A stretch of 64,000 bases of DNA from Candidatus Eiseniibacteriota bacterium (lineage in GTDB: Bacteria > Orphanbacterota > Orphanbacteria > Orphanbacterales > Orphanbacteraceae): positions 57,011-121,010 of the forward strand of contig JAJCZU010000010.1 in the NCBI GenBank assembly GCA_029262235.1. Direction: 5' to 3'. Below are positions 1 through 64,000 of this stretch, piece after piece. Below the pieces are notes generated by a model. The model had not been told where the DNA came from. It saw nothing but the letters and a program-made list of their open reading frames with translations, and searched no databases. The position numbers and the translations under genes are program-made. Within the stretch, counting starts at the first letter, position 1. Every line of letters starts with the position of its first letter.

Positions 1-1038
1 CAGTGGCAGGCCGCGTTTCTCGAAGCCGGACACGAGGGCACGCAGCCCGCGCGCCTCGCCGTCCCGCGCAAGAAGAGCTACACCGTACTCACGGCGACGG
101 GTGAGCACGAAGCTGTCATTCCCGGCAAGACGTGGCACACCGAGGGCGCGGCGGGGCAGCCGGTTGTCGGCGACTGGGTCGCGCTCGAAGTCGTAAGCGA
201 CACCGCGAGCCCCGTGATCCGCGCCATTCTTCCGCGCCGCACGATCCTCACACGCAAAATGCCCGGCGAAAAAGTGGCCGAACAGTACGTGGCGGCGAAC
301 GTCGACGTGCTCTTCATCGTCTGCGGACTCGACATGGACTACAACGTGCGCCGCATCGAACGCTATCTCGCGCTCGCACACGAAGGGGGAGTGCAGCCGG
401 TCGTGCTGCTGAACAAGGAAGACCTGGTCGAAGACGCCGCGCAGTTCCGCGACGAAGTGATCGAGTGCGCGGGCGAAGCGCCGGTCATTTCGCTGAGCGC
501 CAAAGACAAAACGAACATCGGGGCCCTCGAAATCTTTCTCGGACCCGGCATCACTGCCGCGTTCATCGGTTCGTCCGGCGCCGGCAAGTCGACACTGATC
601 AACGCGCTTCTCGGCGAAGAGCGCCAGGACACGCAGGAAGTGATCGAAGGGACCGACCGCGGGAAACATACGACCACGCGCCGCGAACTGATTCCGCTCG
701 GAGACCGCGGCATTCTGGTCGACACGCCGGGGCTTCGTGAAATTCAGCTCTGGGGGGACGAGTCCGCGCTCGACGACATCTTCGCGGATATCACGGCGCT
801 CGCGGACGAATGCCGTTTTCGCGATTGCGCGCATAGTAACGAGCCGGGGTGCGCCATTCGCGCCGCGGTCGAGGCGGGCGAACTCTCCGAGAAGCGTCTT
901 ACGAGCTACCACAAACTGTCGCGCGAACTGCGGCATCTCGCTTCGCGCCGCGACGAGCAGGCCCGGATCGAGGAGAAGCAGAAGAACAAGCGGTTTCACA
1001 AGATGATCAAGAAGAGACCGAGGCCGAGACCATGGTAG
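1..1038 (+). CDS. rsgA: Ribosome small-subunit-dependent GTPase RsgA (5' end outside window)
   Basis: RsgA is a circularly permuted GTPase that checks late 30S subunit maturation. The frame is open from base 1, so the start lies upstream; probably only about ten residues are missing. Visible in order: an OB-fold region ending in VVGDWVAL, the G4 motif NKED (near nt 412), the G1 P-loop GSSGAGKST (near nt 571), the G3 motif DTPG (nt 721), and a zinc-binding tail C-x4-C-x-H-x5-C (from nt 811). This G4-G1-G3 order is the hallmark of the family. The protein ends with a very basic tail (KNKRFHKMIKKRPRPRPW), plausibly rRNA-contacting. The next gene lies convergently on the other strand. Confidence 0.96.
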   Translation, partial: QWQAAFLEAGHEGTQPARLAVPRKKSYTVLTATGEHEAVIPGKTWHTEGAAGQPVVGDWVALEVVSDTASPVIRAILPRRTILTRKMPGEKVAEQYVAANVDVLFIVCGLDMDYNVRRIERYLALAHEGGVQPVVLLNKEDLVEDAAQFRDEVIECAGEAPVISLSAKDKTNIGALEIFLGPGITAAFIGSSGAGKSTLINALLGEERQDTQEVIEGTDRGKHTTTRRELIPLGDRGILVDTPGLREIQLWGDESALDDIFADITALADECRFRDCAHSNEPGCAIRAAVEAGELSEKRLTSYHKLSRELRHLASRRDEQARIEEKQKNKRFHKMIKKRPRPRPW

Positions 1039-1084
1039 AAAGCAGGAGCGTTTTCCGGGACCGTGAGTCCGGCAGTGCGCAGGC

Positions 1085-1456
1085 CTATGCCGGGCCCGGG
1101 CCCAGATGTTCGACCAGCAACTGCCACGAACCGGCCTCGAGCGTAAGAACCGAAGTGCCCCGCCCGGCGCCGCTCGCGAGTTTCCCGCCGATGTAGCCCG
1201 ACCACGCGAAGTCGAATCGATAGACCGCCAGCTCTTCACCCTTTCGGATCCAGTCGACGTTCTCGACGTGATACGACTCGCTCTTGATCGCCGCAAAGTT
1301 CTTCTCGAACGCCGCCCTCACTTCCGACTTGCCACGATGTACGGATCCATTCGAAAACGTAACGCAGGCATCTTCATGGATCAGTGGCGCGACCTTGCTC
1401 CAGTCCTGTGTGGCAAGCGCGGCTTCGTAAGCGAGAATGAAGTCTTCGGGGCGCAG
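1085..1456 (-). CDS. NTF2-like / SnoaL-like domain protein, likely CTG start
   Basis: About 123 residues with the pattern of the NTF2/SnoaL alpha+beta cone fold used by small hydrolases, isomerases and ligand-binding proteins (DFILAYEAALATQDWSKVAPL near the start, then ACVTFSNGSVHRGKSEVRAAFE, then a beta-rich second half). No ATG, GTG or TTG fits the domain start, but AAGGAG lies six bases before a CTG codon at 1456-1454, so I place the start there. The frame is also open upstream into the broken beta-helix gene, because the 37-bp duplication there shifts that gene into this frame. The resulting 752-codon frame is an accident, not a fusion protein. Substrate unknown. Confidence 0.7.
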   Translation of the reverse strand: MRPEDFILAYEAALATQDWSKVAPLIHEDACVTFSNGSVHRGKSEVRAAFEKNFAAIKSESYHVENVDWIRKGEELAVYRFDFAWSGYIGGKLASGAGRGTSVLTLEAGSWQLLVEHLGPGPA

Positions 1457-1737
1457 GGCGATCTCCTTGGGATTGTGGGCGTGATTCGGACGCGTCGTCG
1501 GCGCGCGGCGTCGGCTTCTCCTCGCCTTTGCGCGGCGTCGGCTTCTCCTCGCCTTCGCCCTGTCGGGCCTGCTCACATGATGCGCGAGACCTGTCTGCCG
1601 AACCCCCGGCCCTCCAATGGGGCTCAGGCTGCGGGGAACCGACGCGCGCACCGACTCGGATCCGCAATCCCGCTGATAGCGAGAGGGGAACGGAAGCTGC
1701 ACAAGCGCGAAGGTGCTCGATCGAGTATCTCGCAATT
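1457..1737. other. Spacer holding repeat copy A, no gene
   Basis: This gap lies between the NTF2-like gene and the end of the beta-helix gene. It is mostly family-1 repeat (1503-1650). Reading frames through it are arginine-rich translations of the repeat. Confidence 0.7.
1503..1650 (-). repeat. Family-1 intergenic inverted-repeat element, copy A
   Basis: Reverse-oriented copy. The left arm GCGCGGCGTCGGCTTC is duplicated in tandem (1503 and 1530, period 27). The core reads CCCTGTCGGGCCTG, later CCCCCGGCCCTCCAATGGGG, and the right arm GGGGAACCGACGCGCGC is complementary to the left one. The same core recurs at 3421, 13199, 63636 and 63878. Confidence 0.85.
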
Positions 1738-3343
1738 CTACCGTAGAAGCGTGATCTTTGCAGTCTGTGATTGCGTTCCGTCTGACAACTGCAGGAAGTA
1801 GATGCCGGGCGACACGTTGCGGCCATTCTCGTCGCGGCCGTCCCATGTTGCGGTGCGTGCGCCGGCGAGGACGGGCGTCCCATGTTGCGGTGCGTGCGCC
1901 GGCGAGGACGGGCGTGCGCGCCACTTTGCGACCGCGCAAGTCGAACACGAGGAGTTCGGTCGCGCTCGCCGCGGGCGACGCGAAACGCAGCGTCACATCG
2001 CCGCGGAACGGGTTCGGTGTCGCGAGAAACGCGGCGCCTCCGACGAACGAATCGTCCTGCGCGCCATCAGCATCACCCGCGCCTGCTACATCTGTCGCCT
2101 GCGCCGTGCACTCGGCGCCGGAATATCCGACGAGAGTACCGTAGGTGCAACCGACCACGTCGAGACAGGGCGAGGCGGGCTTCAAGTCGAAGTTGCCCAG
2201 GGCCGCGTCGCAGAACTTCGGGTTCAGTGAGAAGTTGTTGTTCACGCTCAGAGAATCCGCGAGTGGGCCCGTCCAGTCGCCGTCAGGGTTTCCCCAGATG
2301 TCGGTGCAGAAAACTTTGGGCGCAAGATCCGCGACATGAATCGCTTCCCCCTGCGCGGTCCCCGAGATGATCGTGTTTATGATCGCGAAACCACCCTGCG
2401 GGGATGCCCAGCCGTCATAGTAAACACCGCCGCCCAGCGAGTCCGTCTGGTTGCCCCAAAGCGTGCAATTCCAAAGGATCGAGAAAGCGAGGCTGTTCGC
2501 TTGCGAAGTATCGATCGCAACCGCTCCGCCATGCCAGTCGGCCGCGTTGTTCTTGAGAAGGCATTCGATCAGTCTCACGCGCCCTCTCCTGGCGGAAACG
2601 GCACCACCATCGGTGCCGGCAACGTTCCCTTCGAACTCACACCGCTCGAATGTGACAGAGGCCGAAGTTTCTACAAAAACGGCCCCCCCTCGATCGCTGC
2701 TCGAATTATTCTCGAAGCGACAATCGTTGAAAGTCATGTCATACAGCCACGCGTAAACAGCACCGCCACCGTACTCCGCATCATTGTCACGAAAGACGCA
2801 TTGATTGAAGGTCGCTTTCCCATCGTAATACCCTGCGACGGAGCCTCCCTCATTGCGGACGCCGTTCTGGAACACGCAATCAGTAAATGACGCGCTGGAT
2901 GCCATTCCCACATTGGACGAATCGAAAACGCAGTCCTGAAATTTCCCGACGGCACCTTCACCCGGTATCTCGTCGAAATCAATGAGCATCGAGGAGCCGT
3001 AGGCGAAAGTCAGGTTCTCGAAATAGGTCACGTCGCTGTACATCGCGATGTCGAAGCGGATCCGCACGCAGGAAGGGTCGCCTCCCTGTCCGATGAATCG
3101 CACGTTGCGGGAGTCGAGAAAGATGGTGAGCTTCGCGCCTGCATAGTCTCCGCAATGAATCGCGATCGTGTCGCCGTTTGCGGTCGAGTCGAAAGCCGCC
3201 TGAATCGTCGGCGCGTCGCCAGTACCGTTTTCGTAGACATTCCAGGTGGCGGCGAAAACGCGTGGAGGGATCGAGATTGTGAGAGCTACCGCGATTGCGA
3301 GGACGAGTATCTGAGGCAATTGCTTGCGGCCGTCATGGGACAT
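1738..3343 (-). CDS. Secreted right-handed parallel beta-helix protein with FlgD-like C-terminal domain, frameshifted
   Basis: AAAGGAGG precedes ATG 3343, followed by a signal peptide (ILVLAIAVALTISIPPRVFA). The body has repeated beta-helix coils (FNQCVFRDNDAEYGGGAV, FNDCRFENNSSSDRGGAV and so on), as in polymorphic surface proteins. The C-terminus starts a FlgD-like Ig domain (TPNPFRGDVTLRF, LLVFDLRGRKVART). A perfect 37-bp tandem duplication (1841-1877 and 1878-1914) then shifts the frame. Removing one copy restores TATWDGRDENGRN and an ending QTAKITLLR with a stop at 1738-1740, an intact 522-residue protein. In the given sequence the sorting or anchoring domain is destroyed and translation would run on into the neighbouring NTF2-like frame. 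Confidence 0.85.
1841..1914. repeat. 37-bp perfect tandem duplication inside a coding region
   Basis: The unit beginning TCCCATGTTGCGGTGCGTGC occurs twice without a mismatch (1841-1877, 1878-1914). Since 37 is not a multiple of three, it changes the reading frame of the beta-helix gene just inside its FlgD-like domain. Confidence 0.97.
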
Positions 3344-3420
3344 CCGCGAGCCTCCTTTCTTGATCGCGCTGGTTACTTTATAACCATACCAAGAAAGCGA
3401 GTCCGTGCATAGCGCGGGGC

Positions 3421-3545
3421 GGGCGCGGCGTCGGTTCCCCGCAGCCTGAGCCCCATTGGAGGGCCGGGGGTTCGGCAGACAGGTTTCGCGTTGCGTGTGA
3501 GCAGGCCCGACAGGGCGAAGGCGAGGAGAAGCCGACGCCGCGCAC
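3421..3545 (+). repeat. Family-1 intergenic inverted-repeat element, copy B
   Basis: The left arm GCGCGGCGTCGG (from 3423) and the right arm CCGACGCCGCGC (to 3543) are perfect complements. Between them are the conserved core blocks GTTCCCCGCAGCC, GAGCCCCATTGGAGGGCCGG and GCAGGCCCGACAGGGCGA. It sits between the end of the DMT exporter gene and the start of the beta-helix gene. Confidence 0.9.
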
Positions 3546-3570
3546 GGACCCGCGCCAGTGCCGGCTCACC

Positions 3571-4542
3571 TTACGCGCGCTTCCGCGCCCGAAACGTTCC
3601 GGCCACGCCCGCGAGTATGAGCGCGGTCCCGGCCAGGGTCCACGCGGTCACGTTTTCGTGCAGCAGCAGCCAGCCGAGAAACACCGCGACGACGGGATTC
3701 ACGTAGGCGTACGTCATCACGATGCTCGTCGGCAGCTGGCGAAGCGCCTTCATGAACGACGTGTACGCAATCACGGAGCCGAAGATGACGAGATACCACC
3801 ACGAAAGCCATGCGGTGCGCGACGGATCGGGGGCGGGCTCGCCCTGGATCAGCGCGACGGCAAAGATCGCCGCGGCTCCGAAGAGCATCTGAACACCGGC
3901 GCCGGCGGACGGCGCGACGTCGAGCTTGTTCCGCTGATAGTAGAGCGAGCCGAGCCCCCAGAGCATCGGCGCAACAAGAAGGGCGACAACGGAAAGGGCG
4001 TCGGTCTCACCATGAGGATCCGATAACACCGGGTATGTTAGAACACCCAGTCCGATGAAGCCCAATACGAGCGAAAGAACGAGAAGCACGGTCGGCGCCT
4101 TGCGATCGAGAATGGACTCGGCGATTGCGACCCAGATCGGCATCGAACCGACGAGAAGCGCGGCGTAACCGGACTCGGCGCGCTGCTCGGCCCAGACGAC
4201 GAGGCCGTTCCCGCCGAGGCAGAGCATCACGCCGGTGACGGCGAGGACGCGCAGCTCGCGCCCGGTCAGCCGTACGCGCCGCCGCTTGATCATCGCGAAC
4301 GCGAGCAGCAGCAGGCCGGCGGCGAGAAAGCGGGTTGCGCCGAAATAGAACGGCGGGAAGCCAGCGTCGGCGGCCACGCCGAGGCGGATCGCGAGGTACG
4401 TGCTCCCCCAGACGAAGTAGACGATCATCAGGTGCAGGTAGCCGGTCATCGGAGGGGTCGCCTCGCCGCCGAGGGATCCCGGGCCACCATCGGTCGCCGC
4501 ACTGACCAGGCTTTCGTTTCGAATGCACGCTTCATCACGCAT
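3571..4542 (-). CDS. EamA/DMT-family inner-membrane exporter
   Basis: This is a ten-helix drug/metabolite-transporter protein of the EamA type, which usually exports amino acids or other small metabolites. The two repeated EamA halves are visible: YFVWGSTYLAIRLGV opens the first and APMLWGLGSLYYQRN the second. The family-typical VNPVVAVFLGWLLLHE comes near the end, followed by a short basic tail RARKRA. A GGAG lies eight bases before ATG 4542. The 31-residue leader before MTGYLHLMIVYFVWG is hydrophilic, so the later ATG (4449) is an alternative start. Substrate cannot be read from sequence. Confidence 0.88.
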   Translation of the reverse strand: MRDEACIRNESLVSAATDGGPGSLGGEATPPMTGYLHLMIVYFVWGSTYLAIRLGVAADAGFPPFYFGATRFLAAGLLLLAFAMIKRRRVRLTGRELRVLAVTGVMLCLGGNGLVVWAEQRAESGYAALLVGSMPIWVAIAESILDRKAPTVLLVLSLVLGFIGLGVLTYPVLSDPHGETDALSVVALLVAPMLWGLGSLYYQRNKLDVAPSAGAGVQMLFGAAAIFAVALIQGEPAPDPSRTAWLSWWYLVIFGSVIAYTSFMKALRQLPTSIVMTYAYVNPVVAVFLGWLLLHENVTAWTLAGTALILAGVAGTFRARKRA

Positions 4543-4788
4543 ATCGCAGACTCCAGGGGGGCTTCGCTCCTGAGAAAGACGCCGGCCTCGAAAAAAAGAC
4601 GCATCGCGCTCTCCCCGTGGTGCTTTAACTCACCGACACTTCGAGAGTAAAATGGTGAGAGGGTACGAGACTATCGAATAGAATTCTTTCTCATGCCCGC
4701 ATTTTTTCGAAATTCCGAATCTTGTTCATGGATCGTGGCTTCAGACGAATCAGAATCGTCCTAGCCGCCTAAAAGGGAAGTAAATTCA

Positions 4789-5742
4789 ATGATCTACGAC
4801 AACATCCTGCAGGTCGTCGGCAATACGCCGGTCGTCCGGCTGAACCGCGTGGGGAGCGATCTCGGCGCGGAACTCTACGGAAAGTGCGAATTCCTGAACC
4901 CGGGCGGCAGCGTCAAAGACCGCATCGCCGTCCGCATGATCGAGAATCTCGAGAAATCGGGCAAGCTGAAACCGGACACCACACTCATCGAGCCGACGTC
5001 GGGCAACACGGGCACGGGCCTCGCCATGACGGCCGCGGTGAAGGGCTACAAGCTGATTATTACGATGCCCGAAAAGATGAGCCAGGAGAAGCAGACCGCG
5101 ATGGAGCGTCTCGGCGCGAAGATCATTCGAACGCCCACCGAAGCGGCGCACGACGATCCCGCCTCGCTGCTCGGTGTCGCGAAACGCCTGAACGAGGAAA
5201 TCGAAAACTCGATCATCCCCGACCAGTACGCGAACGTCGACAATCCTGACGCCCATTATTATGGAACGGGTAAGGAGATCTGGGACGACTTCGGCGACTC
5301 GCTCGACATGGTCGTTATGACCGCCGGCACCGGCGGCACGATCACGGGCGTCGCGAAGTATCTGAAAGAGAAGAACCCGAAGATCATCGTCGTGGGCGTC
5401 GATCCCGAAGGCTCGATCCTGGGCGGGCGCGACGAAGTGAAGTCGTATCAGGTCGAAGGAATCGGCTACGACTTCATCCCCGACGTGCTCGACCGCAGCC
5501 TCGTCGACGAGTGGATCTACTGCAACGACAAAGACAGCTTTCGCGTCGCACGCGAACTGATTCAAAAAGAGGGCCTGCTGATCGGCGGCAGCTCCGGCTC
5601 GGCGGTGTGGGCGATGATGGAAGCCGTGAAGCGCCACCCCGAAGTGAAGAAAGCGATCACGATTCTGCCCGACTCGATCCGCAACTACATGTCGAAGTAC
5701 GCGACCGACAAATGGATGAAGGAGCACGGGTTCGAGGGGTAG
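4789..5742 (+). CDS. Cystathionine beta-synthase-like PLP enzyme (no CBS regulatory domain)
   Basis: This fold-type II PLP enzyme would join serine (or O-acetylserine) with homocysteine or sulfide. Landmarks: PLP lysine in NPGGSVKDRIA, the substrate loop PTSGNTGTGLA, the phosphate-binding glycines TAGTGGTITG, and GGSSGSAVWA near the end. Several stretches are closer to cystathionine beta-synthase than to CysK (EGIGYDFIPDVLDRSLVDEW and the ending DSIRNYMSKYATDKWM). At 317 residues it is just the catalytic core, without the heme segment or the C-terminal CBS pair. A second, CysK-like paralogue lies at 32956-33891. GGGAAG precedes the ATG. Confidence 0.88.
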   Translation: MIYDNILQVVGNTPVVRLNRVGSDLGAELYGKCEFLNPGGSVKDRIAVRMIENLEKSGKLKPDTTLIEPTSGNTGTGLAMTAAVKGYKLIITMPEKMSQEKQTAMERLGAKIIRTPTEAAHDDPASLLGVAKRLNEEIENSIIPDQYANVDNPDAHYYGTGKEIWDDFGDSLDMVVMTAGTGGTITGVAKYLKEKNPKIIVVGVDPEGSILGGRDEVKSYQVEGIGYDFIPDVLDRSLVDEWIYCNDKDSFRVARELIQKEGLLIGGSSGSAVWAMMEAVKRHPEVKKAITILPDSIRNYMSKYATDKWMKEHGFEG

Positions 5743-5831
5743 CAGATTTGCTGCCGCCAACGGAAAGAAGTGATTGCCACGATCCCGCGGCGCTCACAGC
5801 AATCGTGAATCGAACTTGCCACAGGACTTGA

Positions 5832-6440
5832 ATGATTGATCTTGTTGCGACATTCATCCTCTTCTTTGCGGTGATCGACCCCATTGGAACGGTGCCCGTG
5901 TTCATCGCAGTCACGGGTGGATATACGGCAAAGGACACGCGAAAAATCGCGCTCATTGCAACGGCGGTTTCGGCGGCGATCCTGGTCTTCTTCGTGGCCG
6001 TCGGCGAGTTGATCCTTACCGCCATGTCGATTCCGCTCGCGGCCTTTCAAATATCCGGGGGGATCGTACTTTTCCTTTTCGCGCTTTCCATGATATTTGG
6101 CGAGAGCAAGCCCGAAGAGGAAACACGACTTGTCGAGGGGCATGAGGAGACGGCAATTTTTCCGCTTGCCGTCCCATCCATTGCGGGTCCCGGGGCGATG
6201 CTCGCCGCGGTGCTTATGACCGAGAACGCAAAGTTCGATCTATGGCAGCAAGCACAGACCTCGCTTGTCATGCTGTCCGTTCTTCTCCTGACTCTCATCT
6301 TCATGCTGGCGGCGAGTAGAATTCATCGCCTGATCGGCAACGCCGGAGCAAGCGTGATCAGCAGGGTCATGGGGCTGATACTGGCCTCGGTGGCAACCGC
6401 CAATACTCTCACCGGCGTTCGCGGCTATTTTGGTCTGTAG
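5832..6440 (+). CDS. MarC/UPF0056 family integral membrane protein
   Basis: About 202 residues with six predicted membrane spans. The family signature is FFAVIDPIGTVPVF in the first helix, and AVPSIAGPGAMLAAVL opens the second half. MarC proteins are conserved in bacteria but have no settled transport function; the old link to antibiotic resistance was withdrawn. The start ATG follows a modest AGGA. It is co-directional with the CBS-like gene 90 bp upstream, and no terminator is obvious between them. Confidence 0.9.
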   Translation: MIDLVATFILFFAVIDPIGTVPVFIAVTGGYTAKDTRKIALIATAVSAAILVFFVAVGELILTAMSIPLAAFQISGGIVLFLFALSMIFGESKPEEETRLVEGHEETAIFPLAVPSIAGPGAMLAAVLMTENAKFDLWQQAQTSLVMLSVLLLTLIFMLAASRIHRLIGNAGASVISRVMGLILASVATANTLTGVRGYFGL

Positions 6441-6506
6441 CAGCGAGCATTCGGCGGAACGCCCGGGACGCGATGCGGGCGATCCGCGCTCTGTTGCCTC
6501 GAAACG

Positions 6507-6893
6507 CTAATGCCCGAGCTTCACCATGCACTGCAGTCGACCGTTTCCCTCGTGCGTCCAGAGCGTGCGCGCGCCGATCGCGTCGAGATCCTTGCGCACA
6601 TTCGCCGGAAGTACGTCATCGCCCCAGGGAGTGTCCGCATCTTCTGCGCTCGCAGCGCGCGAAACGATCAGCAGCACCTGGTCTGCGCGGCGAAACGCCT
6701 GAATCTCCACGTCCTCGAGGCCGGGCACGTCGCGAAACTGCGTAAGCATGGTGCGCACGGCATCGAGCAGCACGTCCTCGTCCGCAGCAAGCAGACCCAT
6801 CTTGCGGTTCACGCTGAGCACGGCGACCACACCTGACGCCTTCTCCCACTCCCGCACCATCTTTTCGAGCGCTCCCGCAAATCGACTGCTCAC
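6507..6893 (-). CDS. Small protein resembling a degenerate histidine-kinase ATPase fold
   Basis: 128 residues, GTG start with AAGGAG six bases upstream. The order of elements recalls a HATPase_c fold: an N-terminal helix, then DEDVLLDAVRTMLTQF (like the N-box helix), VEIQAFRRADQVLLIVSR (the strand before the G1 box), and a final GNGRLQCMVKLGH strand. The usual DxGxG and second glycine box are missing, so ATP binding is doubtful. The family is not recognised with certainty; an anti-sigma or kinase-derived regulatory domain is possible but unproven. It is transcribed away from the small gene at 7081. Confidence 0.6.
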   Translation of the reverse strand: MSSRFAGALEKMVREWEKASGVVAVLSVNRKMGLLAADEDVLLDAVRTMLTQFRDVPGLEDVEIQAFRRADQVLLIVSRAASAEDADTPWGDDVLPANVRKDLDAIGARTLWTHEGNGRLQCMVKLGH

Positions 6894-7080
6894 ACGGATC
6901 TCCTTCGGGGTCCCTATCCGGCCACAATTCCTTCACTTAGCATACCAGAACATTTCTCTGGCGGGTTTCGGCTCGTTTCTGCGTACTTCTGTTTGATGGC
7001 TTAAACACACGAACCGGCAATCATCCCCGGGTGCCGGGAACGGGCGCACGCGAAGATGGCGCCAGGAGAAGGAGGGTACC

Positions 7081-7584
7081 GTGCGAAAGCTGAGTGCCAG
7101 GATACTGAAGATGAACGTTCGTCCCGCGGAATACATGCGCGGCGGTCTCGTGAACACGGAAGGCAGCCTGCGACCGGAGCTCACGGGCCGCTACTCGCTC
7201 GCGATGGCGTACCAGTTGCGGGACGACGGATTCACGGCGGGAAAGCTGCTCGCGTATCGGGAACTGCTGGCGAGTGCGAGCGAACCGTATACGGCTTCGC
7301 TCGCCCAGCCGGAACGCGTGCCGGTTCCGTCCGACGCCAAAGAGGCGATGGCCGCCGTCGCGAACACACTCGCGGGCGATTGCACTCCGCTCAGCGAGAT
7401 CATCCTGTCCGCGATGCCGCACCTGACGGACTGGCGCAGCTTCGGTTTCCTGCTCGATCACATCGAACGCGTGGCCGTACAGCTCGGTGTGATCTCGCGC
7501 AAACTGCCGGCCCCCGCTCCCCCGGGCCGCGCTCAGCGAATGCGGACGATGCGTGCGCTGGCGGCACTCACGACAGGGTTCTGA
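7081..7584 (+). CDS. Hypothetical 167-residue protein
   Basis: GTG start with a strong AGGAGAAGGAGG just upstream. Helical and probably cytosolic; no signal peptide or membrane span. A middle segment DWRSFGFLLDHIERVAVQLGV looks amphipathic. No family recognised. Its last 52 bases overlap the end of the converging secreted-protein gene (7533-9125), so one of the two stop positions may be derived. Confidence 0.6.
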   Translation: MRKLSARILKMNVRPAEYMRGGLVNTEGSLRPELTGRYSLAMAYQLRDDGFTAGKLLAYRELLASASEPYTASLAQPERVPVPSDAKEAMAAVANTLAGDCTPLSEIILSAMPHLTDWRSFGFLLDHIERVAVQLGVISRKLPAPAPPGRAQRMRTMRALAALTTGF

Positions 7585-9125
7585 GCGCTGCCGCCGCCCC
7601 CACCCTGCGACCCGCGCACGGCTTGCGTTCCTCGCACATTCTCCCCGCGTGCAAAATAGACGCCCGACGGCGCGCTTGCTCCCGCATCATCGCGACCATC
7701 CCACGCGATCGATGACGCGCCGCGGGCAAGATGCAGCGTGCGCACGCGCCGCCCGGCAATGTCGTAGATCGCGATGTCGAGCGCAGAGCCGGGCGCGGAG
7801 CCGGACAACGACCCGGGCGCACGCGTCGCGCGTATTTCGGTGGAGCCGCGCGTAATGCTCGGCACGGCGGTCAGCGCAAACGGCCGGCCGGCGTCGAGAG
7901 CGGGGTGCACGCCCTCCGCAACTTCCGTCGGCACCGACGTCGAGTAGTCCGAGTGCCACATGATCTCGAAGATCGGCTCGTTCATCTCGATGTTGTAGCC
8001 GTCGAGCCGGAAATCGACATCAAACCCCGTGCCGTTCGCGCGCTTGTTCAGCGTGATCATCTCGTCTTCGAACGTCAGCTCCTGATACTTGCCGAGCATG
8101 AACGACATGGTCGTGCGCGAGGTCGCGATCGGCACGCCGCCGCCGTCGCGGATCAGCGCATCGAAAGTGACGGCGCACGCTTCGGTCCCGAGCTGAACCG
8201 TCGGCGTTCCCATGATCTCCGGTGTGTTGCCTGCGATCGGCGCGAGATCCACAGCAACCGTCGTCGTCATGTTGTCGAAAGCGTCGAACGTGTCCCAGTA
8301 AGCGCGCATCACGGCGATATTGCCCTCATAGAACGGTGCCTCGCCCCACTCCCATCGCATGCACGGCGCGATGCCCTGCACTTCCGCATACTTCAGCGCC
8401 ACGTTCGCCTGATAGAGCGGCTGCGAAACGAGATCGAGCGCGCGAAAGACGAGCGGCGACGACGGGATCGGCGGAATCTGCGTGGCCACGAAGTCGCCCA
8501 GGAACTGCGCCGTAAGTGAGGCATTGCGCTTCGACCGGATGTCCGCGATCTGCATGCGCCCGTCATCAAACTCGTTCAGCGGCTCGACGATGATCTCGAT
8601 ACGCGTGACGGCCGTATCGAAGTGATCGGGCAGCAGCGGGAAGCTCGCCGTCCCCGGCCCGTTCATGTACTCAGTCGATGCAACCGCCCCGCCCGGCGCG
8701 TAACGCCAGCACCAGATCACGATGTCGGTTGTCGATTCCGTCACGCGGATGTCGATCCGGTCGACCGTGCCGCCTTCGGTCAGATCCGTCGGCACAGCGA
8801 GTTCATACACGTACTTCATCTCGCCGCCGTTCAGAAAATCGATCACTGTCGCGTCGTCGTATACGAATCCCGCGTTCAGCGAGGCGATGACGAGGCTCGA
8901 TGGTCCGTTCGCCGTGGCGGTCAACTTGCGATTCGCGGCCAGGCAGTGCGCACGGTCGTTGACCGCGATCGTCTGCGAGACTGTGTTCCCGGGCGCCTGG
9001 ATGTAGAAGTCGCGGTTCTCGAAATCGTCGATCAAGGTCTGGGCCTGGGCAGTCGACGCATCCGCGAGCAACGCTGCCATGATGAGGGCGACGAGAAGTG
9101 CGAGTACGATGTTCAGTCTGGGCAT
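7533..9125 (-). CDS. Secreted protein with FlgD-like C-terminal domain
   Basis: 530 residues with AGGAG seven bases before the ATG. The signal peptide is clear (IVLALLVALIMAALLADASTAQAQ). The central 400 residues are beta-rich with several conserved-looking Trp and Cys and no enzyme motif that I recognise. The C-terminus is the FlgD-like Ig fold (LDIAIYDIAGRRVRTL, IAWDGRDDAGASAPSGVYFA). A Gly/Ser/Gln-rich stretch (GSQGGGGGSAQ) is inserted before the final basic RIVRIR, which is unusual for this domain. It probably acts at the cell surface or is secreted. It overlaps the converging gene at 7081-7584. Confidence 0.8.
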   Translation of the reverse strand: MPRLNIVLALLVALIMAALLADASTAQAQTLIDDFENRDFYIQAPGNTVSQTIAVNDRAHCLAANRKLTATANGPSSLVIASLNAGFVYDDATVIDFLNGGEMKYVYELAVPTDLTEGGTVDRIDIRVTESTTDIVIWCWRYAPGGAVASTEYMNGPGTASFPLLPDHFDTAVTRIEIIVEPLNEFDDGRMQIADIRSKRNASLTAQFLGDFVATQIPPIPSSPLVFRALDLVSQPLYQANVALKYAEVQGIAPCMRWEWGEAPFYEGNIAVMRAYWDTFDAFDNMTTTVAVDLAPIAGNTPEIMGTPTVQLGTEACAVTFDALIRDGGGVPIATSRTTMSFMLGKYQELTFEDEMITLNKRANGTGFDVDFRLDGYNIEMNEPIFEIMWHSDYSTSVPTEVAEGVHPALDAGRPFALTAVPSITRGSTEIRATRAPGSLSGSAPGSALDIAIYDIAGRRVRTLHLARGASSIAWDGRDDAGASAPSGVYFARGENVRGTQAVRGSQGGGGGSAQNPVVSAASARIVRIR

Positions 9126-9312
9126 GATTCGGCTCCTGCATGGCGAGCGCAGCCCCGTTTGCGAAACAATTCCGCCCCGGCGCGCCCGCTCTTTCCTTCA
9201 TAAAGAGAGCCGAAAACCGGGACCGAAAGCCGACAGGCAAACGACAAGGTGCCTGCTATGATCACTTCCGCCAGGGAGTCGTGTACGCGAGGAAACGGGA
9301 GGACGGATCGAG

Positions 9313-10917
9313 TTGCGGGTTTTTCGAAAAGCACTAGAAGAAGCCGCGCGGGCGGGGACGAGCGATAGAGACAGGCTGCGCCGCTGGATCTATGTTCCTT
9401 ACGATCAACTGAATGACGGGATCGGACCGCTTGCAAACGAGAATCGCGGCGACCTCGGCGTCATACTGATCGAGAGCGTCGCGAAGGCGAGACGGCGCCC
9501 CTATCACAAGCAGAAGCTCGCGCTCGTACTCGCGAACATGCGGCACTTTGCGATCGAAGCGGCCGGCAAGGGTGTTGCGGTTCGCTATGAAGTCACAAAC
9601 GGGAATTACCGGGACAGGCTTGCTGCGATAACAAAGGAACTCGGCCCCATCCGCATGATGGAGCCCGCCGAGCGGGAACTCCGCGACGAACTCGCCCCGC
9701 TCGTGCGTGACGAACGAATCGAAGTTCTGCCTCACGAGGGCTGGCTCACGACCCGGGAACAGTTCGAGCGCGCGGCGCCGAGCGGCCCGCCGTGGCGCAT
9801 GGATCGTTTCTACCGCATCGTTCGCAGCGACACGGGCATTCTGATGGAAGACGGAAAACCTGTGGGGGGCAGGTACAGCTTCGACGCGGAGAACCGCAAG
9901 CGCTACGACGGCGAACCACCGGCTCCGGACCCGCCCCGGTTCCGGCCCGACGAGATCACGAAAGAAGTGGGCGCGCTGGTCGAGTCGCGCTTCGCCGATC
10001 ATCCCGGGACGCTGGATCTGACGGCTTTGCCCGCGAGTCACCGCGATGCGCTCCGCTTCTGGCGCTGGGCGCGCGAGTCGTGCATGGAACACTTCGGCCC
10101 GTTCGAGGACGCGATGTCGACCGCGTCGCGCGGCCTGTTCCACACCCGGATCTCGGCCCTCGTCAATCTGCACAGACTGCTGCCCGCAACGGTCCTGAAT
10201 GACGTTCTCGATCTCGACATTCCGCTCGCGAGCAAAGAGGGTTTCGCGCGTCAGGTCACAGGCTGGCGTGAGTTCGTTCGTCACGTGCACATCGCAACAG
10301 ACGGCTTTCGCACCATTGAGGGTCGCGCGACACCGATCGAAAACGGCGGAGCCGCTCCCTCGTTTCTGCGGGGGCGCACGGATCTGCCCGCCGCGTTCTG
10401 GGGTACGCAATCGGGACTGCACTGCCTCGACACGGTCATAGCCGACGTCTGGAGCGAGTCGTATTCGCACCACATCACGCGCCTCATGATCCTGTCGAAT
10501 CTCGGCACGCTGCTCGACATCAAGCCGCGCGAACTCACCGACTGGTTCTGGGTCGCCTATCACGACGCGTACGACTGGGTCGTCGAACCCAACGTTCTCG
10601 GCATGGGCACGTTCGCGACCGGCGATATCATGACGACCAAGCCCTATGTCAGCGGTGCCGCATACATCGACCGCATGAGCGACTACTGCGGATCATGCCG
10701 GTTTCATCCGAAGAAGGACTGCCCGGTAACACATCTCTACTGGGCGTTTCTCGCCCGGAAGGAAAAACTGCTCGCGAAGAACCACCGCGTCCGCCCGGTA
10801 ATGGCATCGCTCGGCAGGCGTTCGGACGAGAAACGGAAAGAGGATGCCCGTGTGTATGAGAAGGTGCGCGGGCGGCTTGCCGACGGCGAAACGATCACAC
10901 CCGAAGATCTGACGTAG
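9313..10917 (+). CDS. FeS-type bacterial photolyase/cryptochrome (deoxyribodipyrimidine photolyase-related)
   Basis: 534 residues. The TTG start follows GGGAGGACGGATCGAG. The family uses FAD plus an antenna ribolumazine and a [4Fe-4S] cluster to repair (6-4) photoproducts or to sense light. Seen here: an N-terminal Rossmann-like region, the FAD helices (TGWREFVRHVH, MILSNLGTLLDIKPRELTDWFW, YDAYDWVVEPNVLGMGTFATG) and four cysteines for the cluster, one in GLHCLD and three in CGSCRFHPKKDC. The GDIMTTKPYVSGAAYI stretch is strongly conserved in this family. Length fits. Neighbouring genes do not indicate a light-response operon. Confidence 0.93.
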   Translation: MRVFRKALEEAARAGTSDRDRLRRWIYVPYDQLNDGIGPLANENRGDLGVILIESVAKARRRPYHKQKLALVLANMRHFAIEAAGKGVAVRYEVTNGNYRDRLAAITKELGPIRMMEPAERELRDELAPLVRDERIEVLPHEGWLTTREQFERAAPSGPPWRMDRFYRIVRSDTGILMEDGKPVGGRYSFDAENRKRYDGEPPAPDPPRFRPDEITKEVGALVESRFADHPGTLDLTALPASHRDALRFWRWARESCMEHFGPFEDAMSTASRGLFHTRISALVNLHRLLPATVLNDVLDLDIPLASKEGFARQVTGWREFVRHVHIATDGFRTIEGRATPIENGGAAPSFLRGRTDLPAAFWGTQSGLHCLDTVIADVWSESYSHHITRLMILSNLGTLLDIKPRELTDWFWVAYHDAYDWVVEPNVLGMGTFATGDIMTTKPYVSGAAYIDRMSDYCGSCRFHPKKDCPVTHLYWAFLARKEKLLAKNHRVRPVMASLGRRSDEKRKEDARVYEKVRGRLADGETITPEDLT

Positions 10918-11074
10918 CCCGATTGCGACCCGCGCAGTCGAATCCCGATTACACCTTGCGAATCCGGTCGATTCAGCCGATTCTCCGTTGAGATGACATT
11001 CGGAGAACGCGGATGGCGAATGAACCGACCCCGCCCCTTCGGGGTAGACATCAGAACCACGGAGACCGCATTTT
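10918..11074. other. Spacer with two short inverted repeats
   Basis: The gap before the DprE1-like gene holds TTCTCCG/CGGAGAA (10981-10987 with 11001-11007) and ACCCCG/CGGGGT (11028-11033 with 11040-11045). Neither is followed by a T-run, so neither is a clear terminator. GGAG at about 11061 serves the next gene. Confidence 0.4.
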
Positions 11075-12436
11075 TTGGCCGAGAAACCGGAAATCAACGA
11101 GAGTCCGCCGCGTCTCGCACGCGGCAGAATCGCGGGATGGGGGCGGCAGTACGCGCCCGGTCGCGAGGTGCTCACGACGGAGCTGCGTGAAGCCTCCGAA
11201 GGGGCCGTGCTTTTTCGTGGCCTCGGGCGCTCCTACGGCGACTCGGCGATACCGCCCGAATCCGAACCGGTCGTGGTCGCCACGCCTCTCGCGGACCGCA
11301 TCCATTCGTTCGACCGCGATACGGGAATATTGCGCGCCGAAGCCGGGCTCTCCCTCTACACGCTGAATGAACTGTTCCTGCGACGCGGATGGTTCACGCC
11401 GGTTTCGCCCGGCACGCAGTTCGTAACGCTCGGGGGCATGGTCGCCGGTGACGTGCACGGCAAGAATCATCATGTCGACGGATGCTTTGGCCAGCACGTA
11501 CTGGCCCTCACGATGCGGCTCGCCGACGGGCGCATCCTTACGTGCTCACGCGAGGAGAACGCCGATCTCTTTCTCGCGACGATCGGCGGCATGGGCCTCA
11601 CGGGGCACATTCTCGAAGTCACGTTCACGATGAAGCGCATTGCCAGCCCCTGGATCCTGCAGGAGACCGAGAAGATCGACAATCTCGACGCGTTCCTCGC
11701 CGGGCTGCAGGCGAGTGCGCAGGAGTGGCCGTACACCGTCGGCTGGATCGATTGCCTCGCGCGCGGCAGGAACATGGGACGCGGCATTCTGATGCGCGGA
11801 CGCTGGGCGAAGCCCGACGAAGCCCCGAGCTATCCGCCGCCGCGCAAGAAGCGGATCGGTGTTCCCTTCGTACTGCCCGAATTCCTGCTGAATCCGCTCA
11901 CCGTGCGCGCGTTCAACACCCTCTATTATGGTAAGCACATCTTTCGAAGCACACGCGGTATCGCGCACCCCGATACGTTCTTCTATCCGCTCGACGCGAT
12001 CATTGACTGGAATCGTATCTACGGGCCGCGCGGATTCACGCAGTACCAGTGCGTGCTGCCCGAAAAGGAGCGCCCCGGTGCCGCGAAACGCTTCCTCGAA
12101 CTGCTCACGCGCCTCGGCGGCTCGTCGTTCCTGTCGGTTATCAAGGATTGCGGCGCCGAAAGCGACGGCATGCTTTCGTTTCCGATGCCGGGGATTTCCA
12201 TCGCGCTCGACATCGCGGTGCGCGATAATACCCGCGAGCTCGTGGATCGACTGAACGAGCTCGTGATCGATGAAGGCGGCCGCGTGTATCTTTGCAAGGA
12301 CGCGTTCATGCGCGCCGAACATTTTGCCGCCATGGAACCGCGCCTCGACGAATGGAAAGAAGTGCGCGAGAAATGGAATCCGGGCGCGCGCATACGCAGT
12401 GCGCAGTCCGTTCGACTGATGGGAGACCGGCCTTGA
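11075..12436 (+). CDS. FAD-dependent oxidoreductase, DprE1-like
   Basis: 453 residues of the VAO-type FAD oxidase fold. The N-terminal FAD domain has FRGLGRSYGDSA and the pattern GGMVAGDVHGKNHH, which is the signature of DprE1 (decaprenylphosphoryl-ribose 2'-oxidase, first half of the ribose-to-arabinose epimerisation). The C-terminal substrate domain follows. The place of the benzothiazinone-target cysteine of mycobacterial DprE1 appears to be alanine (GISIALDIA). The TTG start is read from a GGAG about ten bases upstream. The stop overlaps the TTG start of the SDR gene by four bases, so the two proteins are probably made together. The sugar-lipid substrate in this organism is unknown. Confidence 0.87.
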   Translation: MAEKPEINESPPRLARGRIAGWGRQYAPGREVLTTELREASEGAVLFRGLGRSYGDSAIPPESEPVVVATPLADRIHSFDRDTGILRAEAGLSLYTLNELFLRRGWFTPVSPGTQFVTLGGMVAGDVHGKNHHVDGCFGQHVLALTMRLADGRILTCSREENADLFLATIGGMGLTGHILEVTFTMKRIASPWILQETEKIDNLDAFLAGLQASAQEWPYTVGWIDCLARGRNMGRGILMRGRWAKPDEAPSYPPPRKKRIGVPFVLPEFLLNPLTVRAFNTLYYGKHIFRSTRGIAHPDTFFYPLDAIIDWNRIYGPRGFTQYQCVLPEKERPGAAKRFLELLTRLGGSSFLSVIKDCGAESDGMLSFPMPGISIALDIAVRDNTRELVDRLNELVIDEGGRVYLCKDAFMRAEHFAAMEPRLDEWKEVREKWNPGARIRSAQSVRLMGDRP

Positions 12437-13170
12437 GAATCGCAATCGTAGGCGCAACGAAGGGAATGGGGCGTTCGCTCGCGCGGGCGCTCGCCGATCG
12501 CGGCGACCAGCTCTATCTGTGGGGACGCGACATCGGCGACCTCGAGCTCGCGGCCGCGGACCTGCGCGCCCGCTCCGACAGCCGCGTAGCCGGGTTCGGG
12601 GCGCTCGACTTTGAAGCGCCCGAAATGTTCGACGACGCGCTTGACGCAGCAGAGAAGGCGCTCGGCAAACTCGACGGCGTCGTCATAACTGCCGGTTTCT
12701 TCAACACCCAGGACAAACTCGAACAGGACCCCGCGTTTCTCGCACGCCTCATGACCGTGAACTACACGAACACCGTGCTCTTCTGCGAAAACGCGCGCAA
12801 ACGAATGATCGCCGGCGGCGGAGGACTGCTTTGCGTCTTTTCGTCAGTGGCCGGAGACCGCGGCCGGAAACCCGTCATTCTGTACGGCTCCAGTAAAGCA
12901 GGGCTTTCGCACTATCTCGAAGGCCTCGACCACAAGTTCCACGCCTCGGGACTGCACGTACTGAACGTAAAGCCCGGCTTCGTCAAGACGAGCATGACCG
13001 CCGGACTCCCCTCGCCGCCGTTCGCCGGCGATCCCGACGCCGTCGCCCGCACCGTAATCCGCGCCATTGAAAAGAAGAAGGCCGTCGTCTACGCGCCCCC
13101 GATCTGGGGCCTCATCCTCCGCGTCATCCGCACGCTGCCGCGCTTCGTCATGCGAAAGATCAACTTCTAG
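12433..13170 (+). CDS. Short-chain dehydrogenase/reductase, DprE2-like
   Basis: 245 residues. Start TTG overlapping the upstream stop (TTGA), so translation is likely coupled. The NAD(P) glycine motif is GATKGMG at the very N-terminus; NAG is replaced by TAG in VVITAGFF. The catalytic serine and YxxxK appear as FSSVAG and YGSSKAG. A basic/hydrophobic C-terminus (WGLILRVIRTLPRFVMRKINF) is typical of DprE2, which reduces the 2'-keto sugar made by DprE1. The pairing with the upstream DprE1-like gene is the main support for this assignment. The frame stays open upstream to 12292 but that part lies inside the DprE1 gene. Confidence 0.85.
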   Translation: MRIAIVGATKGMGRSLARALADRGDQLYLWGRDIGDLELAAADLRARSDSRVAGFGALDFEAPEMFDDALDAAEKALGKLDGVVITAGFFNTQDKLEQDPAFLARLMTVNYTNTVLFCENARKRMIAGGGGLLCVFSSVAGDRGRKPVILYGSSKAGLSHYLEGLDHKFHASGLHVLNVKPGFVKTSMTAGLPSPPFAGDPDAVARTVIRAIEKKKAVVYAPPIWGLILRVIRTLPRFVMRKINF

Positions 13171-13198
13171 TACGGATTTCCGGAGCCTGCCGCGTCAG

Positions 13199-13340
13199 CG
13201 CGGGCGCGCAGACTTCAGCCTCTCCTCGGCGTCGCCCTGTCGGGCCTGCTCTCATGAAAAGCGAAACTTGAACACCGTACCCCCGGCCCTCCAATGGGGC
13301 TCCGCCTGTGGGGAGCTGAAGCCCGCGCGCCCGTCAGTCG
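13199..13340 (-). repeat. Family-1 intergenic inverted-repeat element, copy C
   Basis: The core blocks match the other copies (GCCCTGTCGGGCCTGCTC, CCCCCGGCCCTCCAATGGGG). The arms are quite different in sequence (GGGCGCGC..CTTCAGC) but still complementary to each other (GCTGAAG..GCGCGCCC on the right, with two A/G differences). Confidence 0.85.
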
Positions 13341-13417
13341 GCGCCGCCGGCTCCGGAAACCCGCACTGCCTTGTGCGCAGGGAATCCGGCGGCGTGACTG
13401 CGAGCGGTCGGAACAGA

Positions 13418-13629
13418 AGCGAACGCTCCCCCTCCCGTCCGATCCGATCCGATCCGCCTCTTCCTCCTCTTCTCCCCCCTAAATCCCGATCGCCGGCGAG
13501 AGAGCGGGGCTGCTGTCGCTTCCCGGATTCCGCGAGCCTCTTTACTTGGCCATTCGGCCAGGCGAGCGGATCGAGGGAAGTGACAGCAGCGAACGCTCCC
13601 CCTCCGTCCGATCCGATCCGATCCGCCTC
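13418..13629. repeat. Pair of about 42-bp direct repeats
   Basis: GCGAACGCTCCCCCTCC(C)GTCC followed by GATCC steps occurs near 13419 and again near 13589, 170 bp apart, with one base indel. The second copy directly abuts the family-2 hairpin. Confidence 0.8.
13519..13580 (-). repeat. Family-2 intergenic hairpin element, copy 1
   Basis: The outer arms CTTCCCGGATTCCGC and GCGGATCGAGGGAAG pair with few mismatches. The inner stem is TTGGCC-ATTC-GGCCAG. Read on the minus strand it matches the copy at 34616-34684 through CTGGCC..GGCCAAGTA and CTCGCGG.ATCCGGGAAG. Confidence 0.8.
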
Positions 13630-13759
13630 CCATTCAATTTTCCAGCAAATTGTGACCCTCCCTGTCCGTAAAGAGTCATAGACAGGAAGAGCAGAACCCT
13701 CCCCCACGCACTGCTTAAACCAGATTCAACTCGAAAACCGGCCTGGAGGAGAAATCCAC

Positions 13760-14494
13760 ATGCAATTGGTACTACGCAATCCGCTCGTCGGGATCGTAAC
13801 GCTCGCGGCGCTTCTGTACGCAACGGGCGCAATGGGCGCGACAGTGACTGAAACGTTCGCAGGCTTTCCGGCGGGCAAGGTGATCGCGGGCGATCTGCCG
13901 GGCGGCGGCACGGCATCGGGCACCGACCTGGCGAACCTCACGGTCGGCGTCGTAAACACGGGTGGCGGACCGGACGCGGCCATCATCTTCGACTCGGGCA
14001 ATCCGACGGGCGGAGACCCGGATCTCGGCACGCCGAATCAGACGTGCGGCGGGCCAGGTGTGGGGTCGGGCGGCGAACAGGGACAGCCCTACGAAAACTG
14101 CGTCGCGTACGGCAACCTGCTGATCGTGGCGGAAGACATCGTGGACGCGGGCGGCGACGGCTTCGTTGACGACCCGGACGACGAACACGGCGGTGGCGTA
14201 ATCACGTTCGCGTTCGACGCTCCGGTGATTCCGCTCGACATCGTGATCATCGACATCGACGCGACGGAAACGGCGGACGTCGCAATCAGCAACAACGTCA
14301 TGAGCGTGGTCGTCAGCGCGACAAGCGCGGGCAACAACTCGGCCCAGACGATCGACCTTTCGGGCAAGGGCGCGATCACGGAACTCGAAGTTTCGTTCTC
14401 GGGATCGGGCGCCATCGCGCAGCTTCGCTACGAAACGGTTTCGACCGCGACGGAAGAAATGTCGTGGGGGGGCGTAAAGGAACTCTTCCGCTAG
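13760..14494 (+). CDS. Secreted hypothetical protein
   Basis: 244 residues, strong GGAGGAG before the ATG. The signal peptide is AALLYATGAMGA. The mature part is Gly/Asp-rich and beta-rich, with FDSGNPTGGDPDLGTPN and a block of hydrophobic beta strands (PLDIVIIDIDATETADVAI). This resembles the N-terminal domains of many exported PEP-CTERM or choice-of-anchor proteins. No membrane anchor follows; the protein ends EEMSWGGVKELFR. No enzyme motif. It stands alone between a repeat region and a terminator. Confidence 0.75.
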   Translation: MQLVLRNPLVGIVTLAALLYATGAMGATVTETFAGFPAGKVIAGDLPGGGTASGTDLANLTVGVVNTGGGPDAAIIFDSGNPTGGDPDLGTPNQTCGGPGVGSGGEQGQPYENCVAYGNLLIVAEDIVDAGGDGFVDDPDDEHGGGVITFAFDAPVIPLDIVIIDIDATETADVAISNNVMSVVVSATSAGNNSAQTIDLSGKGAITELEVSFSGSGAIAQLRYETVSTATEEMSWGGVKELFR

Positions 14495-14559
14495 TTCTCG
14501 GCGCAAGTCGACGGGCCCAGCCTTCGGCCGGAACCATCGGCGTGACTCGGGCACTTCGC

Positions 14560-14604
14560 GATACGCGATACGTGATACGTGATACGTGATACGTGATACG
14601 CGAT
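14560..14604 (+). repeat. Six tandem 7-bp repeats (GATACGY)
   Basis: GATACGC, four times GATACGT, then GATACGC, without interruption from 14560 to 14601. It follows the end of the secreted-protein gene and precedes the terminator. Confidence 0.95.
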
Positions 14605-14614
14605 TAATTTACTG

Positions 14615-14643
14615 CGGGGAGGGCTTCGGCTCTCCCCGTTTTT
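14615..14643 (+). terminator. Rho-independent terminator
   Basis: Stem CGGGGAG/CTCCCCG with a GGCTTCGGCT top, followed by five T. It ends transcription of the secreted-protein gene before the Rieske-GltB gene. Confidence 0.85.
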
Positions 14644-14719
14644 GCGTTCTCGTTCCGGTACGGGTTACAATCACGCGGCACCCCGATTCAGAACGCCGCA
14701 TGACAAAGGAGCCCTCGTT

Positions 14720-16357
14720 TTGCCGACGAAGAACATGCCCGCACAATCGAAACGGATCGCGAAGTGGAGTGAACTGAAAGAGCATGAGCCCGCGTACGCA
14801 CTGGTGGCGAACGTCGATCTCGTCGTGATCCGATACGGCAGCGAAGTTTCGGTGCTGTACGGTCGCTGTCATCATCGCGGCGCACTGCTTGCGGATGGCC
14901 ACATCGACGGCAACAACCTGATCTGCGGCGTGCACGGCTGGGACTACCGCTACGACACGGGCGTCAGCGAATACAACAACAACGAGGCTCTGCACAAATT
15001 CTCTTCGTGGATCGATCAAAAGGCCGACGCGCTCCTGGTCGACGAAGAGGAGATCGCGGCATTTGCGAAGGCGAATCCGCAGCCGTACGATCGCGATTCC
15101 TATCTGGGCCTTTACGCGGACGTGCACGGCACGAGCGAAGAGCCGTTCAACAACTACATTCAGGATCTCGCGCGAAACGGACTGAAGAAGCACGGGCATC
15201 ACGGACCGGTTTCGGCGATGGGCGTTCCACTGACGGAGCTTCCGCGCTGGGACGACATTCAACTGCTGACAGGTCAGCTTGCGCGGCAGCCTCTGCTCGA
15301 CGACCACGCGGTGGGCACGAAACTCGTGATCGGCCCGAACGCGAAGAAGCCGCTGGAACTCGCGATTCCGCTCTTCGTGAGCGACATGAGTTTCGGCGCA
15401 CTCAGCGAAGAGGCGAAAGTGTCTCTTGCGATGGGCGCGGAGATGGCGGGCACCGGCATCTGCTCGGGCGAGGGGGGCATGCTGCCGGAGGAACAGCAGG
15501 CGAACTCACGCTACTTCTATGAACTCGCTTCGGCGCGCTTCGGCTGGGATATCGAGAAGGTAAAGCGGGTGCAGGCGTTTCACTTCAAGGGTGGTCAGGG
15601 CGCGAAGACGGGCACGGGCGGGCATCTGCCTGGCGAGAAAGTGAAAGGAAAGATCGCGAAAGTGCGCGGCCTCGAGGAGGGACATGCGGCGATCAGCCCC
15701 TCGACGTTCGCGGATCTCCAGACTCCGGCCGACTATCGCGCGATCGCCGAGCAGGTGCGCGATGTTTCGGGCGGGATTCCGATCGGCTTCAAGCTGTCGG
15801 CGCAGCATATCGAGGATGATATCGATTTCGCGCTCGAGGTGGGCGTCGACTACATCATTCTCGACGGGCGGGGAGGCGGAACAGGCGCGGCGCCCGCGAT
15901 CTTCAAGGACAACATTTCCGTCCCCACGATTCCGGCTCTTGCCAGGGCGCGGCGCCATCTCGACAAGTCGGACAGGGGCGATGTGACCTTGATTGCAACG
16001 GGCGGACTTCGGAAGGACGCGGACTTCATCAAGGCGATGGCGCTCGGCGCGGACGGGGTAGCGGTTGCGAACAGCGCGATTCAGGCGATCGGGTGCCTCG
16101 GCATGCGTGCGTGCCACACGAACAACTGTCCGGTCGGCATCGCGACGCAGAAGAAGCATTTGCGAGAGCGGCTCATCGTGAAGAAATCGGCCGAGCGCTT
16201 GAAGAACTACTTCGAAGCGACGGTTGAACTGATGCAGGTCATGGCGCGCGCGTGCGGCCATGCGCACCTGGGTGAGTTCCGGCTCGAGGATCTGTCGACA
16301 TGGAATCGCGACATGGCGCACCTGACGGGCATTCCGTACGCAGGCGTCAACCTTTGA
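14720..16357 (+). CDS. Rieske-domain / glutamate-synthase FMN-domain fusion protein
   Basis: 545 residues. I choose TTG 14720 because AGGAG lies eight bases before it; the frame is open from 14642. Residues to about 110 form a Rieske [2Fe-2S] domain (CHHRG...CGVHGW ligands). The rest is the FMN-binding central domain of glutamate synthase: FVSDMSFGALSEEAK, GEGGMLPEEQ, RGGGTGAAP, and the 3Fe-4S cysteines of CLGMRACHTNNCPVGIATQ. There is no amidotransferase domain, so this is a stand-alone GltB-like flavoprotein that receives electrons through its own Rieske centre. The substrate may be glutamate/2-oxoglutarate or something else. Its end overlaps the converging PFK gene by 11 bases. Confidence 0.9.
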   Translation: MPTKNMPAQSKRIAKWSELKEHEPAYALVANVDLVVIRYGSEVSVLYGRCHHRGALLADGHIDGNNLICGVHGWDYRYDTGVSEYNNNEALHKFSSWIDQKADALLVDEEEIAAFAKANPQPYDRDSYLGLYADVHGTSEEPFNNYIQDLARNGLKKHGHHGPVSAMGVPLTELPRWDDIQLLTGQLARQPLLDDHAVGTKLVIGPNAKKPLELAIPLFVSDMSFGALSEEAKVSLAMGAEMAGTGICSGEGGMLPEEQQANSRYFYELASARFGWDIEKVKRVQAFHFKGGQGAKTGTGGHLPGEKVKGKIAKVRGLEEGHAAISPSTFADLQTPADYRAIAEQVRDVSGGIPIGFKLSAQHIEDDIDFALEVGVDYIILDGRGGGTGAAPAIFKDNISVPTIPALARARRHLDKSDRGDVTLIATGGLRKDADFIKAMALGADGVAVANSAIQAIGCLGMRACHTNNCPVGIATQKKHLRERLIVKKSAERLKNYFEATVELMQVMARACGHAHLGEFRLEDLSTWNRDMAHLTGIPYAGVNL

Positions 16358-17666
16358 CGACGATCTCGCGCAGCCTGCCGACACGCGGGAGCGCGCCGAC
16401 GAGCGGCTTCGCGTAGTTCAGAAACGCGGATGTGATGTCCGTGCCCGACTTCGCGATGAACGAAGAGGGCATGGACCGCGCGTGCTTCGCCACGCTGCCG
16501 AGCGACACGCGCTTCAGCTCCACACGATAGCGGCTTCCCGCCACGCGCTTGATCGCCACGCTCCCCGAACGCTCGCCGCGCAGCGCGAACTCCGCGGCTT
16601 TCGCGCCGACCGCAAACGCCTCGCGTTCGTCTACGACCGACCGCACCCCGTGAAACGATCGCTGCATGTAGCCGAACGTGTCCGCGCGCACGCGCGACAC
16701 GTCGGTCGTCTCCTTCACGATGCGCGCCAGCAGATCGCCGAGCGCGCCGGACCCGCCGAGCGTTACGTTGCCGTGCGCGTCGCGTTCCGTCGCGTACTTC
16801 GCCGCGATCAGGTCGCCCATCCTGTCGACGATCCCCTCGGACACGGCCACGACGCATCGCCCGCGCTTCTTGTACACGCCATCGACATCGCTCACGAACC
16901 CCGTCATCGAAAACGGCCGCTCGGGCAAGTAGATCAGATGCGGTCCGTCGTCTTCATGCTTTCGCCCGAGCGCGGAGGCGGCCGTCAGGAACCCGGCGTG
17001 GCGCCCCATGAGCACGTCGATCTTGACGCCCCCGAGTGCGCGGTTGTCGAGGTTGTCCCCCTGGAACGCCTGCGCGATGAAACGGGCCGCGGACGCATAG
17101 CCCGGCGTGTGATCGTTCTGTCGCAGATCGTTGTCGACCGTTTTCGGAATATGAAAGCAAACGAAGTCGTGATGCGACCGGCGACACTCCTCGGTCACGA
17201 TATGCGCGGCCTCGGCCGTGTCGTTTCCGCCGATATAGAAGAAGTAGCGCACGTTGAACTTCTGAAAGATGTGCGCGACCTCGCGGCATTCCTCCGGAGT
17301 CGGTTTATGACGCACGGATCCGAGTGCGGACGACGGCGTCTTGCGCACGGCCTCCAGCGTTCGTTCACTCTCGCGCCCGAGGTCGATAAAATCACGATCG
17401 AGAATCCCGCGAATGCCATGGCGCGCGCCGAGTATGCGCGTGATGTGCTTCGACCGCTTCGCGCGGAGCACCGCGCCGACCACGCTTTCGTTGATCACCA
17501 TCGTGGGGCCGCCGCTCTGCGCGATCACCATGTTCCCCACCGGCGCGAGCTTCAGCACGCGCGACTTTGCCCGCGCACGCTTCTTTCCGGCCGGCTTCAT
17601 CGACGGCTTCGCCTTCGGTTTCGGCCGTTTCGTAATGGTTCGATCCGTGATCGGTCGTGCTGCCAC
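16347..17666 (-). CDS. 6-phosphofructokinase, PPi-dependent type
   Basis: 439 residues. It interconverts fructose 6-phosphate and fructose 1,6-bisphosphate. Motifs: IAQSGGPTMVINES at the phosphate-donor loop, YIGGNDTAEAA, PKTVDND, and MGRHAGFLTAAS. The GGNDT and PKTVDND forms, rather than GGDGS and PGTIDND, suggest pyrophosphate as donor. The GTG at 17666 has GGGAG upstream and lies one base beyond the stop of the DUF1028 gene, so I prefer it to the longer frame. The first 35 residues are very basic (KRPKPKAKPSMKPAGKKRARAK), an unusual N-terminal extension. Co-transcribed with the two upstream genes. Confidence 0.9.
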   Translation of the reverse strand: MAARPITDRTITKRPKPKAKPSMKPAGKKRARAKSRVLKLAPVGNMVIAQSGGPTMVINESVVGAVLRAKRSKHITRILGARHGIRGILDRDFIDLGRESERTLEAVRKTPSSALGSVRHKPTPEECREVAHIFQKFNVRYFFYIGGNDTAEAAHIVTEECRRSHHDFVCFHIPKTVDNDLRQNDHTPGYASAARFIAQAFQGDNLDNRALGGVKIDVLMGRHAGFLTAASALGRKHEDDGPHLIYLPERPFSMTGFVSDVDGVYKKRGRCVVAVSEGIVDRMGDLIAAKYATERDAHGNVTLGGSGALGDLLARIVKETTDVSRVRADTFGYMQRSFHGVRSVVDEREAFAVGAKAAEFALRGERSGSVAIKRVAGSRYRVELKRVSLGSVAKHARSMPSSFIAKSGTDITSAFLNYAKPLVGALPRVGRLREIVVKG

Positions 17667-17667
17667 G

Positions 17668-18753
17668 CTATTCTCCCGGCTCGCGATCGGTCCGTCTGTT
17701 CTTGAACCGGTCGAGCTGTGATTCGAGGTACTGGTCGCCGGGCGAAAGGGCGAGCGCTTTCTCGCCGGCCTTGGCGGCGTCATCGTAGCGCGCCATGCGA
17801 AAATAGACTTCGCCGAGCGTATCGAGGATCTCCCACGATTCCGGTTCCGCCGCGCTCGCGCGCTTCGCGGCTTTCAGCGCGCCCTCGAGATTCGTGTTGT
17901 TCGTCGCGAGGTACCAGGCAAGCCCGTTCAACGTACCGGGCGAAGTCTCTTCGCGCGCGAGCGCATTCTGCAGAATGAGGCCAATGCGATCGAGCTCGCG
18001 CTGCGCCGCCGTCTCGTTCCCCGCCGCGCGATACTCTTCCGCGTAGCGAATGTGCGCGAGAGCCATGTCGCTCCCTTCGAGCATATGATAGAGACGGCGG
18101 ATTTCGCGAATGGGTTCGGCGTGATCGTCGACGCGCACATCGACATAGCGCACTTCGTACTCGGGGTGCGCGGCGCTCGGGCGCCCGACGAGTATCGCCG
18201 CGGACTGCTTGCCGCGGCTGTCGCCCCCGGCTTCCTGCGCGGCCTCGAGCGTGCAGAGCAGGCGGTACGCGAGATCGCCCTTTGTCTCGGTGAACGCGCG
18301 CGCCATGGCCGCCACGACTTCTTCGCTCGCGAGAATGTTCCCCTGCGCCGCAAAATGTTCGCCGGTCACGCCGCCGGCCCAGGCCATGGTGCTCGCGCCC
18401 GTGTGCTGCGCGATCCCGCCGGCTGCGTCCATGACGCCGACCTGGCGATTCTCGCGCCCCTCGTCGTGCGCGAGGAGATGCGCGAGCGCTTCTTCGGCGG
18501 AGAGTCCCGCACGCATGAGCGCGAGACCGCGCGGCCCGAAGGATTCATTCGTGCTGGCCTGCGTCGCGATCGCGCCGACCTGCGCGTCAACCCACGGCAC
18601 GGCCATGCCGACGTTGAACGCCTTCGACTGCACGGCCACGCCGATTTCACCCGTATCGGGATCGCGGGCCACGATCGAAAACGTGGCGAGTGCCGGAACG
18701 GCCGTCACGCATGTCAGGATCGCGGCGGCCGCCACTGTCTGCCATTGCTTCAT
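17668..18753 (-). CDS. DUF1028 Ntn-hydrolase-like protein with TPR region, exported
   Basis: 361 residues. GAGGAGAAGC precedes ATG 18753, which overlaps the upstream stop as ATGA. A signal peptide ends ATAVPALA, after which TFSIVARDPDTGEIGVAVQSK is the DUF1028 opening; the mature N-terminal Thr would be the expected nucleophile of an Ntn hydrolase. The DUF1028 domain runs to about residue 225. The rest is TPR-like (ALREETSPGTLNGLAWYLA.., WEILDTLGEVYFRMARYDDA). Function of the family is unknown; a periplasmic hydrolase is inferred. It lies between the asparagine-synthase-like gene and the phosphofructokinase gene. Confidence 0.85.
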   Translation of the reverse strand: MKQWQTVAAAAILTCVTAVPALATFSIVARDPDTGEIGVAVQSKAFNVGMAVPWVDAQVGAIATQASTNESFGPRGLALMRAGLSAEEALAHLLAHDEGRENRQVGVMDAAGGIAQHTGASTMAWAGGVTGEHFAAQGNILASEEVVAAMARAFTETKGDLAYRLLCTLEAAQEAGGDSRGKQSAAILVGRPSAAHPEYEVRYVDVRVDDHAEPIREIRRLYHMLEGSDMALAHIRYAEEYRAAGNETAAQRELDRIGLILQNALAREETSPGTLNGLAWYLATNNTNLEGALKAAKRASAAEPESWEILDTLGEVYFRMARYDDAAKAGEKALALSPGDQYLESQLDRFKNRRTDREPGE

Positions 18754-20660
18754 GCTTCTCCTCCTCGGTCGAAAGCCCGTCGGCACCAGAGTTCGAGAGT
18801 ATAGATCGTCCAGAGCGCATCCATCGGAATACGCCGCTTCTCATCGAACGAAGTCACGTACTTCCGTACTTCGTCGGCGTCAAAAAGATCGCGCCCGGCA
18901 AGCGATTCGGACAGGATCACATCTTTCATTCTCTTCCAGAAATCGCCGGAAACCCAGCCCTGGTTGTTGAACGTGCGCTTCGCATCATAGGGCCGGAAAC
19001 GCCCGCCCGCGAAACGGTTCAGAAAATTGCGCGCGCCGTTCTTGCGCCAGCACCAGAACTGGTCGAACAGCGTCGCGTCGGGGGGAAGCCGTGTTTTGTC
19101 GACCAGGATGCGCCCGAATTTCGGATCGAGCCGCCGCAACACGTCGGCGTAGGCTTTCAGTCCGTTCACATAGAGCGCCGGCGGCATGCGAAGCGAACAT
19201 TCGTAGAGCGCATGTTCGTAAAGCGGCTGACGAATTTCGACTGTCGATCGCAGGAAGCACGCCCCCATGTTGCTGAACCGGCGCAGGCGTTGCCGCACGG
19301 CGATATCGATCGCGCGCATGCCGGCAAACGCGGGGAAGCCCCTGCCGATCGCGTTATGGTAGACCTCGCCGGGATACTCGGCGGCGGCGCTCGAAAAACG
19401 CCCGGTCAGAAGACGCGCGGCGTCGGCGGGGGGCAGCTTGTTGCGCGCGGCGAAGTGCTGGCGCACGTATTCGTCTTCGTCGATCGGCGCATAGAGGCCG
19501 AACCCCTGGAAGTACTGCATGTAGAAGTTCATGGCCGCGCCCGGCACGCCTTCGAGCACGGCGCCCACATGTTCTTTCAGCGCCGGACGAAGGGCCGCGA
19601 TCTGGCCGTGCCGGCACGCCACCATCGCGTCGGTGCTCCACATGTAATCGTGCAGCCCCGCGAAATACGTTTCGCGGCTCATGTCGAATTCGTGATGCGT
19701 GCTCTTTATAACACGCGCGATCCTGCGCGCGCTGCGACGATCGTAGCAGCGCGGGTGACCGAACGTGAACGTGTGCAGCGGGCGGACGCTCTCCGGAATC
19801 GCGGCGGCATAGAGCCGGGAGTCGTGGCCCCCGCTGACCGTCGCCCCGGTGAGCGGCGGCTTCAAGGTTCGTACCGCAACCGATCGCTCGAGGCGCGACG
19901 CGTACTCTTCGATCCAGTCGCCGGGCGGCACGGTGTCGTAGAGGGTGGGCGGCGGGGCCGACCAGTACGTGCCCGTCTCGAACGCGCCGTGCGCCCGCAG
20001 CCTGACAAAAGCGCCCTGCGGAACCAGCGTGACCCCTTCGAGCGTCGTCGTCTCCCCGAGCGGCGCCTGCAGCAGAAAGAGCTGCGCGATCCCGTGCGGA
20101 TCGAACCGAAGCGTTTCCCCGGGCAGGGCGAGCGCTCCTTTGAGCTCCGTGAAGAATGCGATGCCGCCCCCCGCGAGCCTGCGGTACAGAAGCTGGCGGC
20201 TCCCGAAGTGGTCCGCGATCAGGGTGGTCGTTCCGTCGGCCTCGATCACGGCGAGCGACCAGTGCCCGTCCGTTTTCGCGAGGGCCGCGGGGCCGCCGCG
20301 CAGAAAGAGCGCCAGCATATGCTCGACTTCGGTCATCCCCTCGGGGCAGGGGGCGCCGCCCGCTTCGTCCGCAAAGATCTCCCCGTCCATGACGGCCAGC
20401 GCCCCGCTCTTCGCGTCGTATGCGATGGGAGGGGTGGGGTGCACGGTTCCCAGATGCACGACGCCGAGGCCGGCGGCCGGTGCCGCGCCCGAGCCCGCGC
20501 CCGAGCCCGCGCCGGTGCCCGCGCCGGTGCCCGCGCCCGGCCGTTCCATGACCCGCGAATCGACTCTTTCGGACTCGCTATGCCGCAGGAGGGCGCCCAT
20601 GCGCGCCAGAACGTCCCCGACCGGCGCTCCTTTGCTCACGATCCCGAAAATGCCCGCCAT
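18750..20660 (-). CDS. Asparagine-synthase-family protein lacking the glutaminase cysteine
   Basis: 636 residues with the two-domain AsnB layout: N-terminal glutaminase-like domain to about 230, then the ATP-dependent ligase domain with P-loop SGGHDSR (from residue 276). In working enzymes the protein starts MCGI and the cysteine is the glutaminase nucleophile; here it starts MAGIFGIVSKG, so glutamine cannot be cut in the usual way. A Gly/Ala repeat (residues 41-63, GAGTGAGTGAGSG) interrupts the N-terminal domain. Beta-lactam synthetase shows a comparable loss and forms an amide inside its substrate. This protein may likewise use another amine or free ammonia. It is divergent from the GNAT/ligase/ACP genes with only 78 bp between. 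Confidence 0.85.
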   Translation of the reverse strand: MAGIFGIVSKGAPVGDVLARMGALLRHSESERVDSRVMERPGAGTGAGTGAGSGAGSGAAPAAGLGVVHLGTVHPTPPIAYDAKSGALAVMDGEIFADEAGGAPCPEGMTEVEHMLALFLRGGPAALAKTDGHWSLAVIEADGTTTLIADHFGSRQLLYRRLAGGGIAFFTELKGALALPGETLRFDPHGIAQLFLLQAPLGETTTLEGVTLVPQGAFVRLRAHGAFETGTYWSAPPPTLYDTVPPGDWIEEYASRLERSVAVRTLKPPLTGATVSGGHDSRLYAAAIPESVRPLHTFTFGHPRCYDRRSARRIARVIKSTHHEFDMSRETYFAGLHDYMWSTDAMVACRHGQIAALRPALKEHVGAVLEGVPGAAMNFYMQYFQGFGLYAPIDEDEYVRQHFAARNKLPPADAARLLTGRFSSAAAEYPGEVYHNAIGRGFPAFAGMRAIDIAVRQRLRRFSNMGACFLRSTVEIRQPLYEHALYECSLRMPPALYVNGLKAYADVLRRLDPKFGRILVDKTRLPPDATLFDQFWCWRKNGARNFLNRFAGGRFRPYDAKRTFNNQGWVSGDFWKRMKDVILSESLAGRDLFDADEVRKYVTSFDEKRRIPMDALWTIYTLELWCRRAFDRGGEA

Positions 20661-20738
20661 TTATTCTCCTGGTTCGAATTGCTACACTGGAAGCATAGTC
20701 GAACAGAATCGCTCTTCAATGCAAGTCTACGAGGCCCC

Positions 20739-21821
20739 ATGCCCGAAATCGCTCCCGTCACCCCCGCATCGTATCAGGCGCTGGCGGCGTTCCTTGCAGG
20801 GTTCGACGGCGACCCCGACACGCCCGAGACCTGGATATCGCGTTTCGATTTCTGGTGGGACCGGAACCCTTCGGCCCGGGAGACCGACACCCCGCGCGGC
20901 TGGATCGTGCGTGACGGCGAGCGCGTCGGGGGCTTTTTCGGCGTGATCCCGATGGCGTTCCAGGTGCTGGGGGAAGAGATGCCGGCGCTGAACGCGACGA
21001 CATGGCGCGTGGACGAGGCCCATCGCAATCTGTCGATGAAGCTCATGCTGCGCGCGATTCAGGCCGGCAAGCGCACGCTTCTCTTCAACACGACGCCGAA
21101 CGACAAAGTGGTGCCGATGCTCGAGTCGCTCAAGTTTCGCCCGCTCCATACGCTCACTTCGCCCGGCCAGTCACGCGCGTGCGGACTGCTCCCGCTGAAC
21201 CCCGAACCGTTTTTGCGGGCCCGCCTGCCCGGGGCGCTCCGGCCGCTGTCCGGCGCCCTTCGCCCGATGATCAACACGTATCAGAACTTCCGCCTGCGCG
21301 GCCTCGACCGGGAAACGCTGCCGGTTACACGGCTGACGCAGGCCGGCGACGAATGCGACGATCTCTGGCGACGGACGCGCGATCAGTATCGGACCACGGC
21401 GGTTCGATCAGCCGAAGCGATCAACTGGTACTGCTTTCGAAAAGATCGACCGGACATGATTCTGCTGGGCTGCCGTGATGGCGGGCGGCTGCGCGGCTAC
21501 GCCATTCTGTGGGACCGGTCGGACCGGAATTCGCGCAAGCTCGAATGCGTCGACCTCTGGATCGAGGAGAACGATCGCGACATCGTCCAGTCCCTCGTGA
21601 GCCACACCCGCGCCCTCGCAGGCGAAATGAAGTTCGATATCGCCCTTTTCCCGCACTTTTCGCCCGCTCTGGGCTCGATTCTGGGGTCTCTCGGGCTCGT
21701 TGGCTGGCAGCTACCCGCTCGCAAGGAGTACTATAGTACCGAGGAGACGCGTGCCGCCAGGCTGGCTCAAGAGTCGTCATTTTGGGCCGATACTCATGGG
21801 GATACGTCGTTCTTCCCTTAA
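20739..21821 (+). CDS. GNAT/FemAB-like acyltransferase
   Basis: 360 residues. I start at ATG 20739 (GAGG four bases upstream); the much longer open frame before it is the antisense of the asparagine-synthase gene. The N-terminal half looks like a GNAT fold (GWIVRDGERVGGFFGVIPMAFQVLG.., THWRVDEAHR-like segment), and the C-terminal half like a second one (YCFRKDRPDMILLGCRDGGRLRGYAI). Proteins of this type are often found in exopolysaccharide or natural-product loci. Its stop lies nine bases before the ligase start, so they form one operon. The acyl group and acceptor are unknown. Confidence 0.75.
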   Translation: MPEIAPVTPASYQALAAFLAGFDGDPDTPETWISRFDFWWDRNPSARETDTPRGWIVRDGERVGGFFGVIPMAFQVLGEEMPALNATTWRVDEAHRNLSMKLMLRAIQAGKRTLLFNTTPNDKVVPMLESLKFRPLHTLTSPGQSRACGLLPLNPEPFLRARLPGALRPLSGALRPMINTYQNFRLRGLDRETLPVTRLTQAGDECDDLWRRTRDQYRTTAVRSAEAINWYCFRKDRPDMILLGCRDGGRLRGYAILWDRSDRNSRKLECVDLWIEENDRDIVQSLVSHTRALAGEMKFDIALFPHFSPALGSILGSLGLVGWQLPARKEYYSTEETRAARLAQESSFWADTHGDTSFFP

Positions 21822-21830
21822 TTTTTTCGG

Positions 21831-24131
21831 ATGCGGGGCCGAACCGGTTTGAACCAGTCATTACTTTCCATTCTCATGGAGCATGCTTCGGCGCGCCCCC
21901 ATGAGCCATACATCATCCATCCGTCGATGGGGGAAACGCTCGACTACGCCCGTGCGGCCGCACTCGCTGCCGGCGCGGCCGACTGGCTTGTTGAGCAGGG
22001 AATCAGCGCGGGTGACCGCGTGGCGCTGCTCACGGTGCACCACATCGCGTTCGTGCCGATCCTGGCGGGCGCGGCGACGGCCGGGGCTTCGATCGTTCCC
22101 ATCAACCCGCACCTTCATCCGGACGAACTCACGTTCATTCTGGCCGACGCCGAACCGACCCTGATTCTGACCGACGAACCGAAGGAACTCGCGAAACGTT
22201 TTCGCGAAACGCCGCAGTTCGTGATCGGGGATGTGGTCGGCGACTGGGAGGCGCGGGGGGCAGGTGCTGCCGGCGAAACGATCGCGGGCGAAACGATCGC
22301 GCTCGCAGGCGGCGGCAAGGCCGCACGCAACGGCTCGTCCCCGGCCGCGAACGGCGACCCCGACGATCCGGTGCCGGCGATTACGGTGTACACGTCGGGC
22401 ACCACGAGTTCGGGCAAGGGCGTCATGCTGAGCGAGTCGAACCTGATCGCGATGGCGCAGTTGCTCGCGAACCACTACGCAATCGACGAAACGGACCGCT
22501 TCTACGGCGTGCTTCCGCTTCATCATATGAACGGCATCATGATGACCGGCATCCTGCCGCTCGTGGCCGGAGCGAGCGCGGTGCTCGCGGACCTCTTCAG
22601 CTTCAAGAACGCGAAGTTCTACTGGCAGCACGTGGCCGAGCACGAAGTGACGGTGCCGAGCCTCGTGCCTTCGATCATGGCGATGCTCCTGCGGCTCTAT
22701 CCGAACGGCGCGGGCGTCGATCTTTCGCGCATCAAACACGCCTTCTGCGGGACGGCTCCGCTCCCCGAATCGCTCTGGAAGACGTTCGAGGAGCGCTTCG
22801 CGATGCCGGTGTATCAAGGCTACGGCCTGACCGAAACGACGACCTGGGCGACCGCGACCCCGTGCACACCCGGGCACCGGCATGACTCCGTCGGCGTTCC
22901 GCTCGGCACGGAGATCGAGATCGACTGCGCGGCAGGCAGCGCGCACACGTCGGAAGAGGGCGAAGTGCTGATCAAGGGGCCGATGGTCATGATCGGCTAC
23001 CTGAAGCGCAAGAAAGCCACGCGCGAAATCTTTCAGGGCGACTTCATACGCACAGGCGATCTCGGTTACTTCGAAGACGGCGAGTTGCTGATTACGGGGC
23101 GCAGGAAAGAGATCATCATCAAGAACGGTCTCAACATCAATCCGAACGAAGTCGACGAAATCGTGGCGCAGCACGCCAGCATTCTCGAATCGAAAACGAT
23201 GGGCGACCCCGACGACATCGTCGGCGAGTCGATCACCACCGTTTGCGTTCCGCGTGACTATGCGCATCCGCCCGCGATCGAAGACGTGAAGCATCACGTG
23301 AGCGAGATGATGTCCGCGCACTATCGCCCCGACAAGATCGTGTACCTCGCGCACCTGCCCAAGGGGCCGACGGGCAAAGTGGCCATGCGCCAGCTGCGCG
23401 GCATTCTCTCGGGCGAGCTGAGCGAAGAGATCGTGAAACGCCTGACGGCATGGAAGTACAAGCGCTCGCAGCCGAACAATCGCGGCGCCGTGGTGCGCAC
23501 TGTGCAGCAGTCGCTCGAGTCGGGCGCGCCCATTCGCTTTCTGACGTACTGGGGCTGCGGCAAGCGCGCGGAACTCGGCGAGGTCGACCGCCTCGCGATC
23601 GATCGTATGCTCGAGATGCTCGCGAGCGCCGAATATATCGAAACGATCCCCGCGAAGCTTACGATTCTGCTGAACGACATTCATTCACGAGTGAACGAAG
23701 TGCCCGAGGCGCATTATAAGGAGTACTATTCGGCCGTTGCCGAGTATGCGAAAGAGCGCGGGATCGATTCGATCTGGCAGAGCGACGTCTGGCAGGCGCT
23801 GGGTCTCGACCTGAACAAGGTGGTCGCGCACGCGGAGAGCGCCGCATTCGACAAAACGTGGACCACGCACCCGCTGCGCGCGGAACTCACGAACGCCGCC
23901 GAACGCCATTACCGCGGCGGCGACGCCGAGCGCGGCGCCCGGCGGTATCTCGGCGCCTGCATCTCCGAGACCTGGCCGTTCGGCGAGAAGTTCGCCGGCA
24001 GTCTGTTTCTCTCGTACAACGGACCCGAGTTCGACGCGTGCCTGCCGCATCTGCCCACGCTGCACATCTTCTCGTACAAGAAGGGCAAGACCGTCAAGCC
24101 GTGGTTCGTCGAAGAGGAGGTGTCCGCATGA
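21831..24131 (+). CDS. AMP-forming acyl/aryl ligase with an extra C-terminal domain
   Basis: 766 residues. Residues 1-540 form an ANL adenylating enzyme: TSGTTSSGKG (188-197), YQGYGLTETT, the hinge region TGDLGYFEDGELLITGRRKEIIIKNG, and the catalytic lysine in GPTGKVAMRQL. Residues 560-766 are an additional domain starting PIRFLTYWGCGKRAELGE and containing KLTILLNDIHSRVNEV. It faintly resembles the Dit1/PvcA isonitrile-synthase layout, but I cannot confirm this. The stop overlaps the ATG of an acyl carrier protein gene (ATGA), so the activated acid is probably loaded onto that carrier. Substrate not predictable. Confidence 0.87.
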   Translation: MRGRTGLNQSLLSILMEHASARPHEPYIIHPSMGETLDYARAAALAAGAADWLVEQGISAGDRVALLTVHHIAFVPILAGAATAGASIVPINPHLHPDELTFILADAEPTLILTDEPKELAKRFRETPQFVIGDVVGDWEARGAGAAGETIAGETIALAGGGKAARNGSSPAANGDPDDPVPAITVYTSGTTSSGKGVMLSESNLIAMAQLLANHYAIDETDRFYGVLPLHHMNGIMMTGILPLVAGASAVLADLFSFKNAKFYWQHVAEHEVTVPSLVPSIMAMLLRLYPNGAGVDLSRIKHAFCGTAPLPESLWKTFEERFAMPVYQGYGLTETTTWATATPCTPGHRHDSVGVPLGTEIEIDCAAGSAHTSEEGEVLIKGPMVMIGYLKRKKATREIFQGDFIRTGDLGYFEDGELLITGRRKEIIIKNGLNINPNEVDEIVAQHASILESKTMGDPDDIVGESITTVCVPRDYAHPPAIEDVKHHVSEMMSAHYRPDKIVYLAHLPKGPTGKVAMRQLRGILSGELSEEIVKRLTAWKYKRSQPNNRGAVVRTVQQSLESGAPIRFLTYWGCGKRAELGEVDRLAIDRMLEMLASAEYIETIPAKLTILLNDIHSRVNEVPEAHYKEYYSAVAEYAKERGIDSIWQSDVWQALGLDLNKVVAHAESAAFDKTWTTHPLRAELTNAAERHYRGGDAERGARRYLGACISETWPFGEKFAGSLFLSYNGPEFDACLPHLPTLHIFSYKKGKTVKPWFVEEEVSA

Positions 24132-24364
24132 ACAGGGGACAGATCGAAGCGCGCCTCATCGCCCATATCGAAAGTGTTTCCGCCGCACGCGTAACCGCCG
24201 CAACACACCTCATCGACGAACAGATCATCGACTCGATGGGCTTCATCAATCTGATCGCGTTCATCGAGACGGAGTTCGGCGTGTCGTTCGAAGAGAGCGA
24301 ACTCGACGAGTGCTTCGAATCGATCGGCATGATCGCGGGGCTCGTGACGAAGAAGCGTGTGTAG
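24128..24364 (+). CDS. Acyl carrier protein
   Basis: 78 residues, four-helix carrier fold. The phosphopantetheine serine is in IIDSMGFINLIAFIE, and the C-terminal helix ends MIAGLVTKKRV. It is translationally coupled to the ligase (4-base overlap). It is a dedicated carrier, not the fatty-acid AcpP (different motif and no fab neighbours). Confidence 0.9.
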   Translation: MNRGQIEARLIAHIESVSAARVTAATHLIDEQIIDSMGFINLIAFIETEFGVSFEESELDECFESIGMIAGLVTKKRV

Positions 24365-24434
24365 GGCGGCCAGTGCCTGCGGCTACGAGCGTCCGTTTCG
24401 CTGCATGCGTCAAAAAGCATGCTACTATCGATGG

Positions 24435-25730
24435 ATGATTCGTATCTTCCAATCTGTACTTGTCTTTACTATTTCTCTCTCCCTTTTCTTTGTGCTTGGT
24501 TGCACACGCCCTGACAACAACTCTCTCTCAGTTGAAAAACACGATCCGGTTCCGCCGCGAAACGACGTGGTATCCGATTCCTATCCCGACGAGCCCGAGC
24601 TTGCGGCTGAATGGCGAATGGACGAATCCGGGAAGCCGATCTGCGTCTTCGGTTCGGAGATACCTGCACCGCACGTGATCACGATGAACCGCGAAGTCTG
24701 GTTTCGGCCAACCGGAGCAGCCAATTTCATCCCGGTCGGAAACAACTACGCGTCTCCCCGCTCACGCGACAGCTGGTTTATTGCAACAGGTGGCGGAAAT
24801 TATCTAATGCCTAGAGGGCGCAAAGCCATACGATCCGATGGGACCACGATCTGGGAATTGTGGCCATCATATACGTTGTGGGGAGACTCTTACGTGTCTG
24901 ATGATGGAAGACTCTGGACGACCCGGCCACGATATCCCGGTGATGCCGTCGGACCTTCGAGCATCTATGACGAGAACAAGCTACTGAACAGCATTCCTGG
25001 CGGTCTCTACGGCGCTCCCGTACGACTAGGGGGAGGACGATACGCAACCCCGGTTAGCATTGGGGGGAGCTACTTCCTTGAACTCAGAGATCTCAGGAAG
25101 AAGGATGCAACGCGAGTACCTATACCAATCAGCCCTGGACATAGGATTCACGGCGCACTGTTGCTACCGCCTGATTCTCTGATAATCGTCTCCTCCAAGT
25201 ACACAAACGCAACTTCCATCGAGTGGGTCTGGATTACTATGGAAAATCAAGACATCTCGACAGGTGCCCCCCAAACCACCAGGCAGCGGCTGGTTGATGA
25301 TCCTGACTGGAATCCATTCTCGTTTCGGGGAGATATCGGAATCGGTCCGGACGGTCAACCCTATGCATTTGTCGTCGGCCACGACCGAGGGTCGAAGCCT
25401 CGGCGCGTGGGGCACTTGATCGAACTAAACACGGGAAGTTTTCGGGAAGTGAATATTGCGGTCCCACGTGATCCGATTATCGACACGGACTATGGCGAGC
25501 GAGTTACTGGAGTGCGCTGGGCCTTGGACTTCGATCGATTGTCCATCGCACTAGCCGCACAATCATCTGGGCGACAGATGAGCTACATATACTTCGCACG
25601 CCTAACAACACAAAACGATGACCTACACCCTATCAAAAGCATCGCAGGAACTGGCCTACGCCAGATCAGTCGGGACAGCGACTATTGGACGGTTGAGACG
25701 GACAGTACTGTATGGGTGTATCGATACTAG
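24435..25730 (+). CDS. Lipoprotein of unknown function, atypical composition
   Basis: 431 residues. ATG 24435 gives a lipoprotein signal (MIRIFQSVLVFTISLSLFFVLGC, modified Cys at the end of VLGC). The mature part is beta-rich with repeated short Gly/Trp segments and no known motif; a beta-propeller is possible. The DNA is visibly richer in A and T and uses codons rare in its neighbours, which suggests later acquisition. It follows the ACP gene and converges on the glycosyltransferase. Confidence 0.75.
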   Translation: MIRIFQSVLVFTISLSLFFVLGCTRPDNNSLSVEKHDPVPPRNDVVSDSYPDEPELAAEWRMDESGKPICVFGSEIPAPHVITMNREVWFRPTGAANFIPVGNNYASPRSRDSWFIATGGGNYLMPRGRKAIRSDGTTIWELWPSYTLWGDSYVSDDGRLWTTRPRYPGDAVGPSSIYDENKLLNSIPGGLYGAPVRLGGGRYATPVSIGGSYFLELRDLRKKDATRVPIPISPGHRIHGALLLPPDSLIIVSSKYTNATSIEWVWITMENQDISTGAPQTTRQRLVDDPDWNPFSFRGDIGIGPDGQPYAFVVGHDRGSKPRRVGHLIELNTGSFREVNIAVPRDPIIDTDYGERVTGVRWALDFDRLSIALAAQSSGRQMSYIYFARLTTQNDDLHPIKSIAGTGLRQISRDSDYWTVETDSTVWVYRY

Positions 25731-25734
25731 CCCC

Positions 25735-26856
25735 CTATCCCTCGTAGATCTTCTCGTACGCCCTCACGAACCGCTCCAGATTGAACTCGCTCTGTACGCG
25801 CGCGCGCCCGGCGGCGGCGTCATTCTCGCGCGCTGCGCTGTTCACGAGTACGTCCTTCCACTGTTCCGCGAGCGCTTCGGGGTTCGAGGGCGGCACGATA
25901 CGGTGCGCGAGACCCTTGCCGAGCACGGCGCGATTGCCGCCGACATCGGTCACGACAGGCGCGAGCCCGCTCGCCATCGCCTCGAGAAGCGATACGGACG
26001 TGCCTTCGCTGCGCGACGACATCGTAAAGAGCGAAAACGTGGCGTGCAGCTCGTGAATGTCGTTCCGCCAGCCGAGAAAGTTGATCTGCTTCGCGATGCG
26101 AAGCTCCTGCGCGCGCCTTTCGAGCGCCGCCCGCTGAGAACCGTCGCCCGCGATCACGAGATGGGGGGCGGGGCCGTCGGCGCGCGTGTCCCAGGCGTCC
26201 TCGAGGATCGCCATCGCCTCGACCATGATGTCGTAGCCCTTGATGTACTCGAGGCGCCCGATACTGCCGATGACGGGAACGGCGGCGGGGAGCGCGAGTT
26301 CGGCGCGGATCATGCCGGTATCGCTGCGGGGCCGGAATACGTCCGTGTCGACGCCGTTGATCACGACTTCGACGCGGCACCCGGGCGCCACGACATGCTT
26401 CGCGAGATAGTCGCCGAGCTTCTGCGAAACGGCGATCACGACATCGGTTCGCCCGCTTGCGAGCCGATCGACCTTGCGATGCATCCAGCTGTCGGGGAGC
26501 GCACGCCCGTGATCCGTATGCACGATGCGGGGAACGCCGGCTTTTCGAGCCGCGAGCGACGCCTTGTACCAGACGCCCGAGTGCGTGTGCACGACATCGG
26601 GCTTGATGGCCCGGATCTGGTCGATCAGCGGCCCGGGCCAGAGCATCGACCAGCGCGGCAGCTTTACGCCCGTATGCAGCGTGACGCTCTCGTCCATATC
26701 GTTCGAGAAGCGGCCGAGGTACTGCAGCCCCAGAACGTGCGTTTCGAAGCGGTCACGATCGATCGTCCGCGCGATCTCGGCGATCAGGCGCTCCATCCCG
26801 CCGTAGTGCAGGTTCTGTATGATGTGCAGGACGCGTATGCGTTCAGGCGATGTCAT
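25735..26856 (-). CDS. Glycosyltransferase, GT4-like (GT-B fold)
   Basis: 373 residues. I start at ATG 26856 (MTSPERIRVLHIIQNL), which overlaps the upstream ABC gene by 14 bases. Motifs: HYGGMERLIAEIAR near the start, VVINGVDTDVF, VIGSIGRLEYIKGYDIM, and the donor-binding SRSEGTSVSLLEAMASGLAPVVTDVGG. It would transfer a nucleotide-activated sugar, in the cytosol, to a lipid or carrier. It is the last gene of the ABC operon, so the ABC pair may export the glycosylated product. Confidence 0.9.
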   Translation of the reverse strand: MTSPERIRVLHIIQNLHYGGMERLIAEIARTIDRDRFETHVLGLQYLGRFSNDMDESVTLHTGVKLPRWSMLWPGPLIDQIRAIKPDVVHTHSGVWYKASLAARKAGVPRIVHTDHGRALPDSWMHRKVDRLASGRTDVVIAVSQKLGDYLAKHVVAPGCRVEVVINGVDTDVFRPRSDTGMIRAELALPAAVPVIGSIGRLEYIKGYDIMVEAMAILEDAWDTRADGPAPHLVIAGDGSQRAALERRAQELRIAKQINFLGWRNDIHELHATFSLFTMSSRSEGTSVSLLEAMASGLAPVVTDVGGNRAVLGKGLAHRIVPPSNPEALAEQWKDVLVNSAARENDAAAGRARVQSEFNLERFVRAYEKIYEG

Positions 26857-28756
26857 GCTCCGCGGGCGGCGCCTCCCCGACCTTCTCCATGAGTTCGTAC
26901 TGATGATAAATCGACGCATACTCGCCCGCGCCGGCCATCAGTTCGTCGTGCGTGCCCCGCTCGACAACCCGGCCTTCGCTCATCACGAAGATGCGATCGA
27001 CACGCCGTAGAGTATCCGGCCTGTGCGTCACGAGCAAGGCCGTTCGTCCCGGCATGACCTCATGCAGCCTGTCCCAGAGGAGACGTTCCGTCTGCGCGTC
27101 GAGCGCGGACGTGCAATCGTCGAGAATCAGAATGCGTGGTTCGGTCACCAGGGCGCGCGCCAGCGAAAGCCGCTGCTTCTGCCCGCCCGAAAGCGCGAGC
27201 CCGCGAGTGCCGATCATCGTCTCGAGCCCGTCCGGGAACCGCGCGACATCCATCAGGAAACGCGAGATCTCGAGCGCCCATTCGATCCGTTCGTCGGAGA
27301 TCCCCGCGCGACCGAACACGATGTTGTTGCGCACCGAATCGCTGAACAGCACCGGATCCTGCGGCACGTAGCCGATCATCGATCGGAGCGCGGTGATATC
27401 GTAGTCGCGCACGTCGCGCCCGGCGATCGTAACGATGCCTTCGTCGACATCCACGACGCGCGGCAGCAGGTTCACGAGCCACGTCTTTCCCGCGCCGACA
27501 CGCCCGACGAGCGCGATCGTTTCGCCCTCGGCGACGCGGAGGTCGTCGATGTCGAGAATCGTGCGGCGCCCTTCGCCGGCGAAGCCGAACTTGACGTTCT
27601 CGAACGCGATCGCGGGACCGGTGGTGGCGTTCTGAGTCGCCGCGCTGGCACTGCCGCCGGCCGCCGCCTCTGCAACGCCGGACATCACTGCGCCGCTTCC
27701 CGCCTCATCGCCCTCGCCCATCCCTTCGAAATCGCGCTCCACCATCGCCGGAATGCGCTCGATGTCGCGCAGGCGATGAATCGAGACACCCGACTGGCGC
27801 GACTTCACCAGAAACTGCCCGACATCGAACATCGGGAACACGAGCCAGACGACGTAGTAGATGAACGTCGCCATCTCGCCGACCGTGAGTTCGCTCTGCA
27901 CCACGCGATAGCCGCCGGCAAAGAGCACGATCACGACGCCGAACTGCCAGATATAGTTGTAGAGCGAGTCGATGATCGTCGTCATCTTGACGGCCGCGAC
28001 TTCCGCATCGCGTCGCGCCTCGGCCACGCGGTCGAACTTCGCCGCCTGCGACTCCTCGCGCGCATACGCTTTCACCACACGCACACCGTAGAAGCACGAT
28101 TCCATGACATCGTTTACGCGGCTGATGCTTTTCTGCAGCGCATCGTAACGATCGTCGAGCAGCTTCCCGCTTCGAAAGAAGATCAGAATGAGGATCGGCA
28201 GCGGCCCGGCGCTGAAAAGCGTGAGCCACGGATCGATCGTGAGCATCATGGCGACAATGAACAGAATGCCGAGCGTGGCCTCGTACAGGCGAAAGATTCC
28301 CGAGCACGCAAACCAGCTGAGCTTTTCCGCCACGTCGTCGGTCATGCGCGTCACGAGATCGCCCGTCGCGAACTTCCGGAAGAAGTCGGGGCCTTTTGTC
28401 GTAAGGCGGTCGAACGCGTCCTGGCGAAAGAGCCATTCGAGCCGGCAGTTCATCCACGCGCGCGTACTCATGAGGCACGCGTAGATCACGAACGTCGACG
28501 ACCCGAGCAGAAAGAACGTAGCCGCGAACGACTGTGCCGGCGTCAGCCCGAATCCGGCGCCGCGGTTCGCGATCGCGAGTGCGATCCCCGTCAGCCCCTC
28601 CGGGCCCGAGTGCATCGTGTCGATCGTGTAGCCGAAGAGCCGCGGCACGAACACGTTGACCATGCCGTAAAGCGGCGTCACGACGACCAGAAACAGCACG
28701 ATCCCCCAGTAGTGTTTATAGAAGCGCGCGAGCCACAGAAAATCACTTCGGTTCAT
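26843..28756 (-). CDS. ABC exporter half-transporter, degenerate catalytic site
   Basis: 637 residues: six membrane spans (1-330), an Ala/Gly/Ser-rich linker, then the ATPase. Walker A is GRVGAGKTWL and the signature LSGGQKQR is intact. The residue after Walker B is aspartate (ILILDDCTSALD) where the catalytic glutamate should be. It therefore pairs with the next subunit in one active and one degenerate ATP site, as in TM287/288 or BmrCD. It overlaps both neighbours by 14 bases. Confidence 0.92.
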   Translation of the reverse strand: MNRSDFLWLARFYKHYWGIVLFLVVVTPLYGMVNVFVPRLFGYTIDTMHSGPEGLTGIALAIANRGAGFGLTPAQSFAATFFLLGSSTFVIYACLMSTRAWMNCRLEWLFRQDAFDRLTTKGPDFFRKFATGDLVTRMTDDVAEKLSWFACSGIFRLYEATLGILFIVAMMLTIDPWLTLFSAGPLPILILIFFRSGKLLDDRYDALQKSISRVNDVMESCFYGVRVVKAYAREESQAAKFDRVAEARRDAEVAAVKMTTIIDSLYNYIWQFGVVIVLFAGGYRVVQSELTVGEMATFIYYVVWLVFPMFDVGQFLVKSRQSGVSIHRLRDIERIPAMVERDFEGMGEGDEAGSGAVMSGVAEAAAGGSASAATQNATTGPAIAFENVKFGFAGEGRRTILDIDDLRVAEGETIALVGRVGAGKTWLVNLLPRVVDVDEGIVTIAGRDVRDYDITALRSMIGYVPQDPVLFSDSVRNNIVFGRAGISDERIEWALEISRFLMDVARFPDGLETMIGTRGLALSGGQKQRLSLARALVTEPRILILDDCTSALDAQTERLLWDRLHEVMPGRTALLVTHRPDTLRRVDRIFVMSEGRVVERGTHDELMAGAGEYASIYHQYELMEKVGEAPPAEHDIA

Positions 28757-30560
28757 GAATCGCGCTCCCTTCCTTTTCGAATTGCAGTTCGTACAGTTCG
28801 GCGTAGTAGCCGCCCTGCTCGAGCAGTTCGCCGTGTGCGCCGCGCTCGATCACTTCGCCTTCGCGCAGCACGAGGATCTGATCCGCGTGCACAATGGTCG
28901 AAAGCCTGTGCGCGATCACGAGCGACGTGCGCCCCGAGACGAGCTGGCCCATCGCCCCCTGAATCGCGCGCTCCGTCTCCGGATCGACCGACGCCGTCGC
29001 TTCGTCGAGAATCAGCAGCTCGGGATCGGTCACGAGCGCACGTGCGAACGAAAGCAGCTGGCGTTCGCCCCGGCTGAAGTTCGCACCCTTCTCACTCACT
29101 TCCGTGTCGTACCCGTGCGGCAGCGCCTGAATGAACGAGTCGACGTTCACCGTGAGCGCCGCGCCGCGGATGTCCTCTTCCGTGATCGCGGGCGACTCGA
29201 GCGAAATGTTCGACCGCACGTCGCCCGGGAAGAGCACGATGTCCTGCAGCACGAGCGCGAGGCGCGTGCGCAGCTCGCTGAGTTCGAACGAGCGGATGTC
29301 GACGCCGTCGATCGTGATGCGGCCCTGCTGCGGGTCGTAGAAGCGGAACAGGAGCGAAATGATCGTGCTCTTGCCGCCGCCCGTCACGCCGACGAGCGCC
29401 GTGGTCGTCCCGGCGCGCAGCGCGAACGAAACGTTCCTCAGCACCTCGTGTTTTCCGTCGTACGAAAACGAAACGTTCTCGAAACGCACTTCGTCCTTGA
29501 TGCCGTTCCATGCGGCCGCTTCGCCCGGCGCGGGACTCGTGATCCTGGGCGCGCGCTTCAAGAGACCGAAGATCCGGCGCCCGCCGGCAATCCCCTTCTG
29601 GAACGAGCTGAGCTGTTCGGCCGTCCGTCCGATCGGCTCGAATTCCTTCCAGATCAGCAGCAGGAAGAGCACGATGATCCCGGGCGAAACACCCCACGTC
29701 GAACCGAACCAGAGCAGCAGCGCGATCTTCACGTACTCCGTCCAGAAGAGAACGTTGAAGAACACGATCGCCATCACCTCCGTGACGCTCTGCACGGCGA
29801 ATTTCGACTCCGAGCTATCGAACACGCGCTTGCGCGCGTACCGTTCGCGGTCGAAGATCTGAATCACGCTGATGCCGTGAATCATCTCCGTCAGCGTGGC
29901 GGTCAGATCGGCCGTGCGTTTCCGTACTTCGAAGAAGCGGTCGGTCGTCAGCTTGTGAAACGTCCAGAACAGCAGCGCGACAACCGGCAGAGTAACGAGC
30001 AGCACGGCAGCGACGCGCGGCGCCTTGTAGAACATGACGCCCCAGATGCCGCCGATCAGCAGCACGTCGCCGAGCACAACGACCACCGCGTTCGTGAAGA
30101 GCAGCCGCAGCGACTCGGTGTCCGATTCGACGCGCGACAGCAGCTTCCCGACAGGCAGTTCGTCGAAGAACGACATGTCCTGGTTCACGATGTGGTTGAA
30201 CAGCTTTTTGCGCAGGCCGAGCATGATCGCCTGGCCGATCGTTTCGAGCCGCACGCGCAGCTGATACTGAAAAACGAGCGTGATCGCCTGGATCACGAGC
30301 ACCGCGCCGCCCAGCATGAAGACGCCGCGGAACGAGCGCGCCGCTTCGGGGAGCGCGCGCTGCGTCGCCAGCGGCCCGTCAATCGTATGCTGCACGATCC
30401 ACGGCCACGCGAGCGAGAAGCCCGTCACGCTGAGCAGCAGCCCCACGCACACGGCCAGCGCCCGCTTGTGCTCGCCGAGCAGCGGCAGCAGACCGCGAAA
30501 CGCTTCGCCGACACCGACCTCAGGCACGCTCGAACGTCTATTCAGATTCTCGGAACTCAT
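28743..30560 (-). CDS. ABC exporter half-transporter, catalytic subunit
   Basis: 605 residues: membrane domain, then ATPase with Walker A GVTGGGKSTI and catalytic glutamate in LLILDEATASVD. Its own signature is degenerate (FSRGERQLLSFARAL). The working ATP site thus combines this Walker A/B with the LSGGQ of the partner at 26843-28756. First gene of the exporter-glycosyltransferase operon. A terminator-like hairpin (30581-30613) lies only about 20 bases before its ATG. Confidence 0.93.
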   Translation of the reverse strand: MSSENLNRRSSVPEVGVGEAFRGLLPLLGEHKRALAVCVGLLLSVTGFSLAWPWIVQHTIDGPLATQRALPEAARSFRGVFMLGGAVLVIQAITLVFQYQLRVRLETIGQAIMLGLRKKLFNHIVNQDMSFFDELPVGKLLSRVESDTESLRLLFTNAVVVVLGDVLLIGGIWGVMFYKAPRVAAVLLVTLPVVALLFWTFHKLTTDRFFEVRKRTADLTATLTEMIHGISVIQIFDRERYARKRVFDSSESKFAVQSVTEVMAIVFFNVLFWTEYVKIALLLWFGSTWGVSPGIIVLFLLLIWKEFEPIGRTAEQLSSFQKGIAGGRRIFGLLKRAPRITSPAPGEAAAWNGIKDEVRFENVSFSYDGKHEVLRNVSFALRAGTTTALVGVTGGGKSTIISLLFRFYDPQQGRITIDGVDIRSFELSELRTRLALVLQDIVLFPGDVRSNISLESPAITEEDIRGAALTVNVDSFIQALPHGYDTEVSEKGANFSRGERQLLSFARALVTDPELLILDEATASVDPETERAIQGAMGQLVSGRTSLVIAHRLSTIVHADQILVLREGEVIERGAHGELLEQGGYYAELYELQFEKEGSAIHEPK

Positions 30561-30580
30561 GAGCAGATTCCCTTACATAC

Positions 30581-30613
30581 AAAAAAGCCGCCGAAACATG
30601 TTGTTACGGCGGC
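30581..30613 (-). promoter_or_regulatory. Terminator-like hairpin in the leader of the ABC operon (candidate attenuator)
   Basis: On the minus strand GCCGCCG-13 nt-CGGCGGC is followed at once by six T, then GTATGTAAGGGAATCTGCTC and the ATG. There is no room for a promoter between the T-run and the start codon, so the operon must be transcribed through this structure. Antitermination control is inferred. Confidence 0.65.
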
Positions 30614-30812
30614 GTACTCGCAGAAAATGGTTGGAAGTGATTAGCGAATGAGCTTCCCCCCAGGACGAAATACGGCCGACCGGCACACTGAATTCGTATT
30701 GTATGCCGTCATTTCGTACCTCCGTCTCGGGTTCACTTGCCAACCGTTTAAGCCTAGACCATTGCGGAACCACATGGCAAGCCGATTTTTCTGGTATTCT
30801 GAATTTTTGCTG

Positions 30813-30935
30813 CCGATGTTTTCCGGTCAGGGCCGCTTGTACTTCCAGAAGCCCGCTCGTCCTGGCCAAATGGCCAAGTACGGAGGCCGAGCGGGCTTCT
30901 CGGAAGCACATCACGACCCTGAATAAAAACGTCGG
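30813..30935. repeat. Family-2 intergenic hairpin element, copy 2 (long palindrome)
   Basis: The arms GAAGCCCGCTCG (30848-30859) and CGAGCGGGCTTC (30888-30899) are perfect. Inside lies TGGCCAAATGGCCA. Outside, CCGATGTTTT..TCAGGG pairs imperfectly with CCCTGA..AAAACGTCGG, making a palindrome of about 120 bp. Confidence 0.9.
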
Positions 30936-30937
30936 TT

Positions 30938-31035
30938 GTGGAGTGGAAGAATAAGGAAGGGAAGCGGAAGCGGAAGAGAAAGAGAAAGAGAAGAGGGGAA
31001 CGGAAAGAGAAGGGAAGAGAAAGAGAAGAGAAGAG
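30938..31035 (+). other. Polypurine tract of about 95 bp
   Basis: Almost only A and G (GGAAGCGGAAGAGAAAGAGA and similar steps) right up to the start codon of the lipoprotein gene; it also supplies its ribosome-binding purines. Confidence 0.85.
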
Positions 31036-31039
31036 ATAG

Positions 31040-31432
31040 ATGAAGAAGGATCGCGCATGGTGGGGTCGTCGATTCGTTCTCGTACTGGGGGCGCTTGCGA
31101 TCGCGTTCTCGGGATGCGCGGGCGCGTACCGCGACGCACCGATCATGATCGAAGACCTGATCCTCGAAGAGATCGCGATCGTATGGACCATGGACGGAAC
31201 AGTGCATCGCGGGATGATTGAAGCGACAGGAGACAGGGGAGTATTGCTCGTCAATCCAGACGGCGGCCGCGAGTGGATTGCACTGGGCGAGATCCGCACG
31301 CTGAAATACGCGGTCCATGACAGCAAGTCCCTTTCGAGGACAGTAAAGATTGTTCTTGGGATCTCGATCGCATATGGCGTGCTGGCCGTGATCGCTTCGC
31401 AGATCCAGTTCGGGCCGATCGGGGGAAGGTGA
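31040..31432 (+). CDS. Small lipoprotein, paralogue of the next gene
   Basis: 130 residues. The signal ends AIAFSGC (lipobox). The mature part begins AGAYRDAPIMIED and contains WTMDGTVHRG, then a C-terminal membrane span (VKIVLGISIAYGVLAVIASQI). A small Sm-like or SH3-like beta domain is possible. Stop and the next ATG overlap (TGATG). Unknown family. Confidence 0.75.
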   Translation: MKKDRAWWGRRFVLVLGALAIAFSGCAGAYRDAPIMIEDLILEEIAIVWTMDGTVHRGMIEATGDRGVLLVNPDGGREWIALGEIRTLKYAVHDSKSLSRTVKIVLGISIAYGVLAVIASQIQFGPIGGR

Positions 31433-31815
31433 TGCGCAACCTGGCGCTGTTTGTCGCAATCGCGTTCTTCGTGAGCAGCTGCACGCATGCGTACAGAGAG
31501 GGCCCGATTACGGAGAGCGTCGTCGTCGTGCAGGAAGAGACGGTGCTCTGGATGATCGACGGCACGAAGTACACGGGCACGGTCTGGTCTGTGGACGGGG
31601 ACAGCCTGCTGTTTCGGACGGATGAGCCCGGTGAAGCAGGCGTCGTGAAGGTCGCGCTTCAGAATATCGAGCTCATGAAACTCGATTCGCCCCGGGGAGG
31701 TGCGCCCGGTCTGGTGAAGATCGGGTTCTGGGCGCTCCTGGGATTCGCGGGAATCGTGCTCGTCTCAGCACTGCTTGACGGGCCGGTGGTCGATCTCTCG
31801 CCGGACTCGAACTAG
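31432..31815 (+). CDS. Small lipoprotein, paralogue of the previous gene
   Basis: 127 residues. The lipoprotein signal ends FFVSSC. The layout matches its neighbour: THAYREGPITE near the start, WMIDGTKYTGTVWSVDG in the middle, and a C-terminal membrane span (IGFWALLGFAGIVLVSALL). The pair arose by tandem duplication and has diverged. The ATG overlaps the upstream stop. Confidence 0.75.
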   Translation: MRNLALFVAIAFFVSSCTHAYREGPITESVVVVQEETVLWMIDGTKYTGTVWSVDGDSLLFRTDEPGEAGVVKVALQNIELMKLDSPRGGAPGLVKIGFWALLGFAGIVLVSALLDGPVVDLSPDSN

Positions 31816-31866
31816 ACTCGCGAAGTTCGACGGTCGAACAGGTATCATGGCGCTGAGGGTTTTCTG

Positions 31867-32478
31867 ATGGATATCATTTCACTGCTCGGTTCGGGGTTCG
31901 GTCTCGCGTTCGCGTCGGGTTTGAATCTGTATGCGACGGTACTCATCGTCGGGCTCGGGATTCGCTTCGGCTTTTTCGCGCCGACAGGGGCGTTCGAAGC
32001 GCTGGCCGTGCTCGCTCACCCGATCGTGATCGGCACGGCGGCCGTGATCACGCTTGCGGAATTCATCGCAGACAAAATCCCGTGGTTCGACTCGATCTGG
32101 GACAGCGTGCACACGGTCATCCGCCCGCTCGGCGCGGCGCTGATCGGAGCGGCAGCCATCGGCGCGCTCGAACCGGAGTGGGAGATCGCGGCGTTTCTCG
32201 TCTGCGCGATGGTCGGTCTCGCGAGTCACAGCACGGCCGCCGGTACACGCCTCGCCGCCAACACTTCCCCCGAGCCGTTCACGAACTGGGCACTCAGCCT
32301 GACGAAAGACGGCCTCGTGATCGCCGTCACCTGGCTCGCAGTCAAACACCCCGTGATCACGTTTTTCTTCGTGATCGCGTTCCTGGTCGTGTTCGTACTG
32401 CTGATCCGCACGATTTGGGGATGGATGAGGAAACTTTTCGGGCGGGGGAATACGGAAGTGGTGAGAATGGCGCCGTAA
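31867..32478 (+). CDS. DUF4126 family membrane protein
   Basis: 203 residues with about five membrane spans. Opening FGLAFASGLNLYATVLIVGLG and the conserved GLASHSTAAGTRLAANTSPEPFTN segment are typical of DUF4126. Function unknown. The ribosome site is weak. It continues the lipoprotein pair, 51 bp downstream. Confidence 0.88.
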   Translation: MDIISLLGSGFGLAFASGLNLYATVLIVGLGIRFGFFAPTGAFEALAVLAHPIVIGTAAVITLAEFIADKIPWFDSIWDSVHTVIRPLGAALIGAAAIGALEPEWEIAAFLVCAMVGLASHSTAAGTRLAANTSPEPFTNWALSLTKDGLVIAVTWLAVKHPVITFFFVIAFLVVFVLLIRTIWGWMRKLFGRGNTEVVRMAP

Positions 32479-32530
32479 GGCGCGCGCATTCCGAGCTTCG
32501 AGGGGAAACATCGACGACAGGAGAAATCGC

Positions 32531-32914
32531 ATGAACGACCTCGAAAGAAACAAAACGAACGCCAGGGCGCTCTACGATCTCATGTTCAATCAGTGCAAGC
32601 CGCGCGAAGCTGCCGAGAAGTATATCGGCGACACTTACACGCAGCACAACCCCGAAGTCGGCGACGGAAAGGAAGCGTTTATAGCGTATTTTGAACGCAT
32701 GAAAGCGGAGTACCCGGGCAAGCACGTTACGATCAAGCGCGCGATCGCCGAGGGGAACTACGTCGTGCTGCACTGTCACCAGACCTGGCCCGGCGATCAG
32801 GATTATGCGGGGATCGACATCTTCCGGTTCGACGAGAACGGCAAGGTAGTCGAGCACTGGGACGTGCTGCAGACTGTTCCGGAGAAGTCGGCCAACGACA
32901 ACACGATGTTTTAG
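32531..32914 (+). CDS. SnoaL-like (NTF2-fold) protein
   Basis: 127 residues of the SnoaL-like polyketide-cyclase/aldol-condensation type: YDLMFNQCKPREAAEKYIGDTYTQHNPEVGDG, then FIAYFERMKAEYPGKHVTIKRAIAEGNYVVLHCHQ and VVEHWDVLQ. This subfamily is common and rarely has a known substrate. AGGAG lies seven bases before the ATG. Confidence 0.88.
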   Translation: MNDLERNKTNARALYDLMFNQCKPREAAEKYIGDTYTQHNPEVGDGKEAFIAYFERMKAEYPGKHVTIKRAIAEGNYVVLHCHQTWPGDQDYAGIDIFRFDENGKVVEHWDVLQTVPEKSANDNTMF

Positions 32915-32955
32915 CGGTCTGCGATTTCCGCCGCGCCGCGCGCAGCGCCTTCCCA

Positions 32956-33891
32956 TCACTCCTGCCCGTAGAGTTTCGTCGACAGATATTTGAGACCGGT
33001 ATCGCAGACGAGCGTCGCTACCGTTCCTTCGGACCCGAGTCGCTCCGCAACCCGAAGCGCCGCCACCACGTTCGCGCCGGACGACGTACCACCGAAGATC
33101 GCCTCTTCGCGTGCGAGTCGCCGGGTCATCCCCATGGCTTCGTCTGTGGAGACAGTGATGATCTCGTCCGCAAGATCGTGCTTCCAGACCGGCGGAACGA
33201 ACCCCGGGCCCACACCTTCGATCTTATGAGCGCCCGGTTTTCCTCCAGAAAGTACGGCCGACTCCGCGGGTTCGACAGCCACGATCCGTACGCCGGGGGT
33301 CCCCGCACGAAGTACCCGGGCAACACCGGTCAGACACTGGGCGGTGCCCACGGACTGCACGAACGCGTCGGGCGCGTCACCGCACGCATCCAGGATTTCC
33401 GTTGCCAGCGAAGCGTATCCGTCCGCGGCGTCGGGATTGCGGAACTGATCCGCGTAGAAGCAGCCTTCTTCCCGGCTGAGCTCGTCCGCCCTGGCAATCA
33501 TCTTCTCGATCAGCTCTTTGGTCGTGCCGCGGCCGCCGCTCGGAATCTCGATGACGCGGGCACCGAGCGCGCGCATGTGATTCCGTTTCTCGAGGCTGAA
33601 AGCGTCCGAGGTGACAAGCGTGGCCGCCTGTCCGGTCGCGGCGCAGACGAACGCGAGCGACGTGCCGGTGCTCCCGCCGGTGTACTCCACGAGGGTACCG
33701 CCGGGCACAAGCTCCCCGCGGGAACGCGCACCCTGCACGACCGCAAGCGCCATCCTGTCTTTCATGCTGCCGGTGGGGTTATCACTCTCGAGCTTCACGA
33801 GGACCCGCGCCGATCCGCGCGGAACGACGTGGCGCAGTTCGACCAGCGGAGTATTGCCGACCGCCTGCAGAATGCCGTGTTCGCGATTCAT
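32956..33891 (-). CDS. Cysteine-synthase family PLP enzyme
   Basis: 311 residues, fold-type II PLP enzyme. The PLP lysine is in NPTGSMKDRMAL; the substrate loop is TGGSTGTSL, where classical CysK has TSGNTG. The phosphate loop is VGTAQCLTG (classical GTGGT), so both loops depart from standard O-acetylserine sulfhydrylases and the true substrate may differ. EGVGPGFVPPVW and FGGTSSGANVVAA are typical of the family. ATG 33891 is preferred over the TTG one codon earlier. The methyltransferase gene ends 17 bases upstream, so these two are an operon. Confidence 0.87.
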   Translation of the reverse strand: MNREHGILQAVGNTPLVELRHVVPRGSARVLVKLESDNPTGSMKDRMALAVVQGARSRGELVPGGTLVEYTGGSTGTSLAFVCAATGQAATLVTSDAFSLEKRNHMRALGARVIEIPSGGRGTTKELIEKMIARADELSREEGCFYADQFRNPDAADGYASLATEILDACGDAPDAFVQSVGTAQCLTGVARVLRAGTPGVRIVAVEPAESAVLSGGKPGAHKIEGVGPGFVPPVWKHDLADEIITVSTDEAMGMTRRLAREEAIFGGTSSGANVVAALRVAERLGSEGTVATLVCDTGLKYLSTKLYGQE

Positions 33892-33907
33892 CAAGACCCC
33901 CTCCGCG

Positions 33908-34513
33908 TCACTTCCGCCCGCGCACGAGCGCGGCTTTCGCCTTCGCGCCTTCGACGTAGCGGGGGTCTTCCTTCTCGAACGCGTCGATCTCGCGCACTTC
34001 GGCCTTCTCGATATAGATCCCGGGCATGTGGGCCGCGATCTCTGCGGGCGAGAGCAGTTCGTCTTCGGGGAATCCCCACACCTTCGCCATCGATTTGTCC
34101 CAGTCCGCGATGATGATCGTGCCGCCGAGCGCGAGCGCCAGGGCGGCGTTCGCGATGATCGCGGCGTTCTTGCCGCCGCCGGGTAGCGCGTACGTGCTGA
34201 TTACGAGGTCGAACGAGTGCACGGGGTGCCAGCTCGCGGTGTCGGCCACGAGAAAGTCGGCGCTGAGGCCGCGCTTTGCGGCGTCGGCGCGGGCCATGTC
34301 AATCGCGACGTCCGAGAAATCGACGCCGAGCACGCGCCAGCCGCGCTCAGCGAGCGCGAGCGCATTCTGGCCCGAACCGCATCCGAGATCGAGCGCGGTC
34401 GTCGGCACGAGCCCCTCGACTTCGCCCGCAAGCAGGCGGTCAGGCACCCACACATTGGCCGGATTCTCGCGATACTCCTCGTTCCAGAATTCGCTGTGAT
34501 GATAGTCGCTCAT
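33908..34513 (-). CDS. Class I SAM-dependent methyltransferase
   Basis: 201 residues. AAGGAG precedes ATG 34513 (MSDYHHSEFWNEEYRENP). SAM motif I is ALDLGCGSGQNALALAERGW, followed by VLGVDFSDVAIDMA. Substrate not evident; the shape resembles thiopurine/tellurite-type small methyltransferases. First gene of a two-gene operon with the cysteine-synthase homologue. Confidence 0.88.
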   Translation of the reverse strand: MSDYHHSEFWNEEYRENPANVWVPDRLLAGEVEGLVPTTALDLGCGSGQNALALAERGWRVLGVDFSDVAIDMARADAAKRGLSADFLVADTASWHPVHSFDLVISTYALPGGGKNAAIIANAALALALGGTIIIADWDKSMAKVWGFPEDELLSPAEIAAHMPGIYIEKAEVREIDAFEKEDPRYVEGAKAKAALVRGRK

Positions 34514-34615
34514 GCAGGCTCCTTCGGACACGCGCGCCAAGTTGGCGACGCCCAAGCATACACGATGGGGAGGAGAGAGTGGGATGGGGTCGACGTCTTG
34601 CGTTCAGTGCCGTTC

Positions 34616-34684
34616 GGATTTCCCTCGACCCGCTCGGCTGGCCTGACAGGCCAAGTACGGAGCCTCGCGGGATCCGGGAAGTCC
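34616..34684 (+). repeat. Family-2 intergenic hairpin element, copy 3
   Basis: GGATTTCCC (34616-34624) pairs with GGGAAGTCC (34676-34684); the inner stem is CTGGCC-TGACA-GGCCAAG, followed by TACGGAG. The tail GTCACGGCCCTGAAAGAAAA is shared with copy 2. Confidence 0.85.
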
Positions 34685-34755
34685 GTCACGGCCCTGAAAG
34701 AAAACATCGGCCTTGGAAAGGGGCGGAAGGGAAGGAGGCGGAAGGACAAGAGGAA

Positions 34756-34904
34756 GGGGCAAACACAAGTTGTTCACCAACAGACATGGAAACAGCGCGA
34801 GGAGCTGTTCTCCGGATCCCGCCCCACCGCCTCTTCTCAGGATTCCTCTCGCCGCTCTCAGAGAGCACGGAAAAATGAGAAAGGCCGGTTCCCGGAGCCT
34901 GCGA
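34756..34904 (+). repeat. 149-bp direct repeat, first unit
   Basis: Runs from GGGGCAAACACAAGTTGTTC to CCCGGAGCCTGCGA; about 95 % identical by eye to 35082-35230. It carries the left arm of a family-2 hairpin at its end. Confidence 0.92.
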
Positions 34905-35041
34905 TCGTTACCACGCGGGAGACCGGTGGTTGTTTTCTTACCGCCGAAATGGCGGTCGGGAATTGGCCAATCCGCATGTGCCTAACAGTCCCATTGGCCG
35001 TACGCCAGGACGAGCGGGCTGAGGGATCCGGCCTTCCTCAT
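34877..35041 (+). repeat. Family-2 element, copy 4, interrupted
   Basis: The arms GAGAAAGGCCGGTTCCC and GAGGGATCCGGCCTTCCTC are those of copy 5, but about 85 bases, containing another TTGGCCAAT and a GCCGAAATGGC hairpin, lie between the left arm and the core CATTGGCCGTACGCCAGG. Confidence 0.7.
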
Positions 35042-35081
35042 ATTCTCGCTCCTCTTCTCTTCTTCACGCCGCGTGTAGCAG

Positions 35082-35230
35082 GGGGCAAGCGCAAGTTGTT
35101 CACCAACAGACATGAAAACAGCGCGAGGAGTTGTTCTCCGGATCACGCCCCATCGCCTCTTCTCCGGATTCCTCTCGCCGCTCTCAGAGAGCACGGAAAA
35201 ATGAGAAAGGCCGGTTCCCGGAGCCTGCGA
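35082..35230 (+). repeat. 149-bp direct repeat, second unit
   Basis: Second copy of 34756-34904, starting GGGGCAAGCGCAAGTTGTTC, with a handful of substitutions. Confidence 0.92.
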
Positions 35231-35282
35231 GTCCCATTGGCCGTACGCCAGGACGAGCAGGCGGAGGGAATCCGGCCTTCTC
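35204..35282 (+). repeat. Family-2 intergenic hairpin element, copy 5
   Basis: GAGAAAGGCCGGTTCCCGGAGCCTGC pairs with the right arm GCAGGCGGAGGGAATCCGGCCTTCTC. The inner stem is TGGC-CGTA-CGCCA. It ends 23 bases after the stop of the metallopeptidase gene and may also act as its terminator. Confidence 0.85.
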
Positions 35283-35305
35283 ATACGTTCTGTTCTCTCC
35301 TACCC

Positions 35306-37296
35306 CTACTTCATGTGCACCAGCCGCGCCACGTTCTGCCTGCCGTCGATCGACGCGCGGTAGAAGTAAACGCCGGACTGCACCGGCGTGCCGGATTCGT
35401 CGCGTCCGTCCCAGCTTGCGTTGTAGGCGCCGGCGCTTCTGTGGCCGCTGGCGATCGTCTTGACGCGCTGGCCGGCCACATTGTAGATGGCGACGTCGAC
35501 GGCGGCGCCGCCGCGCGTGCCTACGCGGAAGTGCAGGCGTGTTTCGCTCGTGAACGGATTCGGCGCGGCGAAAAACGCGCGGACGGGCTGGGTCGTTTCG
35601 GTGTCGCTGGCATCGGCAACGCCGGTCGGGATGCTCGGGATCGTGTATCCGGTTGCGATGAACTCGTCGCGCATGTCATTCAGGTCGTCCACGTTTAGCC
35701 CATGTTGAGCGCGGCCTGGAAGACGGCGTTCGCGGCGGCGTTCTGGTTCGTGCTGGAGCCGGTCGACGCGAGCCCTTCGATCACGGCCTTGTCGATCAAT
35801 TCGCGTCCGATCTTGTCGTAGATGCGCATGAGGCACGTGGCCCAGATCTGGCCGTCGGTGTGAATCGACCCGGTGAGGCCGCCGGGATACGAAGCGCCGT
35901 AGTTCGTCGTGCGACCGCCCCAGAACGGGTTGTGGCCGTCCCAGTTGAACACCCAGTAGTACTGCGCGTTCGCGGAAGTCCAGTGCCCGAGCGCGCGGTC
36001 GTACGAGGTCGCGAAGAAGTCGCCGGTGCCTTCGCTGAGACCGTTCACCTGGGAGAGATTGCCGCCCGTGATCCAGTCATGCAGTCCGTGACCGAGCTCG
36101 TGAATGATGACGTCGGCATCTTCGGAATCGTCAACGCCGCCTTCGCCGAACGAAAGACGGCCGCTGCTCGTCAGATAGTAGGAGTTATCGGCCCCGTTCA
36201 GCCCGTGCGGATCGAAGCGAACGCCGGTGCCGTACTGGTAGGGCCCTACCGTGCAGCCCAGCGTTTCATTGATGTAACGCATCATCGTGTCGACATGATA
36301 ATAAACGTTCACGGCTTCGAAGCGATCCTGGAAGCGATTGTTCGTGTATGTCGACGAGGCGTTCGGATAAAGCCCGCGGAACGGCGATTCGAAATCCTGG
36401 AGCTCGGCATAGGGGCCCTTGAGCGAATGCGTTCCAGCCGTGAGATCGATGTCCTTCAGTGTGCGCGTCTGGCGCTCGGCGTCGAGCGACCCGTTTGTCG
36501 CGTCGTTGTTGTCAACATACTGTCCGCCGTACGAAACGCCCGCGGTCGAAAGCGGGTCCCCGTCCCACACGAAACCGGAACCGTCGACGGGCACGTAGCA
36601 CGCGAGGTTCTTCTTCGCGAGCACGGCGCCGGTCTGCGCGTCGATCATCACTTCCCACTCGCCGTTCGGACCGTTTGCGCTGTGCAGCACGACACGATGC
36701 GCGAGATGATCCGCGCCCGCCTTGCGATAGATCACGAGGTCGTTCGTTTCGTGTGTCGTTACACCCGTCATGCCCAGCGTCTGCATCGCACCGAGCTTCG
36801 CGTCAGCCGACGGAATCGCGGGCGTTACGCTCGCGACGGACACGTTCGGCTGCGCGTCGTTCACGACGAACGTCACGGTGTCATCGCGATCGAGCGTCAC
36901 GGCGATGTTCCCGCCATGCACCGGCACACCCTGGTACGTCTGGCGAAAGCGAACGACGTTCCCTGCCGCACTCGTGCGTGTCATGTGATGCACGAGTTCC
37001 TGTTCGACATCACCGAGCTGGAACTGCGCGCGCTCGTTCGCGAGGTACTGCAGAGCCTGCGCTTCCGGCGCGAGTCCGGACGGCATCTTGACGGCGGCAT
37101 TGAAGATCGTGCGCACGACGCCCGACCCCTGTTCGATCTCGGCGTTCCCGCTCAGATAGCGCGGCGCAACCGGTTCGGTTTCGAGTGCGGCTTCGGCCCC
37201 GATCGGGGCGCGCTTGGCGTCGGCCGAAGTGGCCAGAAGGGCGGAAATGGCGCAAATCACCATGAAACCGCATGCGCGGCGCAGGCTGGACGGCAT
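35306..37296 (-). CDS. Secreted FTP-propeptide metallopeptidase (M36/M4-like) with FlgD-like tail, frameshifted
   Basis: ATG 37296 follows AGAGAGG. A signal peptide (VICAISALLATSADA) is followed by an inhibitory FTP/PepSY-like propeptide (RFRQTYQGVPVHGGNIAV), then the catalytic domain with HELGHGLHDW (zinc ligands and Glu) and the third ligand in GLSEGTGDFF. The reading frame stops after FQAALNMG at 35695. The other frame continues directly with LNVDDLNDMRDEFIATGY and a full FlgD-like domain (VDVAIYNVAGQRVKTI, ASWDGRDESGTPVQSGVYFY) to 35306. Adding one G to the GGG near 35700 would join them into 663 residues. So there is a one-base loss or a read error. Protease part intact; sorting domain separated. 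Confidence 0.85.
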
Positions 37297-37450
37297 AATG
37301 AGACCTCTCTTATATGTAACGGGAGCGGGTAAACGTAACCCTGGGAGACGCTCATTATAGCACAAAAACAAACGCCTGCGCGCACCTCTCCTGACCCGGC
37401 TCACGATCCTTCTGCTTGCAACGCCTTCACAATCACCCGATACTGGCCGC

Positions 37451-38251
37451 ATGATCACGCGCGCCAGACTGCACGAAATCATCTTCGAAGCGGATACGCC
37501 GCTCGGGAAGGCGTTCGACGTCGTTCTGCTGATCGCGATCATGCTGAGCGTGACGGCGGTCTGTCTCGAAAGTGTGGTGTCGATCCGGCAGCATCATGGC
37601 GTGGCGCTCCGGATTACGGAGTGGACGTTCACGATTCTGTTCACGGTCGAGTATGTGCTTCGGCTTGCCTCGGTTCGCCGGCCGCTTCGCTACGCGGTGA
37701 GCTTCTTCGGGCTCGTCGACCTGCTTTCGATTCTGCCGACGTACCTGAGCATGCTTCTGCCGGGCGCGCAGTCGCTGCTCGTGATTCGGGCGCTGCGCTT
37801 CCTGCGGATCTTCCGCGTGCTGAAGCTCGCGCACTTCATCAGTGAAGCGCGTACGCTCAAAGTCGCGCTCGCGCATTCGGGCCGCAAGATCATCGTGTTT
37901 CTCGGCACCGTGCTCACGATCTCGCTGATCATCGGCGCGCTGATGTACATGATCGAAGGGCCCGGGAACGGCTTTACGAGCGTACCCGAAAGCATCTACT
38001 GGACGATCGTGACGATGACGACGGTCGGGTACGGCGACATCGCGCCGAAAACCGTGCTCGGCAAGTTCCTCGCTTCCTTCGTGATGATCATGGGGTACGG
38101 AATCATCGCCGTGCCGACGGGGATCGTGTCGGTCGAAATGGCGAGCGCGATGAAGAATCAGCCGATCAGCACACAGGCGTGCCCCGGTTGTTCGCGCGAC
38201 GGGCATATGTACGACGCGAAATTCTGCAAGTTCTGCGGCACGAAGCTGTAG
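37451..38251 (+). CDS. Kv-type voltage-gated potassium channel with C-terminal zinc ribbon
   Basis: 266 residues. Six transmembrane helices with an S4 sensor (RALRFLRIFRVLKLA, 113-127) and the K+ selectivity filter TVGYGD (191-196) in the pore loop. After S6 comes a short cytosolic tail with a zinc ribbon (CPGC...CKFCG), unlike the RCK or CNBD domains usual in bacteria. The ribbon could be for assembly or metal/redox sensing. It converges on the aldehyde dehydrogenase gene, four bases apart. Confidence 0.93.
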   Translation: MITRARLHEIIFEADTPLGKAFDVVLLIAIMLSVTAVCLESVVSIRQHHGVALRITEWTFTILFTVEYVLRLASVRRPLRYAVSFFGLVDLLSILPTYLSMLLPGAQSLLVIRALRFLRIFRVLKLAHFISEARTLKVALAHSGRKIIVFLGTVLTISLIIGALMYMIEGPGNGFTSVPESIYWTIVTMTTVGYGDIAPKTVLGKFLASFVMIMGYGIIAVPTGIVSVEMASAMKNQPISTQACPGCSRDGHMYDAKFCKFCGTKL

Positions 38252-38255
38252 CCGC

Positions 38256-39620
38256 CTACTTCCCGACGCTCACGACTTTTACGTTCACGAATTCGCGAAT
38301 CCCGAGCGGCGAAAGCTCGCGCCCGTAGCCGCTCTCTTTGACGCCGCCGAACGGCAGTCGCGGGTCGGACTTCACGAAGCCGTTCACGACGCACGTTCCC
38401 GTTTCGATTTCGTCGCGCGCAATTCGCAGGCCGCGTTCGACATCGCGCGTGAACACGGCGCCGCCCAGTCCGAACGGTGAGTCGTTCGCGATGCGGATCG
38501 CGTCGGCTTCATCGCGCGCGCGAATGACTGACGCGACGGGGCCGAACAATTCCTCTTCGTACGCGGGCATGGCGGGCGCAACTTCCGCGAGAATCGTGGG
38601 GGGATAAAAGGCGCCCGGCCCGGCCGGAATCGCGCCGCCGAGAACGAGCTTCGCACCCTGTTCGACCGAGCGCGAAACCTGCGCGTGCAATCCTTCCCGC
38701 ATCGCTGTGCTCGCGAGGGGCCCGATGTCGGTCGCGGGGTCGAGAGGGTCGCCCATGGTCACGCTCCGCATGCCCTTCGTGAATGCCGCCAGAAACTCGT
38801 CGTAGACGGCGCTCACAATAATGAACCGCTTCGCCGCAATGCAGCTCTGGCCCGCGTTGATCGTGCGCGAGGTCACACACGCTTCGACCGCGTGCGCGAT
38901 GTCCGCGTCTTTGAGCACGACATACGGATCGCTGCCGCCGAGCTCGAGCACGCTCTTCTTGAGCGCCGCGCCCGCCTGCAGCGCCACGGCGCTCCCCGCC
39001 CTCGTGCTCCCCGTCAGAGTGACCGCGCGCACGCGCTCGTCGCGGATCACGGCGCCGACGCCGGTCGGTTCGATCAGAAGCGTGCGAAAGAGATCGCGCG
39101 GAAAGCCCGCCTCGCGAAACAGCGATTCGATCGCAAGCGCACAGCCCGACACGTTCGCCGCATGCTTCAGAAGCGCGGCGTTGCCGGCCATGACTGTGGG
39201 CGCCGCAAATCGAATGACCTGCCAGAACGGGAAGTTCCAGGGCATGATCGCGAGCACGACGCCGATCGGTTGATACGTAATGAAGCTGCGCGCCTCACCG
39301 GCCGCGACTTCTTCATCCGCGAGAAACGTGGCGGCATGCTCCGCGTAATACTCGCAGACCCAGGCGCACTTCTCGATCTCGAGCAGCGCCTCTTTCGTCG
39401 TCTTCCCCATCTCGCGCGTCATGAGATCGGCATACTCGCCGGCGTTCGTACGCAGCAGGCCCGCGACGCGGGTCATGTGTTCGCGGCGCGTCGCGAAGTC
39501 GGTCCTGCGCCACGCGAGGAACGCGTCATGCGTCTCCCGCACGATGCTTTCGACCGCGCGCGGAGTCATCTCTTCGTAGTTTTGTATGAGTTCACCCGTG
39601 GCCGGGTTCAAGCTCTGCAT
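38256..39620 (-). CDS. NAD(P)-dependent aldehyde dehydrogenase, succinate-semialdehyde type
   Basis: 454 residues. AAGGAG precedes the ATG. Catalytic glutamate in LELGGSDPYVVL, catalytic cysteine in NAGQSCIAAKRF, and the fold landmark IMPWNFPFWQVIRF. The short N-terminus and LNPATGE opening fit the GabD/YneI-like succinate-semialdehyde dehydrogenases. No GABA pathway gene is adjacent, so the true aldehyde is uncertain. Confidence 0.92.
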   Translation of the reverse strand: MQSLNPATGELIQNYEEMTPRAVESIVRETHDAFLAWRRTDFATRREHMTRVAGLLRTNAGEYADLMTREMGKTTKEALLEIEKCAWVCEYYAEHAATFLADEEVAAGEARSFITYQPIGVVLAIMPWNFPFWQVIRFAAPTVMAGNAALLKHAANVSGCALAIESLFREAGFPRDLFRTLLIEPTGVGAVIRDERVRAVTLTGSTRAGSAVALQAGAALKKSVLELGGSDPYVVLKDADIAHAVEACVTSRTINAGQSCIAAKRFIIVSAVYDEFLAAFTKGMRSVTMGDPLDPATDIGPLASTAMREGLHAQVSRSVEQGAKLVLGGAIPAGPGAFYPPTILAEVAPAMPAYEEELFGPVASVIRARDEADAIRIANDSPFGLGGAVFTRDVERGLRIARDEIETGTCVVNGFVKSDPRLPFGGVKESGYGRELSPLGIREFVNVKVVSVGK

Positions 39621-39644
39621 GGGACGCTCCTTCCGTGGGAGCGA

Positions 39645-40718
39645 TCAGCGTAGCAGAATCATCGTGCGGACGTCGCGGACCGCGCCGCTCGTGAGCACCG
39701 CGAAGTAGGCGCCGCTCGATACCGAGCGCCCGTTCGCGTCCCTGCCGCGCCAGACAACGGAGCCGGGACCGGCGGGAAGCTGGTCGTTCTCGATCAGCGT
39801 GGTCACGCGGCGGCCGAGGGCATCGTAGATCGAAAGCGTCGCCCGGGAGGGCACCGCCAGTTCGTACGGAATCGTAACCGCCGGATTGAACGGATTCGGG
39901 TAGGACGCAAGGAGCCCCGTTCGCACCGGGGCGCCGTTCTCGCTGTTCCCTGGCTCGGTCCGTGCGAGCTGCACGGTCACCTTCTCCGTGTAGACGACGC
40001 GCACGCCGTCTTCCACGATCAGCACGGGGCCGATCGTGACCGAAACAGGCCCGGCGGCATTCGCTTCCTGCGTCCCCGGCGTCCCCGGCGCTCCGACCGA
40101 GGTCACGATCGCGGACTGCGCCGAAGGCTCGCTCGCACAAACCGTGAACCGCACTCTGTTGTCGATCCAGAACAGAGACGTGGCCGTTTCGATATCGTCC
40201 GTAGCGATCGAAGCCGCGAAGGACCCCCCCGGCCCCCCGTCACGCGGGATTTCGATGACCGCCGCGCCTACGCTCGGCCCGGCCCATGTGAGGCGGGCGC
40301 AATGGGCGGCGTTTTCGATCACCCACGGAGGCGCGGCCTGCATGATGCGAAGGGGCGATTCCGGCTCCGACGCGAACGGCAGTCCCGAAGCCAGCCCGCC
40401 CGTCACGGTCGGTGAGATCCGGTCGATCAGGGCCAGGAGATCGGATCGGTCGATCGCACCGCCTGCAATCGCACTTCCTGCGACCGCGGCGTCGAGATCG
40501 AGCAGATCCACGATGCCGTCGCCGTTCCAGTCACCGCTCTCGTCATCGCTCCCGTCCGTCGCCAGATCCTGCCCGCTCTCGTCAGCATGAGCCGGCGTCG
40601 CCAGTACGCACAGAATCACGAGCGCGGCGGCCGCCAGACAAAGCAGAAACGCCGCCCCGAGATGGACCCAGGGACCGCGGGGGCCTTGATCCGAGTTATG
40701 GAATGAAGTCCGTTTCAC
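39645..40718 (-). CDS. Secreted protein with dockerin-like and FlgD-like domains
   Basis: 357 residues, GTG start without a clear ribosome site. A long signal anchor (FLLCLAAAALVILCVLATPAHA) precedes one dockerin-like calcium loop (DWNGDGIVDLLDLDAAV). The middle part is beta-rich. The C-terminus is the FlgD-like domain with the often seen SYPNPFNPAVTIPYEL, then LSIYDALGRRVTTL and the ending VRTMILLR. Probably anchored or exported by the same route as the other FlgD-tailed proteins. Confidence 0.82.
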   Translation of the reverse strand: MKRTSFHNSDQGPRGPWVHLGAAFLLCLAAAALVILCVLATPAHADESGQDLATDGSDDESGDWNGDGIVDLLDLDAAVAGSAIAGGAIDRSDLLALIDRISPTVTGGLASGLPFASEPESPLRIMQAAPPWVIENAAHCARLTWAGPSVGAAVIEIPRDGGPGGSFAASIATDDIETATSLFWIDNRVRFTVCASEPSAQSAIVTSVGAPGTPGTQEANAAGPVSVTIGPVLIVEDGVRVVYTEKVTVQLARTEPGNSENGAPVRTGLLASYPNPFNPAVTIPYELAVPSRATLSIYDALGRRVTTLIENDQLPAGPGSVVWRGRDANGRSVSSGAYFAVLTSGAVRDVRTMILLR

Positions 40719-40817
40719 GAACTATATATCGGAAGATCGGCAAAAAAGATGAAGGGGAATCGAAGAAAGAGAGGCGAGGCCGGTGTGAGCGGTTACACCA
40801 CGATTCAGTACATCCGG

Positions 40818-41234
40818 TTACTTCATCCGGTCGAGCATGTTTCGCATGCGGGCGGATCCGTTCGGGTCGCCGAGAAGCTGTTCCCGGACCGCGGCGCGCA
40901 GCGCACCGGCACCCTTCGCTTTCAGAACGGCCGGACCGAAGCGCTCGGTGAGCACCCAGTCGACCATCTTGTCGGTCGCCGCTTCGACCTGCTTCGGGTC
41001 GCTCGTGTCGACGTCGCCAACAACGGCTTTCAGCTTCGCGGCCTGCGTTTCCTGCGCGGCTCCGGACTTGCCGGCCTGGCCGGCGGCATCGGAGCCCGCG
41101 GCGCCCGTATTGTCGCCGGAGCCCTGCAGCTTCTTGTCGAACTTGCTGTCGGCGCCTTTGGCCTTGTCCGGCTTCGAATCGTCCCCGGGAATTCTCCCGA
41201 AGTCGCCCGGCGGCGGTGTCCCACCGATTTTCAT
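40818..41234 (-). CDS. Small hydrophilic protein of the kinase operon
   Basis: 138 residues, GAGGGTTCAGG before the ATG. First 60 residues are disordered and rich in Gly, Asp, Lys and Ala; the last 60 are helical (VDWVLTERFGPAVLKAKGAG..). The C-terminal helices recall small proteins near type III secretion genes, but this is a resemblance only. Last gene of the six-gene operon. Confidence 0.65.
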   Translation of the reverse strand: MKIGGTPPPGDFGRIPGDDSKPDKAKGADSKFDKKLQGSGDNTGAAGSDAAGQAGKSGAAQETQAAKLKAVVGDVDTSDPKQVEAATDKMVDWVLTERFGPAVLKAKGAGALRAAVREQLLGDPNGSARMRNMLDRMK

Positions 41235-41287
41235 CCTGAACCCTCGCTCATGCTGAGCATTTGTACTGTTTCAGAAGCGCGCCGGGC

Positions 41288-41695
41288 CTAGAGCAGGCCG
41301 TATGACAGAAACTTCTGAATGGTGCGCGCCATCTCGCCGCCGTTTTCTCCGGACGGATCGAGCTCGGTCGCTTTCTGAAGCGCGAGCTGCGCTTCGTCGA
41401 GATGCTTCGAGAACGCGAGCGCCTCACCCAGATGAGCATACGCAATCGCGCATGTCGGGTCGATCTCGGTCGCCTTCTCGAACTGTTCGACGGCGTCGTC
41501 GAACTCACCCTTCGCAAAATGAATCGTCCCGACCCCGATGATGGGCAGGTGCTTGTCTTCGACAAGCGGAATGATTCCTTCGAACATCGTCTTCGCCTCG
41601 TCGAGGCGGTCCGCGTCGCGCATGAGGAGCGCCGCTTCCATCAGAAAACGTTTCTCTTCACGACTCGGTTTTACGGCAAGGTCCGCGTTGGCCAT
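41288..41695 (-). CDS. TPR protein, secretion-chaperone-like
   Basis: 135 residues. ATG 41695 has AAGGAG ten bases upstream; ATG 41704 is too close to it. Three TPR units are visible (AKTMFEGIIPL.., IHFAKGEFDDAVEQFEKATEIDP, YAHLGEALAFSKHLDEAQLALQKATELDP). Size and layout match SycD/YscG-type chaperones of type III secretion, as well as generic TPR scaffolds. Partner may be one of the neighbouring small proteins. Confidence 0.75.
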   Translation of the reverse strand: MANADLAVKPSREEKRFLMEAALLMRDADRLDEAKTMFEGIIPLVEDKHLPIIGVGTIHFAKGEFDDAVEQFEKATEIDPTCAIAYAHLGEALAFSKHLDEAQLALQKATELDPSGENGGEMARTIQKFLSYGLL

Positions 41696-41715
41696 AGAAT
41701 CCATGCTCCTTCGAA

Positions 41716-42042
41716 TTACTTGACGTTTCGAATCGCTGCCATCGAAGCTTCGTGCTTCGCTTTGTTAATGTTCGAGATCATGTTGATCGTCTGTGCTTCC
41801 TGCTGGATCTGGTTCTGCAGCTGCAGCAGTTCGTACTGGCGATTGAAGCTCGTGCTTGCGCCGCCACTCGCGCCGCCGGCCACCGCGCCGATCGCGCCGA
41901 GAGCCGTGCCCACACCCGGGATGGCCGAAGCCGCGCCGCCGAGAATGCTGCTGAACTTGCTGAACTTGCTCTGCTTGGGCGGGTCGAACTTCGTCAAGTC
42001 CGCCGGGTTGAAGTTGCCGCCTCCGATTCCACCGATACTCAT
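41716..42042 (-). CDS. Small Gly-rich protein with C-terminal coiled coil
   Basis: 108 residues; GGAGAAGTGAC before the ATG. The N-terminus is MSIGGIGGGNF; a hydrophobic Gly/Ala middle (ILGGAASAIPGVGTALGAIGAVAGGASGG) could enter a membrane; the end is an amphipathic helix (YELLQLQNQIQQEAQTINMI.., then AAIRNVK). This plan is seen in type III secretion needle, rod or translocator proteins, so it may be an export substrate. Not a confirmed family. Confidence 0.65.
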   Translation of the reverse strand: MSIGGIGGGNFNPADLTKFDPPKQSKFSKFSSILGGAASAIPGVGTALGAIGAVAGGASGGASTSFNRQYELLQLQNQIQQEAQTINMISNINKAKHEASMAAIRNVK

Positions 42043-42060
42043 GTCACTTCTCCTTCCGTG

Positions 42061-42324
42061 TTACGCCTGTTCATCCAGAAACTTGTCGCGGGCCTTGATC
42101 GTTTCCTCGAGCAACCCGATCGCGTATCCGTATACGTTGATCGAATTCTGAGCCAGGTCCTTCTCTTCGGGCGATCCGTTTTCGATCACGTGCCCGAGGG
42201 CCTGACATGTCTTCGCGCATTTCTGGCGAAGCTCGACGAACTTTTCGTAGTCGGTCAACAGTTCCTGAAACGTGGGATACTGCTGCCACTCTTCGATCTG
42301 ACCTTGCTTTTGGTCTTCAGCCAT
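42061..42324 (-). CDS. Small helical protein of the kinase operon
   Basis: 87 residues, GGAGGGATAAG before the ATG. Entirely alpha-helical and charged (FQELLTDYEKFVELRQKCAK..). It could be a small co-chaperone such as YscE or a structural subunit. No family recognised. 18 bases separate it from the next gene. Confidence 0.65.
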   Translation of the reverse strand: MAEDQKQGQIEEWQQYPTFQELLTDYEKFVELRQKCAKTCQALGHVIENGSPEEKDLAQNSINVYGYAIGLLEETIKARDKFLDEQA

Positions 42325-42356
42325 CTTATCCCTCCACGGCGGATGAAAGTTGCGTA

Positions 42357-43523
42357 CTAACTCGTCATTAACTGCGTCAATACGAGAACGCGCTGTTTGG
42401 CGTCCTTATTCTCGGGGTCGATGTCGAGAACGCGCTTCCAGGAGGCCAGAGCGGCGCTGTAGTCCGATCGTTCCTCGTCCTGAACCGCCTGGCCGATCGC
42501 GAACTGCGACTCGGCGTACCCGTCCCGACCCTTGACTTCCTTTTTCTTCGTGATGAAATGGGCGTCCGCGGCAGCCTTGTAGCTGCTCTTCTCGGCCGGA
42601 ACGCCGTTGATCACCTGATCCACCGCGCCCGCGATCTCCGTTACGAGATCCTGCTCGAGCGCCAGAAACTTTTCGGGCTTCCCCTTGAATTCGCCCGTAA
42701 TCTGTTTGGCGACAATGATTTCGCCCGTCGCCGTATGCACCACGCGCATGTCGATGCGGACTTTCTTCTTGTCGAGCACCATGTACTGCCCGAATACGAA
42801 GCAGTGGGCGCCGAGCAGATTGCCCGCGCGCACGGCGGACTCCGCATCCATCATACCCGATCCGCCGAGCTGTACCTCCTCCACGATCTTCTCGGTACGC
42901 TGGCGATCGACGATTTTGAGGTCGGTCGAGGCGGAGAGGTCCGTGATGATCGAATGGGTCAGTGCCGGGCGGAACAGGTCGAGGTCGTAGTTCTTGAAAC
43001 CCTTGGTATATACGGAGTTATTCTCGAAATCGCCGATCGCGATCGTCCGAATATCCATCGTCCCCGGCATTTCGTCCTTCACCTTGTGATAGAGGTCGTA
43101 GACGGGGGGCGGGTACTTGCCTTCGGGCGTAAATCGCGCAGAATCATCGATTTCCAGCATTTTCACGATGGCGTCGCGTGCGCCCGCTTCGTTGCCGTTC
43201 GACAAATTGCAGAGGCACACCGTTTTGAGCGCCTCGACGCGCGCCGCCCGGTCGGCCGCCGGATCTTCCTGCACGCGGCTCGCCAGCTGCAGCGCACGGT
43301 CGAAGTTCAGGTAAAGCCACTCATTATAGGAGGCGAGGGCCAGCTCCATCTGCGATCCCGTAGACGGGGACACGAATCCGGCTCCGGCCGCGTACGTGAG
43401 GTCCTCGGAGCCTCCGCTTTCGCTTTTCGACGAGGCGCACGAGCTGAGACTCATGGCAACGACCATGAAGATGACGGCGAGTACGATTCTCATTTCTTCC
43501 ACCTGATGATTGACGTGAGACAT
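42357..43523 (-). CDS. CsgG-like lipoprotein with TPR segment
   Basis: 388 residues. ATG 43523 has GGAGG eight bases upstream; the lipoprotein signal follows internal Met (MRIVLAVIFMVVAMSLSSC). After a helical region comes a CsgG/DUF4810-like core (IRTIAIGDFENNSVYTKG, ALTHSIITDLSASTDLKIVDR, GAHCFVFGQYMVLDKKKVRID). The last 50 residues are TPR-like (ASWKRVLDIDPENKDAKQRVL). Periplasmic, attached to the outer membrane. It follows the PEGA kinase gene and precedes four small cytosolic genes. Confidence 0.85.
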   Translation of the reverse strand: MSHVNHQVEEMRIVLAVIFMVVAMSLSSCASSKSESGGSEDLTYAAGAGFVSPSTGSQMELALASYNEWLYLNFDRALQLASRVQEDPAADRAARVEALKTVCLCNLSNGNEAGARDAIVKMLEIDDSARFTPEGKYPPPVYDLYHKVKDEMPGTMDIRTIAIGDFENNSVYTKGFKNYDLDLFRPALTHSIITDLSASTDLKIVDRQRTEKIVEEVQLGGSGMMDAESAVRAGNLLGAHCFVFGQYMVLDKKKVRIDMRVVHTATGEIIVAKQITGEFKGKPEKFLALEQDLVTEIAGAVDQVINGVPAEKSSYKAAADAHFITKKKEVKGRDGYAESQFAIGQAVQDEERSDYSAALASWKRVLDIDPENKDAKQRVLVLTQLMTS

Positions 43524-43588
43524 GGATTGTTCCTCCGGTCATATGGTTATGCCTGCTTTATCAGGCGAACCACGGCCGAAGTTGCGGA

Positions 43589-45757
43589 TTAATTGCGCTC
43601 GATCACCCTCTTTTCCTTCCAGTTCAAAACGAGCTGGCTGACGGACGATCCCGGCTTAACTGCATACTTCAAGGTAACATCCACGGGCGGGTTTGCCTTG
43701 TCGTTTCGAAGCCGGAGCGAGTGCGTCCCGCAGCTGAGGGTAACTTTCCACGGGGGCATTCCACTCGCATTGACCGGTGTGGACCCGTTATCCACATAGA
43801 TCTCGACGTAGCCCGGGCTCGTGCTGATCGTGTAACTTTTTGCCGGGTAACCGCTTAGCGCTGCCTCGTGCACGGCGCCCGCCTCCGCCACCTGCACGGT
43901 GGCCTCGTAGCGCCTGTAGCATTCGCCCCGGGTCAGGGCCAGTTTCACGGCTCCGGGCACGTATTCGCTGAACGTGTGCGGCGTCGTCTGGCCGGTGTCT
44001 TTTCCGTCGAGCGAGATCCGAGCCCCCGAAGGATTCGACCGGATCGTGAGCCCCGGTTCTGTGGGCGGGGGCGGCGTGGTCCGCTTCGTAAGCGCAAAAT
44101 GAAGCGTGTCGATCGCCGCCACGGCGTTTACGACAACGGTCGTGTCGAGCGGGGCGTACCCCTCGCGGGTCAGGCGGAACGTTTGCGGCCCCGACGGAAT
44201 CTCCCGTACCTCGCAGTTCGTCGGCTGCGAGACGAGGGCGCCGTTGATCGCGAGTTTCGCGCCGGCCGGGTCGCTGAACACCCAGAGCGTGACGCGATGT
44301 GTCGGTTCCAGCTTCACGCTGACAGCCTGGTTTCTGTCGCCGATCACCACCGTGTCCATGTAAGGGACGAAGCCCTCGTGCGTCACTTCGAGCCTGTGCT
44401 GACCCAGGTGAAGCGGTTCGAATGTCGCGGGCGTCGGGCGGGCGGCGTAACTCGCGCCGTCCCCTTCGAGCCACGTGAGCGAAGCGGGTGCGCCGACCGG
44501 CGTTGCCGTGACCTGCAGCGACTGGGCCTTGTCGAGCGCGATCGGGGCGATTTCCTGGCCGCCCGCTTCGACCGTGATAACGTGTCCGTCGACCGGGAAA
44601 TACCCTTCGAGTACGAGGTCGATCGCATAGGCGCCCGGTTCGAGCCCCTCGATCTGCGCCGGGACGGTTCCCTCGCGCATCGGCTCGGAGAAGCGCATCT
44701 TCTCGCCCTGATACAGCTTATAGGTCGCGCCGGTCGGGATCGAATCGATCGTGATCTTCCTGCTCTTTCCGCCGCCGAAGAGTCCGAAACCCGCGGCCGC
44801 CAGAATGATCAGGAGCGCGACTCCCCCCACGAGCAGATTGCGGAGCGACATGAGCCCGCCCGCGCCACCGACCGCGGCGCCGTCGTTTTCGACGTCGAGC
44901 ACTCCGCCTGCCCGTGCATGCTTCACGGCCTCGAGGTACTCCGCCGCGGATGCGTAGCGGTCGGCCGGGTTCTTTTCGAGACAGCGCAGAATGATCTGCG
45001 CGAGGCCGGCAGGGATGGCGGGATTTTTCGCGCGCGGATCGGGTGCCGGCGTGTTCACGTGATCGATCATGACCTGGGGGAAGTTCGGCGGGAACGGATA
45101 CTCGCCCGTCGCGGCACGGTAGAGCGCGACCCCGAGCGAGTAGAAGTCCGAGGGCGGGCCGATGTCCTTCTTGTTCTTCGCCTGAATCTGCTCGGGTGAG
45201 GCGTACGACCAGGTGCCGACCGCGGATGTCATATCCTGCGTGTTCGCCGTTTTTTCCGCCGTCTCCTGCACCATGCCGATTCCGAAGTCGGTCAGCACGT
45301 ACCGGTCGCTGGGCGCCAGGTGCATGATGTTCGAAAGCTTCACGTCGCGATGAACGAGGTTCTTCCCGTGGACTGAATTGAGCGCGCGCCCCATATGCTC
45401 GGCGATCCGGTACACCTTGTCCGGGTCGAGCGCGCCGCCCGCCTTGACTTCGTCCTCGACCGTGCCGTCGAGCAGCGTCATGACCAGATAGTGCGTGTTC
45501 GTTTCGGGGTCGGTGCCGCATTCGAGGATCGTGACGACGTGCGGGTCGTCGCGGAATTCGACATAGAGCCCCGCTTCGCGCAGAAACTCGTCGACGAGGT
45601 CCGGGTCGCCCGCGTGCTCTGCGAGCAGGATCTTGACCGCGACGAAGCCCTCCGGCTGGAGCTGCTTCGCCTTCCAGACATGCGCGTATCCCCCCTCGCC
45701 GAGCTTTTCGAGGATCTCGTAACGACCGGCGAGGATCTTACCGCTCAAGTCGCTCAA
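43589..45757 (-). CDS. Hanks-type Ser/Thr protein kinase with PEGA repeats
   Basis: 722 residues. TTG start with AAGGAG six bases before. Kinase domain 1-280: GEGGYAHVWKAK, catalytic HRDVKLSNIMHL, DFGIGMVQE, and SPEQIQAKNKKDIGPPSDFYSLGVALY. One membrane span (LLVGGVALLIILAAAGFGLFGG) follows, then extracytoplasmic PEGA-type beta repeats to the end (several GxxxxxLxxGxYxIxLxxxGY units). The PEGA part would sense or bind an envelope component and relay to the cytosolic kinase. First gene of an operon with the CsgG-like lipoprotein and four small proteins. Confidence 0.95.
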   Translation of the reverse strand: MSDLSGKILAGRYEILEKLGEGGYAHVWKAKQLQPEGFVAVKILLAEHAGDPDLVDEFLREAGLYVEFRDDPHVVTILECGTDPETNTHYLVMTLLDGTVEDEVKAGGALDPDKVYRIAEHMGRALNSVHGKNLVHRDVKLSNIMHLAPSDRYVLTDFGIGMVQETAEKTANTQDMTSAVGTWSYASPEQIQAKNKKDIGPPSDFYSLGVALYRAATGEYPFPPNFPQVMIDHVNTPAPDPRAKNPAIPAGLAQIILRCLEKNPADRYASAAEYLEAVKHARAGGVLDVENDGAAVGGAGGLMSLRNLLVGGVALLIILAAAGFGLFGGGKSRKITIDSIPTGATYKLYQGEKMRFSEPMREGTVPAQIEGLEPGAYAIDLVLEGYFPVDGHVITVEAGGQEIAPIALDKAQSLQVTATPVGAPASLTWLEGDGASYAARPTPATFEPLHLGQHRLEVTHEGFVPYMDTVVIGDRNQAVSVKLEPTHRVTLWVFSDPAGAKLAINGALVSQPTNCEVREIPSGPQTFRLTREGYAPLDTTVVVNAVAAIDTLHFALTKRTTPPPPTEPGLTIRSNPSGARISLDGKDTGQTTPHTFSEYVPGAVKLALTRGECYRRYEATVQVAEAGAVHEAALSGYPAKSYTISTSPGYVEIYVDNGSTPVNASGMPPWKVTLSCGTHSLRLRNDKANPPVDVTLKYAVKPGSSVSQLVLNWKEKRVIERN

Positions 45758-45878
45758 TCACTTCTCCTTGGTGGGGGATCAGTCGCGGCACGTCCGCGTA
45801 ACTATAGGACGGCGGGAAATGGCGGTCAATGGGAGGGATGATGGTGACGGGGATAGCACGCACCTTCAAATAGGCAGG
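45758..45878. other. Promoter region of the kinase operon
   Basis: 121 bp between the kinase start and the end of the caspase gene. It carries AAGGAG for the kinase; no clear -35/-10 pair could be assigned. Confidence 0.4.
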
Positions 45879-47627
45879 TCAGAACCAACCCAGCTTGTCG
45901 AGTATTTCTTCTCTGTATCGAGTCGCCGTGTCTACAAAGCGATCGTACGAGCCGGAGAACATTCCAGCCACCAAAGGTGGCCAACTCTCTTTCATCTTTC
46001 CGGCTTCAACAAGTAGATCATTATAGGGATTTCGTTCCTCCCTAAGACTTGAGTACTTCCACGCAAACCGTCCCGGTGGACCCCAGAGGCTCATGCGCTT
46101 ATCCTTGGTAAGGTCCGCATAAGTCAACGCCAGTAGAATCTCAAGACGGTCATACAAACGCTCATAGTCCAACCCCAAGAACAGCAGGTCCTCCACTCCC
46201 GGTTGCACAACCTTGAACAGATATTCACTCCTCGCAACCTTGTGTCGCTCATGCCCAGGCAACATATTGAAGGCTCTCGCCCGGTTCGCATCGAGCATCC
46301 CACGAACCGCCGGAAACACAATAGGAACCGTTCCTTCGCCGCTCCGCTCGTCCCCAACGGGTGCCTCTAGAATGCAGCGAAGGTTCTCGTAATTCTCAGC
46401 GCTCAAGGCAGCGATTCCTGCCGAATACAAGAGAAACGTCGCAGGGTACCACCGTAACCCAAGCAACAGAACCGACCCCCCAGTGGGCGCATGTGCATCA
46501 GGTAGGCGCGAGAACACCTGGCTGAGTGTTCCCCTGTGCTCGGCCTCTCCCCACCTGGATAGCAGGATGACTGCCACATTTAGCCGCGACACAATTGCTT
46601 CGTATTTCCTCAGTCTACCCCCAATCTCACCGTCATCAACTGTTACTCCCTGTACGGGAAACTCCTTTGGGTTCGTTAATGTCAAGACTTGTCGTGTTTC
46701 CTCAATAACCTTATCAAACAAACTGATTCGAGCGCTGGAGTCTGCAAGCATTGCTTTTAGTGAGCCTACCTCCGAATCATCGAGCGCATCTACTTGCTCT
46801 CGTTCGACTGTCGTGGACTCAACAAGAATGTCAACGTCAGTGCCGTCCGTCCCTTCCAGTCGGGGCAACTCAGAGTCATTCAATATCATGTCACCATCTC
46901 CATCTAGCAGACCGTAATGCGGAGTCTGGTTTGAATCTAGATCCCGAGCAACATTCTGATAGACATACGACATTACCAAGCTAGCCGTAATCAATCCGTC
47001 GGGGGTTGTCGCGGCACCATCCATTGCATCCAGTAGGTGCCCGGTGAACACGGAGTGGCCTGGCCTGGGACCGCCCGCGTCCGAAACCACTTCATCTGCC
47101 TTTCCTGCCGTTATCACTTGCCGAGAATGACGTCGAAGCATGTCCTTTGCAAATCGCCAACCGCTTCTAGCGGTCCTAGGAACGGCCAACCCCCCGTAGC
47201 AAGCGTCCATAATGAACAGAAGGTGCTTCGCTCGTACAAGGTCTGCGTTGCGTGTCAGGTCATCCCACCGCAGGAGCGTGTTTAGATCACTCGTATCCCC
47301 TTCGTATGGAACGAGGAACCCGACAGCCGCCCTATGGCTCTCCGCGGTGTGACCATGACCGGCAAAGAAAACCACCACCCGATCGTCCGCGCCGACCTCC
47401 TCTAACGTAAACGACATGAACTCCTTCTTAATAGAAAGTGCTGTCGCCTGCTCATCTAGCAGAATTCGAACATTCTCTTGAGGGAAGTGAAACCTCTCCG
47501 TAAGAGCCAGCGCGACCTTCTCCGCATCATTGCATGCATAGCTGAGCGGCGAGGCGTGCAGGTACTTGTTGATTCCAATAACCAAAGCCCTGCTTCCATC
47601 GTAGCTATCCTTGTACACCTTCGACAA
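45879..47627 (-). CDS. Caspase-like protease (peptidase C14) with helical C-terminal domain
   Basis: 582 residues. Residues 1-250 are a caspase p20-like domain: opening RALVIGINKYLHASPLSYACNDA, catalytic His in FFAGHGH (H91) and Cys in IMDACYGG (C143). After a charged linker (270-340) lies a helical region with RWYPATFLLYSAGIAALSAENYENL. Such a segment is known from bacterial multi-domain defence proteins, where it may sense or regulate. The DNA is AT-richer with codons unlike its neighbours, and no partner gene is adjacent. It is a likely stand-alone antiviral or stress-death effector gained by transfer; this role is inferred. Confidence 0.87.
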   Translation of the reverse strand: MSKVYKDSYDGSRALVIGINKYLHASPLSYACNDAEKVALALTERFHFPQENVRILLDEQATALSIKKEFMSFTLEEVGADDRVVVFFAGHGHTAESHRAAVGFLVPYEGDTSDLNTLLRWDDLTRNADLVRAKHLLFIMDACYGGLAVPRTARSGWRFAKDMLRRHSRQVITAGKADEVVSDAGGPRPGHSVFTGHLLDAMDGAATTPDGLITASLVMSYVYQNVARDLDSNQTPHYGLLDGDGDMILNDSELPRLEGTDGTDVDILVESTTVEREQVDALDDSEVGSLKAMLADSSARISLFDKVIEETRQVLTLTNPKEFPVQGVTVDDGEIGGRLRKYEAIVSRLNVAVILLSRWGEAEHRGTLSQVFSRLPDAHAPTGGSVLLLGLRWYPATFLLYSAGIAALSAENYENLRCILEAPVGDERSGEGTVPIVFPAVRGMLDANRARAFNMLPGHERHKVARSEYLFKVVQPGVEDLLFLGLDYERLYDRLEILLALTYADLTKDKRMSLWGPPGRFAWKYSSLREERNPYNDLLVEAGKMKESWPPLVAGMFSGSYDRFVDTATRYREEILDKLGWF

Positions 47628-47689
47628 TTAGGTCCTCCAGGCTGGCCACACCGGGCCTGTGATGGGTGTACTCCCCCCTCCGCCCCCCC

Positions 47690-48196
47690 TTACGCGCCCG
47701 CCTCGCCGAACGCCGCCACGTAGTGTGCGGTCGCCCGCACGTCGCGCAGGCACTTCTCGCGCAGCTCGAGCACCATGAACTCGCGCGTTACGCCGTACTC
47801 GTTTCCGATGTGCGTCTCGCGGAAGCCGAACCGCTCGTAATAGCCGGGGTCGCCGAGCAGAAAGATCGCGTCGGCTTCGAGTGTGCGCGACTCTTCGATT
47901 GCGGCGTGCATGAGCGACGAACCGACGCCCGCACGCTGATACTCGGGGGCGACGGAAATCGGGCCCAGCCCGAAGAGGCGAAGGGGGGCGGGCCAGGCGG
48001 GCTTCAGTATGATCGGCGTCAGAAGCGCCTGGCCGATGATCTCGTCGTCGCGTTCGGCAACGAGCGAAAGAACGGCTTCCCCACGCGCGCGAACGAGCTG
48101 CACGAGTTTCACCTCATCCATGCTCCCGAACGCGGCGAGAATCACGGAGTCGATGCGCGCGGAGTCCCGGGGGCGTTCGTGTCGAATCGCGTTCAT
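47690..48196 (-). CDS. GNAT N-acetyltransferase
   Basis: 168 residues. GAGGGACTCCGC precedes the ATG. GNAT motifs: PISVAPEYQRAGVGSSLMHAA (acetyl-CoA loop) and IFLLGDPGYYERFGF. The last pattern is that of the YhbS/predicted acetyltransferase group. Substrate unknown. It is close to the M61 peptidase gene upstream. Confidence 0.9.
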   Translation of the reverse strand: MNAIRHERPRDSARIDSVILAAFGSMDEVKLVQLVRARGEAVLSLVAERDDEIIGQALLTPIILKPAWPAPLRLFGLGPISVAPEYQRAGVGSSLMHAAIEESRTLEADAIFLLGDPGYYERFGFRETHIGNEYGVTREFMVLELREKCLRDVRATAHYVAAFGEAGA

Positions 48197-48239
48197 GCGG
48201 AGTCCCTCGCAGTCGCATCCTCGATGCCCGCCGGTTGCG

Positions 48240-50147
48240 CTACTTCGTACGCGGCTTCAATATCTCGCTCAGCCAGTCGGTCTTGGACTCGTCGCGTTCG
48301 AGCGCATAGTAGCGGAGGCCGTCGCCGTACGTGACCGTGACATTGCGGAGACGTTCGGCTTCGTCGACGAGCAGCTCGAAGCGACCGCTCGCGGGCGTGC
48401 CTTTGATCGCGTCGATCAGCCGGTCGCTCGCAAAGCGTCGGCCGTCGACACCGAGAATGACCATGTCTTTCAGCAGCCCCGCGCGATCCGCCGCGCTCCC
48501 GGGCACGATCGAACCGATCTTTCCCTCTTTGTCGACCGTAAAGCCGACCGAATCATAGAGACGACTGTACTTGTAAATCTTCTCGATCGTTTTCACGAGC
48601 AGCGACGGCTTGTCCGTCCATCCGAGCTTCCACCCGGCGCGCTCGATCCCTTCCGGCAGTTTTTCGCCGGACACCCGGTCGACACGTTCGGCGATCAGGG
48701 CCGCCCAGTCGAACGGCGCGAGATCGTTCAGAATCGCGACGATCTCCGCACGATCGAAGCCGACAGCGTGCGCGTTCGGATCGCCGTGCGTGAAAAACCG
48801 CGCGCAGAAATCATCGAGAGTCTTCGCGCCGTTCGTCATTTCGCGAAGGCGCGCATCGATCTCGAGCCAGATATAGGCGCCCTCGTTGTAGTAGTCCTGC
48901 CCGCGCCGGAGCCACGTCCAGTAGGTCGAACCGCCTCGCAGGATCCAGCCGGAACTCGCCGTGTCGTACAGGGGCCGCCAGGCACGCCCTTTCTGGTGAA
49001 TCAGCGTCGCCATGCCATACGCGAACTCACTGCGCGTGATCTCGGGCTCGCGAAAGCCCGCGCGACACGTCAGGAGCCGGTCGAGATAGTCATCGAGCCC
49101 TTCGTAAACCCAGAGCTCGCCCGTCTCTTTCGGTTCCTGATAGTCCCGCGTGATCATGCCGGCCGGCCGCCGGTATTTCCCGCACCACGCGTGCACCACC
49201 TCATGCGGAAGCAGCGTCTCGATTCCGGTCTCGATCCACGCCTTGTCGAGAAACGTGTCGGCCTTGTCCGAATTCAAACTCGAGTTGCGATGCTCGATCC
49301 CCAGGCTGTGATGATCCGAAAGCGAAAGGAGAAAGTGGTAATCGGCGAAGTGCGTGCGCGTAAAGAGGGCTTCTGTTTCGAGGCAGAGTTTGCGGATCGG
49401 GGCGATCAACGAGTCATTGTCGTCAGGAATCGACTCGGCCTCGTCCGCGGAAACGTGCAGGTACCAGTGCGCGTTCTTCGTGTTCGCGAGCTCGATCGTT
49501 TTCAGCCAGCGACCGGCAATCAGCGGTTTGTCGATGTAGTCTTCGAACGTCACCGTCTCGAATACCAGCGTATCGCCGTTCGCTTTCCGTCCGCGTTCGT
49601 CGCGGCTCTCTTTCAGCGCGGTTCCGTGCTTCCAGCCGTCGGGCAGCAGAAAGCGCGGGCGCACTTCGATCTCCTGCACGGACGGTCCCTCGGGATAGAC
49701 CACGACCGTGTTTGCGTTGATCACGCCCTGGTTCGGATACCCGAAGCTGTCGATGCTGCGTGAGTTCGTCGAAGGCTGGTTCGTAATATAGGAGAGTGAA
49801 ATTGTATAGCGGCCGGCTGCCGGCGCGTCGATGAAGAAGCGGAACGGGTCGGACCAGTCGCGTTCCCACGGAACGACCTCACCGGCCGCGCTTCGCACTT
49901 CGAACCCGGCCACGTTTTCGACCGGTCCGCGCGGACCGTGAATGCCGGGCACCCACTTGACGTAGAGAACGGCGGAACGCCCCGCGGGCAGCTCCAGGGT
50001 CGTCCGGCCGTGCAGAAGGCGCCGCGGAAGCTCGCGCCCGTCGATCAGAACGTCGATCACGGGGGCGGCCGAAGCGTGGCGGACGGGGACGAACGTCGCG
50101 AGGGCGATCAGGAGTACGGCGATAGAGGCCAGGCTGATTCGATTCAT
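48240..50147 (-). CDS. M61 family (glycyl aminopeptidase-like) exported metallopeptidase with PDZ domain
   Basis: 635 residues from ATG 50147 (MNRISLASIAVLLIALATFVPVRHASA signal peptide); ATG 50183 is an alternative without a better ribosome site. N-terminal M61 beta domain, then the zinc site HEVVHAWCG, and the downstream acidic ligand in WVYEGLDDYLDRLL. C-terminal PDZ domain (YDSVGFTVDKEGKIGSIVPG..DRAGLLKDMVILGVDG). This is the usual M61 plan. It would act in the periplasm or outside on N-terminal Gly/Ala peptides. Confidence 0.92.
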   Translation of the reverse strand: MNRISLASIAVLLIALATFVPVRHASAAPVIDVLIDGRELPRRLLHGRTTLELPAGRSAVLYVKWVPGIHGPRGPVENVAGFEVRSAAGEVVPWERDWSDPFRFFIDAPAAGRYTISLSYITNQPSTNSRSIDSFGYPNQGVINANTVVVYPEGPSVQEIEVRPRFLLPDGWKHGTALKESRDERGRKANGDTLVFETVTFEDYIDKPLIAGRWLKTIELANTKNAHWYLHVSADEAESIPDDNDSLIAPIRKLCLETEALFTRTHFADYHFLLSLSDHHSLGIEHRNSSLNSDKADTFLDKAWIETGIETLLPHEVVHAWCGKYRRPAGMITRDYQEPKETGELWVYEGLDDYLDRLLTCRAGFREPEITRSEFAYGMATLIHQKGRAWRPLYDTASSGWILRGGSTYWTWLRRGQDYYNEGAYIWLEIDARLREMTNGAKTLDDFCARFFTHGDPNAHAVGFDRAEIVAILNDLAPFDWAALIAERVDRVSGEKLPEGIERAGWKLGWTDKPSLLVKTIEKIYKYSRLYDSVGFTVDKEGKIGSIVPGSAADRAGLLKDMVILGVDGRRFASDRLIDAIKGTPASGRFELLVDEAERLRNVTVTYGDGLRYYALERDESKTDWLSEILKPRTK

Positions 50148-50214
50148 GGGGTCGAGCATAGCGGGAATCGAAGTCGATGACAATGCAGGGACTCGATCGC
50201 GCTCCTGCGCGCTG

Positions 50215-50955
50215 TCAGCGCCCCCCGTAGAGCGCCCCGCGCCGGCCGAACTTCTGCAGCAGGCGCAGAATTTCGACGTAAAGCCAGATCAGCGTGATCA
50301 GAAACCCGAACGCCGCATACCACTCGAGGTACTTCGGACTCTTTTTCGTACGAACGGTGCGCTCGATGAAATCGAAGTCGAGAACCAGGTTCAGCGCCGC
50401 CATGGTCGCGGTGAAAAGCGAGATGCCGATTCCGATCGGCGTCGCGTCGTGCAGGAACGGCACGCGAATCCCGAAGAACGAAAGCACGAAGTTGATGAGA
50501 TAAACGATGAAGATCGCGCCCGTGATCGAAAGCACGGTGACGCGAAAGCGATGCGTGGCGCGAATCCACTGCATGCGCCACGCAACGAGCATCACGAAGA
50601 GCACGGCCACGGTCAGAATCGCCGCGTGCCAGACGATTCCCGGGAACTGCGTTTCCGCGGCGAGCGAAATCGACCCGAGGATCGCTCCTTTGCACAGCGC
50701 GTAAACGGGAGTCAGGAACGGTGCGAGGTGCTGCTTCCAGACGATCAGAATCAGCAGCAGGAGCGTCACGATGCCGAGCGGCATGAAAATCGTGGCCGGA
50801 ATCGCGCGGAGCCACGACACGTAGGCAGCAATCAGCGTGAGCACAACGGAGATCGTGGTTTTCGCGAGCGTGCCTTCGAGCGTCATCGCGCGCTTCGATG
50901 CCCCGGGATCGCTCGGGAACGAGGACTCGCGGAAGACGGGATTGCCGGGATTCAT
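50215..50955 (-). CDS. Bax-inhibitor-1/YccA family membrane protein
   Basis: 246 residues from ATG 50955 (MNPGNPVFRESSF), the start typical of this group. Seven membrane helices; the C-terminal region DFDFIERTVRTKKSPKYLEWYAAFGFLITLIWLYVEILRLL is conserved with its Asp. BI-1 proteins leak Ca2+ or protons and limit membrane stress. The longer open frame upstream overlaps the ferrochelatase gene end and is not used. Confidence 0.9.
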   Translation of the reverse strand: MNPGNPVFRESSFPSDPGASKRAMTLEGTLAKTTISVVLTLIAAYVSWLRAIPATIFMPLGIVTLLLLILIVWKQHLAPFLTPVYALCKGAILGSISLAAETQFPGIVWHAAILTVAVLFVMLVAWRMQWIRATHRFRVTVLSITGAIFIVYLINFVLSFFGIRVPFLHDATPIGIGISLFTATMAALNLVLDFDFIERTVRTKKSPKYLEWYAAFGFLITLIWLYVEILRLLQKFGRRGALYGGR

Positions 50956-51013
50956 GCCGGGCGCGCCAGCGTGGTCGCCTGTGCCGCGTGTAACGAGCGT
51001 GCCTGTGCAGGCA

Positions 51014-52135
51014 TCACGCCCCCGCCCTGGCGACGTCGTTCTTCGCGACACGTTTCTTCTCGACGCGCACGGGGCACGCCACCACGCAGTCCATCGCGGA
51101 CGTGCGCTTCGCCGTTTCAAGCCACGAGCCGAGTTCTTTCTCGATCAGCTGCGTCATTCCGTCAAGCCACACAGGATGATCGTTCAGGCACGGGATGAGT
51201 TCGAGATGTTCCCCGCCGCGTTCCTCGAAGTCTTCGCGCGCTTCGTTCCCGATTTCATCGAGCGTCTCGAGACAGTCGGCCGTGAACCCGGGGCACGCGA
51301 CGGCGATGCGCTTCACGCCGGACTCCGCGAGCGCGTTGATCGTTTCGTCGGTGTACGGCACGAGCCAGGGGTCTTTCCCGAAACGCGACTGATACGTATG
51401 AATGACGTTTTCCGCGGGCATGTTCAGCTTCGGGATCAGCTCGCGCGAAGTCTCCGTGCAATGGCAGCAGTAAACATCGCCCTTCTCGACATACTCTTCG
51501 GGAATGCCGTGATACGAAAAGACAAGCTTCTCGGGCGGCTCGCTCATCTTCGCGAGCGCCTCGTTTATCGTGGCGGCCAGCGCGTCCACATACTCCGCGT
51601 GCGCGTAGTACGGTTCGGCCACACGCAGGGTCGGCACGTTCCGGCGCTTCAGCATGTGTTTGAAAACGGCATCGTAATTCGTGGCAATCGTGGTTGCCGA
51701 ATACTGCGGATACATGTTGAACAGCAGAATCTTGCTGCACCCGCGCGCGATGAGATCGTCGACGGCGTCTTCGAGCGACGGCGCGCTGTATCGCATGCCG
51801 AACGCGACTTCGATCGTCGGGTGAAGGGTACGCACGCGCACGCTCATTTCTTCCGCGACGCGCTTCGTGAAGTGAAGAAGCGGCGACCCGTATTCGGGCG
51901 ACCAGATGCGCGCGTAGAGCGCCGCGGATCGCTTCGGCCTCACGGTAAGAATGATGCCGTTCAGGATCAGCCACCAGAGCCAGCGCGGCTTTTCGATGAT
52001 GCGCGGGTCGCCGAGAAAGCGTTTCAGATACGGGCGAAGCGCGCGCCCCGTGGGTTCTTCCGGCGTACCGAGCTGCGCGATCAGCACACCGATCTTGTCC
52101 TGGTTGCCGCGGCAACCGAATGATTCTTTTCGCAA
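51014..52135 (-). CDS. hemH: Ferrochelatase
   Basis: About 373 residues. It inserts Fe2+ into protoporphyrin IX (or coproporphyrin III). Motifs: IGVLIAQLGTPEEP, FGMRYSAPSLEDAV, metal/porphyrin site FSYHGIPEEYVEKGD with catalytic His, and the closing VACPGFTADCLETLDEIG. TTG 52135 has GAGG six bases upstream; TTG 52141 is also possible. The C-terminal tail has extra cysteines (AMDCVVACPV) that could hold a [2Fe-2S] cluster, as in some bacterial enzymes. No other heme gene nearby. Confidence 0.94.
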   Translation of the reverse strand: MRKESFGCRGNQDKIGVLIAQLGTPEEPTGRALRPYLKRFLGDPRIIEKPRWLWWLILNGIILTVRPKRSAALYARIWSPEYGSPLLHFTKRVAEEMSVRVRTLHPTIEVAFGMRYSAPSLEDAVDDLIARGCSKILLFNMYPQYSATTIATNYDAVFKHMLKRRNVPTLRVAEPYYAHAEYVDALAATINEALAKMSEPPEKLVFSYHGIPEEYVEKGDVYCCHCTETSRELIPKLNMPAENVIHTYQSRFGKDPWLVPYTDETINALAESGVKRIAVACPGFTADCLETLDEIGNEAREDFEERGGEHLELIPCLNDHPVWLDGMTQLIEKELGSWLETAKRTSAMDCVVACPVRVEKKRVAKNDVARAGA

Positions 52136-52150
52136 AAACAACCTCGAACG

Positions 52151-52774
52151 TTAAGCGGAAGGAAAATATTTCTTGTATAAATGATCTCGCTCATGCGCGG
52201 TCATTTCGTTCACCTTGCCGAGAAACCAGTGATCGAGTTCGCCGGGCGGAATTTCGAAGAACGCGTCGCCCAGACGATCGAGAAGATCCGCGAGATACTG
52301 CACGCGTCCGTATAGCGCGCGATTGTCCCCGTCGCCGAGTACGATCTCCCATGCCTGCATGGCGCGCACCTTCCAGTCGGCGAGCGGCTCTTCGATCCAG
52401 CAGGGCGCGAACGCCTCGTTTTTCACCTTCACGAGATCCGTGACCGCGCCCGTTGCTCCGTCGATCACGGGGCGGAACGGAAACGCGCGGCACGCGAACA
52501 TGCGGTGCGCCCGCACACAGCAGCATTCCGACTGTACCACCTGCACGTACCACGGTTTCGCGATCAGCGGAACACCGGGGTGGCGCGGCCCGAACAGTTC
52601 TTCCTCACCGGGAAGCAGGTATTTGACAGCCGCGCCGGTGCAGCAGAACGCGTCGCACGGAACCCCGCAGTCGCCTTCGGACATGCCGCGGTCGAGCAGA
52701 TCGTACACCTTCAGAAACTCGTCCCTTGCAAGCAATCGCACCCCCCCGACCGAAAAGCAATCCCGGATTGGCAT
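52151..52774 (-). CDS. Cys-rich protein, YkgJ-like
   Basis: 207 residues with many cysteines (CGVPCDAFCCTGAAV, SECCCVRAHRMFACRAFPFRPV). The pattern resembles YkgJ-type zinc/iron-chelating proteins of unknown role, although spacing is not standard. The gene ends eight bases before the ferrochelatase TTG, so they are one operon; iron binding would suit that position. Start uncertain. Confidence 0.72.
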   Translation of the reverse strand: MPIRDCFSVGGVRLLARDEFLKVYDLLDRGMSEGDCGVPCDAFCCTGAAVKYLLPGEEELFGPRHPGVPLIAKPWYVQVVQSECCCVRAHRMFACRAFPFRPVIDGATGAVTDLVKVKNEAFAPCWIEEPLADWKVRAMQAWEIVLGDGDNRALYGRVQYLADLLDRLGDAFFEIPPGELDHWFLGKVNEMTAHERDHLYKKYFPSA

Positions 52775-52847
52775 TTCCGGGCGCGCACCGATACACTCTC
52801 CTTATAGTAACTTTTCGCACCGATTCATCCACAGAGGTTTTCGCACC

Positions 52848-54062
52848 ATGTCATCGTTTCACGTTTCCTCGGAAGTCGGCCGTCTGCGCCGCGTTCTTCT
52901 GCACAAGCCGGACCTCTCGCTCCGGCGACTTACGCCCGCGAACTGCGACGAGTTCCTGTTCGACGACGTGCTCTGGGTGAAGCAGGCCAAGAGCGATCAC
53001 GAGAACTTCGTCGAAACGCTGACCGGGCGCGGCGTGGAGGTTCTCTTCTTCGGCGATCTTCTGCGCGAAACACTCGACATTCCCGAGGCGCGGGAATGGA
53101 TCCTCGATCGCCAGGTACACGAGCAGCGCTATGGCGTGTTTGCGGACAACCTGCACCGCTACCTCAAGGGACTCGATTCGCACGAGCTCGAGACCTACCT
53201 GACAGGCGGCCTGACCCGCGGCGAGCTCAAGCTCGAAACGAAGGGGCTTCCCGCGGCAATGCTTCGCGACAACGATTTCGTGCTGCCTCCGCTTCCGAAT
53301 CACCTGTTCATGCGCGATACGTCGTGCTGGATCTATGACGGCGTTTCGATCAACCCGATGAAAATGCCGGCGCGCCGGCGCGAGACCGTGCACCTGATCG
53401 GCGTTTACCGCCATCACCCGATGTTCGCAAGCGAGAAATTCCGCTGCTGGTACGGAAACGAAGAGAAGGACTACGGCCCGGCGACGATCGAGGGGGGCGA
53501 CGTGCTCGTAATCGGACGCGGCGCCGTGCTGATCGGAATGGGGGAGCGCACGACACCGCAGGCAGTCGAGATTCTCGCGCGCTCTCTGTTCGCCGCGAAG
53601 GCGGCTACGAAAGTCATCGCGGCGCGCATTCCGTCCGAGCGCGCGTACATGCACCTCGACACGGTGATGACCATGCTCGACGAGGAGACGTTCAGCATCT
53701 ATCCCGGCGTGGCCGACCATATCAACGCCTGGCTGATCGAACCGGACGAGAAGAACGATATCCGCGTTTCCCACGAAATGGATTTCTTCGAACTCCTCGC
53801 GCACGCGCTCGGCATTCCCGAGGTGAAGCTGCAGACGACAGGCGGCGACGACTATCAGGCGGAACGCGAGCAGTGGGATGACGGCAACAACGTGCTGGCG
53901 ATCGAGCCGGGCGTCGTGATCGCCTACGACCGCAATGACTACACGAATACGAAGCTGCGTAAATCGGGATTCGAAGTGCTTACGATTCCGAGCGCCGAGC
54001 TCGGACGCGGAAGAGGCGGGCCCCGCTGCATGAGCTGCCCGCTCGAAAGAGACGCGATCTAG
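52848..54062 (+). CDS. arcA: Arginine deiminase
   Basis: 404 residues. Hydrolyses arginine to citrulline and ammonia. Family landmarks: VSSEVGRLRRVLLHKPD, MRDTSCWIYDGVSINPM (with the Asp and Arg of the guanidine site), HLDTVMTMLDEETF (catalytic His), and the cysteine loop RGGPRCMSCPLERD. I start at ATG 52848; longer frames overlap the divergent YkgJ-like gene. ArcB and ArcC do not follow, so it may serve acid resistance or arginine removal alone. Confidence 0.95.
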   Translation: MSSFHVSSEVGRLRRVLLHKPDLSLRRLTPANCDEFLFDDVLWVKQAKSDHENFVETLTGRGVEVLFFGDLLRETLDIPEAREWILDRQVHEQRYGVFADNLHRYLKGLDSHELETYLTGGLTRGELKLETKGLPAAMLRDNDFVLPPLPNHLFMRDTSCWIYDGVSINPMKMPARRRETVHLIGVYRHHPMFASEKFRCWYGNEEKDYGPATIEGGDVLVIGRGAVLIGMGERTTPQAVEILARSLFAAKAATKVIAARIPSERAYMHLDTVMTMLDEETFSIYPGVADHINAWLIEPDEKNDIRVSHEMDFFELLAHALGIPEVKLQTTGGDDYQAEREQWDDGNNVLAIEPGVVIAYDRNDYTNTKLRKSGFEVLTIPSAELGRGRGGPRCMSCPLERDAI

Positions 54063-54107
54063 CGAACGGCCCGGGCGGAATCAGGCGAAACGGTTGCTGC
54101 CGGCACG

Positions 54108-54142
54108 AAAAAGCGGCCGCTCCCGGTTGGGAAACGGCCGCT
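54108..54142 (-). terminator. Rho-independent terminator for the small exported-protein gene
   Basis: AGCGGCCG (54112-54119) and CGGCCGCT (54135-54142) form a stem; on the minus strand it is followed by five T. A T-run (54153-54157) beyond the other side may help for arcA. Confidence 0.75.
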
Positions 54143-54166
54143 CAGGGAGCTGATTTTTCCGACCCA

Positions 54167-54424
54167 CTACGCACGAAGCACCCACAGAAGACCGGTGATG
54201 ATCGCGTTGTAGAAATTGTCCGAGCCGCCGCCGTAAGGGGCGTTCGTGCCTTCGCGCATTTCACCTTCGATTCCGTTTTCGATCAGAGCGTCGGAGCTCG
54301 GGAGATCGAATGCGCTCGAGTCTTCGCGCCGTTCGCCTTCCACTCCGTTTTCGATCAGGGCGTAGGCTGAGCTGTTGAGCAAAAGTGCCATGGCGAGTGC
54401 GGTGTACAGTGTTCTGGCTTTCAT
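54167..54424 (-). CDS. Tiny exported protein with an internal 13-residue repeat
   Basis: 85 residues. GGAGA before ATG. Signal peptide LYTALAMALLLNSSAYA. The mature part contains ALIENGVEGERRE and then ALIENGIEGEMRE, 23 residues apart, followed by PYGGGSDNFYNAIITGLLWVLRA, a hydrophobic end that could insert in a membrane. It has its own terminator. It could be a secreted peptide, a small envelope component, or a precursor whose repeat units are released. No known family. Confidence 0.7.
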   Translation of the reverse strand: MKARTLYTALAMALLLNSSAYALIENGVEGERREDSSAFDLPSSDALIENGIEGEMREGTNAPYGGGSDNFYNAIITGLLWVLRA

Positions 54425-54609
54425 CGGATTCTCCTTTCGGTCCTCTTGTCTTTGATGTCTGACCTTCGTTGTCTGGTCAGATCAAACGGACGGGATTCCG
54501 AATTTTGACGGAGCTTGCGAAGAATCGAGGTCGACAGCGGCCGTGACTCGGCCCTGGGCGGGACAAACGGTTCAGGTGTAATCGATTAAGGATTCGAAGT
54601 TTTTTGCGG

Positions 54610-55851
54610 TCAACGACCGATGACTACTCCGGCGGAAGCGTCGAAGCCCCTGATCTTGATAGAGCCGTCTTCGGCCCAGCCTGTCAGCCCCGAACCGGTC
54701 AAATGGACGCGTAGAGTCTCATTCGCCCGCCAGGAGAGCGCAAGGCCCGGTTCGTGCGCGGCCGCTTTTCCGCGATTGATCAAGTCATCCCCGCCGGACG
54801 GATCCGCAACAACGACCTCCTGAAAGCGGGAAGAGTGGGCGAAAGCCGTAAGCGTGACCGCGGGCGTCACACGAAAACCGAGCGAAAACGAAACCTGCAG
54901 CATGCCCGCCGTCACGTTCCCGAGCAGCACGTCCTCCACGGGGGAACCGAAGGCCAGCAGTTCGGAGTCGCCGAGAAACTCATGGTCTGATTTATCGACG
55001 AGGCGCAGCATGCCGCCGCCGCTCCACCGCTCGCCGCTCCGCGAGCCCGCAACACGTACTTCGAGTTCGTCGCCTTCCTGGAACACCGGCTCCGTCGCAA
55101 TCTCGTCTTCCGCGTACGTCCGAAACGTAATGTCCATGTTCCACGTCGTCGTAGCCGCTGCTTCCCGCCCGAGATAGCTCATGCCGCCGGACACGAAGAT
55201 TTCCTCGCCCGGATCGAAGTCGAGCAGCGCGGATGACGTCTCCGGCGCGAAGTCGTACTTCCCTTTGTAGCGAAAACCGCCGCCGGCCCCGATCGACATC
55301 GTCTGGCTCACGGGATACGCGAACGCGACGTCGCCGAAGTAGTCGAGCCCTTCTCCATAGCGGTTCGTGCGGAAGCCGAGAATCTGATTCGAAACGGCGC
55401 GCGAAACGACAACACCGTCGGCGTCGAGATCGGTGTCGCCCGTCGGCAGCGAAGCGCCCCCTGACAGGAGAACGCGTTCGTTCGGCATCAGGTAGTCGAA
55501 CTTGAGTTCGGTGTCGGTGGCCGCGCCGAGTTTCTGGTTGTCGGGGCCGTCGACCTCGGAGCGGGCGCCCGCGATGTAGATGGTGACCCCCAGGCCGTCC
55601 GTTCCGAGCGGCGACTTGAGAAGCACGGGCACCGAGAACTGGGATACGTCGACTTTGTCGTCGTCCCAGTCGATCGACCACGACCGCATCGCGACGCCCG
55701 TCTGAAGCTGAGGGCCGCCGGCAAGGGCTTCGGTCCACGGAAGAAGCGACGCACCGAGCGCGCAGAGAAAGGCGAGGGCAAGCGCGCGCGACGGGAAGAG
55801 GCTGAAGCGAATGACGTGGCTCAAGCAGCGGCGGTTCACATTCCCGCTCAT
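54610..55851 (-). CDS. Outer-membrane beta-barrel protein
   Basis: 413 residues. Signal region LALAFLCALGASLLPWTEALA. The rest alternates hydrophobic residues as amphipathic strands with Gly/Asp turns (FDYLMPNERVLLSGGASLPT, MSIGAGGGFRYKGKYDF), ending in a strand-like FDASAGVVIGR. No channel family recognised. Its ATG overlaps the stop of the CsgG-TPR lipoprotein gene, so the two are made together. Confidence 0.8.
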   Translation of the reverse strand: MSGNVNRRCLSHVIRFSLFPSRALALAFLCALGASLLPWTEALAGGPQLQTGVAMRSWSIDWDDDKVDVSQFSVPVLLKSPLGTDGLGVTIYIAGARSEVDGPDNQKLGAATDTELKFDYLMPNERVLLSGGASLPTGDTDLDADGVVVSRAVSNQILGFRTNRYGEGLDYFGDVAFAYPVSQTMSIGAGGGFRYKGKYDFAPETSSALLDFDPGEEIFVSGGMSYLGREAAATTTWNMDITFRTYAEDEIATEPVFQEGDELEVRVAGSRSGERWSGGGMLRLVDKSDHEFLGDSELLAFGSPVEDVLLGNVTAGMLQVSFSLGFRVTPAVTLTAFAHSSRFQEVVVADPSGGDDLINRGKAAAHEPGLALSWRANETLRVHLTGSGLTGWAEDGSIKIRGFDASAGVVIGR

Positions 55852-57197
55852 GGCGACCTCACCGGGACCGTGATCGTGATCGTGGCGGCGCCGCCGGGGC
55901 CGATCGGGGGAACTCCTGTGTTCCCGCTTTCGTCGCCCGGTTCGATCCCGAACAGGTTCCGCTCGGCGAATCCTCCCGCGGAGGCCGTCGATCCGACGCG
56001 GCTGGCGCCGACACCGGGCGCGCCGTCCGGTCCGATCCTCGTCGCGCCGCCCCCCGTGTTCATCGCCTTCAGGAACTGATCCGTATCCATCGCATAGTCG
56101 CCGTTCGACTGCGCCCCGCTGACGGCCGTAAGGCGCGTCCGTGCCTCTTCGAAGTTCGGGTCGAGGCGCACCGCCTGTTCGTACTTGCGCAGCGCTTCGA
56201 GATAACGGTACCGATCTTCCAGGTCGATCCCCTGGCTGAAAGCGAGGAACGCCGGGAAGCTCGTCGTCGGGATCTTTCCGATCTTCGCGCGCTCGCTCTC
56301 GGTCAGCGTGATCCCGAGCCCTTCGATCGTGCCGTACGCGATCTCTTTCTCGAGTCGCAGCACCTCCCCGATCGCTCCCCGTGACGAGCCGGTGCCGGCA
56401 TAATCGCCCGACTCGTTCCGCACCACGTAGAAGAGCGCCTCTACTTCGTCGCCGGCGAAGAGGTTCAGGGAACCCGAAACCGACCGCGCGGCCCCGAGCA
56501 TCCGCCCGGCGCGAATCCGCGTTGCTTCGTCTACCGTACTTCCCGACGACCGCTGCATTTCCTGCACGAGAGCCTGCGTCTGCAGACGTTCCACGAGACG
56601 AATGGAGGATACGTTGCTGAGATCGGTGATCAGCATCGCCGCGAGGCCCTTGGAGAGGGCGGCGTAGGGCGAGGTGGTGTCCGAGGCCGCGAAGTCGTAC
56701 ACCGCCACGGTGTTCGGCGAGATCTCGTTCGGCTGCTTCATGAGCTGCGCGGCCCGGAGCTTGTGCGACTCGCGTGTCGCGCGCGCGATCCGGACGCGAA
56801 GCTTCGCACGCTGGTCGAACGAAAGCCCGTCCGCACGAAGCGCGCTTTCATACCAGCCGCGTGCCGTGTCGAACGCGCCGTTCGCCTCATGCGCGGCGCC
56901 CATATAGAGGAGGGTTTCGGAGTTGTCGGGATCGATCGCGTCGGACCGGGTGAAAGCTTCGATCGCTTCGTCAGGCTTGCCGAGCCCGAGACGGACGCGC
57001 CCGAGTTCACGCCAGGCGCGGGCATCCTCCGGGTTCTCGGCGATCGCGAGTTTCAGGTGCGGAAGAGCCGATTCCCAGTCTTCTCTGGCAATGCTGCTTT
57101 CCACTTCACCGCGATATCCGGCGCCGCATCCCGCGATGAAGAGCGGGAATACGAGAGTGAGCATGCATGCGAGCTTCCGGGTTTTCATATGTTCCAT
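55848..57197 (-). CDS. CsgG-like TPR lipoprotein
   Basis: About 449 residues; ATG 57197 or 57188. The lipoprotein signal ends LFIAGC. TPR units fill 25-140 (WESALPHLKLAIAENPEDARAWRELGRV, then a second). A CsgG/TolB-like domain (VAVYDFAASDT, AMLITDLSNVSSIRLVERLQ, ARSVSGSLNLFAGDEV) follows, then another TPR-like part and a Gly/Pro-rich end (TRIGPDGAPGVGASRVG). It shares the plan of the lipoprotein at 42357-43523. Together with the barrel it may form an export or assembly complex in the outer membrane. Confidence 0.85.
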   Translation of the reverse strand: MEHMKTRKLACMLTLVFPLFIAGCGAGYRGEVESSIAREDWESALPHLKLAIAENPEDARAWRELGRVRLGLGKPDEAIEAFTRSDAIDPDNSETLLYMGAAHEANGAFDTARGWYESALRADGLSFDQRAKLRVRIARATRESHKLRAAQLMKQPNEISPNTVAVYDFAASDTTSPYAALSKGLAAMLITDLSNVSSIRLVERLQTQALVQEMQRSSGSTVDEATRIRAGRMLGAARSVSGSLNLFAGDEVEALFYVVRNESGDYAGTGSSRGAIGEVLRLEKEIAYGTIEGLGITLTESERAKIGKIPTTSFPAFLAFSQGIDLEDRYRYLEALRKYEQAVRLDPNFEEARTRLTAVSGAQSNGDYAMDTDQFLKAMNTGGGATRIGPDGAPGVGASRVGSTASAGGFAERNLFGIEPGDESGNTGVPPIGPGGAATITITVPVRSP

Positions 57198-57416
57198 TAC
57201 GCTACCACTCCGTTTTTCGCGGTTGCAAGACGATTCTAGTCGCTCCTCGCAAATCCTTCGCGCTTTTCACGTATCGTGACGCAACTTTGCGATGTTGCGC
57301 TCCGATAGCATGTTTGCGGCAACTTTCTCGAGCGCCTGCTGCGGCAACCGATTGACGGGTGTGGCTCGAGAGCGGTACGCTTACTACACGCCTTCCCAGG
57401 GTACGAGGGCCTCGAC

Positions 57417-58328
57417 ATGCGCTTCCCTCACTATCATTTCGTTTTTCCCGCAGCCGCGGCGACCCTCGCGCTTGCGTGCGCCGGCGACCCGGCCGGCATC
57501 GATCGAAACGCACCCCCGCTCCAGTTCGTGATCCAGGAAGCTCCCGCGCTCTTCGCGGACAGTGAGCAGGATGCCGTTGTCGCCGACCTTCGTGTTCTGA
57601 TCTTCGATGTGACGGAAGATCCCTTCATCCGCAACGACTCACTCGAAAATGCGCCGCTCGTGATCGACGACACGCTGTTCGTGAACGAACCGGAGTCGGA
57701 TTTCGCGCTGGCGAACGAAACGTATGAACTCGACGTCGGGAACGAGCCCCGCGACTTCCGCGTGTACGTCTATCGGATCGTGGAGTCGGGCGCCCTCGGC
57801 GCGCGCACCGCGCGCGGCATCGCGCGCGGAGAAGATCGCGCACTCAGCGTGTATCTCACGCCGTCCGCAACGCCGACACAGTACGGCGTACAGGTTCTCG
57901 AGACGTGGGCGCGCCGCGGTGAGGCCGCCCACACGATCCCGATCGTGCTCGCGAATCCGGACCCCGTCGGCGGCTTCCAGTTCGACCTGGCCTTTCCGCC
58001 CGGGCTCGTCACGAGCCTGAACCGCATCGTAGTCGACGAGAGCAGCCGGCTGTTCCTCGAAGCCGATTCCAGCTCGATCGTAAACCTCGGCGACAATCCG
58101 CTCGAAGAAAGCGACCTCTGGCGCGTGATCGTGTTCAGCGACGACAGCGTCCGGACGATCGAACCGGGGCATGATGTCGTTCTCTATCTGGAAGCCGACA
58201 TCGGCGAACCGACCTTCGAAGATTCCCTGCAGCTCACGGGCGTCGTGATCGCCGACCCGTCCGGGTTCTCGATCGAAAGCGGGAGCGTGGTGGTGCAGAA
58301 CTCGATCGTCCATCTGGTGTCGCCATGA
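57417..58328 (+). CDS. Lipoprotein with cohesin-like domain
   Basis: 303 residues, GAGGGCCTCGAC before ATG. Signal ends TLALAC (lipobox). The second half has the cohesin-type pattern: HTIPIVLANPDPVGGFQFDLAF, a long beta region, RVIVFSDDSVRTIEPGHDVVLYLEADI, and LTGVVIADPSGFSI. Cohesins bind dockerins; the next gene, overlapping by four bases (ATGA), encodes a dockerin-bearing protein. A surface-anchored cohesin-dockerin pair is inferred. Confidence 0.75.
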   Translation: MRFPHYHFVFPAAAATLALACAGDPAGIDRNAPPLQFVIQEAPALFADSEQDAVVADLRVLIFDVTEDPFIRNDSLENAPLVIDDTLFVNEPESDFALANETYELDVGNEPRDFRVYVYRIVESGALGARTARGIARGEDRALSVYLTPSATPTQYGVQVLETWARRGEAAHTIPIVLANPDPVGGFQFDLAFPPGLVTSLNRIVVDESSRLFLEADSSSIVNLGDNPLEESDLWRVIVFSDDSVRTIEPGHDVVLYLEADIGEPTFEDSLQLTGVVIADPSGFSIESGSVVVQNSIVHLVSP

Positions 58329-61300
58329 GCACGCGCCGCACGCCGTTCACGCTCTTCACGCTGTTCCTTGCGCTGTTCCTTCCGCTGTTCCTTGCGACGC
58401 TCTCTGGAAACGTCGCCGTTGCCAACGCGGAAACGATCCAGCTCGACGAGCCGTTTTTCGTCGTGCCGGACGCTGCGCGCGCACACGCCGCGCGCGCACA
58501 CGCGCCGGAAGCGCCCGCACACGAAACTCGTTCCAAAGGCGGCGGCTATACGGTGATCGAAGACTTCGACTGCCCGTCCGGCAACTGCCTCTTCGCGCTT
58601 TCTAACAGCGTGCAGAGGACGACGTATTCGCCGGTGGGCCAGACGTGTTCGTTTGCCACGACGTTTGTTTCGCGGGCCGGCGTTTCGACAAACTGGAGCG
58701 ACAACATCGATCACGCGAACATGATGGACCCGCCCGGGAACGGGAAGGGGGCCCAGTGCCTTTCCACGAATCTCATGGGATACAAGAACTCCGGGTGCGA
58801 CTCCGTGCTCGAGTTTCAGATTCTCTTTCGCGATTACACGTCGAGCGCGTTTTCAGGAAGCGCGATTCGCGTTCACTTCACACCTTCCGAGTACCCGAAT
58901 ACGCAGGAGCAGGTGCGGGTCTACATGCAGATCGACTACGCGGAAGCCGGACCGGCTCTGAATGTGGTCGAGATCTCCGACGCCGCGGACTGGCAGACGA
59001 TCAGCATGGATCTGATACCGACCAATACCGTGAATCAGGTGCTGATCGCGGTGGGCGGCCCGTCCACAACGGACGTCGATGTCTATTTCGACGACCTGGA
59101 GGTGTATGACTACATCGGGCCGTCCACAAGCTGCGCCTACAATCCGAAATCGATCGGCTTCGGCAACACGCTTTTCCCGGGGCAGTCCAGCCAGCGCACG
59201 TTCGACGTCATCAACACGGCAACTTCAGGGATTCTTTTCCTCAACCCGTCAGCCGCCGCGTGCAACGCATTCTCCGTGACCGCGGGCCAGGGAGCCACCT
59301 ATCTTCAGCCCGGCCAGTCGCACAAGATCACGGTCACGTTTTCGCCGCCGTCGCACGGCACGTACGAATGCGAACTCGCCCTCGGGAACCCTTCGTGCGA
59401 GCCGTTCCTGATGACGGGAGGGACGCGCGCGAACTGCATCGTCTCCGAGACGACGATCGACTTCGGCGATCAGATCGTGGGCGCACCGCAAGCGCAACTT
59501 TCCTTCTATCTTAAGAACGAGGGGGGCAGCGCGTACGACTTCCCCGGCTCCGATCCACTGAACTGCATCGGCTTCGGATATGAGATCGAACCGCCGCCCG
59601 GCTTGATCGCGCCCGGGGATTCGATCCAGTTTGTCGTGAGCTTCGCCCCGCCCGACACGGGCCTGTACAATTGCGAAGCGTTCATCGTGACCGACTGCGA
59701 CCCGATCACGCTCACGGGGCGCGGACTTCTCGACCTTCCCTGCGTCATCGTGCCCGACACGCTCCAGTTCGGGGAAGTCGATCTCGGCGACACCGCGGAG
59801 ATGACCTTCACGATCGAAAATCAATCGTTCGGAACGACCATCGGCGGCTCGCTCGCGGACTGCCAGGGACTGTTTCAGTTCCTTGACGGGCGTACTTTCT
59901 CTCTGGGTCCGGGCCAGTCGACGGAAATGACTGTCAGTTACATACCGACGACGGTCAGAAACGACACGTGCACGCTGCAGCTCGGACTCGCGACCTGCCC
60001 GTTGCTGACATTCGTCGGCAGTGGTAATCAGGACGCCGAGTGCGTCGTGTTTCCCTCTGAATACGACTTCGGCGTCATCAAGGGGATCGGCTCACCCGGC
60101 ATCGTCGACGTGACGATTCGGAACGACGGAGGACGGCTCATGACGGGCACCGTACCCGCGAGCTGCGGCCCGTTCCGCGCCGTCGGCGGCCCCGTCGACT
60201 ACAGCCTCGGATTCCAGCAGTCCACCGTGATTCGCTTCGAGTTCGAACCGGAAGTGAACGGGCCGGTTTCGTGTGAGTATCCTCTGGGGAACGAATGCGA
60301 TTCGCTGACGCTTACGGGCACAGGAAACATCTGCGAGGTCTTCGAAACCACACTCGACTATGCGGACGTACTCGTCGGAGATTCGCTCACGCAGTCGTTT
60401 ACGGTGCGCAACAATTCCGAGAGTCCCGTCTCGTACTCACTGCCGTCCGGGTGCACCGCTTTCACGGTTGCGACGGACGACCGCGACTTCGAACTGCAGC
60501 CCGGCTTCGGCAGGGAAGTCTCCGTTACGTTCGTCCCCGATACCCTCGGCTTCTTTTCGTGCACCATCGCCACCGGACCCGGCTGTGACTCGGTACACGT
60601 TTCCGGTACCGGTATCGGGTCGCCGGAATGCGTTGTCGAACCGGCCTCGATCAACTTCGGCACGATTCCCGAAGGCGGCCTGACCGAAGACACGTTCACG
60701 ATTCGTAACGAAGGCACCGCGATTCTGACCGCGACCGTGCCCGCTTCCTGCGGCGTATTTACGGTCACGAACCCGGGGTCCATCGAACTCGAACCGGGCC
60801 AGGAAGCGACGTTCGTCGTCGTGTTCGGCAACATCGAGAGCCCGGGATCCTATTCCTGTCAACTCGACCTCGGCGGAAGCGAAGGGTGCGGAACGCTCTC
60901 GCTGTCGGGCGTTGCGGAAGGGCCGCCGTCGTGTCTCGTTACGCCGGCCGCCATTACATTCGGCTCCGTTAACATCGACGAAACGGCCGAAGAAACGATC
61001 ACGATCACGAACGGCGGCGGCGGTCTTCTGACAGGCACGATCGCCTCCGGGTGCGGACCGTTCGTAATCGTGGAAGGGGACCACTCCTACTCGCTCGCCG
61101 CCGGGCAGGCGCGTTCTTTCACCGTTCGCTTCGCCCCGACCGTGGCCGACAGCGAGAGCTGCGCGCTCACCCTGGGTGGTTCGTGCGGCACGATCGACGT
61201 GTCCGGTTTCGGAAACGCGGTCTGCGCGCTGGATCTCGACACACCCGCGAACGTGACCGAAGGAGACGCCGCCGTCATTACGTGGACGTCCCGTTTCTGC

Positions 61301-62665
61301 GAAGGCGATGTTCTGCTCGAACTCTTCGCCGACAACAGCGTCTGCGGCTCGATCGGCTCGGCCCCGATCGCCGACGGCTCGCTGGCATGGAACGTGACCG
61401 CGTGCCAGGAAGTAGCGGGCGATTATCGCGTGCGCGCCACGACCGACGATAACGTCGTCTTTCTCTCGGGCCCCTTCACGATCGTACCCGGCGCCGGCCT
61501 GAACCTCTCCGCCGACGCCATCGATTTCACGTTCGATCCCCTGAATCCCGAGCAGGCCCTCTCTTCCGATCTCACGATTACGAACGACGGAACCGGCACG
61601 CTCTCGTGGAGTGCAGAGCCGAATCACCCCGCCATTCACCTTCTCTTCACGTCGGGGACGATCGCCCCGGGCGCTTCGTTCGATCTGTCCGTCGTCGTCG
61701 ATCCGGACGAGGCCGAGGGGGAACTCTTCGGTGAGATCACTCTCTATACGAACGATCCCGGCGCGCCGATGACAACCATCGCGGTCTCGCTCGCGGTGCG
61801 CCAGTATCAGCCGGGCGACGTGGACGTCGACGACGACATCGACCTCTTCGATCTCGCGGCGCTCGTGGAGCACGTGCTCGCCCGCACGTTCCTGTTCCCG
61901 GAGATTGTCGAGCTCGGCATCCCCGATGTGAACGGGGACGGCTTCATCGACGTGAGCGATATCGTGAGGCTTGCCCGGATCCTGCTCGGCGGATCTTTCG
62001 ACCGTGGCGGTCAGGCAGGCGATTCGCACGGCGACGGACCGCCCCTTGCCGTCAGAAGCGCAGGAGCTGACCTCGAGGTTCTCGCAAACGGCGCCGCTCC
62101 CGGCGCTGCCTGGTTCGTTCTTCGTGTTGAAGAAGGCAATACGCCCTTTGCGAAGGTGACCGACCGGATCAGCGCGGGCGAAGGGTACGATCTCATCAGC
62201 GAGCGGCGCGACGAGAGTTTCCGGATTCTGGCGGTGCCGAACGGCAAGGCCTCCGGTGAGCTGATTCTGCGATGGGAGGGCGCCCCCGACGGAGCCTCGA
62301 TCGCAGGCGCCTACGTGGCCCGCTACCGTAGCTCGTGGCTGAAGGGCAGCCTCGACAGCTCCGGCCTCACCGGCCAGGGGACAGGAGGACGCTTCACGAT
62401 GGCTCCCGCCGAACCGAACCCGTTCCGGGACGGAACCACGCTCCGCTGGACCCTCCCGTCTTCGGGCCCCCTGACCATCGGGGTCTACGATATCGCAGGG
62501 CGGCGCGTCAGGTCGCTCATTACGGGCTCACGAGCCGCCGGAGCAGGCGCAATCACGTGGAACGGCCGCAATGAAGCCGGAACGCGTGTCCCTGCAGGCA
62601 CTTACTTCGTTCGCGCCCAGTCCGGTGGCCGAAGCGTGACCCACAAAGTCATCCTTTTCCGGTAG
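58325..62665 (+). CDS. Large secreted ASH-repeat protein with dockerin and FlgD-like domains
   Basis: 1446 residues. Signal region LFLALFLPLFLATLSGNVAVANA. A jelly-roll-like domain occupies about 75-260. Then come about seven ASH/choice-of-anchor-D type units of 95 residues (CxVxPxxxxFGxVxxGxxxxxxFTIxN..LxPGQ..xxVxFxPxxxGxYxCxLxLG..C..LxLxG), each with paired cysteines. After another Ig-like unit and one more ASH unit comes a dockerin pair (DVDVDDDIDLFDLAALVEHV, DVNGDGFIDVSDIVRLARIL). The C-terminus is the FlgD-like fold (IGVYDIAGRRVRSLI, WNGRNEAGTRVPAGTYFVRA). A surface scaffold or adhesin is the likely role. Its start overlaps the cohesin-like lipoprotein gene. Confidence 0.9.
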   Translation: MSTRRTPFTLFTLFLALFLPLFLATLSGNVAVANAETIQLDEPFFVVPDAARAHAARAHAPEAPAHETRSKGGGYTVIEDFDCPSGNCLFALSNSVQRTTYSPVGQTCSFATTFVSRAGVSTNWSDNIDHANMMDPPGNGKGAQCLSTNLMGYKNSGCDSVLEFQILFRDYTSSAFSGSAIRVHFTPSEYPNTQEQVRVYMQIDYAEAGPALNVVEISDAADWQTISMDLIPTNTVNQVLIAVGGPSTTDVDVYFDDLEVYDYIGPSTSCAYNPKSIGFGNTLFPGQSSQRTFDVINTATSGILFLNPSAAACNAFSVTAGQGATYLQPGQSHKITVTFSPPSHGTYECELALGNPSCEPFLMTGGTRANCIVSETTIDFGDQIVGAPQAQLSFYLKNEGGSAYDFPGSDPLNCIGFGYEIEPPPGLIAPGDSIQFVVSFAPPDTGLYNCEAFIVTDCDPITLTGRGLLDLPCVIVPDTLQFGEVDLGDTAEMTFTIENQSFGTTIGGSLADCQGLFQFLDGRTFSLGPGQSTEMTVSYIPTTVRNDTCTLQLGLATCPLLTFVGSGNQDAECVVFPSEYDFGVIKGIGSPGIVDVTIRNDGGRLMTGTVPASCGPFRAVGGPVDYSLGFQQSTVIRFEFEPEVNGPVSCEYPLGNECDSLTLTGTGNICEVFETTLDYADVLVGDSLTQSFTVRNNSESPVSYSLPSGCTAFTVATDDRDFELQPGFGREVSVTFVPDTLGFFSCTIATGPGCDSVHVSGTGIGSPECVVEPASINFGTIPEGGLTEDTFTIRNEGTAILTATVPASCGVFTVTNPGSIELEPGQEATFVVVFGNIESPGSYSCQLDLGGSEGCGTLSLSGVAEGPPSCLVTPAAITFGSVNIDETAEETITITNGGGGLLTGTIASGCGPFVIVEGDHSYSLAAGQARSFTVRFAPTVADSESCALTLGGSCGTIDVSGFGNAVCALDLDTPANVTEGDAAVITWTSRFCEGDVLLELFADNSVCGSIGSAPIADGSLAWNVTACQEVAGDYRVRATTDDNVVFLSGPFTIVPGAGLNLSADAIDFTFDPLNPEQALSSDLTITNDGTGTLSWSAEPNHPAIHLLFTSGTIAPGASFDLSVVVDPDEAEGELFGEITLYTNDPGAPMTTIAVSLAVRQYQPGDVDVDDDIDLFDLAALVEHVLARTFLFPEIVELGIPDVNGDGFIDVSDIVRLARILLGGSFDRGGQAGDSHGDGPPLAVRSAGADLEVLANGAAPGAAWFVLRVEEGNTPFAKVTDRISAGEGYDLISERRDESFRILAVPNGKASGELILRWEGAPDGASIAGAYVARYRSSWLKGSLDSSGLTGQGTGGRFTMAPAEPNPFRDGTTLRWTLPSSGPLTIGVYDIAGRRVRSLITGSRAAGAGAITWNGRNEAGTRVPAGTYFVRAQSGGRSVTHKVILFR

Positions 62666-62687
62666 AGCACTTCCGCGCACGAGGTTC

Positions 62688-62717
62688 TTGCGCCCAGCTC
62701 CCTAAACTCTCTATAAT
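62688..62717 (+). promoter_or_regulatory. Candidate sigma-70 promoter of rpmG
   Basis: TTGCGC (62688-62693) and TATAAT (62712-62717) with an 18-base spacer, 65 bases before the rpmG ATG. Confidence 0.6.
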
Positions 62718-62782
62718 ATTGTGTTCAACTTCAAACGGCCCGCTGCGCGATCGCGCGTGCCGACGTCAAAAGGAGCCGCATC

Positions 62783-62965
62783 ATGGCCAAGAAAAAAGGC
62801 GCTCGCGTAAAAATCACGCTCGAGTGCACCGAAGCGCGCAAAGAGGGCAAATCGCCGTCGCGTTACATTTCATCGAAGAACAAGCAGACGAATCCGGAAC
62901 GGCTTGAAATCAAGAAGTACAATCCGTCGCTCCGCCGTCACACCGTTCACAAAGAAATCCGCTAG
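62783..62965 (+). CDS. rpmG: 50S ribosomal protein L33
   Basis: 60 residues, preceded by [54 protein letters not shown] match L33 closely. Only one cysteine is present, so this is the zinc-free (C-minus) form. secE and tRNA-Trp, often adjacent, are absent here. Confidence 0.97.
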
Positions 62966-62993
62966 TCCGCGCGATCCCGCGCGCTTGCATCAC

Positions 62994-63407
62994 ATGACGA
63001 TCTTCCAGAAGATCATCGACGGCGAGATCCCCTGTCATCGGATTTACGAGGACGATACCGTCCTCGCATTTCTCGACGTGAACCCGATCAGTCGCGGTCA
63101 TGCCCTCGTCATTCCAAAAGAACCCGCGGAAACGATCGACGCCCTCTCCGACGATGCCGCCGCCGCCGTCGGTCGTGTACTCCCCCGCATCGCGCGCGCC
63201 GTGATGGCCGCATCCGGCGCAAACGCCTACAACATACTGCAGAACAACGGGCCCTCCGCCCACCAGGCCGTCTTCCACGTCCACTTCCATATCATTCCCA
63301 AACACGAAGACGGTTCCGGCCTCGGTGTCGGGTGGAAGCCCACCCAGCCCGGCGCCGACACACTCGCCGCACTCGCCGAAGAGATCGCGAAAAACATATC
63401 CGCTTGA
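62994..63407 (+). CDS. HIT family nucleotide-binding hydrolase
   Basis: 137 residues. MTIFQKIIDGEIPCHRIYEDD opening, and the histidine triad in QAVFHVHFHIIPK. Hydrolyses adenosine phosphoramidates or related nucleotides (HinT-like). Start ATG 62994, 28 bases after the rpmG stop, so it is probably co-transcribed. Confidence 0.95.
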   Translation: MTIFQKIIDGEIPCHRIYEDDTVLAFLDVNPISRGHALVIPKEPAETIDALSDDAAAAVGRVLPRIARAVMAASGANAYNILQNNGPSAHQAVFHVHFHIIPKHEDGSGLGVGWKPTQPGADTLAALAEEIAKNISA

Positions 63408-63409
63408 TG

Positions 63410-63525
63410 GGCGCTTGACCGGATTCGCCTCGCCCTCGTCCTCGGCGTACGGCTATCGGACTCGGGTGGCGCTTGACCGGATTCGCCTCGCCCTCGCCCT
63501 CGGCGTACGGCTATCGGACTCGGGA
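63410..63525 (+). repeat. 58-bp tandem duplication
   Basis: The unit starting GGCGCTTGACCGGATTCGCC occurs at 63410-63467 and 63468-63525, with single differences (GTC/GCC, final T/A). Confidence 0.95.
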
Positions 63526-63635
63526 CTCGGCGAACCGGTCTGCGCGCGCGTGCGGAAGTCGGAGCGGAGGAGGAAAACAAAGAAGAGAGAGTATCGAGCA
63601 TTGAGCCCCGCGCTCTCTTCTTCCGTACTCCGCGC

Positions 63636-63758
63636 GAGCGGCGTGTCGGTTCCCCGCAGCCCGAGCCCCATTGGAGGGCCGGGGGCACGGCATTCTCGTT
63701 TTGACCATCTTGTCAGCAGGCCCGACAGGGCGAGGGCGAGGAGAACTGACACGCCCGA
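63636..63758 (+). repeat. Family-1 intergenic inverted-repeat element, copy D
   Basis: Arms GGCGTGTCGGTTCCCC and GAGGAGAACTGACACGCC pair over about 16 bases. The core blocks CGAGCCCCATTGGAGGGCCG and GCAGGCCCGACAGGGCGA are as in copy B, although the arms differ from copies A to C. Confidence 0.9.
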
Positions 63759-63877
63759 GCCAGCGCATTCCGACCGCCAAAACAAATCGAATCCGTTCTT
63801 CCCTCCTCTTCCGTACTCCGTGCGCGCGGAAATGTCGCGGGGGGGGCACTCGCCGATCAAAGCGTCGGCCTCCGCGC

Positions 63878-64000
63878 GAGCGGCGTGTCGGTTCCCCGCA
63901 GCCCGAGCCCCATTGGAGGGCCGGGGGTACGGCATTCTCGTTTTGACTATCTTGTCAGCAGGCCCGACAGGGCGAGGGCGAGGAGAACTGACACGCCCGA
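63878..64000 (+). repeat. Family-1 intergenic inverted-repeat element, copy E
   Basis: Nearly identical to copy D, exactly 242 bp downstream (alignable from 63628/63870). It runs to the window end. Confidence 0.9.

Follow-up and report, generated by a model that had tools for sequence, protein, structure and literature searches.

Dispersed palindromic repeats with locus-specific complementary arms form a genus-restricted superfamily in a member of Candidatus Eiseniibacteriota

The stretch of DNA analysed here (the window; 64,000 nucleotides, positions 57011-121010 of contig 10) belongs to a 4.47-Mb genome assembly that comprises 11 contigs and is about 95% complete. An earlier note on this DNA had described five copies of a structured element (starting at 1503, 3421, 13199, 63636 and 63878); all of them are present and were recovered with an exact two-block pattern that matches exactly five times in the 64-kb window and not once in 100 dinucleotide shuffles. 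These long elements and several shorter relatives were delimited with covariance models R1 (long family) and R2 (short family), whose limits are narrower than the long elements, the arms reaching beyond the model ends:

1503..1655, minus strand: long element, copy 1 (model 1530-1650; R1 match C10:58540-58660)
3403..3566 with full arms, plus strand: long element, copy 2, the one originally flagged (model 3423-3542)
3450..3518, plus strand: conserved inner part of copy 2, CCCCATTGGAGG ... CCGACAGGGCGA, with a variable tip
13193..13340, minus strand: long element, copy 3 (model 13208-13327), 3' of the stop codon of the gene 12466-13170 (plus strand)
34609..34693, minus strand: short-family or related element (R2 match C10:91619-91703, E 1e-5)
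34959..35038, plus strand: short-family element with a damaged 5' side (R2 match C10:91969-92048, E 1e-6)
35203..35282, plus strand: intact short-family element (R2 match C10:92213-92292, E 6e-23), with a T tract after it on the transcript strand
63470..63546, minus strand: short-family relative with an adjoining tandem partial copy (R2 match C10:120480-120556, E 1e-11)
63636..63760, plus strand: long element, copy 4 (model 63638-63756)
63878..64000, plus strand: long element, copy 5 (model 63880-63998; R1 match C10:120890-121008), truncated by the contig end at 121010

The hairpin of copy 2 starts 3 nt past the stop codon of the gene 3571-4542 (minus strand), and its fold z-scores are -3.8 and -4.3, one for each strand. 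In copy 1 (L002), the gene-proximal arm is duplicated in tandem at 1503-1527. A direct repeat of about 38 bp (1838-1915) lies in the 3' part of a secreted-protein gene (1085-3343, minus strand), after which the reading frame continues through copy 1 into the following gene; the secreted-protein gene probably has its true stop codon near 1750. At the other end of the window (63412-63546), tandem GCTTGACCGGATTCGCCTCGCCCTCG..CGGCTATCGGACTCGG sequences form a shell, and the same shell surrounds a long element in the congener (L031).

As the earlier note had proposed, we collected the copies of the whole genome with covariance models, combined with BLAST. Twenty-eight long copies (about 120 nt) were found by BLAST and R1 in this genome and 19 in the one congener compared. 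R1 also picked up a shorter class, for which R2 was then built; among the 74 R2 matches in this genome (E <= 0.1), about 54 are other than long copies. These short or related copies (about 80 nt) number only about five in the congener. In total, about 80 copies are dispersed over this genome. Neither five other genera of the same family nor distant genomes yielded a match, viral contigs contained no match to the element, and no Rfam family matched in the window at gathering thresholds. The sole match beyond the genus is an intragenic Microbulbifer sequence (L045) in which the remainder of the structure is missing, and we attribute it to chance; two weak R2 matches in other phyla (G034, G012) were judged likewise. 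Collectively, the elements constitute a genus-restricted superfamily of dispersed palindromic repeats. Contigs of this genome end in or near elements (window 63880-64000; C7:187470; C1:7-127), which indicates that the assembly breaks at elements and that copies may be missing.

Several further repeats were noticed in the course of this survey. A third related hairpin family (L154, L175; C8 around 129252, with several tandem-like copies), GGAAATCAGTTCTCGGATCC...GGCCATTCGGCC..., has the same general plan and occurs in both species. A fourth repeat, CTCGGCAGGCTCGG..GGGGNCCCCGTCCGGCGCGCCACCCGCC, adjoins short elements and is near-identical between the species (L091 around 1570-1620, L152, L157 around 1260-1330, L177 around 5293 and 6264). 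Some short-family elements carry an extra structured insert of about 90 nt at their tip (L104, C6:121009-121177; congener C528:707-874).

Each long copy folds into one long imperfect rod and not into a chain of local hairpins. The plan common to both size classes reads arm - UUCCCCG.AG - stem - tandem GA - GCCC - CAUUGG... As derived from alignment and covariation, variable outer arms are followed, going inwards, by a conserved stem whose mismatches are fixed (UUCCCCG-AG / CGAGGAGAA), tandem G-A mismatches, the GCCC/GGGC pairing and an internal loop that is likewise fixed (for the long family CAUUGGA/GACA, for the short family a CAU bulge); the apical part consists of an inner stem (GGRCC/GGYCC) and a variable tip. 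Across 45 long copies, GAGCCC, ATTGG and GACAGGGCG vary little or not at all. The local GCCC-GACA-GGGC hairpin of the earlier note is not part of this fold; both of its strands pair instead with the GAGCCCC..GGAGGGCC block, the GGGC of CAGGGCGA pairing with the GCCC of GAGCCCC.

Covariation was assessed in alignments of 45 long copies (from the two genomes) and 25 short copies. In the long family, 19 of 31 pairs have changed on both sides, paired cells exceed those of all 500 shuffles, and pairing falls from 80% to 45-56% when the partner is shifted by one column. The inner GGRCC-GGYCC pair occurs in GC and AU forms, with changes on both sides in 15 of the 45 copies. The short family (19 of 29 pairs changed on both sides) gives the same contrast, and in both families only 0-2 of 500 shuffles scored as high. 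The earlier note had claimed covariation and had named its absence as the outcome that would overturn the claim; significant covariation was found in both families. Pairing had been ascribed to selection or to copying: the covariation itself stands, and copying may have caused it no less than selection.

The outer arms are where the copies part. Cores are 80-95% identical, while arms of different loci share only their first few bases; nevertheless, the two arms of a copy match each other. Among the 45 long copies of the two genomes, own arms scored 14.0 on average against 6.1 for swapped arms, and in 31 copies the own arms beat all 44 swaps, so that the complementarity of differing arms far exceeds chance. 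The arms at 13199 are imperfectly matched. The three unrelated arm versions recognized previously dissolve in the larger collection, in which nearly every locus has its own pair. Arms extend up to 40-60 nt at many loci, the gene-proximal arm is tandemly duplicated at several (L002, L009, L018, L021, L030, L032, L040), and no conserved ends were found in the alignments of the 45 long and 25 short copies.

The position of the elements relative to genes was evaluated for the loci of this genome; genes were called with a simple gene finder based on codons. At 25 loci, a stop codon is present within 110 nt on the sense-5' side only, and at no locus on the other side only (p 6e-8); two further loci have stop codons within this distance on both sides. 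In convergent gaps, the sense-5' stop codon is the nearer one in 17 of 17 cases. The typical site lies 20-100 nt 3' of a stop codon, and it is the strand that starts UUCCCCUCGCC that faces the mRNA side. Sense-5' arms often have their outer end no more than about 10 nt from the stop codon, and several of them enter the end of the coding sequence (for example L124+4446 by 28 nt and L034+5896 by 20 nt). About 20 copies have no stop codon nearby. The window copies all lie between genes, as had been stated for them, but elsewhere elements are present in frame inside genes, in one for a DnaE-like protein, in one for a membrane protein and, in the gene for a secreted protein, in the N-terminal linker; in such coding linkers they encode SPE(P/A)HWP. 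The DnaE-like gene (L099; C2:112900-115900) has an insertion of about 150 low-complexity residues in an N-terminal loop; palindromic elements from two or more families, all in frame, make up part of this insertion.

The neighbouring genes are unrelated and do not belong to a single pathway. A/T tracts flank the stem of several short copies, while most long copies lack T tracts, as judged by eye; ordinary terminators occur in this genome. The fixed orientation in the 3'-UTR keeps a role as a terminator or in 3'-end formation in play, at least for the short family. Most copies probably serve, or are tolerated, as 3'-UTR hairpins, and some of them as transcription terminators.

Sites that lack the element in the congener gave leads on the origin of the arms, and four models of such sites were scored by alignment. 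At the coding site C2:486412, the congener sequence is GCCGGCGGCGAAGTCCGGTCCTTTC|GGGATCG; in the present genome, the left part is retained (GCCGGCGACGAGATCTGTTCCCTTC) and is followed by 72 added bases, among them the core and a near-copy of the left flank in inverted form, before the host sequence resumes. At the second coding site, C4:940938, the left arm encodes GASPSRA and aligns with AATPPARG of the congener, while the right arm is extra. The model in which the sense-5' arm is host sequence fitted best at both (C2:486412: 95.5 versus 89.4, 79.6 and 88.7; C4:940938: 91.0 versus 72.3, 51.7 and 85.8), and adding the sense-5' arm to the host improved the alignment (95.5 versus 79.6 and 91.0 versus 51.7, respectively). 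Shuffled sense-5' arms reached the score in 7 of 1000 trials at C2:486412, a modest p of 0.007, and in 0 of 1000 at C4:940938; the gain from the sense-3' arm was at both sites no greater than that of its own shuffles. These two coding sites suggest that the sense-5' arm is old host sequence and that the other arm arose as an inserted, inverted copy of the host flank. Of these two informative sites, which also served for a target-duplication test, one shows a possible short CTTC/TTTC repeat. C4:941803 and C4:726407 are likewise empty in the congener, but they are intergenic and too diverged for the arms to be assigned, and C3:66681, C4:1007404 and C4:1010137 are uninformative because the congener has lost the whole spacer. 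At one nested site (L031 versus L179), the polarity could be read in the opposite sense.

The same sites bear on an alternative that we consider unlikely, in which the elements insert into the loops of existing hairpins (intrinsic terminators or other elements), each arm then being one half of the target hairpin. Sites directly 3' of stop codons, the A/T tracts outside the stem of several short copies and the presence of ordinary terminators in the genome would fit this idea, as does the nesting of a long element in a short one in the congener (L037/L093, where the shell of the congener element is a plain short element here). However, the congener has one arm only at both coding sites, and the corresponding model fits worse (88.7 versus 95.5; 85.8 versus 91.0). 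Arms of long copies, moreover, generally lack T tracts and can enter coding sequence. A terminator hairpin at the orthologous gene end was looked for in genus G005, where synteny is not established, and none was seen. The one-arm empty sites, a small sample, hence favour inverted copying of the flank over insertion into ready-made hairpins.

Fourteen orthologous pairs of elements allowed us to follow changes after insertion. Because of possible register shifts, we replaced a naive pair count, in which one-sided changes mostly break pairs (105 broken versus 24 kept), with a test of arm similarity. The two arms of one element resemble each other more closely than do arms paired crosswise between the species (13.7 versus 10.4 at 20 nt, p 0.004; 15.6 versus 11.0 at 28 nt, p 0.002), which indicates that both arms change together; the excess over the same-side arms of the other species is weak (p 0.048 for 20 nt and 0.19 for 28 nt). 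Both arms have been replaced wholesale in some pairs (L040+5479/L004), and three of the 14 pairs kept their arms while the tip belongs to another sequence class (L034-/L021, L039/L025, L040-/L003). The congener ortholog of window copy 3 (L042) has partly compensated arms. Co-change, tip exchange, nesting and arm duplication would be the expected traces of repeated template switching; selection on a 3'-UTR hairpin may also play a part.

Such selection is central to another explanation, to which we give a rather low probability: the elements might be a structured 3'-UTR RNA or terminator class under selection for pairing, whose copies arose by duplication and whose arms diverged by compensatory mutation. 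Covariation, the fixed orientation 3' of stop codons, the co-change of arms between species and the near-invariant internal loops are all in keeping with it. It accommodates poorly that arms are unlike between loci beyond their first few bases despite near-identical cores, that copies occur in frame inside genes, that empty sites have one arm, that one-sided changes in orthologous arms so often break pairs, and that the neighbours do not form one pathway. The suggestion of an undescribed structured RNA retains the covariation in its favour, which may, however, stem from copying. The idea of a bidirectional terminator draws on the fixed 3'-UTR site, the GC-rich hairpin and the A/T tracts in part of the short family; the long family departs from it in its missing T tracts and large conserved apical domain.

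The earlier note had also considered a MITE/REP-like mobile element and had proposed a search for a REP-associated transposase. No Y1 transposase (PF01797) was found in this genome or in the congener, while the same search was positive in four of five other genomes of the family (three genera), all of which lack the elements. That these are MITE or REP sequences mobilised in trans by a transposase is very improbable, as neither carrier genome has a Y1 member (the class searched, in a genome about 95% complete) and the element ends are not conserved, even though the elements are dispersed, genus-restricted and inserted in frame, with short copies about tenfold more numerous here than in the congener. 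What holds of the former proposal is the dispersed palindromic repeat, the category that fits best given the copy number, the near-identical cores, the in-frame coding insertions and the genus restriction; a strict REP or a strict MITE with terminal inverted repeats does not fit. Like REP/BIME sequences, the elements are mismatched hairpins 3' of genes that occur in pairs between convergent genes, but they lack a GTAG end and measure 80-170 nt instead of the 20-40 nt of a REP. Like MITEs, they are non-coding, dispersed and able to fold, but no terminal inverted repeats are common to the copies, whose outer arms differ between loci.

Closer parallels exist. Rickettsia palindromic elements (RPE) are palindromic repeats of about 100-150 bp, with several families in one genus and no known transposase, that lie both between genes and in frame inside genes (PMC10969869; PMC3733652). 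Our elements resemble them in size, in the number of families in one genus, in the in-frame coding insertions and in the lack of a known transposase. However, the terminal CGTC tag described for RPE (PMC3733652) is absent, the ends being locus-specific, partly host-derived arms, and our elements keep a fixed orientation relative to gene ends. Template switching is known to make reverse-complement stems and to keep stems matched, so that inverted copies of a flank form and correct such quasipalindromes (PMC8794818), and mitochondria provide known examples of coding palindromes with concerted arms (PMC6649704). The two coding sites, with one apparently ancestral arm and one inserted inverted copy, look like products of this process; known events are local and sporadic, whereas here the same core occurs at about 80 loci. 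Integron attC sites share with our elements a single-strand hairpin 3' of a gene, a fixed orientation and a structure that is kept while the sequence varies. In attC, the outer boxes are conserved and the rest is variable, the reverse of the variable outer arms and conserved core seen here; the present elements have neither conserved complementary outer boxes nor cassette arrays and are dispersed on both strands. A small search of the open-access literature found no description of dispersed repeats with target-derived arms.

The reading that we prefer, and to which we would give about an even chance, is that the elements are palindromic repeats of the RPE type, in most cases retained as 3'-UTR hairpins, and that template switching makes their arms and perhaps also maintains them. 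Insertion takes place mainly 20-100 nt 3' of stop codons and sometimes in frame into permissive protein linkers. The nascent strand would pass through the host flank into the core, fold back on the hairpin, copy its own host flank as the inverted arm and then return to the host template; copying of its own flank would leave arms that vary from locus to locus and still match each other. Later template switching between copies may swap tips and re-match arms; exchange and co-change were observed, and this cause is proposed for them. We infer the copying and its polymerase steps from the two coding sites. That arms so often start at the stop codon is not accounted for by copying alone. More tentatively, the repeats might spread without any transposase: short matches to the TTCCC with which the core starts would let it enter new sites by template switching during replication, the nascent strand would fold back and copy the host flank in the same event, so that each insertion would bring an arm made from its own target, and later switches would exchange tips.

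The elements are real, their signal is well above chance, and they are more interesting than a terminator family; the mechanism proposed from the two clear sites is well motivated. The spread of palindromic repeats that have no transposase, RPE among them, is in need of explanation, and target-copied arms would provide a direct, testable footprint of the insertion step. The case also implies that strong covariation of arms, usually taken as proof of a selected RNA, can result from how a hairpin is made.

Follow-up and report, generated by a model that had tools for sequence, protein, structure and literature searches.

A palindrome of more than a hundred base pairs between two genes raises the question of whether it belongs to that place alone or is one copy of something dispersed through the genome and, if so, what spreads and shapes the copies. 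Within the window, the 64,000-nucleotide stretch of DNA analysed here, positions 30813-30935 are the top hit of a window-wide palindrome scan (score 27.5; best in the shuffled window 20.5). An earlier note on this DNA had described near-continuous pairing over 120 bp at this locus, between divergent genes, and both observations hold. The segment folds as RNA at -70.5 kcal/mol (shuffle mean -38.3, z -7.10) with almost end-to-end pairing, the z of its DNA fold is -7.15, and it is flanked by an ABC transporter gene on the minus strand and a gene at 31040 on the plus strand. Long GA-rich purine tracts (GAAGAGAAGAGAAGG) are found beside hairpins (in the window at 30952-31037, and in many element flanks) as well as elsewhere between genes. 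We consider it rather probable that the palindrome belongs to a genus-restricted, non-autonomous family of small palindromic mobile elements (about 110-160 bp), of the YPAL/ERIC/REPIN kind, that is recognised by its structure. The relevant features of the window are the following.

30813..30935, plus strand: family hairpin with a type A centre (TGGCCAAATGGCC-AAGTACGGAG); fold z -7.1, covariance model 84.9 bits, E 8.9e-21
30863..30888, plus strand: conserved core TGGCC AAAT GGCC with 3' bulge AAGTACGGA and closing GGCC; columns invariant in 20-copy alignments, 18 exact genome copies
13483..13617, minus strand: family hairpin of type A' (AAGTAAAGAG), located upstream of, and directed away from, gene 13760-14494; model 88.0 bits, palindrome scan 25.5
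34588..34712, plus strand: family hairpin of type A with a shifted loop (GGCC TGACA GGCC); model 88.4 bits, palindrome scan 24.0
34877..35043, minus strand: family hairpin of the GTAC-centred sub-type with an interruption of about 82 nt (34906-34987), seen by comparison with an uninterrupted copy
35187..35299, minus strand: family hairpin of the GTAC-centred sub-type, assigned from model R1 (23.3 bits), model R2 (54.8 bits) and context
34751..35230, no strand given: 154-bp direct duplication, 94% (34751-34904 / 35077-35230), carrying part of both minus-strand copies at 34877 and 35187
1529-1647, 3413-3563, 13215-13326, 63628-63758 and 63870-64000, both orientations: dispersed repeat of about 110-130 bp

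The TGGCCNNNNGGCCA centre occurs twice in the window where 0.05 occurrences are expected. Five copies had been said to share this centre, which is exact only at 13547 and 30863; in the copy at 34616 it is shifted (GGCC-TGACA-GGCCAAGTACGGAG), and in those at 34877 and 35204 it is shorter (TGGC-GTAC-GGCCAATGGG, lacking AAGTACGGAG) and defines a sub-type of one hairpin family. Copies 13493, 30813 and 34596 are of sub-type A and copies 34877 and 35188 of sub-type C, and with respect to the model 13493, 34877 and 35188 are minus-strand copies. The copy at 34877 is interrupted, as had been noticed, and its insert of about 82 nt holds a short inverted repeat of its own (ACCGCCATTTCGGCGGT). The hairpin at 35187..35299 begins about 10 bp past the stop of an M36 peptidase gene (35306, minus strand). 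The "family 1" hairpins of the earlier note may correspond to the GTAC-centred sub-type, to neighbouring GTCCTGTCGCGCC hairpins or to the 130-bp dispersed repeat, whose copies are 75-98% alike, have an inverted structure of their own and lie mostly near gene 3' ends. Elsewhere in the window, 58325-62665 encodes a large secreted protein that has choice-of-anchor D repeats and a tail of T9SS type and that weakly matches OS_HP2 (seleno)protein.

The genome-wide search for the centre proposed in that note gives 18 exact copies across the 4.47-Mb genome of TGGCCNNNNGGCCA extended on the right by AAGTACGGAG, and none when the motif is read backwards. A covariance model built from 20 copies (R1) detects 61 genome places at E<=1e-3; a model built from 70 copies with the arm structure made explicit (R2) detects about 80 distinct places at E<=2e-4, a lower bound since 150 first-look candidates were scored per genome, with a few R2 rows being one hairpin read on both strands. 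Model E-values, which are rough, reach down to 1e-26. Tandem copies are spaced 134-168 bp. The congener G001 (82% complete, 830 contigs) has four convincing copies; its contigs C226, C595, C220 and C344 often stop a few hundred bases or less from a hairpin, so that G001 copy counts are underestimates. The covariance models found no family member in five other genomes of the same family or in 109 further genomes. Wider spread by the centre motif was rejected, as its sole other match in genome contigs is coding sequence of a pyruvate dehydrogenase-like gene; viral contigs contain no match to the motif. Rfam gave no match in the window at gathering thresholds, and for eight loci only two weak miRNA matches far below gathering scores.

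The hairpins are about 100-160 nt long and share an anatomy. Outermost are arms of 20-45 bp, different between subfamilies and paired within each copy, followed by a fixed box TTCYC/GRGAA and a small internal loop, usually TC opposite TC or C. Further inside, an inner helix semi-conserved around CGCTCG carries the near-invariant and asymmetric apical core YCC-TGGCC-AAAT-GGCC, with a one-sided 3' bulge and a closing GG. The bulge sets the sub-type, being AAGTACGGA or AAGTAAAGA in A and CACCACGGA in B, with the shortened TGGC-GTAC-GGCCAATGGG in C. The outer arms are unrelated between subfamilies, and neither conserved terminal inverted repeats nor any other conserved terminus, nor a GTAG/CGTC-type head, was found in the hairpin alignments; the length is also outside the 20-40 bp of REPs. 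Among 76 distinct rows, standard pairs occupy 86.8% of cells compared with 72.4% in shuffles, double-sided changes occur in 24 of the 30 tested pairs, and the covariation score is 0.377 versus 0.136 for shuffled alignments and at most 0.115 with the partners slid; the alignment was fitted to the model, which favours structure, but variable arm columns still show up to four Watson-Crick types each. Alignments and covariation thus bear out the earlier statement that the arms differ between copies yet pair within them. A recurrent A.C mismatch (G.T on the other strand) is present beside the TTCYC box (alignment A3 columns 25/142 and 27/140) in about a third of the copies, across unrelated arms.

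The gene positions against which copies were placed come from a home-made codon-bias caller, which makes the location counts approximate. Of 80 copies, 35 lie between convergent and 30 between co-directional genes, five lie between divergent genes (30813 among them, an unusual setting for the family) and the rest overlap called genes or fall at contig ends; convergent spaces therefore hold 35 of 70 classified copies versus 62 of 395 gene pairs. The 5' side of the hairpin is turned toward the nearer gene border in 62 of the 70, in a split of 32:3 for convergent, 13:2 for co-directional sense, 14:1 for co-directional antisense and 3:2 for divergent copies; the 30813 copy is an exception to this rule. 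Where an intergenic region holds several copies (n=16), 12 show the order plus then minus, 13 contain a plus-to-minus order and none shows minus then plus. Many sense copies start 3-40 bp past a stop codon. The stops beside copies are TAG in 20 cases, TAA in 8 and TGA in 2 (elsewhere 141, 78 and 159, respectively), so TA-containing stops make up 28 of 30 beside copies versus 219 of 378 elsewhere (p=5.5e-5). Truncation of coding 3' ends by insertion was rejected, as the host proteins appear naturally ended.

Comparison with G001 shows that copies differ in presence between congeners. At C4:948977, the same two convergent genes are found in G001 with no hairpin between them, the stop being TAG here and TAA in G001, and in the outgroup G005 the two orthologous genes overlap with no space between them, an arrangement for which parsimony puts the insertion on the branch of the genome under study. 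A G001 contig that is otherwise collinear lacks the hairpin at C4:48065; the outgroup polarises only C4:948977, and either a gain here or a loss in G001 could account for one of the two absences. The G001 ortholog of the gene at C3:4479 has TGA as its stop, and behind it lies a hairpin that belongs to another family (GGCGGGTCCTGTCGCGCC...). At the empty G001 site of C4:948977 a small dyad is predicted whose loop contains the stop codon. The search for target duplications found one possible, imperfect 10-bp repeat (TTCCGTTTTA / TTTCGTTTTG) at C4:948977 and nothing clear at C4:48065. A 900-bp island of two plus and three minus copies is present at L095:4934-5831 and L100:4994-5865, 85% alike, starting about 5 bp past a stop codon at loci without detected similarity in the flanking genes; it opens with half a hairpin copy (5' arm and start of the core only). 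Three copies are shared with G001, and two of them are conserved far above the surrounding intergenic DNA, which could reflect function rather than selfishness. One of these two, the G001 copy L121:435-539, has a 26-bp mini-hairpin (GTGCAGCC TCC GGCTGCAC) in its inner stem compared with L088:5074-5184. A second hairpin family, GGGTCCTGTCGCGCC ... GGCGCGCCACCC, occurs beside or in place of core-family hairpins at gene 3' ends (L113, L090, L107, L123, L104 and L099; in G001, L187 and L122). The empty-site comparison called for in the earlier note has thus found empty sites and copies that share ancestry, not unrelated terminators. The note's description of a recently active element class is supported in large part, by the roughly 80 related copies, the two G001 presence/absence sites, the C3:4479 replacement and the 900-bp island.

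The searches for a mover, which covered Y1 transposases and reverse transcriptases, were negative. The Y1 (HUH) transposase PF01797 had no match in G000, the genome under study (5 of 14 control genomes were positive), and the reverse transcriptase PF00078 is absent from G000. A REP/RAYT or IS200 origin was rejected because PF01797 is lacking, and retroposition by a resident reverse transcriptase because none was found; a larger composite element with hairpin ends was rejected too, since flanks and spacers show no homology except for the other hairpin family and the duplicated island. On the reading as mobile elements, the copies would multiply by inserting and by duplicating locally, for the most part next to genes and in many cases immediately after a stop codon. 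Conservation is of structure (bulged apical core, fixed internal loops and complementary arms), from which we infer a structure-reading step; an enzyme might act on the hairpin in its extruded or single-stranded form, or replication might switch templates there. With pairing as the sole requirement the arms are free to drift, and they would probably be re-matched by template switching between arms, a process that would explain the near-perfect Watson-Crick arms with almost no G.U. Switching of this sort is known to alter the arms of quasi-palindromes (PMC7202029). Once in a transcript, the element would fold into a highly stable hairpin of the 3' UTR, with the potential to terminate the mRNA or to shield it, and some copies have likely been co-opted as terminators or exonuclease barriers, a role also suggested for 3'-end stem-loops such as REP and ERIC (PMC1590033). 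The fuller proposition, that this is mobile DNA read by hairpin shape and not by end sequence, which would insert at gene borders with a preference for TA-containing stops or terminator-like dyads, keep its core constant while renewing its arms as complementary strands, and be moved by neither RAYT/IS200 nor a reverse transcriptase, is in this complete form unlikely.

The same data can be read without mobility in the foreground. The hairpins might be functional RNAs at mRNA 3' ends, terminators or 3'-to-5' exonuclease barriers kept by selection, with dispersal secondary or ancient, an explanation that we regard as possible though doubtful. The convergent enrichment given above speaks for it, as does the fact that for 32 of the 35 convergent copies the closer gene is the one with the same sense as the copy, whose start is often less than 40 bp past the stop. 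Several short convergent spaces (L109, L178 and L117) contain a single copy, conserved loops with covarying stems are the pattern of a structured RNA, and orthologous copies are conserved above their surroundings. Element-free orthologs, moreover, carry a simple terminator-like hairpin at the gene end; those of the M36 peptidase beside 35188 end in simple short hairpins in G002 and G005. Covariation alone does not tell which strand or nucleic acid folds, however, and none of three tests (mismatches, fold energy and U-tract) gave a sign of selection on the sense RNA. Isolated mismatches on the sense strand comprise 2 G.T versus 24 A.C, many of the latter at one recurrent position, so that the bias does not speak for the opposite strand either. 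The two strands are about equal in fold energy, with no advantage for the sense strand, and TTTT within 12 nt after the hairpin is found in 0 of 74 tails (T fraction 0.17). Also against a selected RNA, 15 of the 30 co-directional copies are antisense, upstream of a start codon, and copies are present in one congener and absent from the other.

The equal stability of the palindromes on the two strands fits a role of the hairpins as DNA, in which supercoiling at gene borders would be taken up by cruciforms or by sites that bind proteins of gyrase or nucleoid type. Binding of this type has been proposed for BIMEs, and the border-facing orientation, which is independent of the direction of transcription, and the inverted pairs also agree with it. 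A dimer-binding site would nonetheless conserve the sequence of the arms, and here only the small core is conserved; there is no known binding protein, and copies are gained and lost between congeners, which makes this role improbable. That the copies are unrelated intrinsic terminators, alike by chance, is hardly credible: ordinary short terminators do exist in the genome and many copies lie at gene ends, but the sharing of the core is far above chance, the stems covary and the E-values are those of a family. Canonical intrinsic terminators were rejected, the U-tract being missing from every tail.

If the preferred reading as structure-recognised mobile elements is true, the conservation of core and pairing in the face of arm replacement points to a structure-guided mobiliser or to continual correction of the palindrome by template switching. 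The family would also offer dozens of natural replicates of stem evolution, and mobile hairpins would be rewriting gene 3' ends in this lineage, replacing ordinary terminators.

For most palindromic repeats of bacteria, recognition relies on conserved ends or heads, and ERIC elements have a sequence consensus over their whole length. Known as well as IRU or RU-1, the latter are 127-bp palindromes of enterobacteria (PMC2229807); like them, the hairpins described here are intergenic palindromes of similar length with a proposed effect on mRNA stability, but unlike ERIC, with its 7-bp terminal inverted repeat ending in TA, their ends are not conserved. Termini that are not conserved also separate them from most MITEs. 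YPAL (RU-2) elements are 168-bp palindromes of Yersinia (PMC2229807), and the likeness to their description consists in a similar size, internal instead of terminal inverted repeats, a composition that is not A+T-rich, the lack of a TA-terminated terminal inverted repeat, and recent mobility inferred from empty and filled sites (here two empty in G001). YPAL targets lie next to dyad symmetry, and a dyad is likewise predicted at the empty C4:948977 site. YPAL target duplications are reported as variable, 3-26 bp (PMC2229807), whereas here the two sites gave at most one possible, imperfect 10-bp repeat. In contrast to YPAL, the arms are hypervariable and covary around a conserved core, and the host belongs to another lineage.

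REPs are 20-40 bp long, with a GTAG-type head and a Y1 transposase of PF01797 (PMC2817692, PMC3116915). The present family resembles the REP/BIME/REPIN group as high-copy extragenic palindromes that form inverted pairs and lie near gene 3' ends, but its hairpins exceed 100 bp, no head is seen and no PF01797 gene accompanies them. The repetitive hairpin-forming elements of sponge mitochondria, whose stems are conserved and loops variable (PMC2800124), are similarly invasive, intergenic and present or absent between relatives; conservation is reversed here, with a constant apical core and stems that change in a compensated way. Intrinsic (Rho-independent) terminators share the position directly behind stops and between convergent genes, but the hairpins are several times longer, lack a U-tract, have a conserved apical core and differ in presence between congeners. 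In all, a small mobile palindromic repeat is a known kind of element, and the conserved asymmetric core, the hypervariable covarying arms, the border-facing orientation and the lack of a RAYT set this one apart from every family compared.
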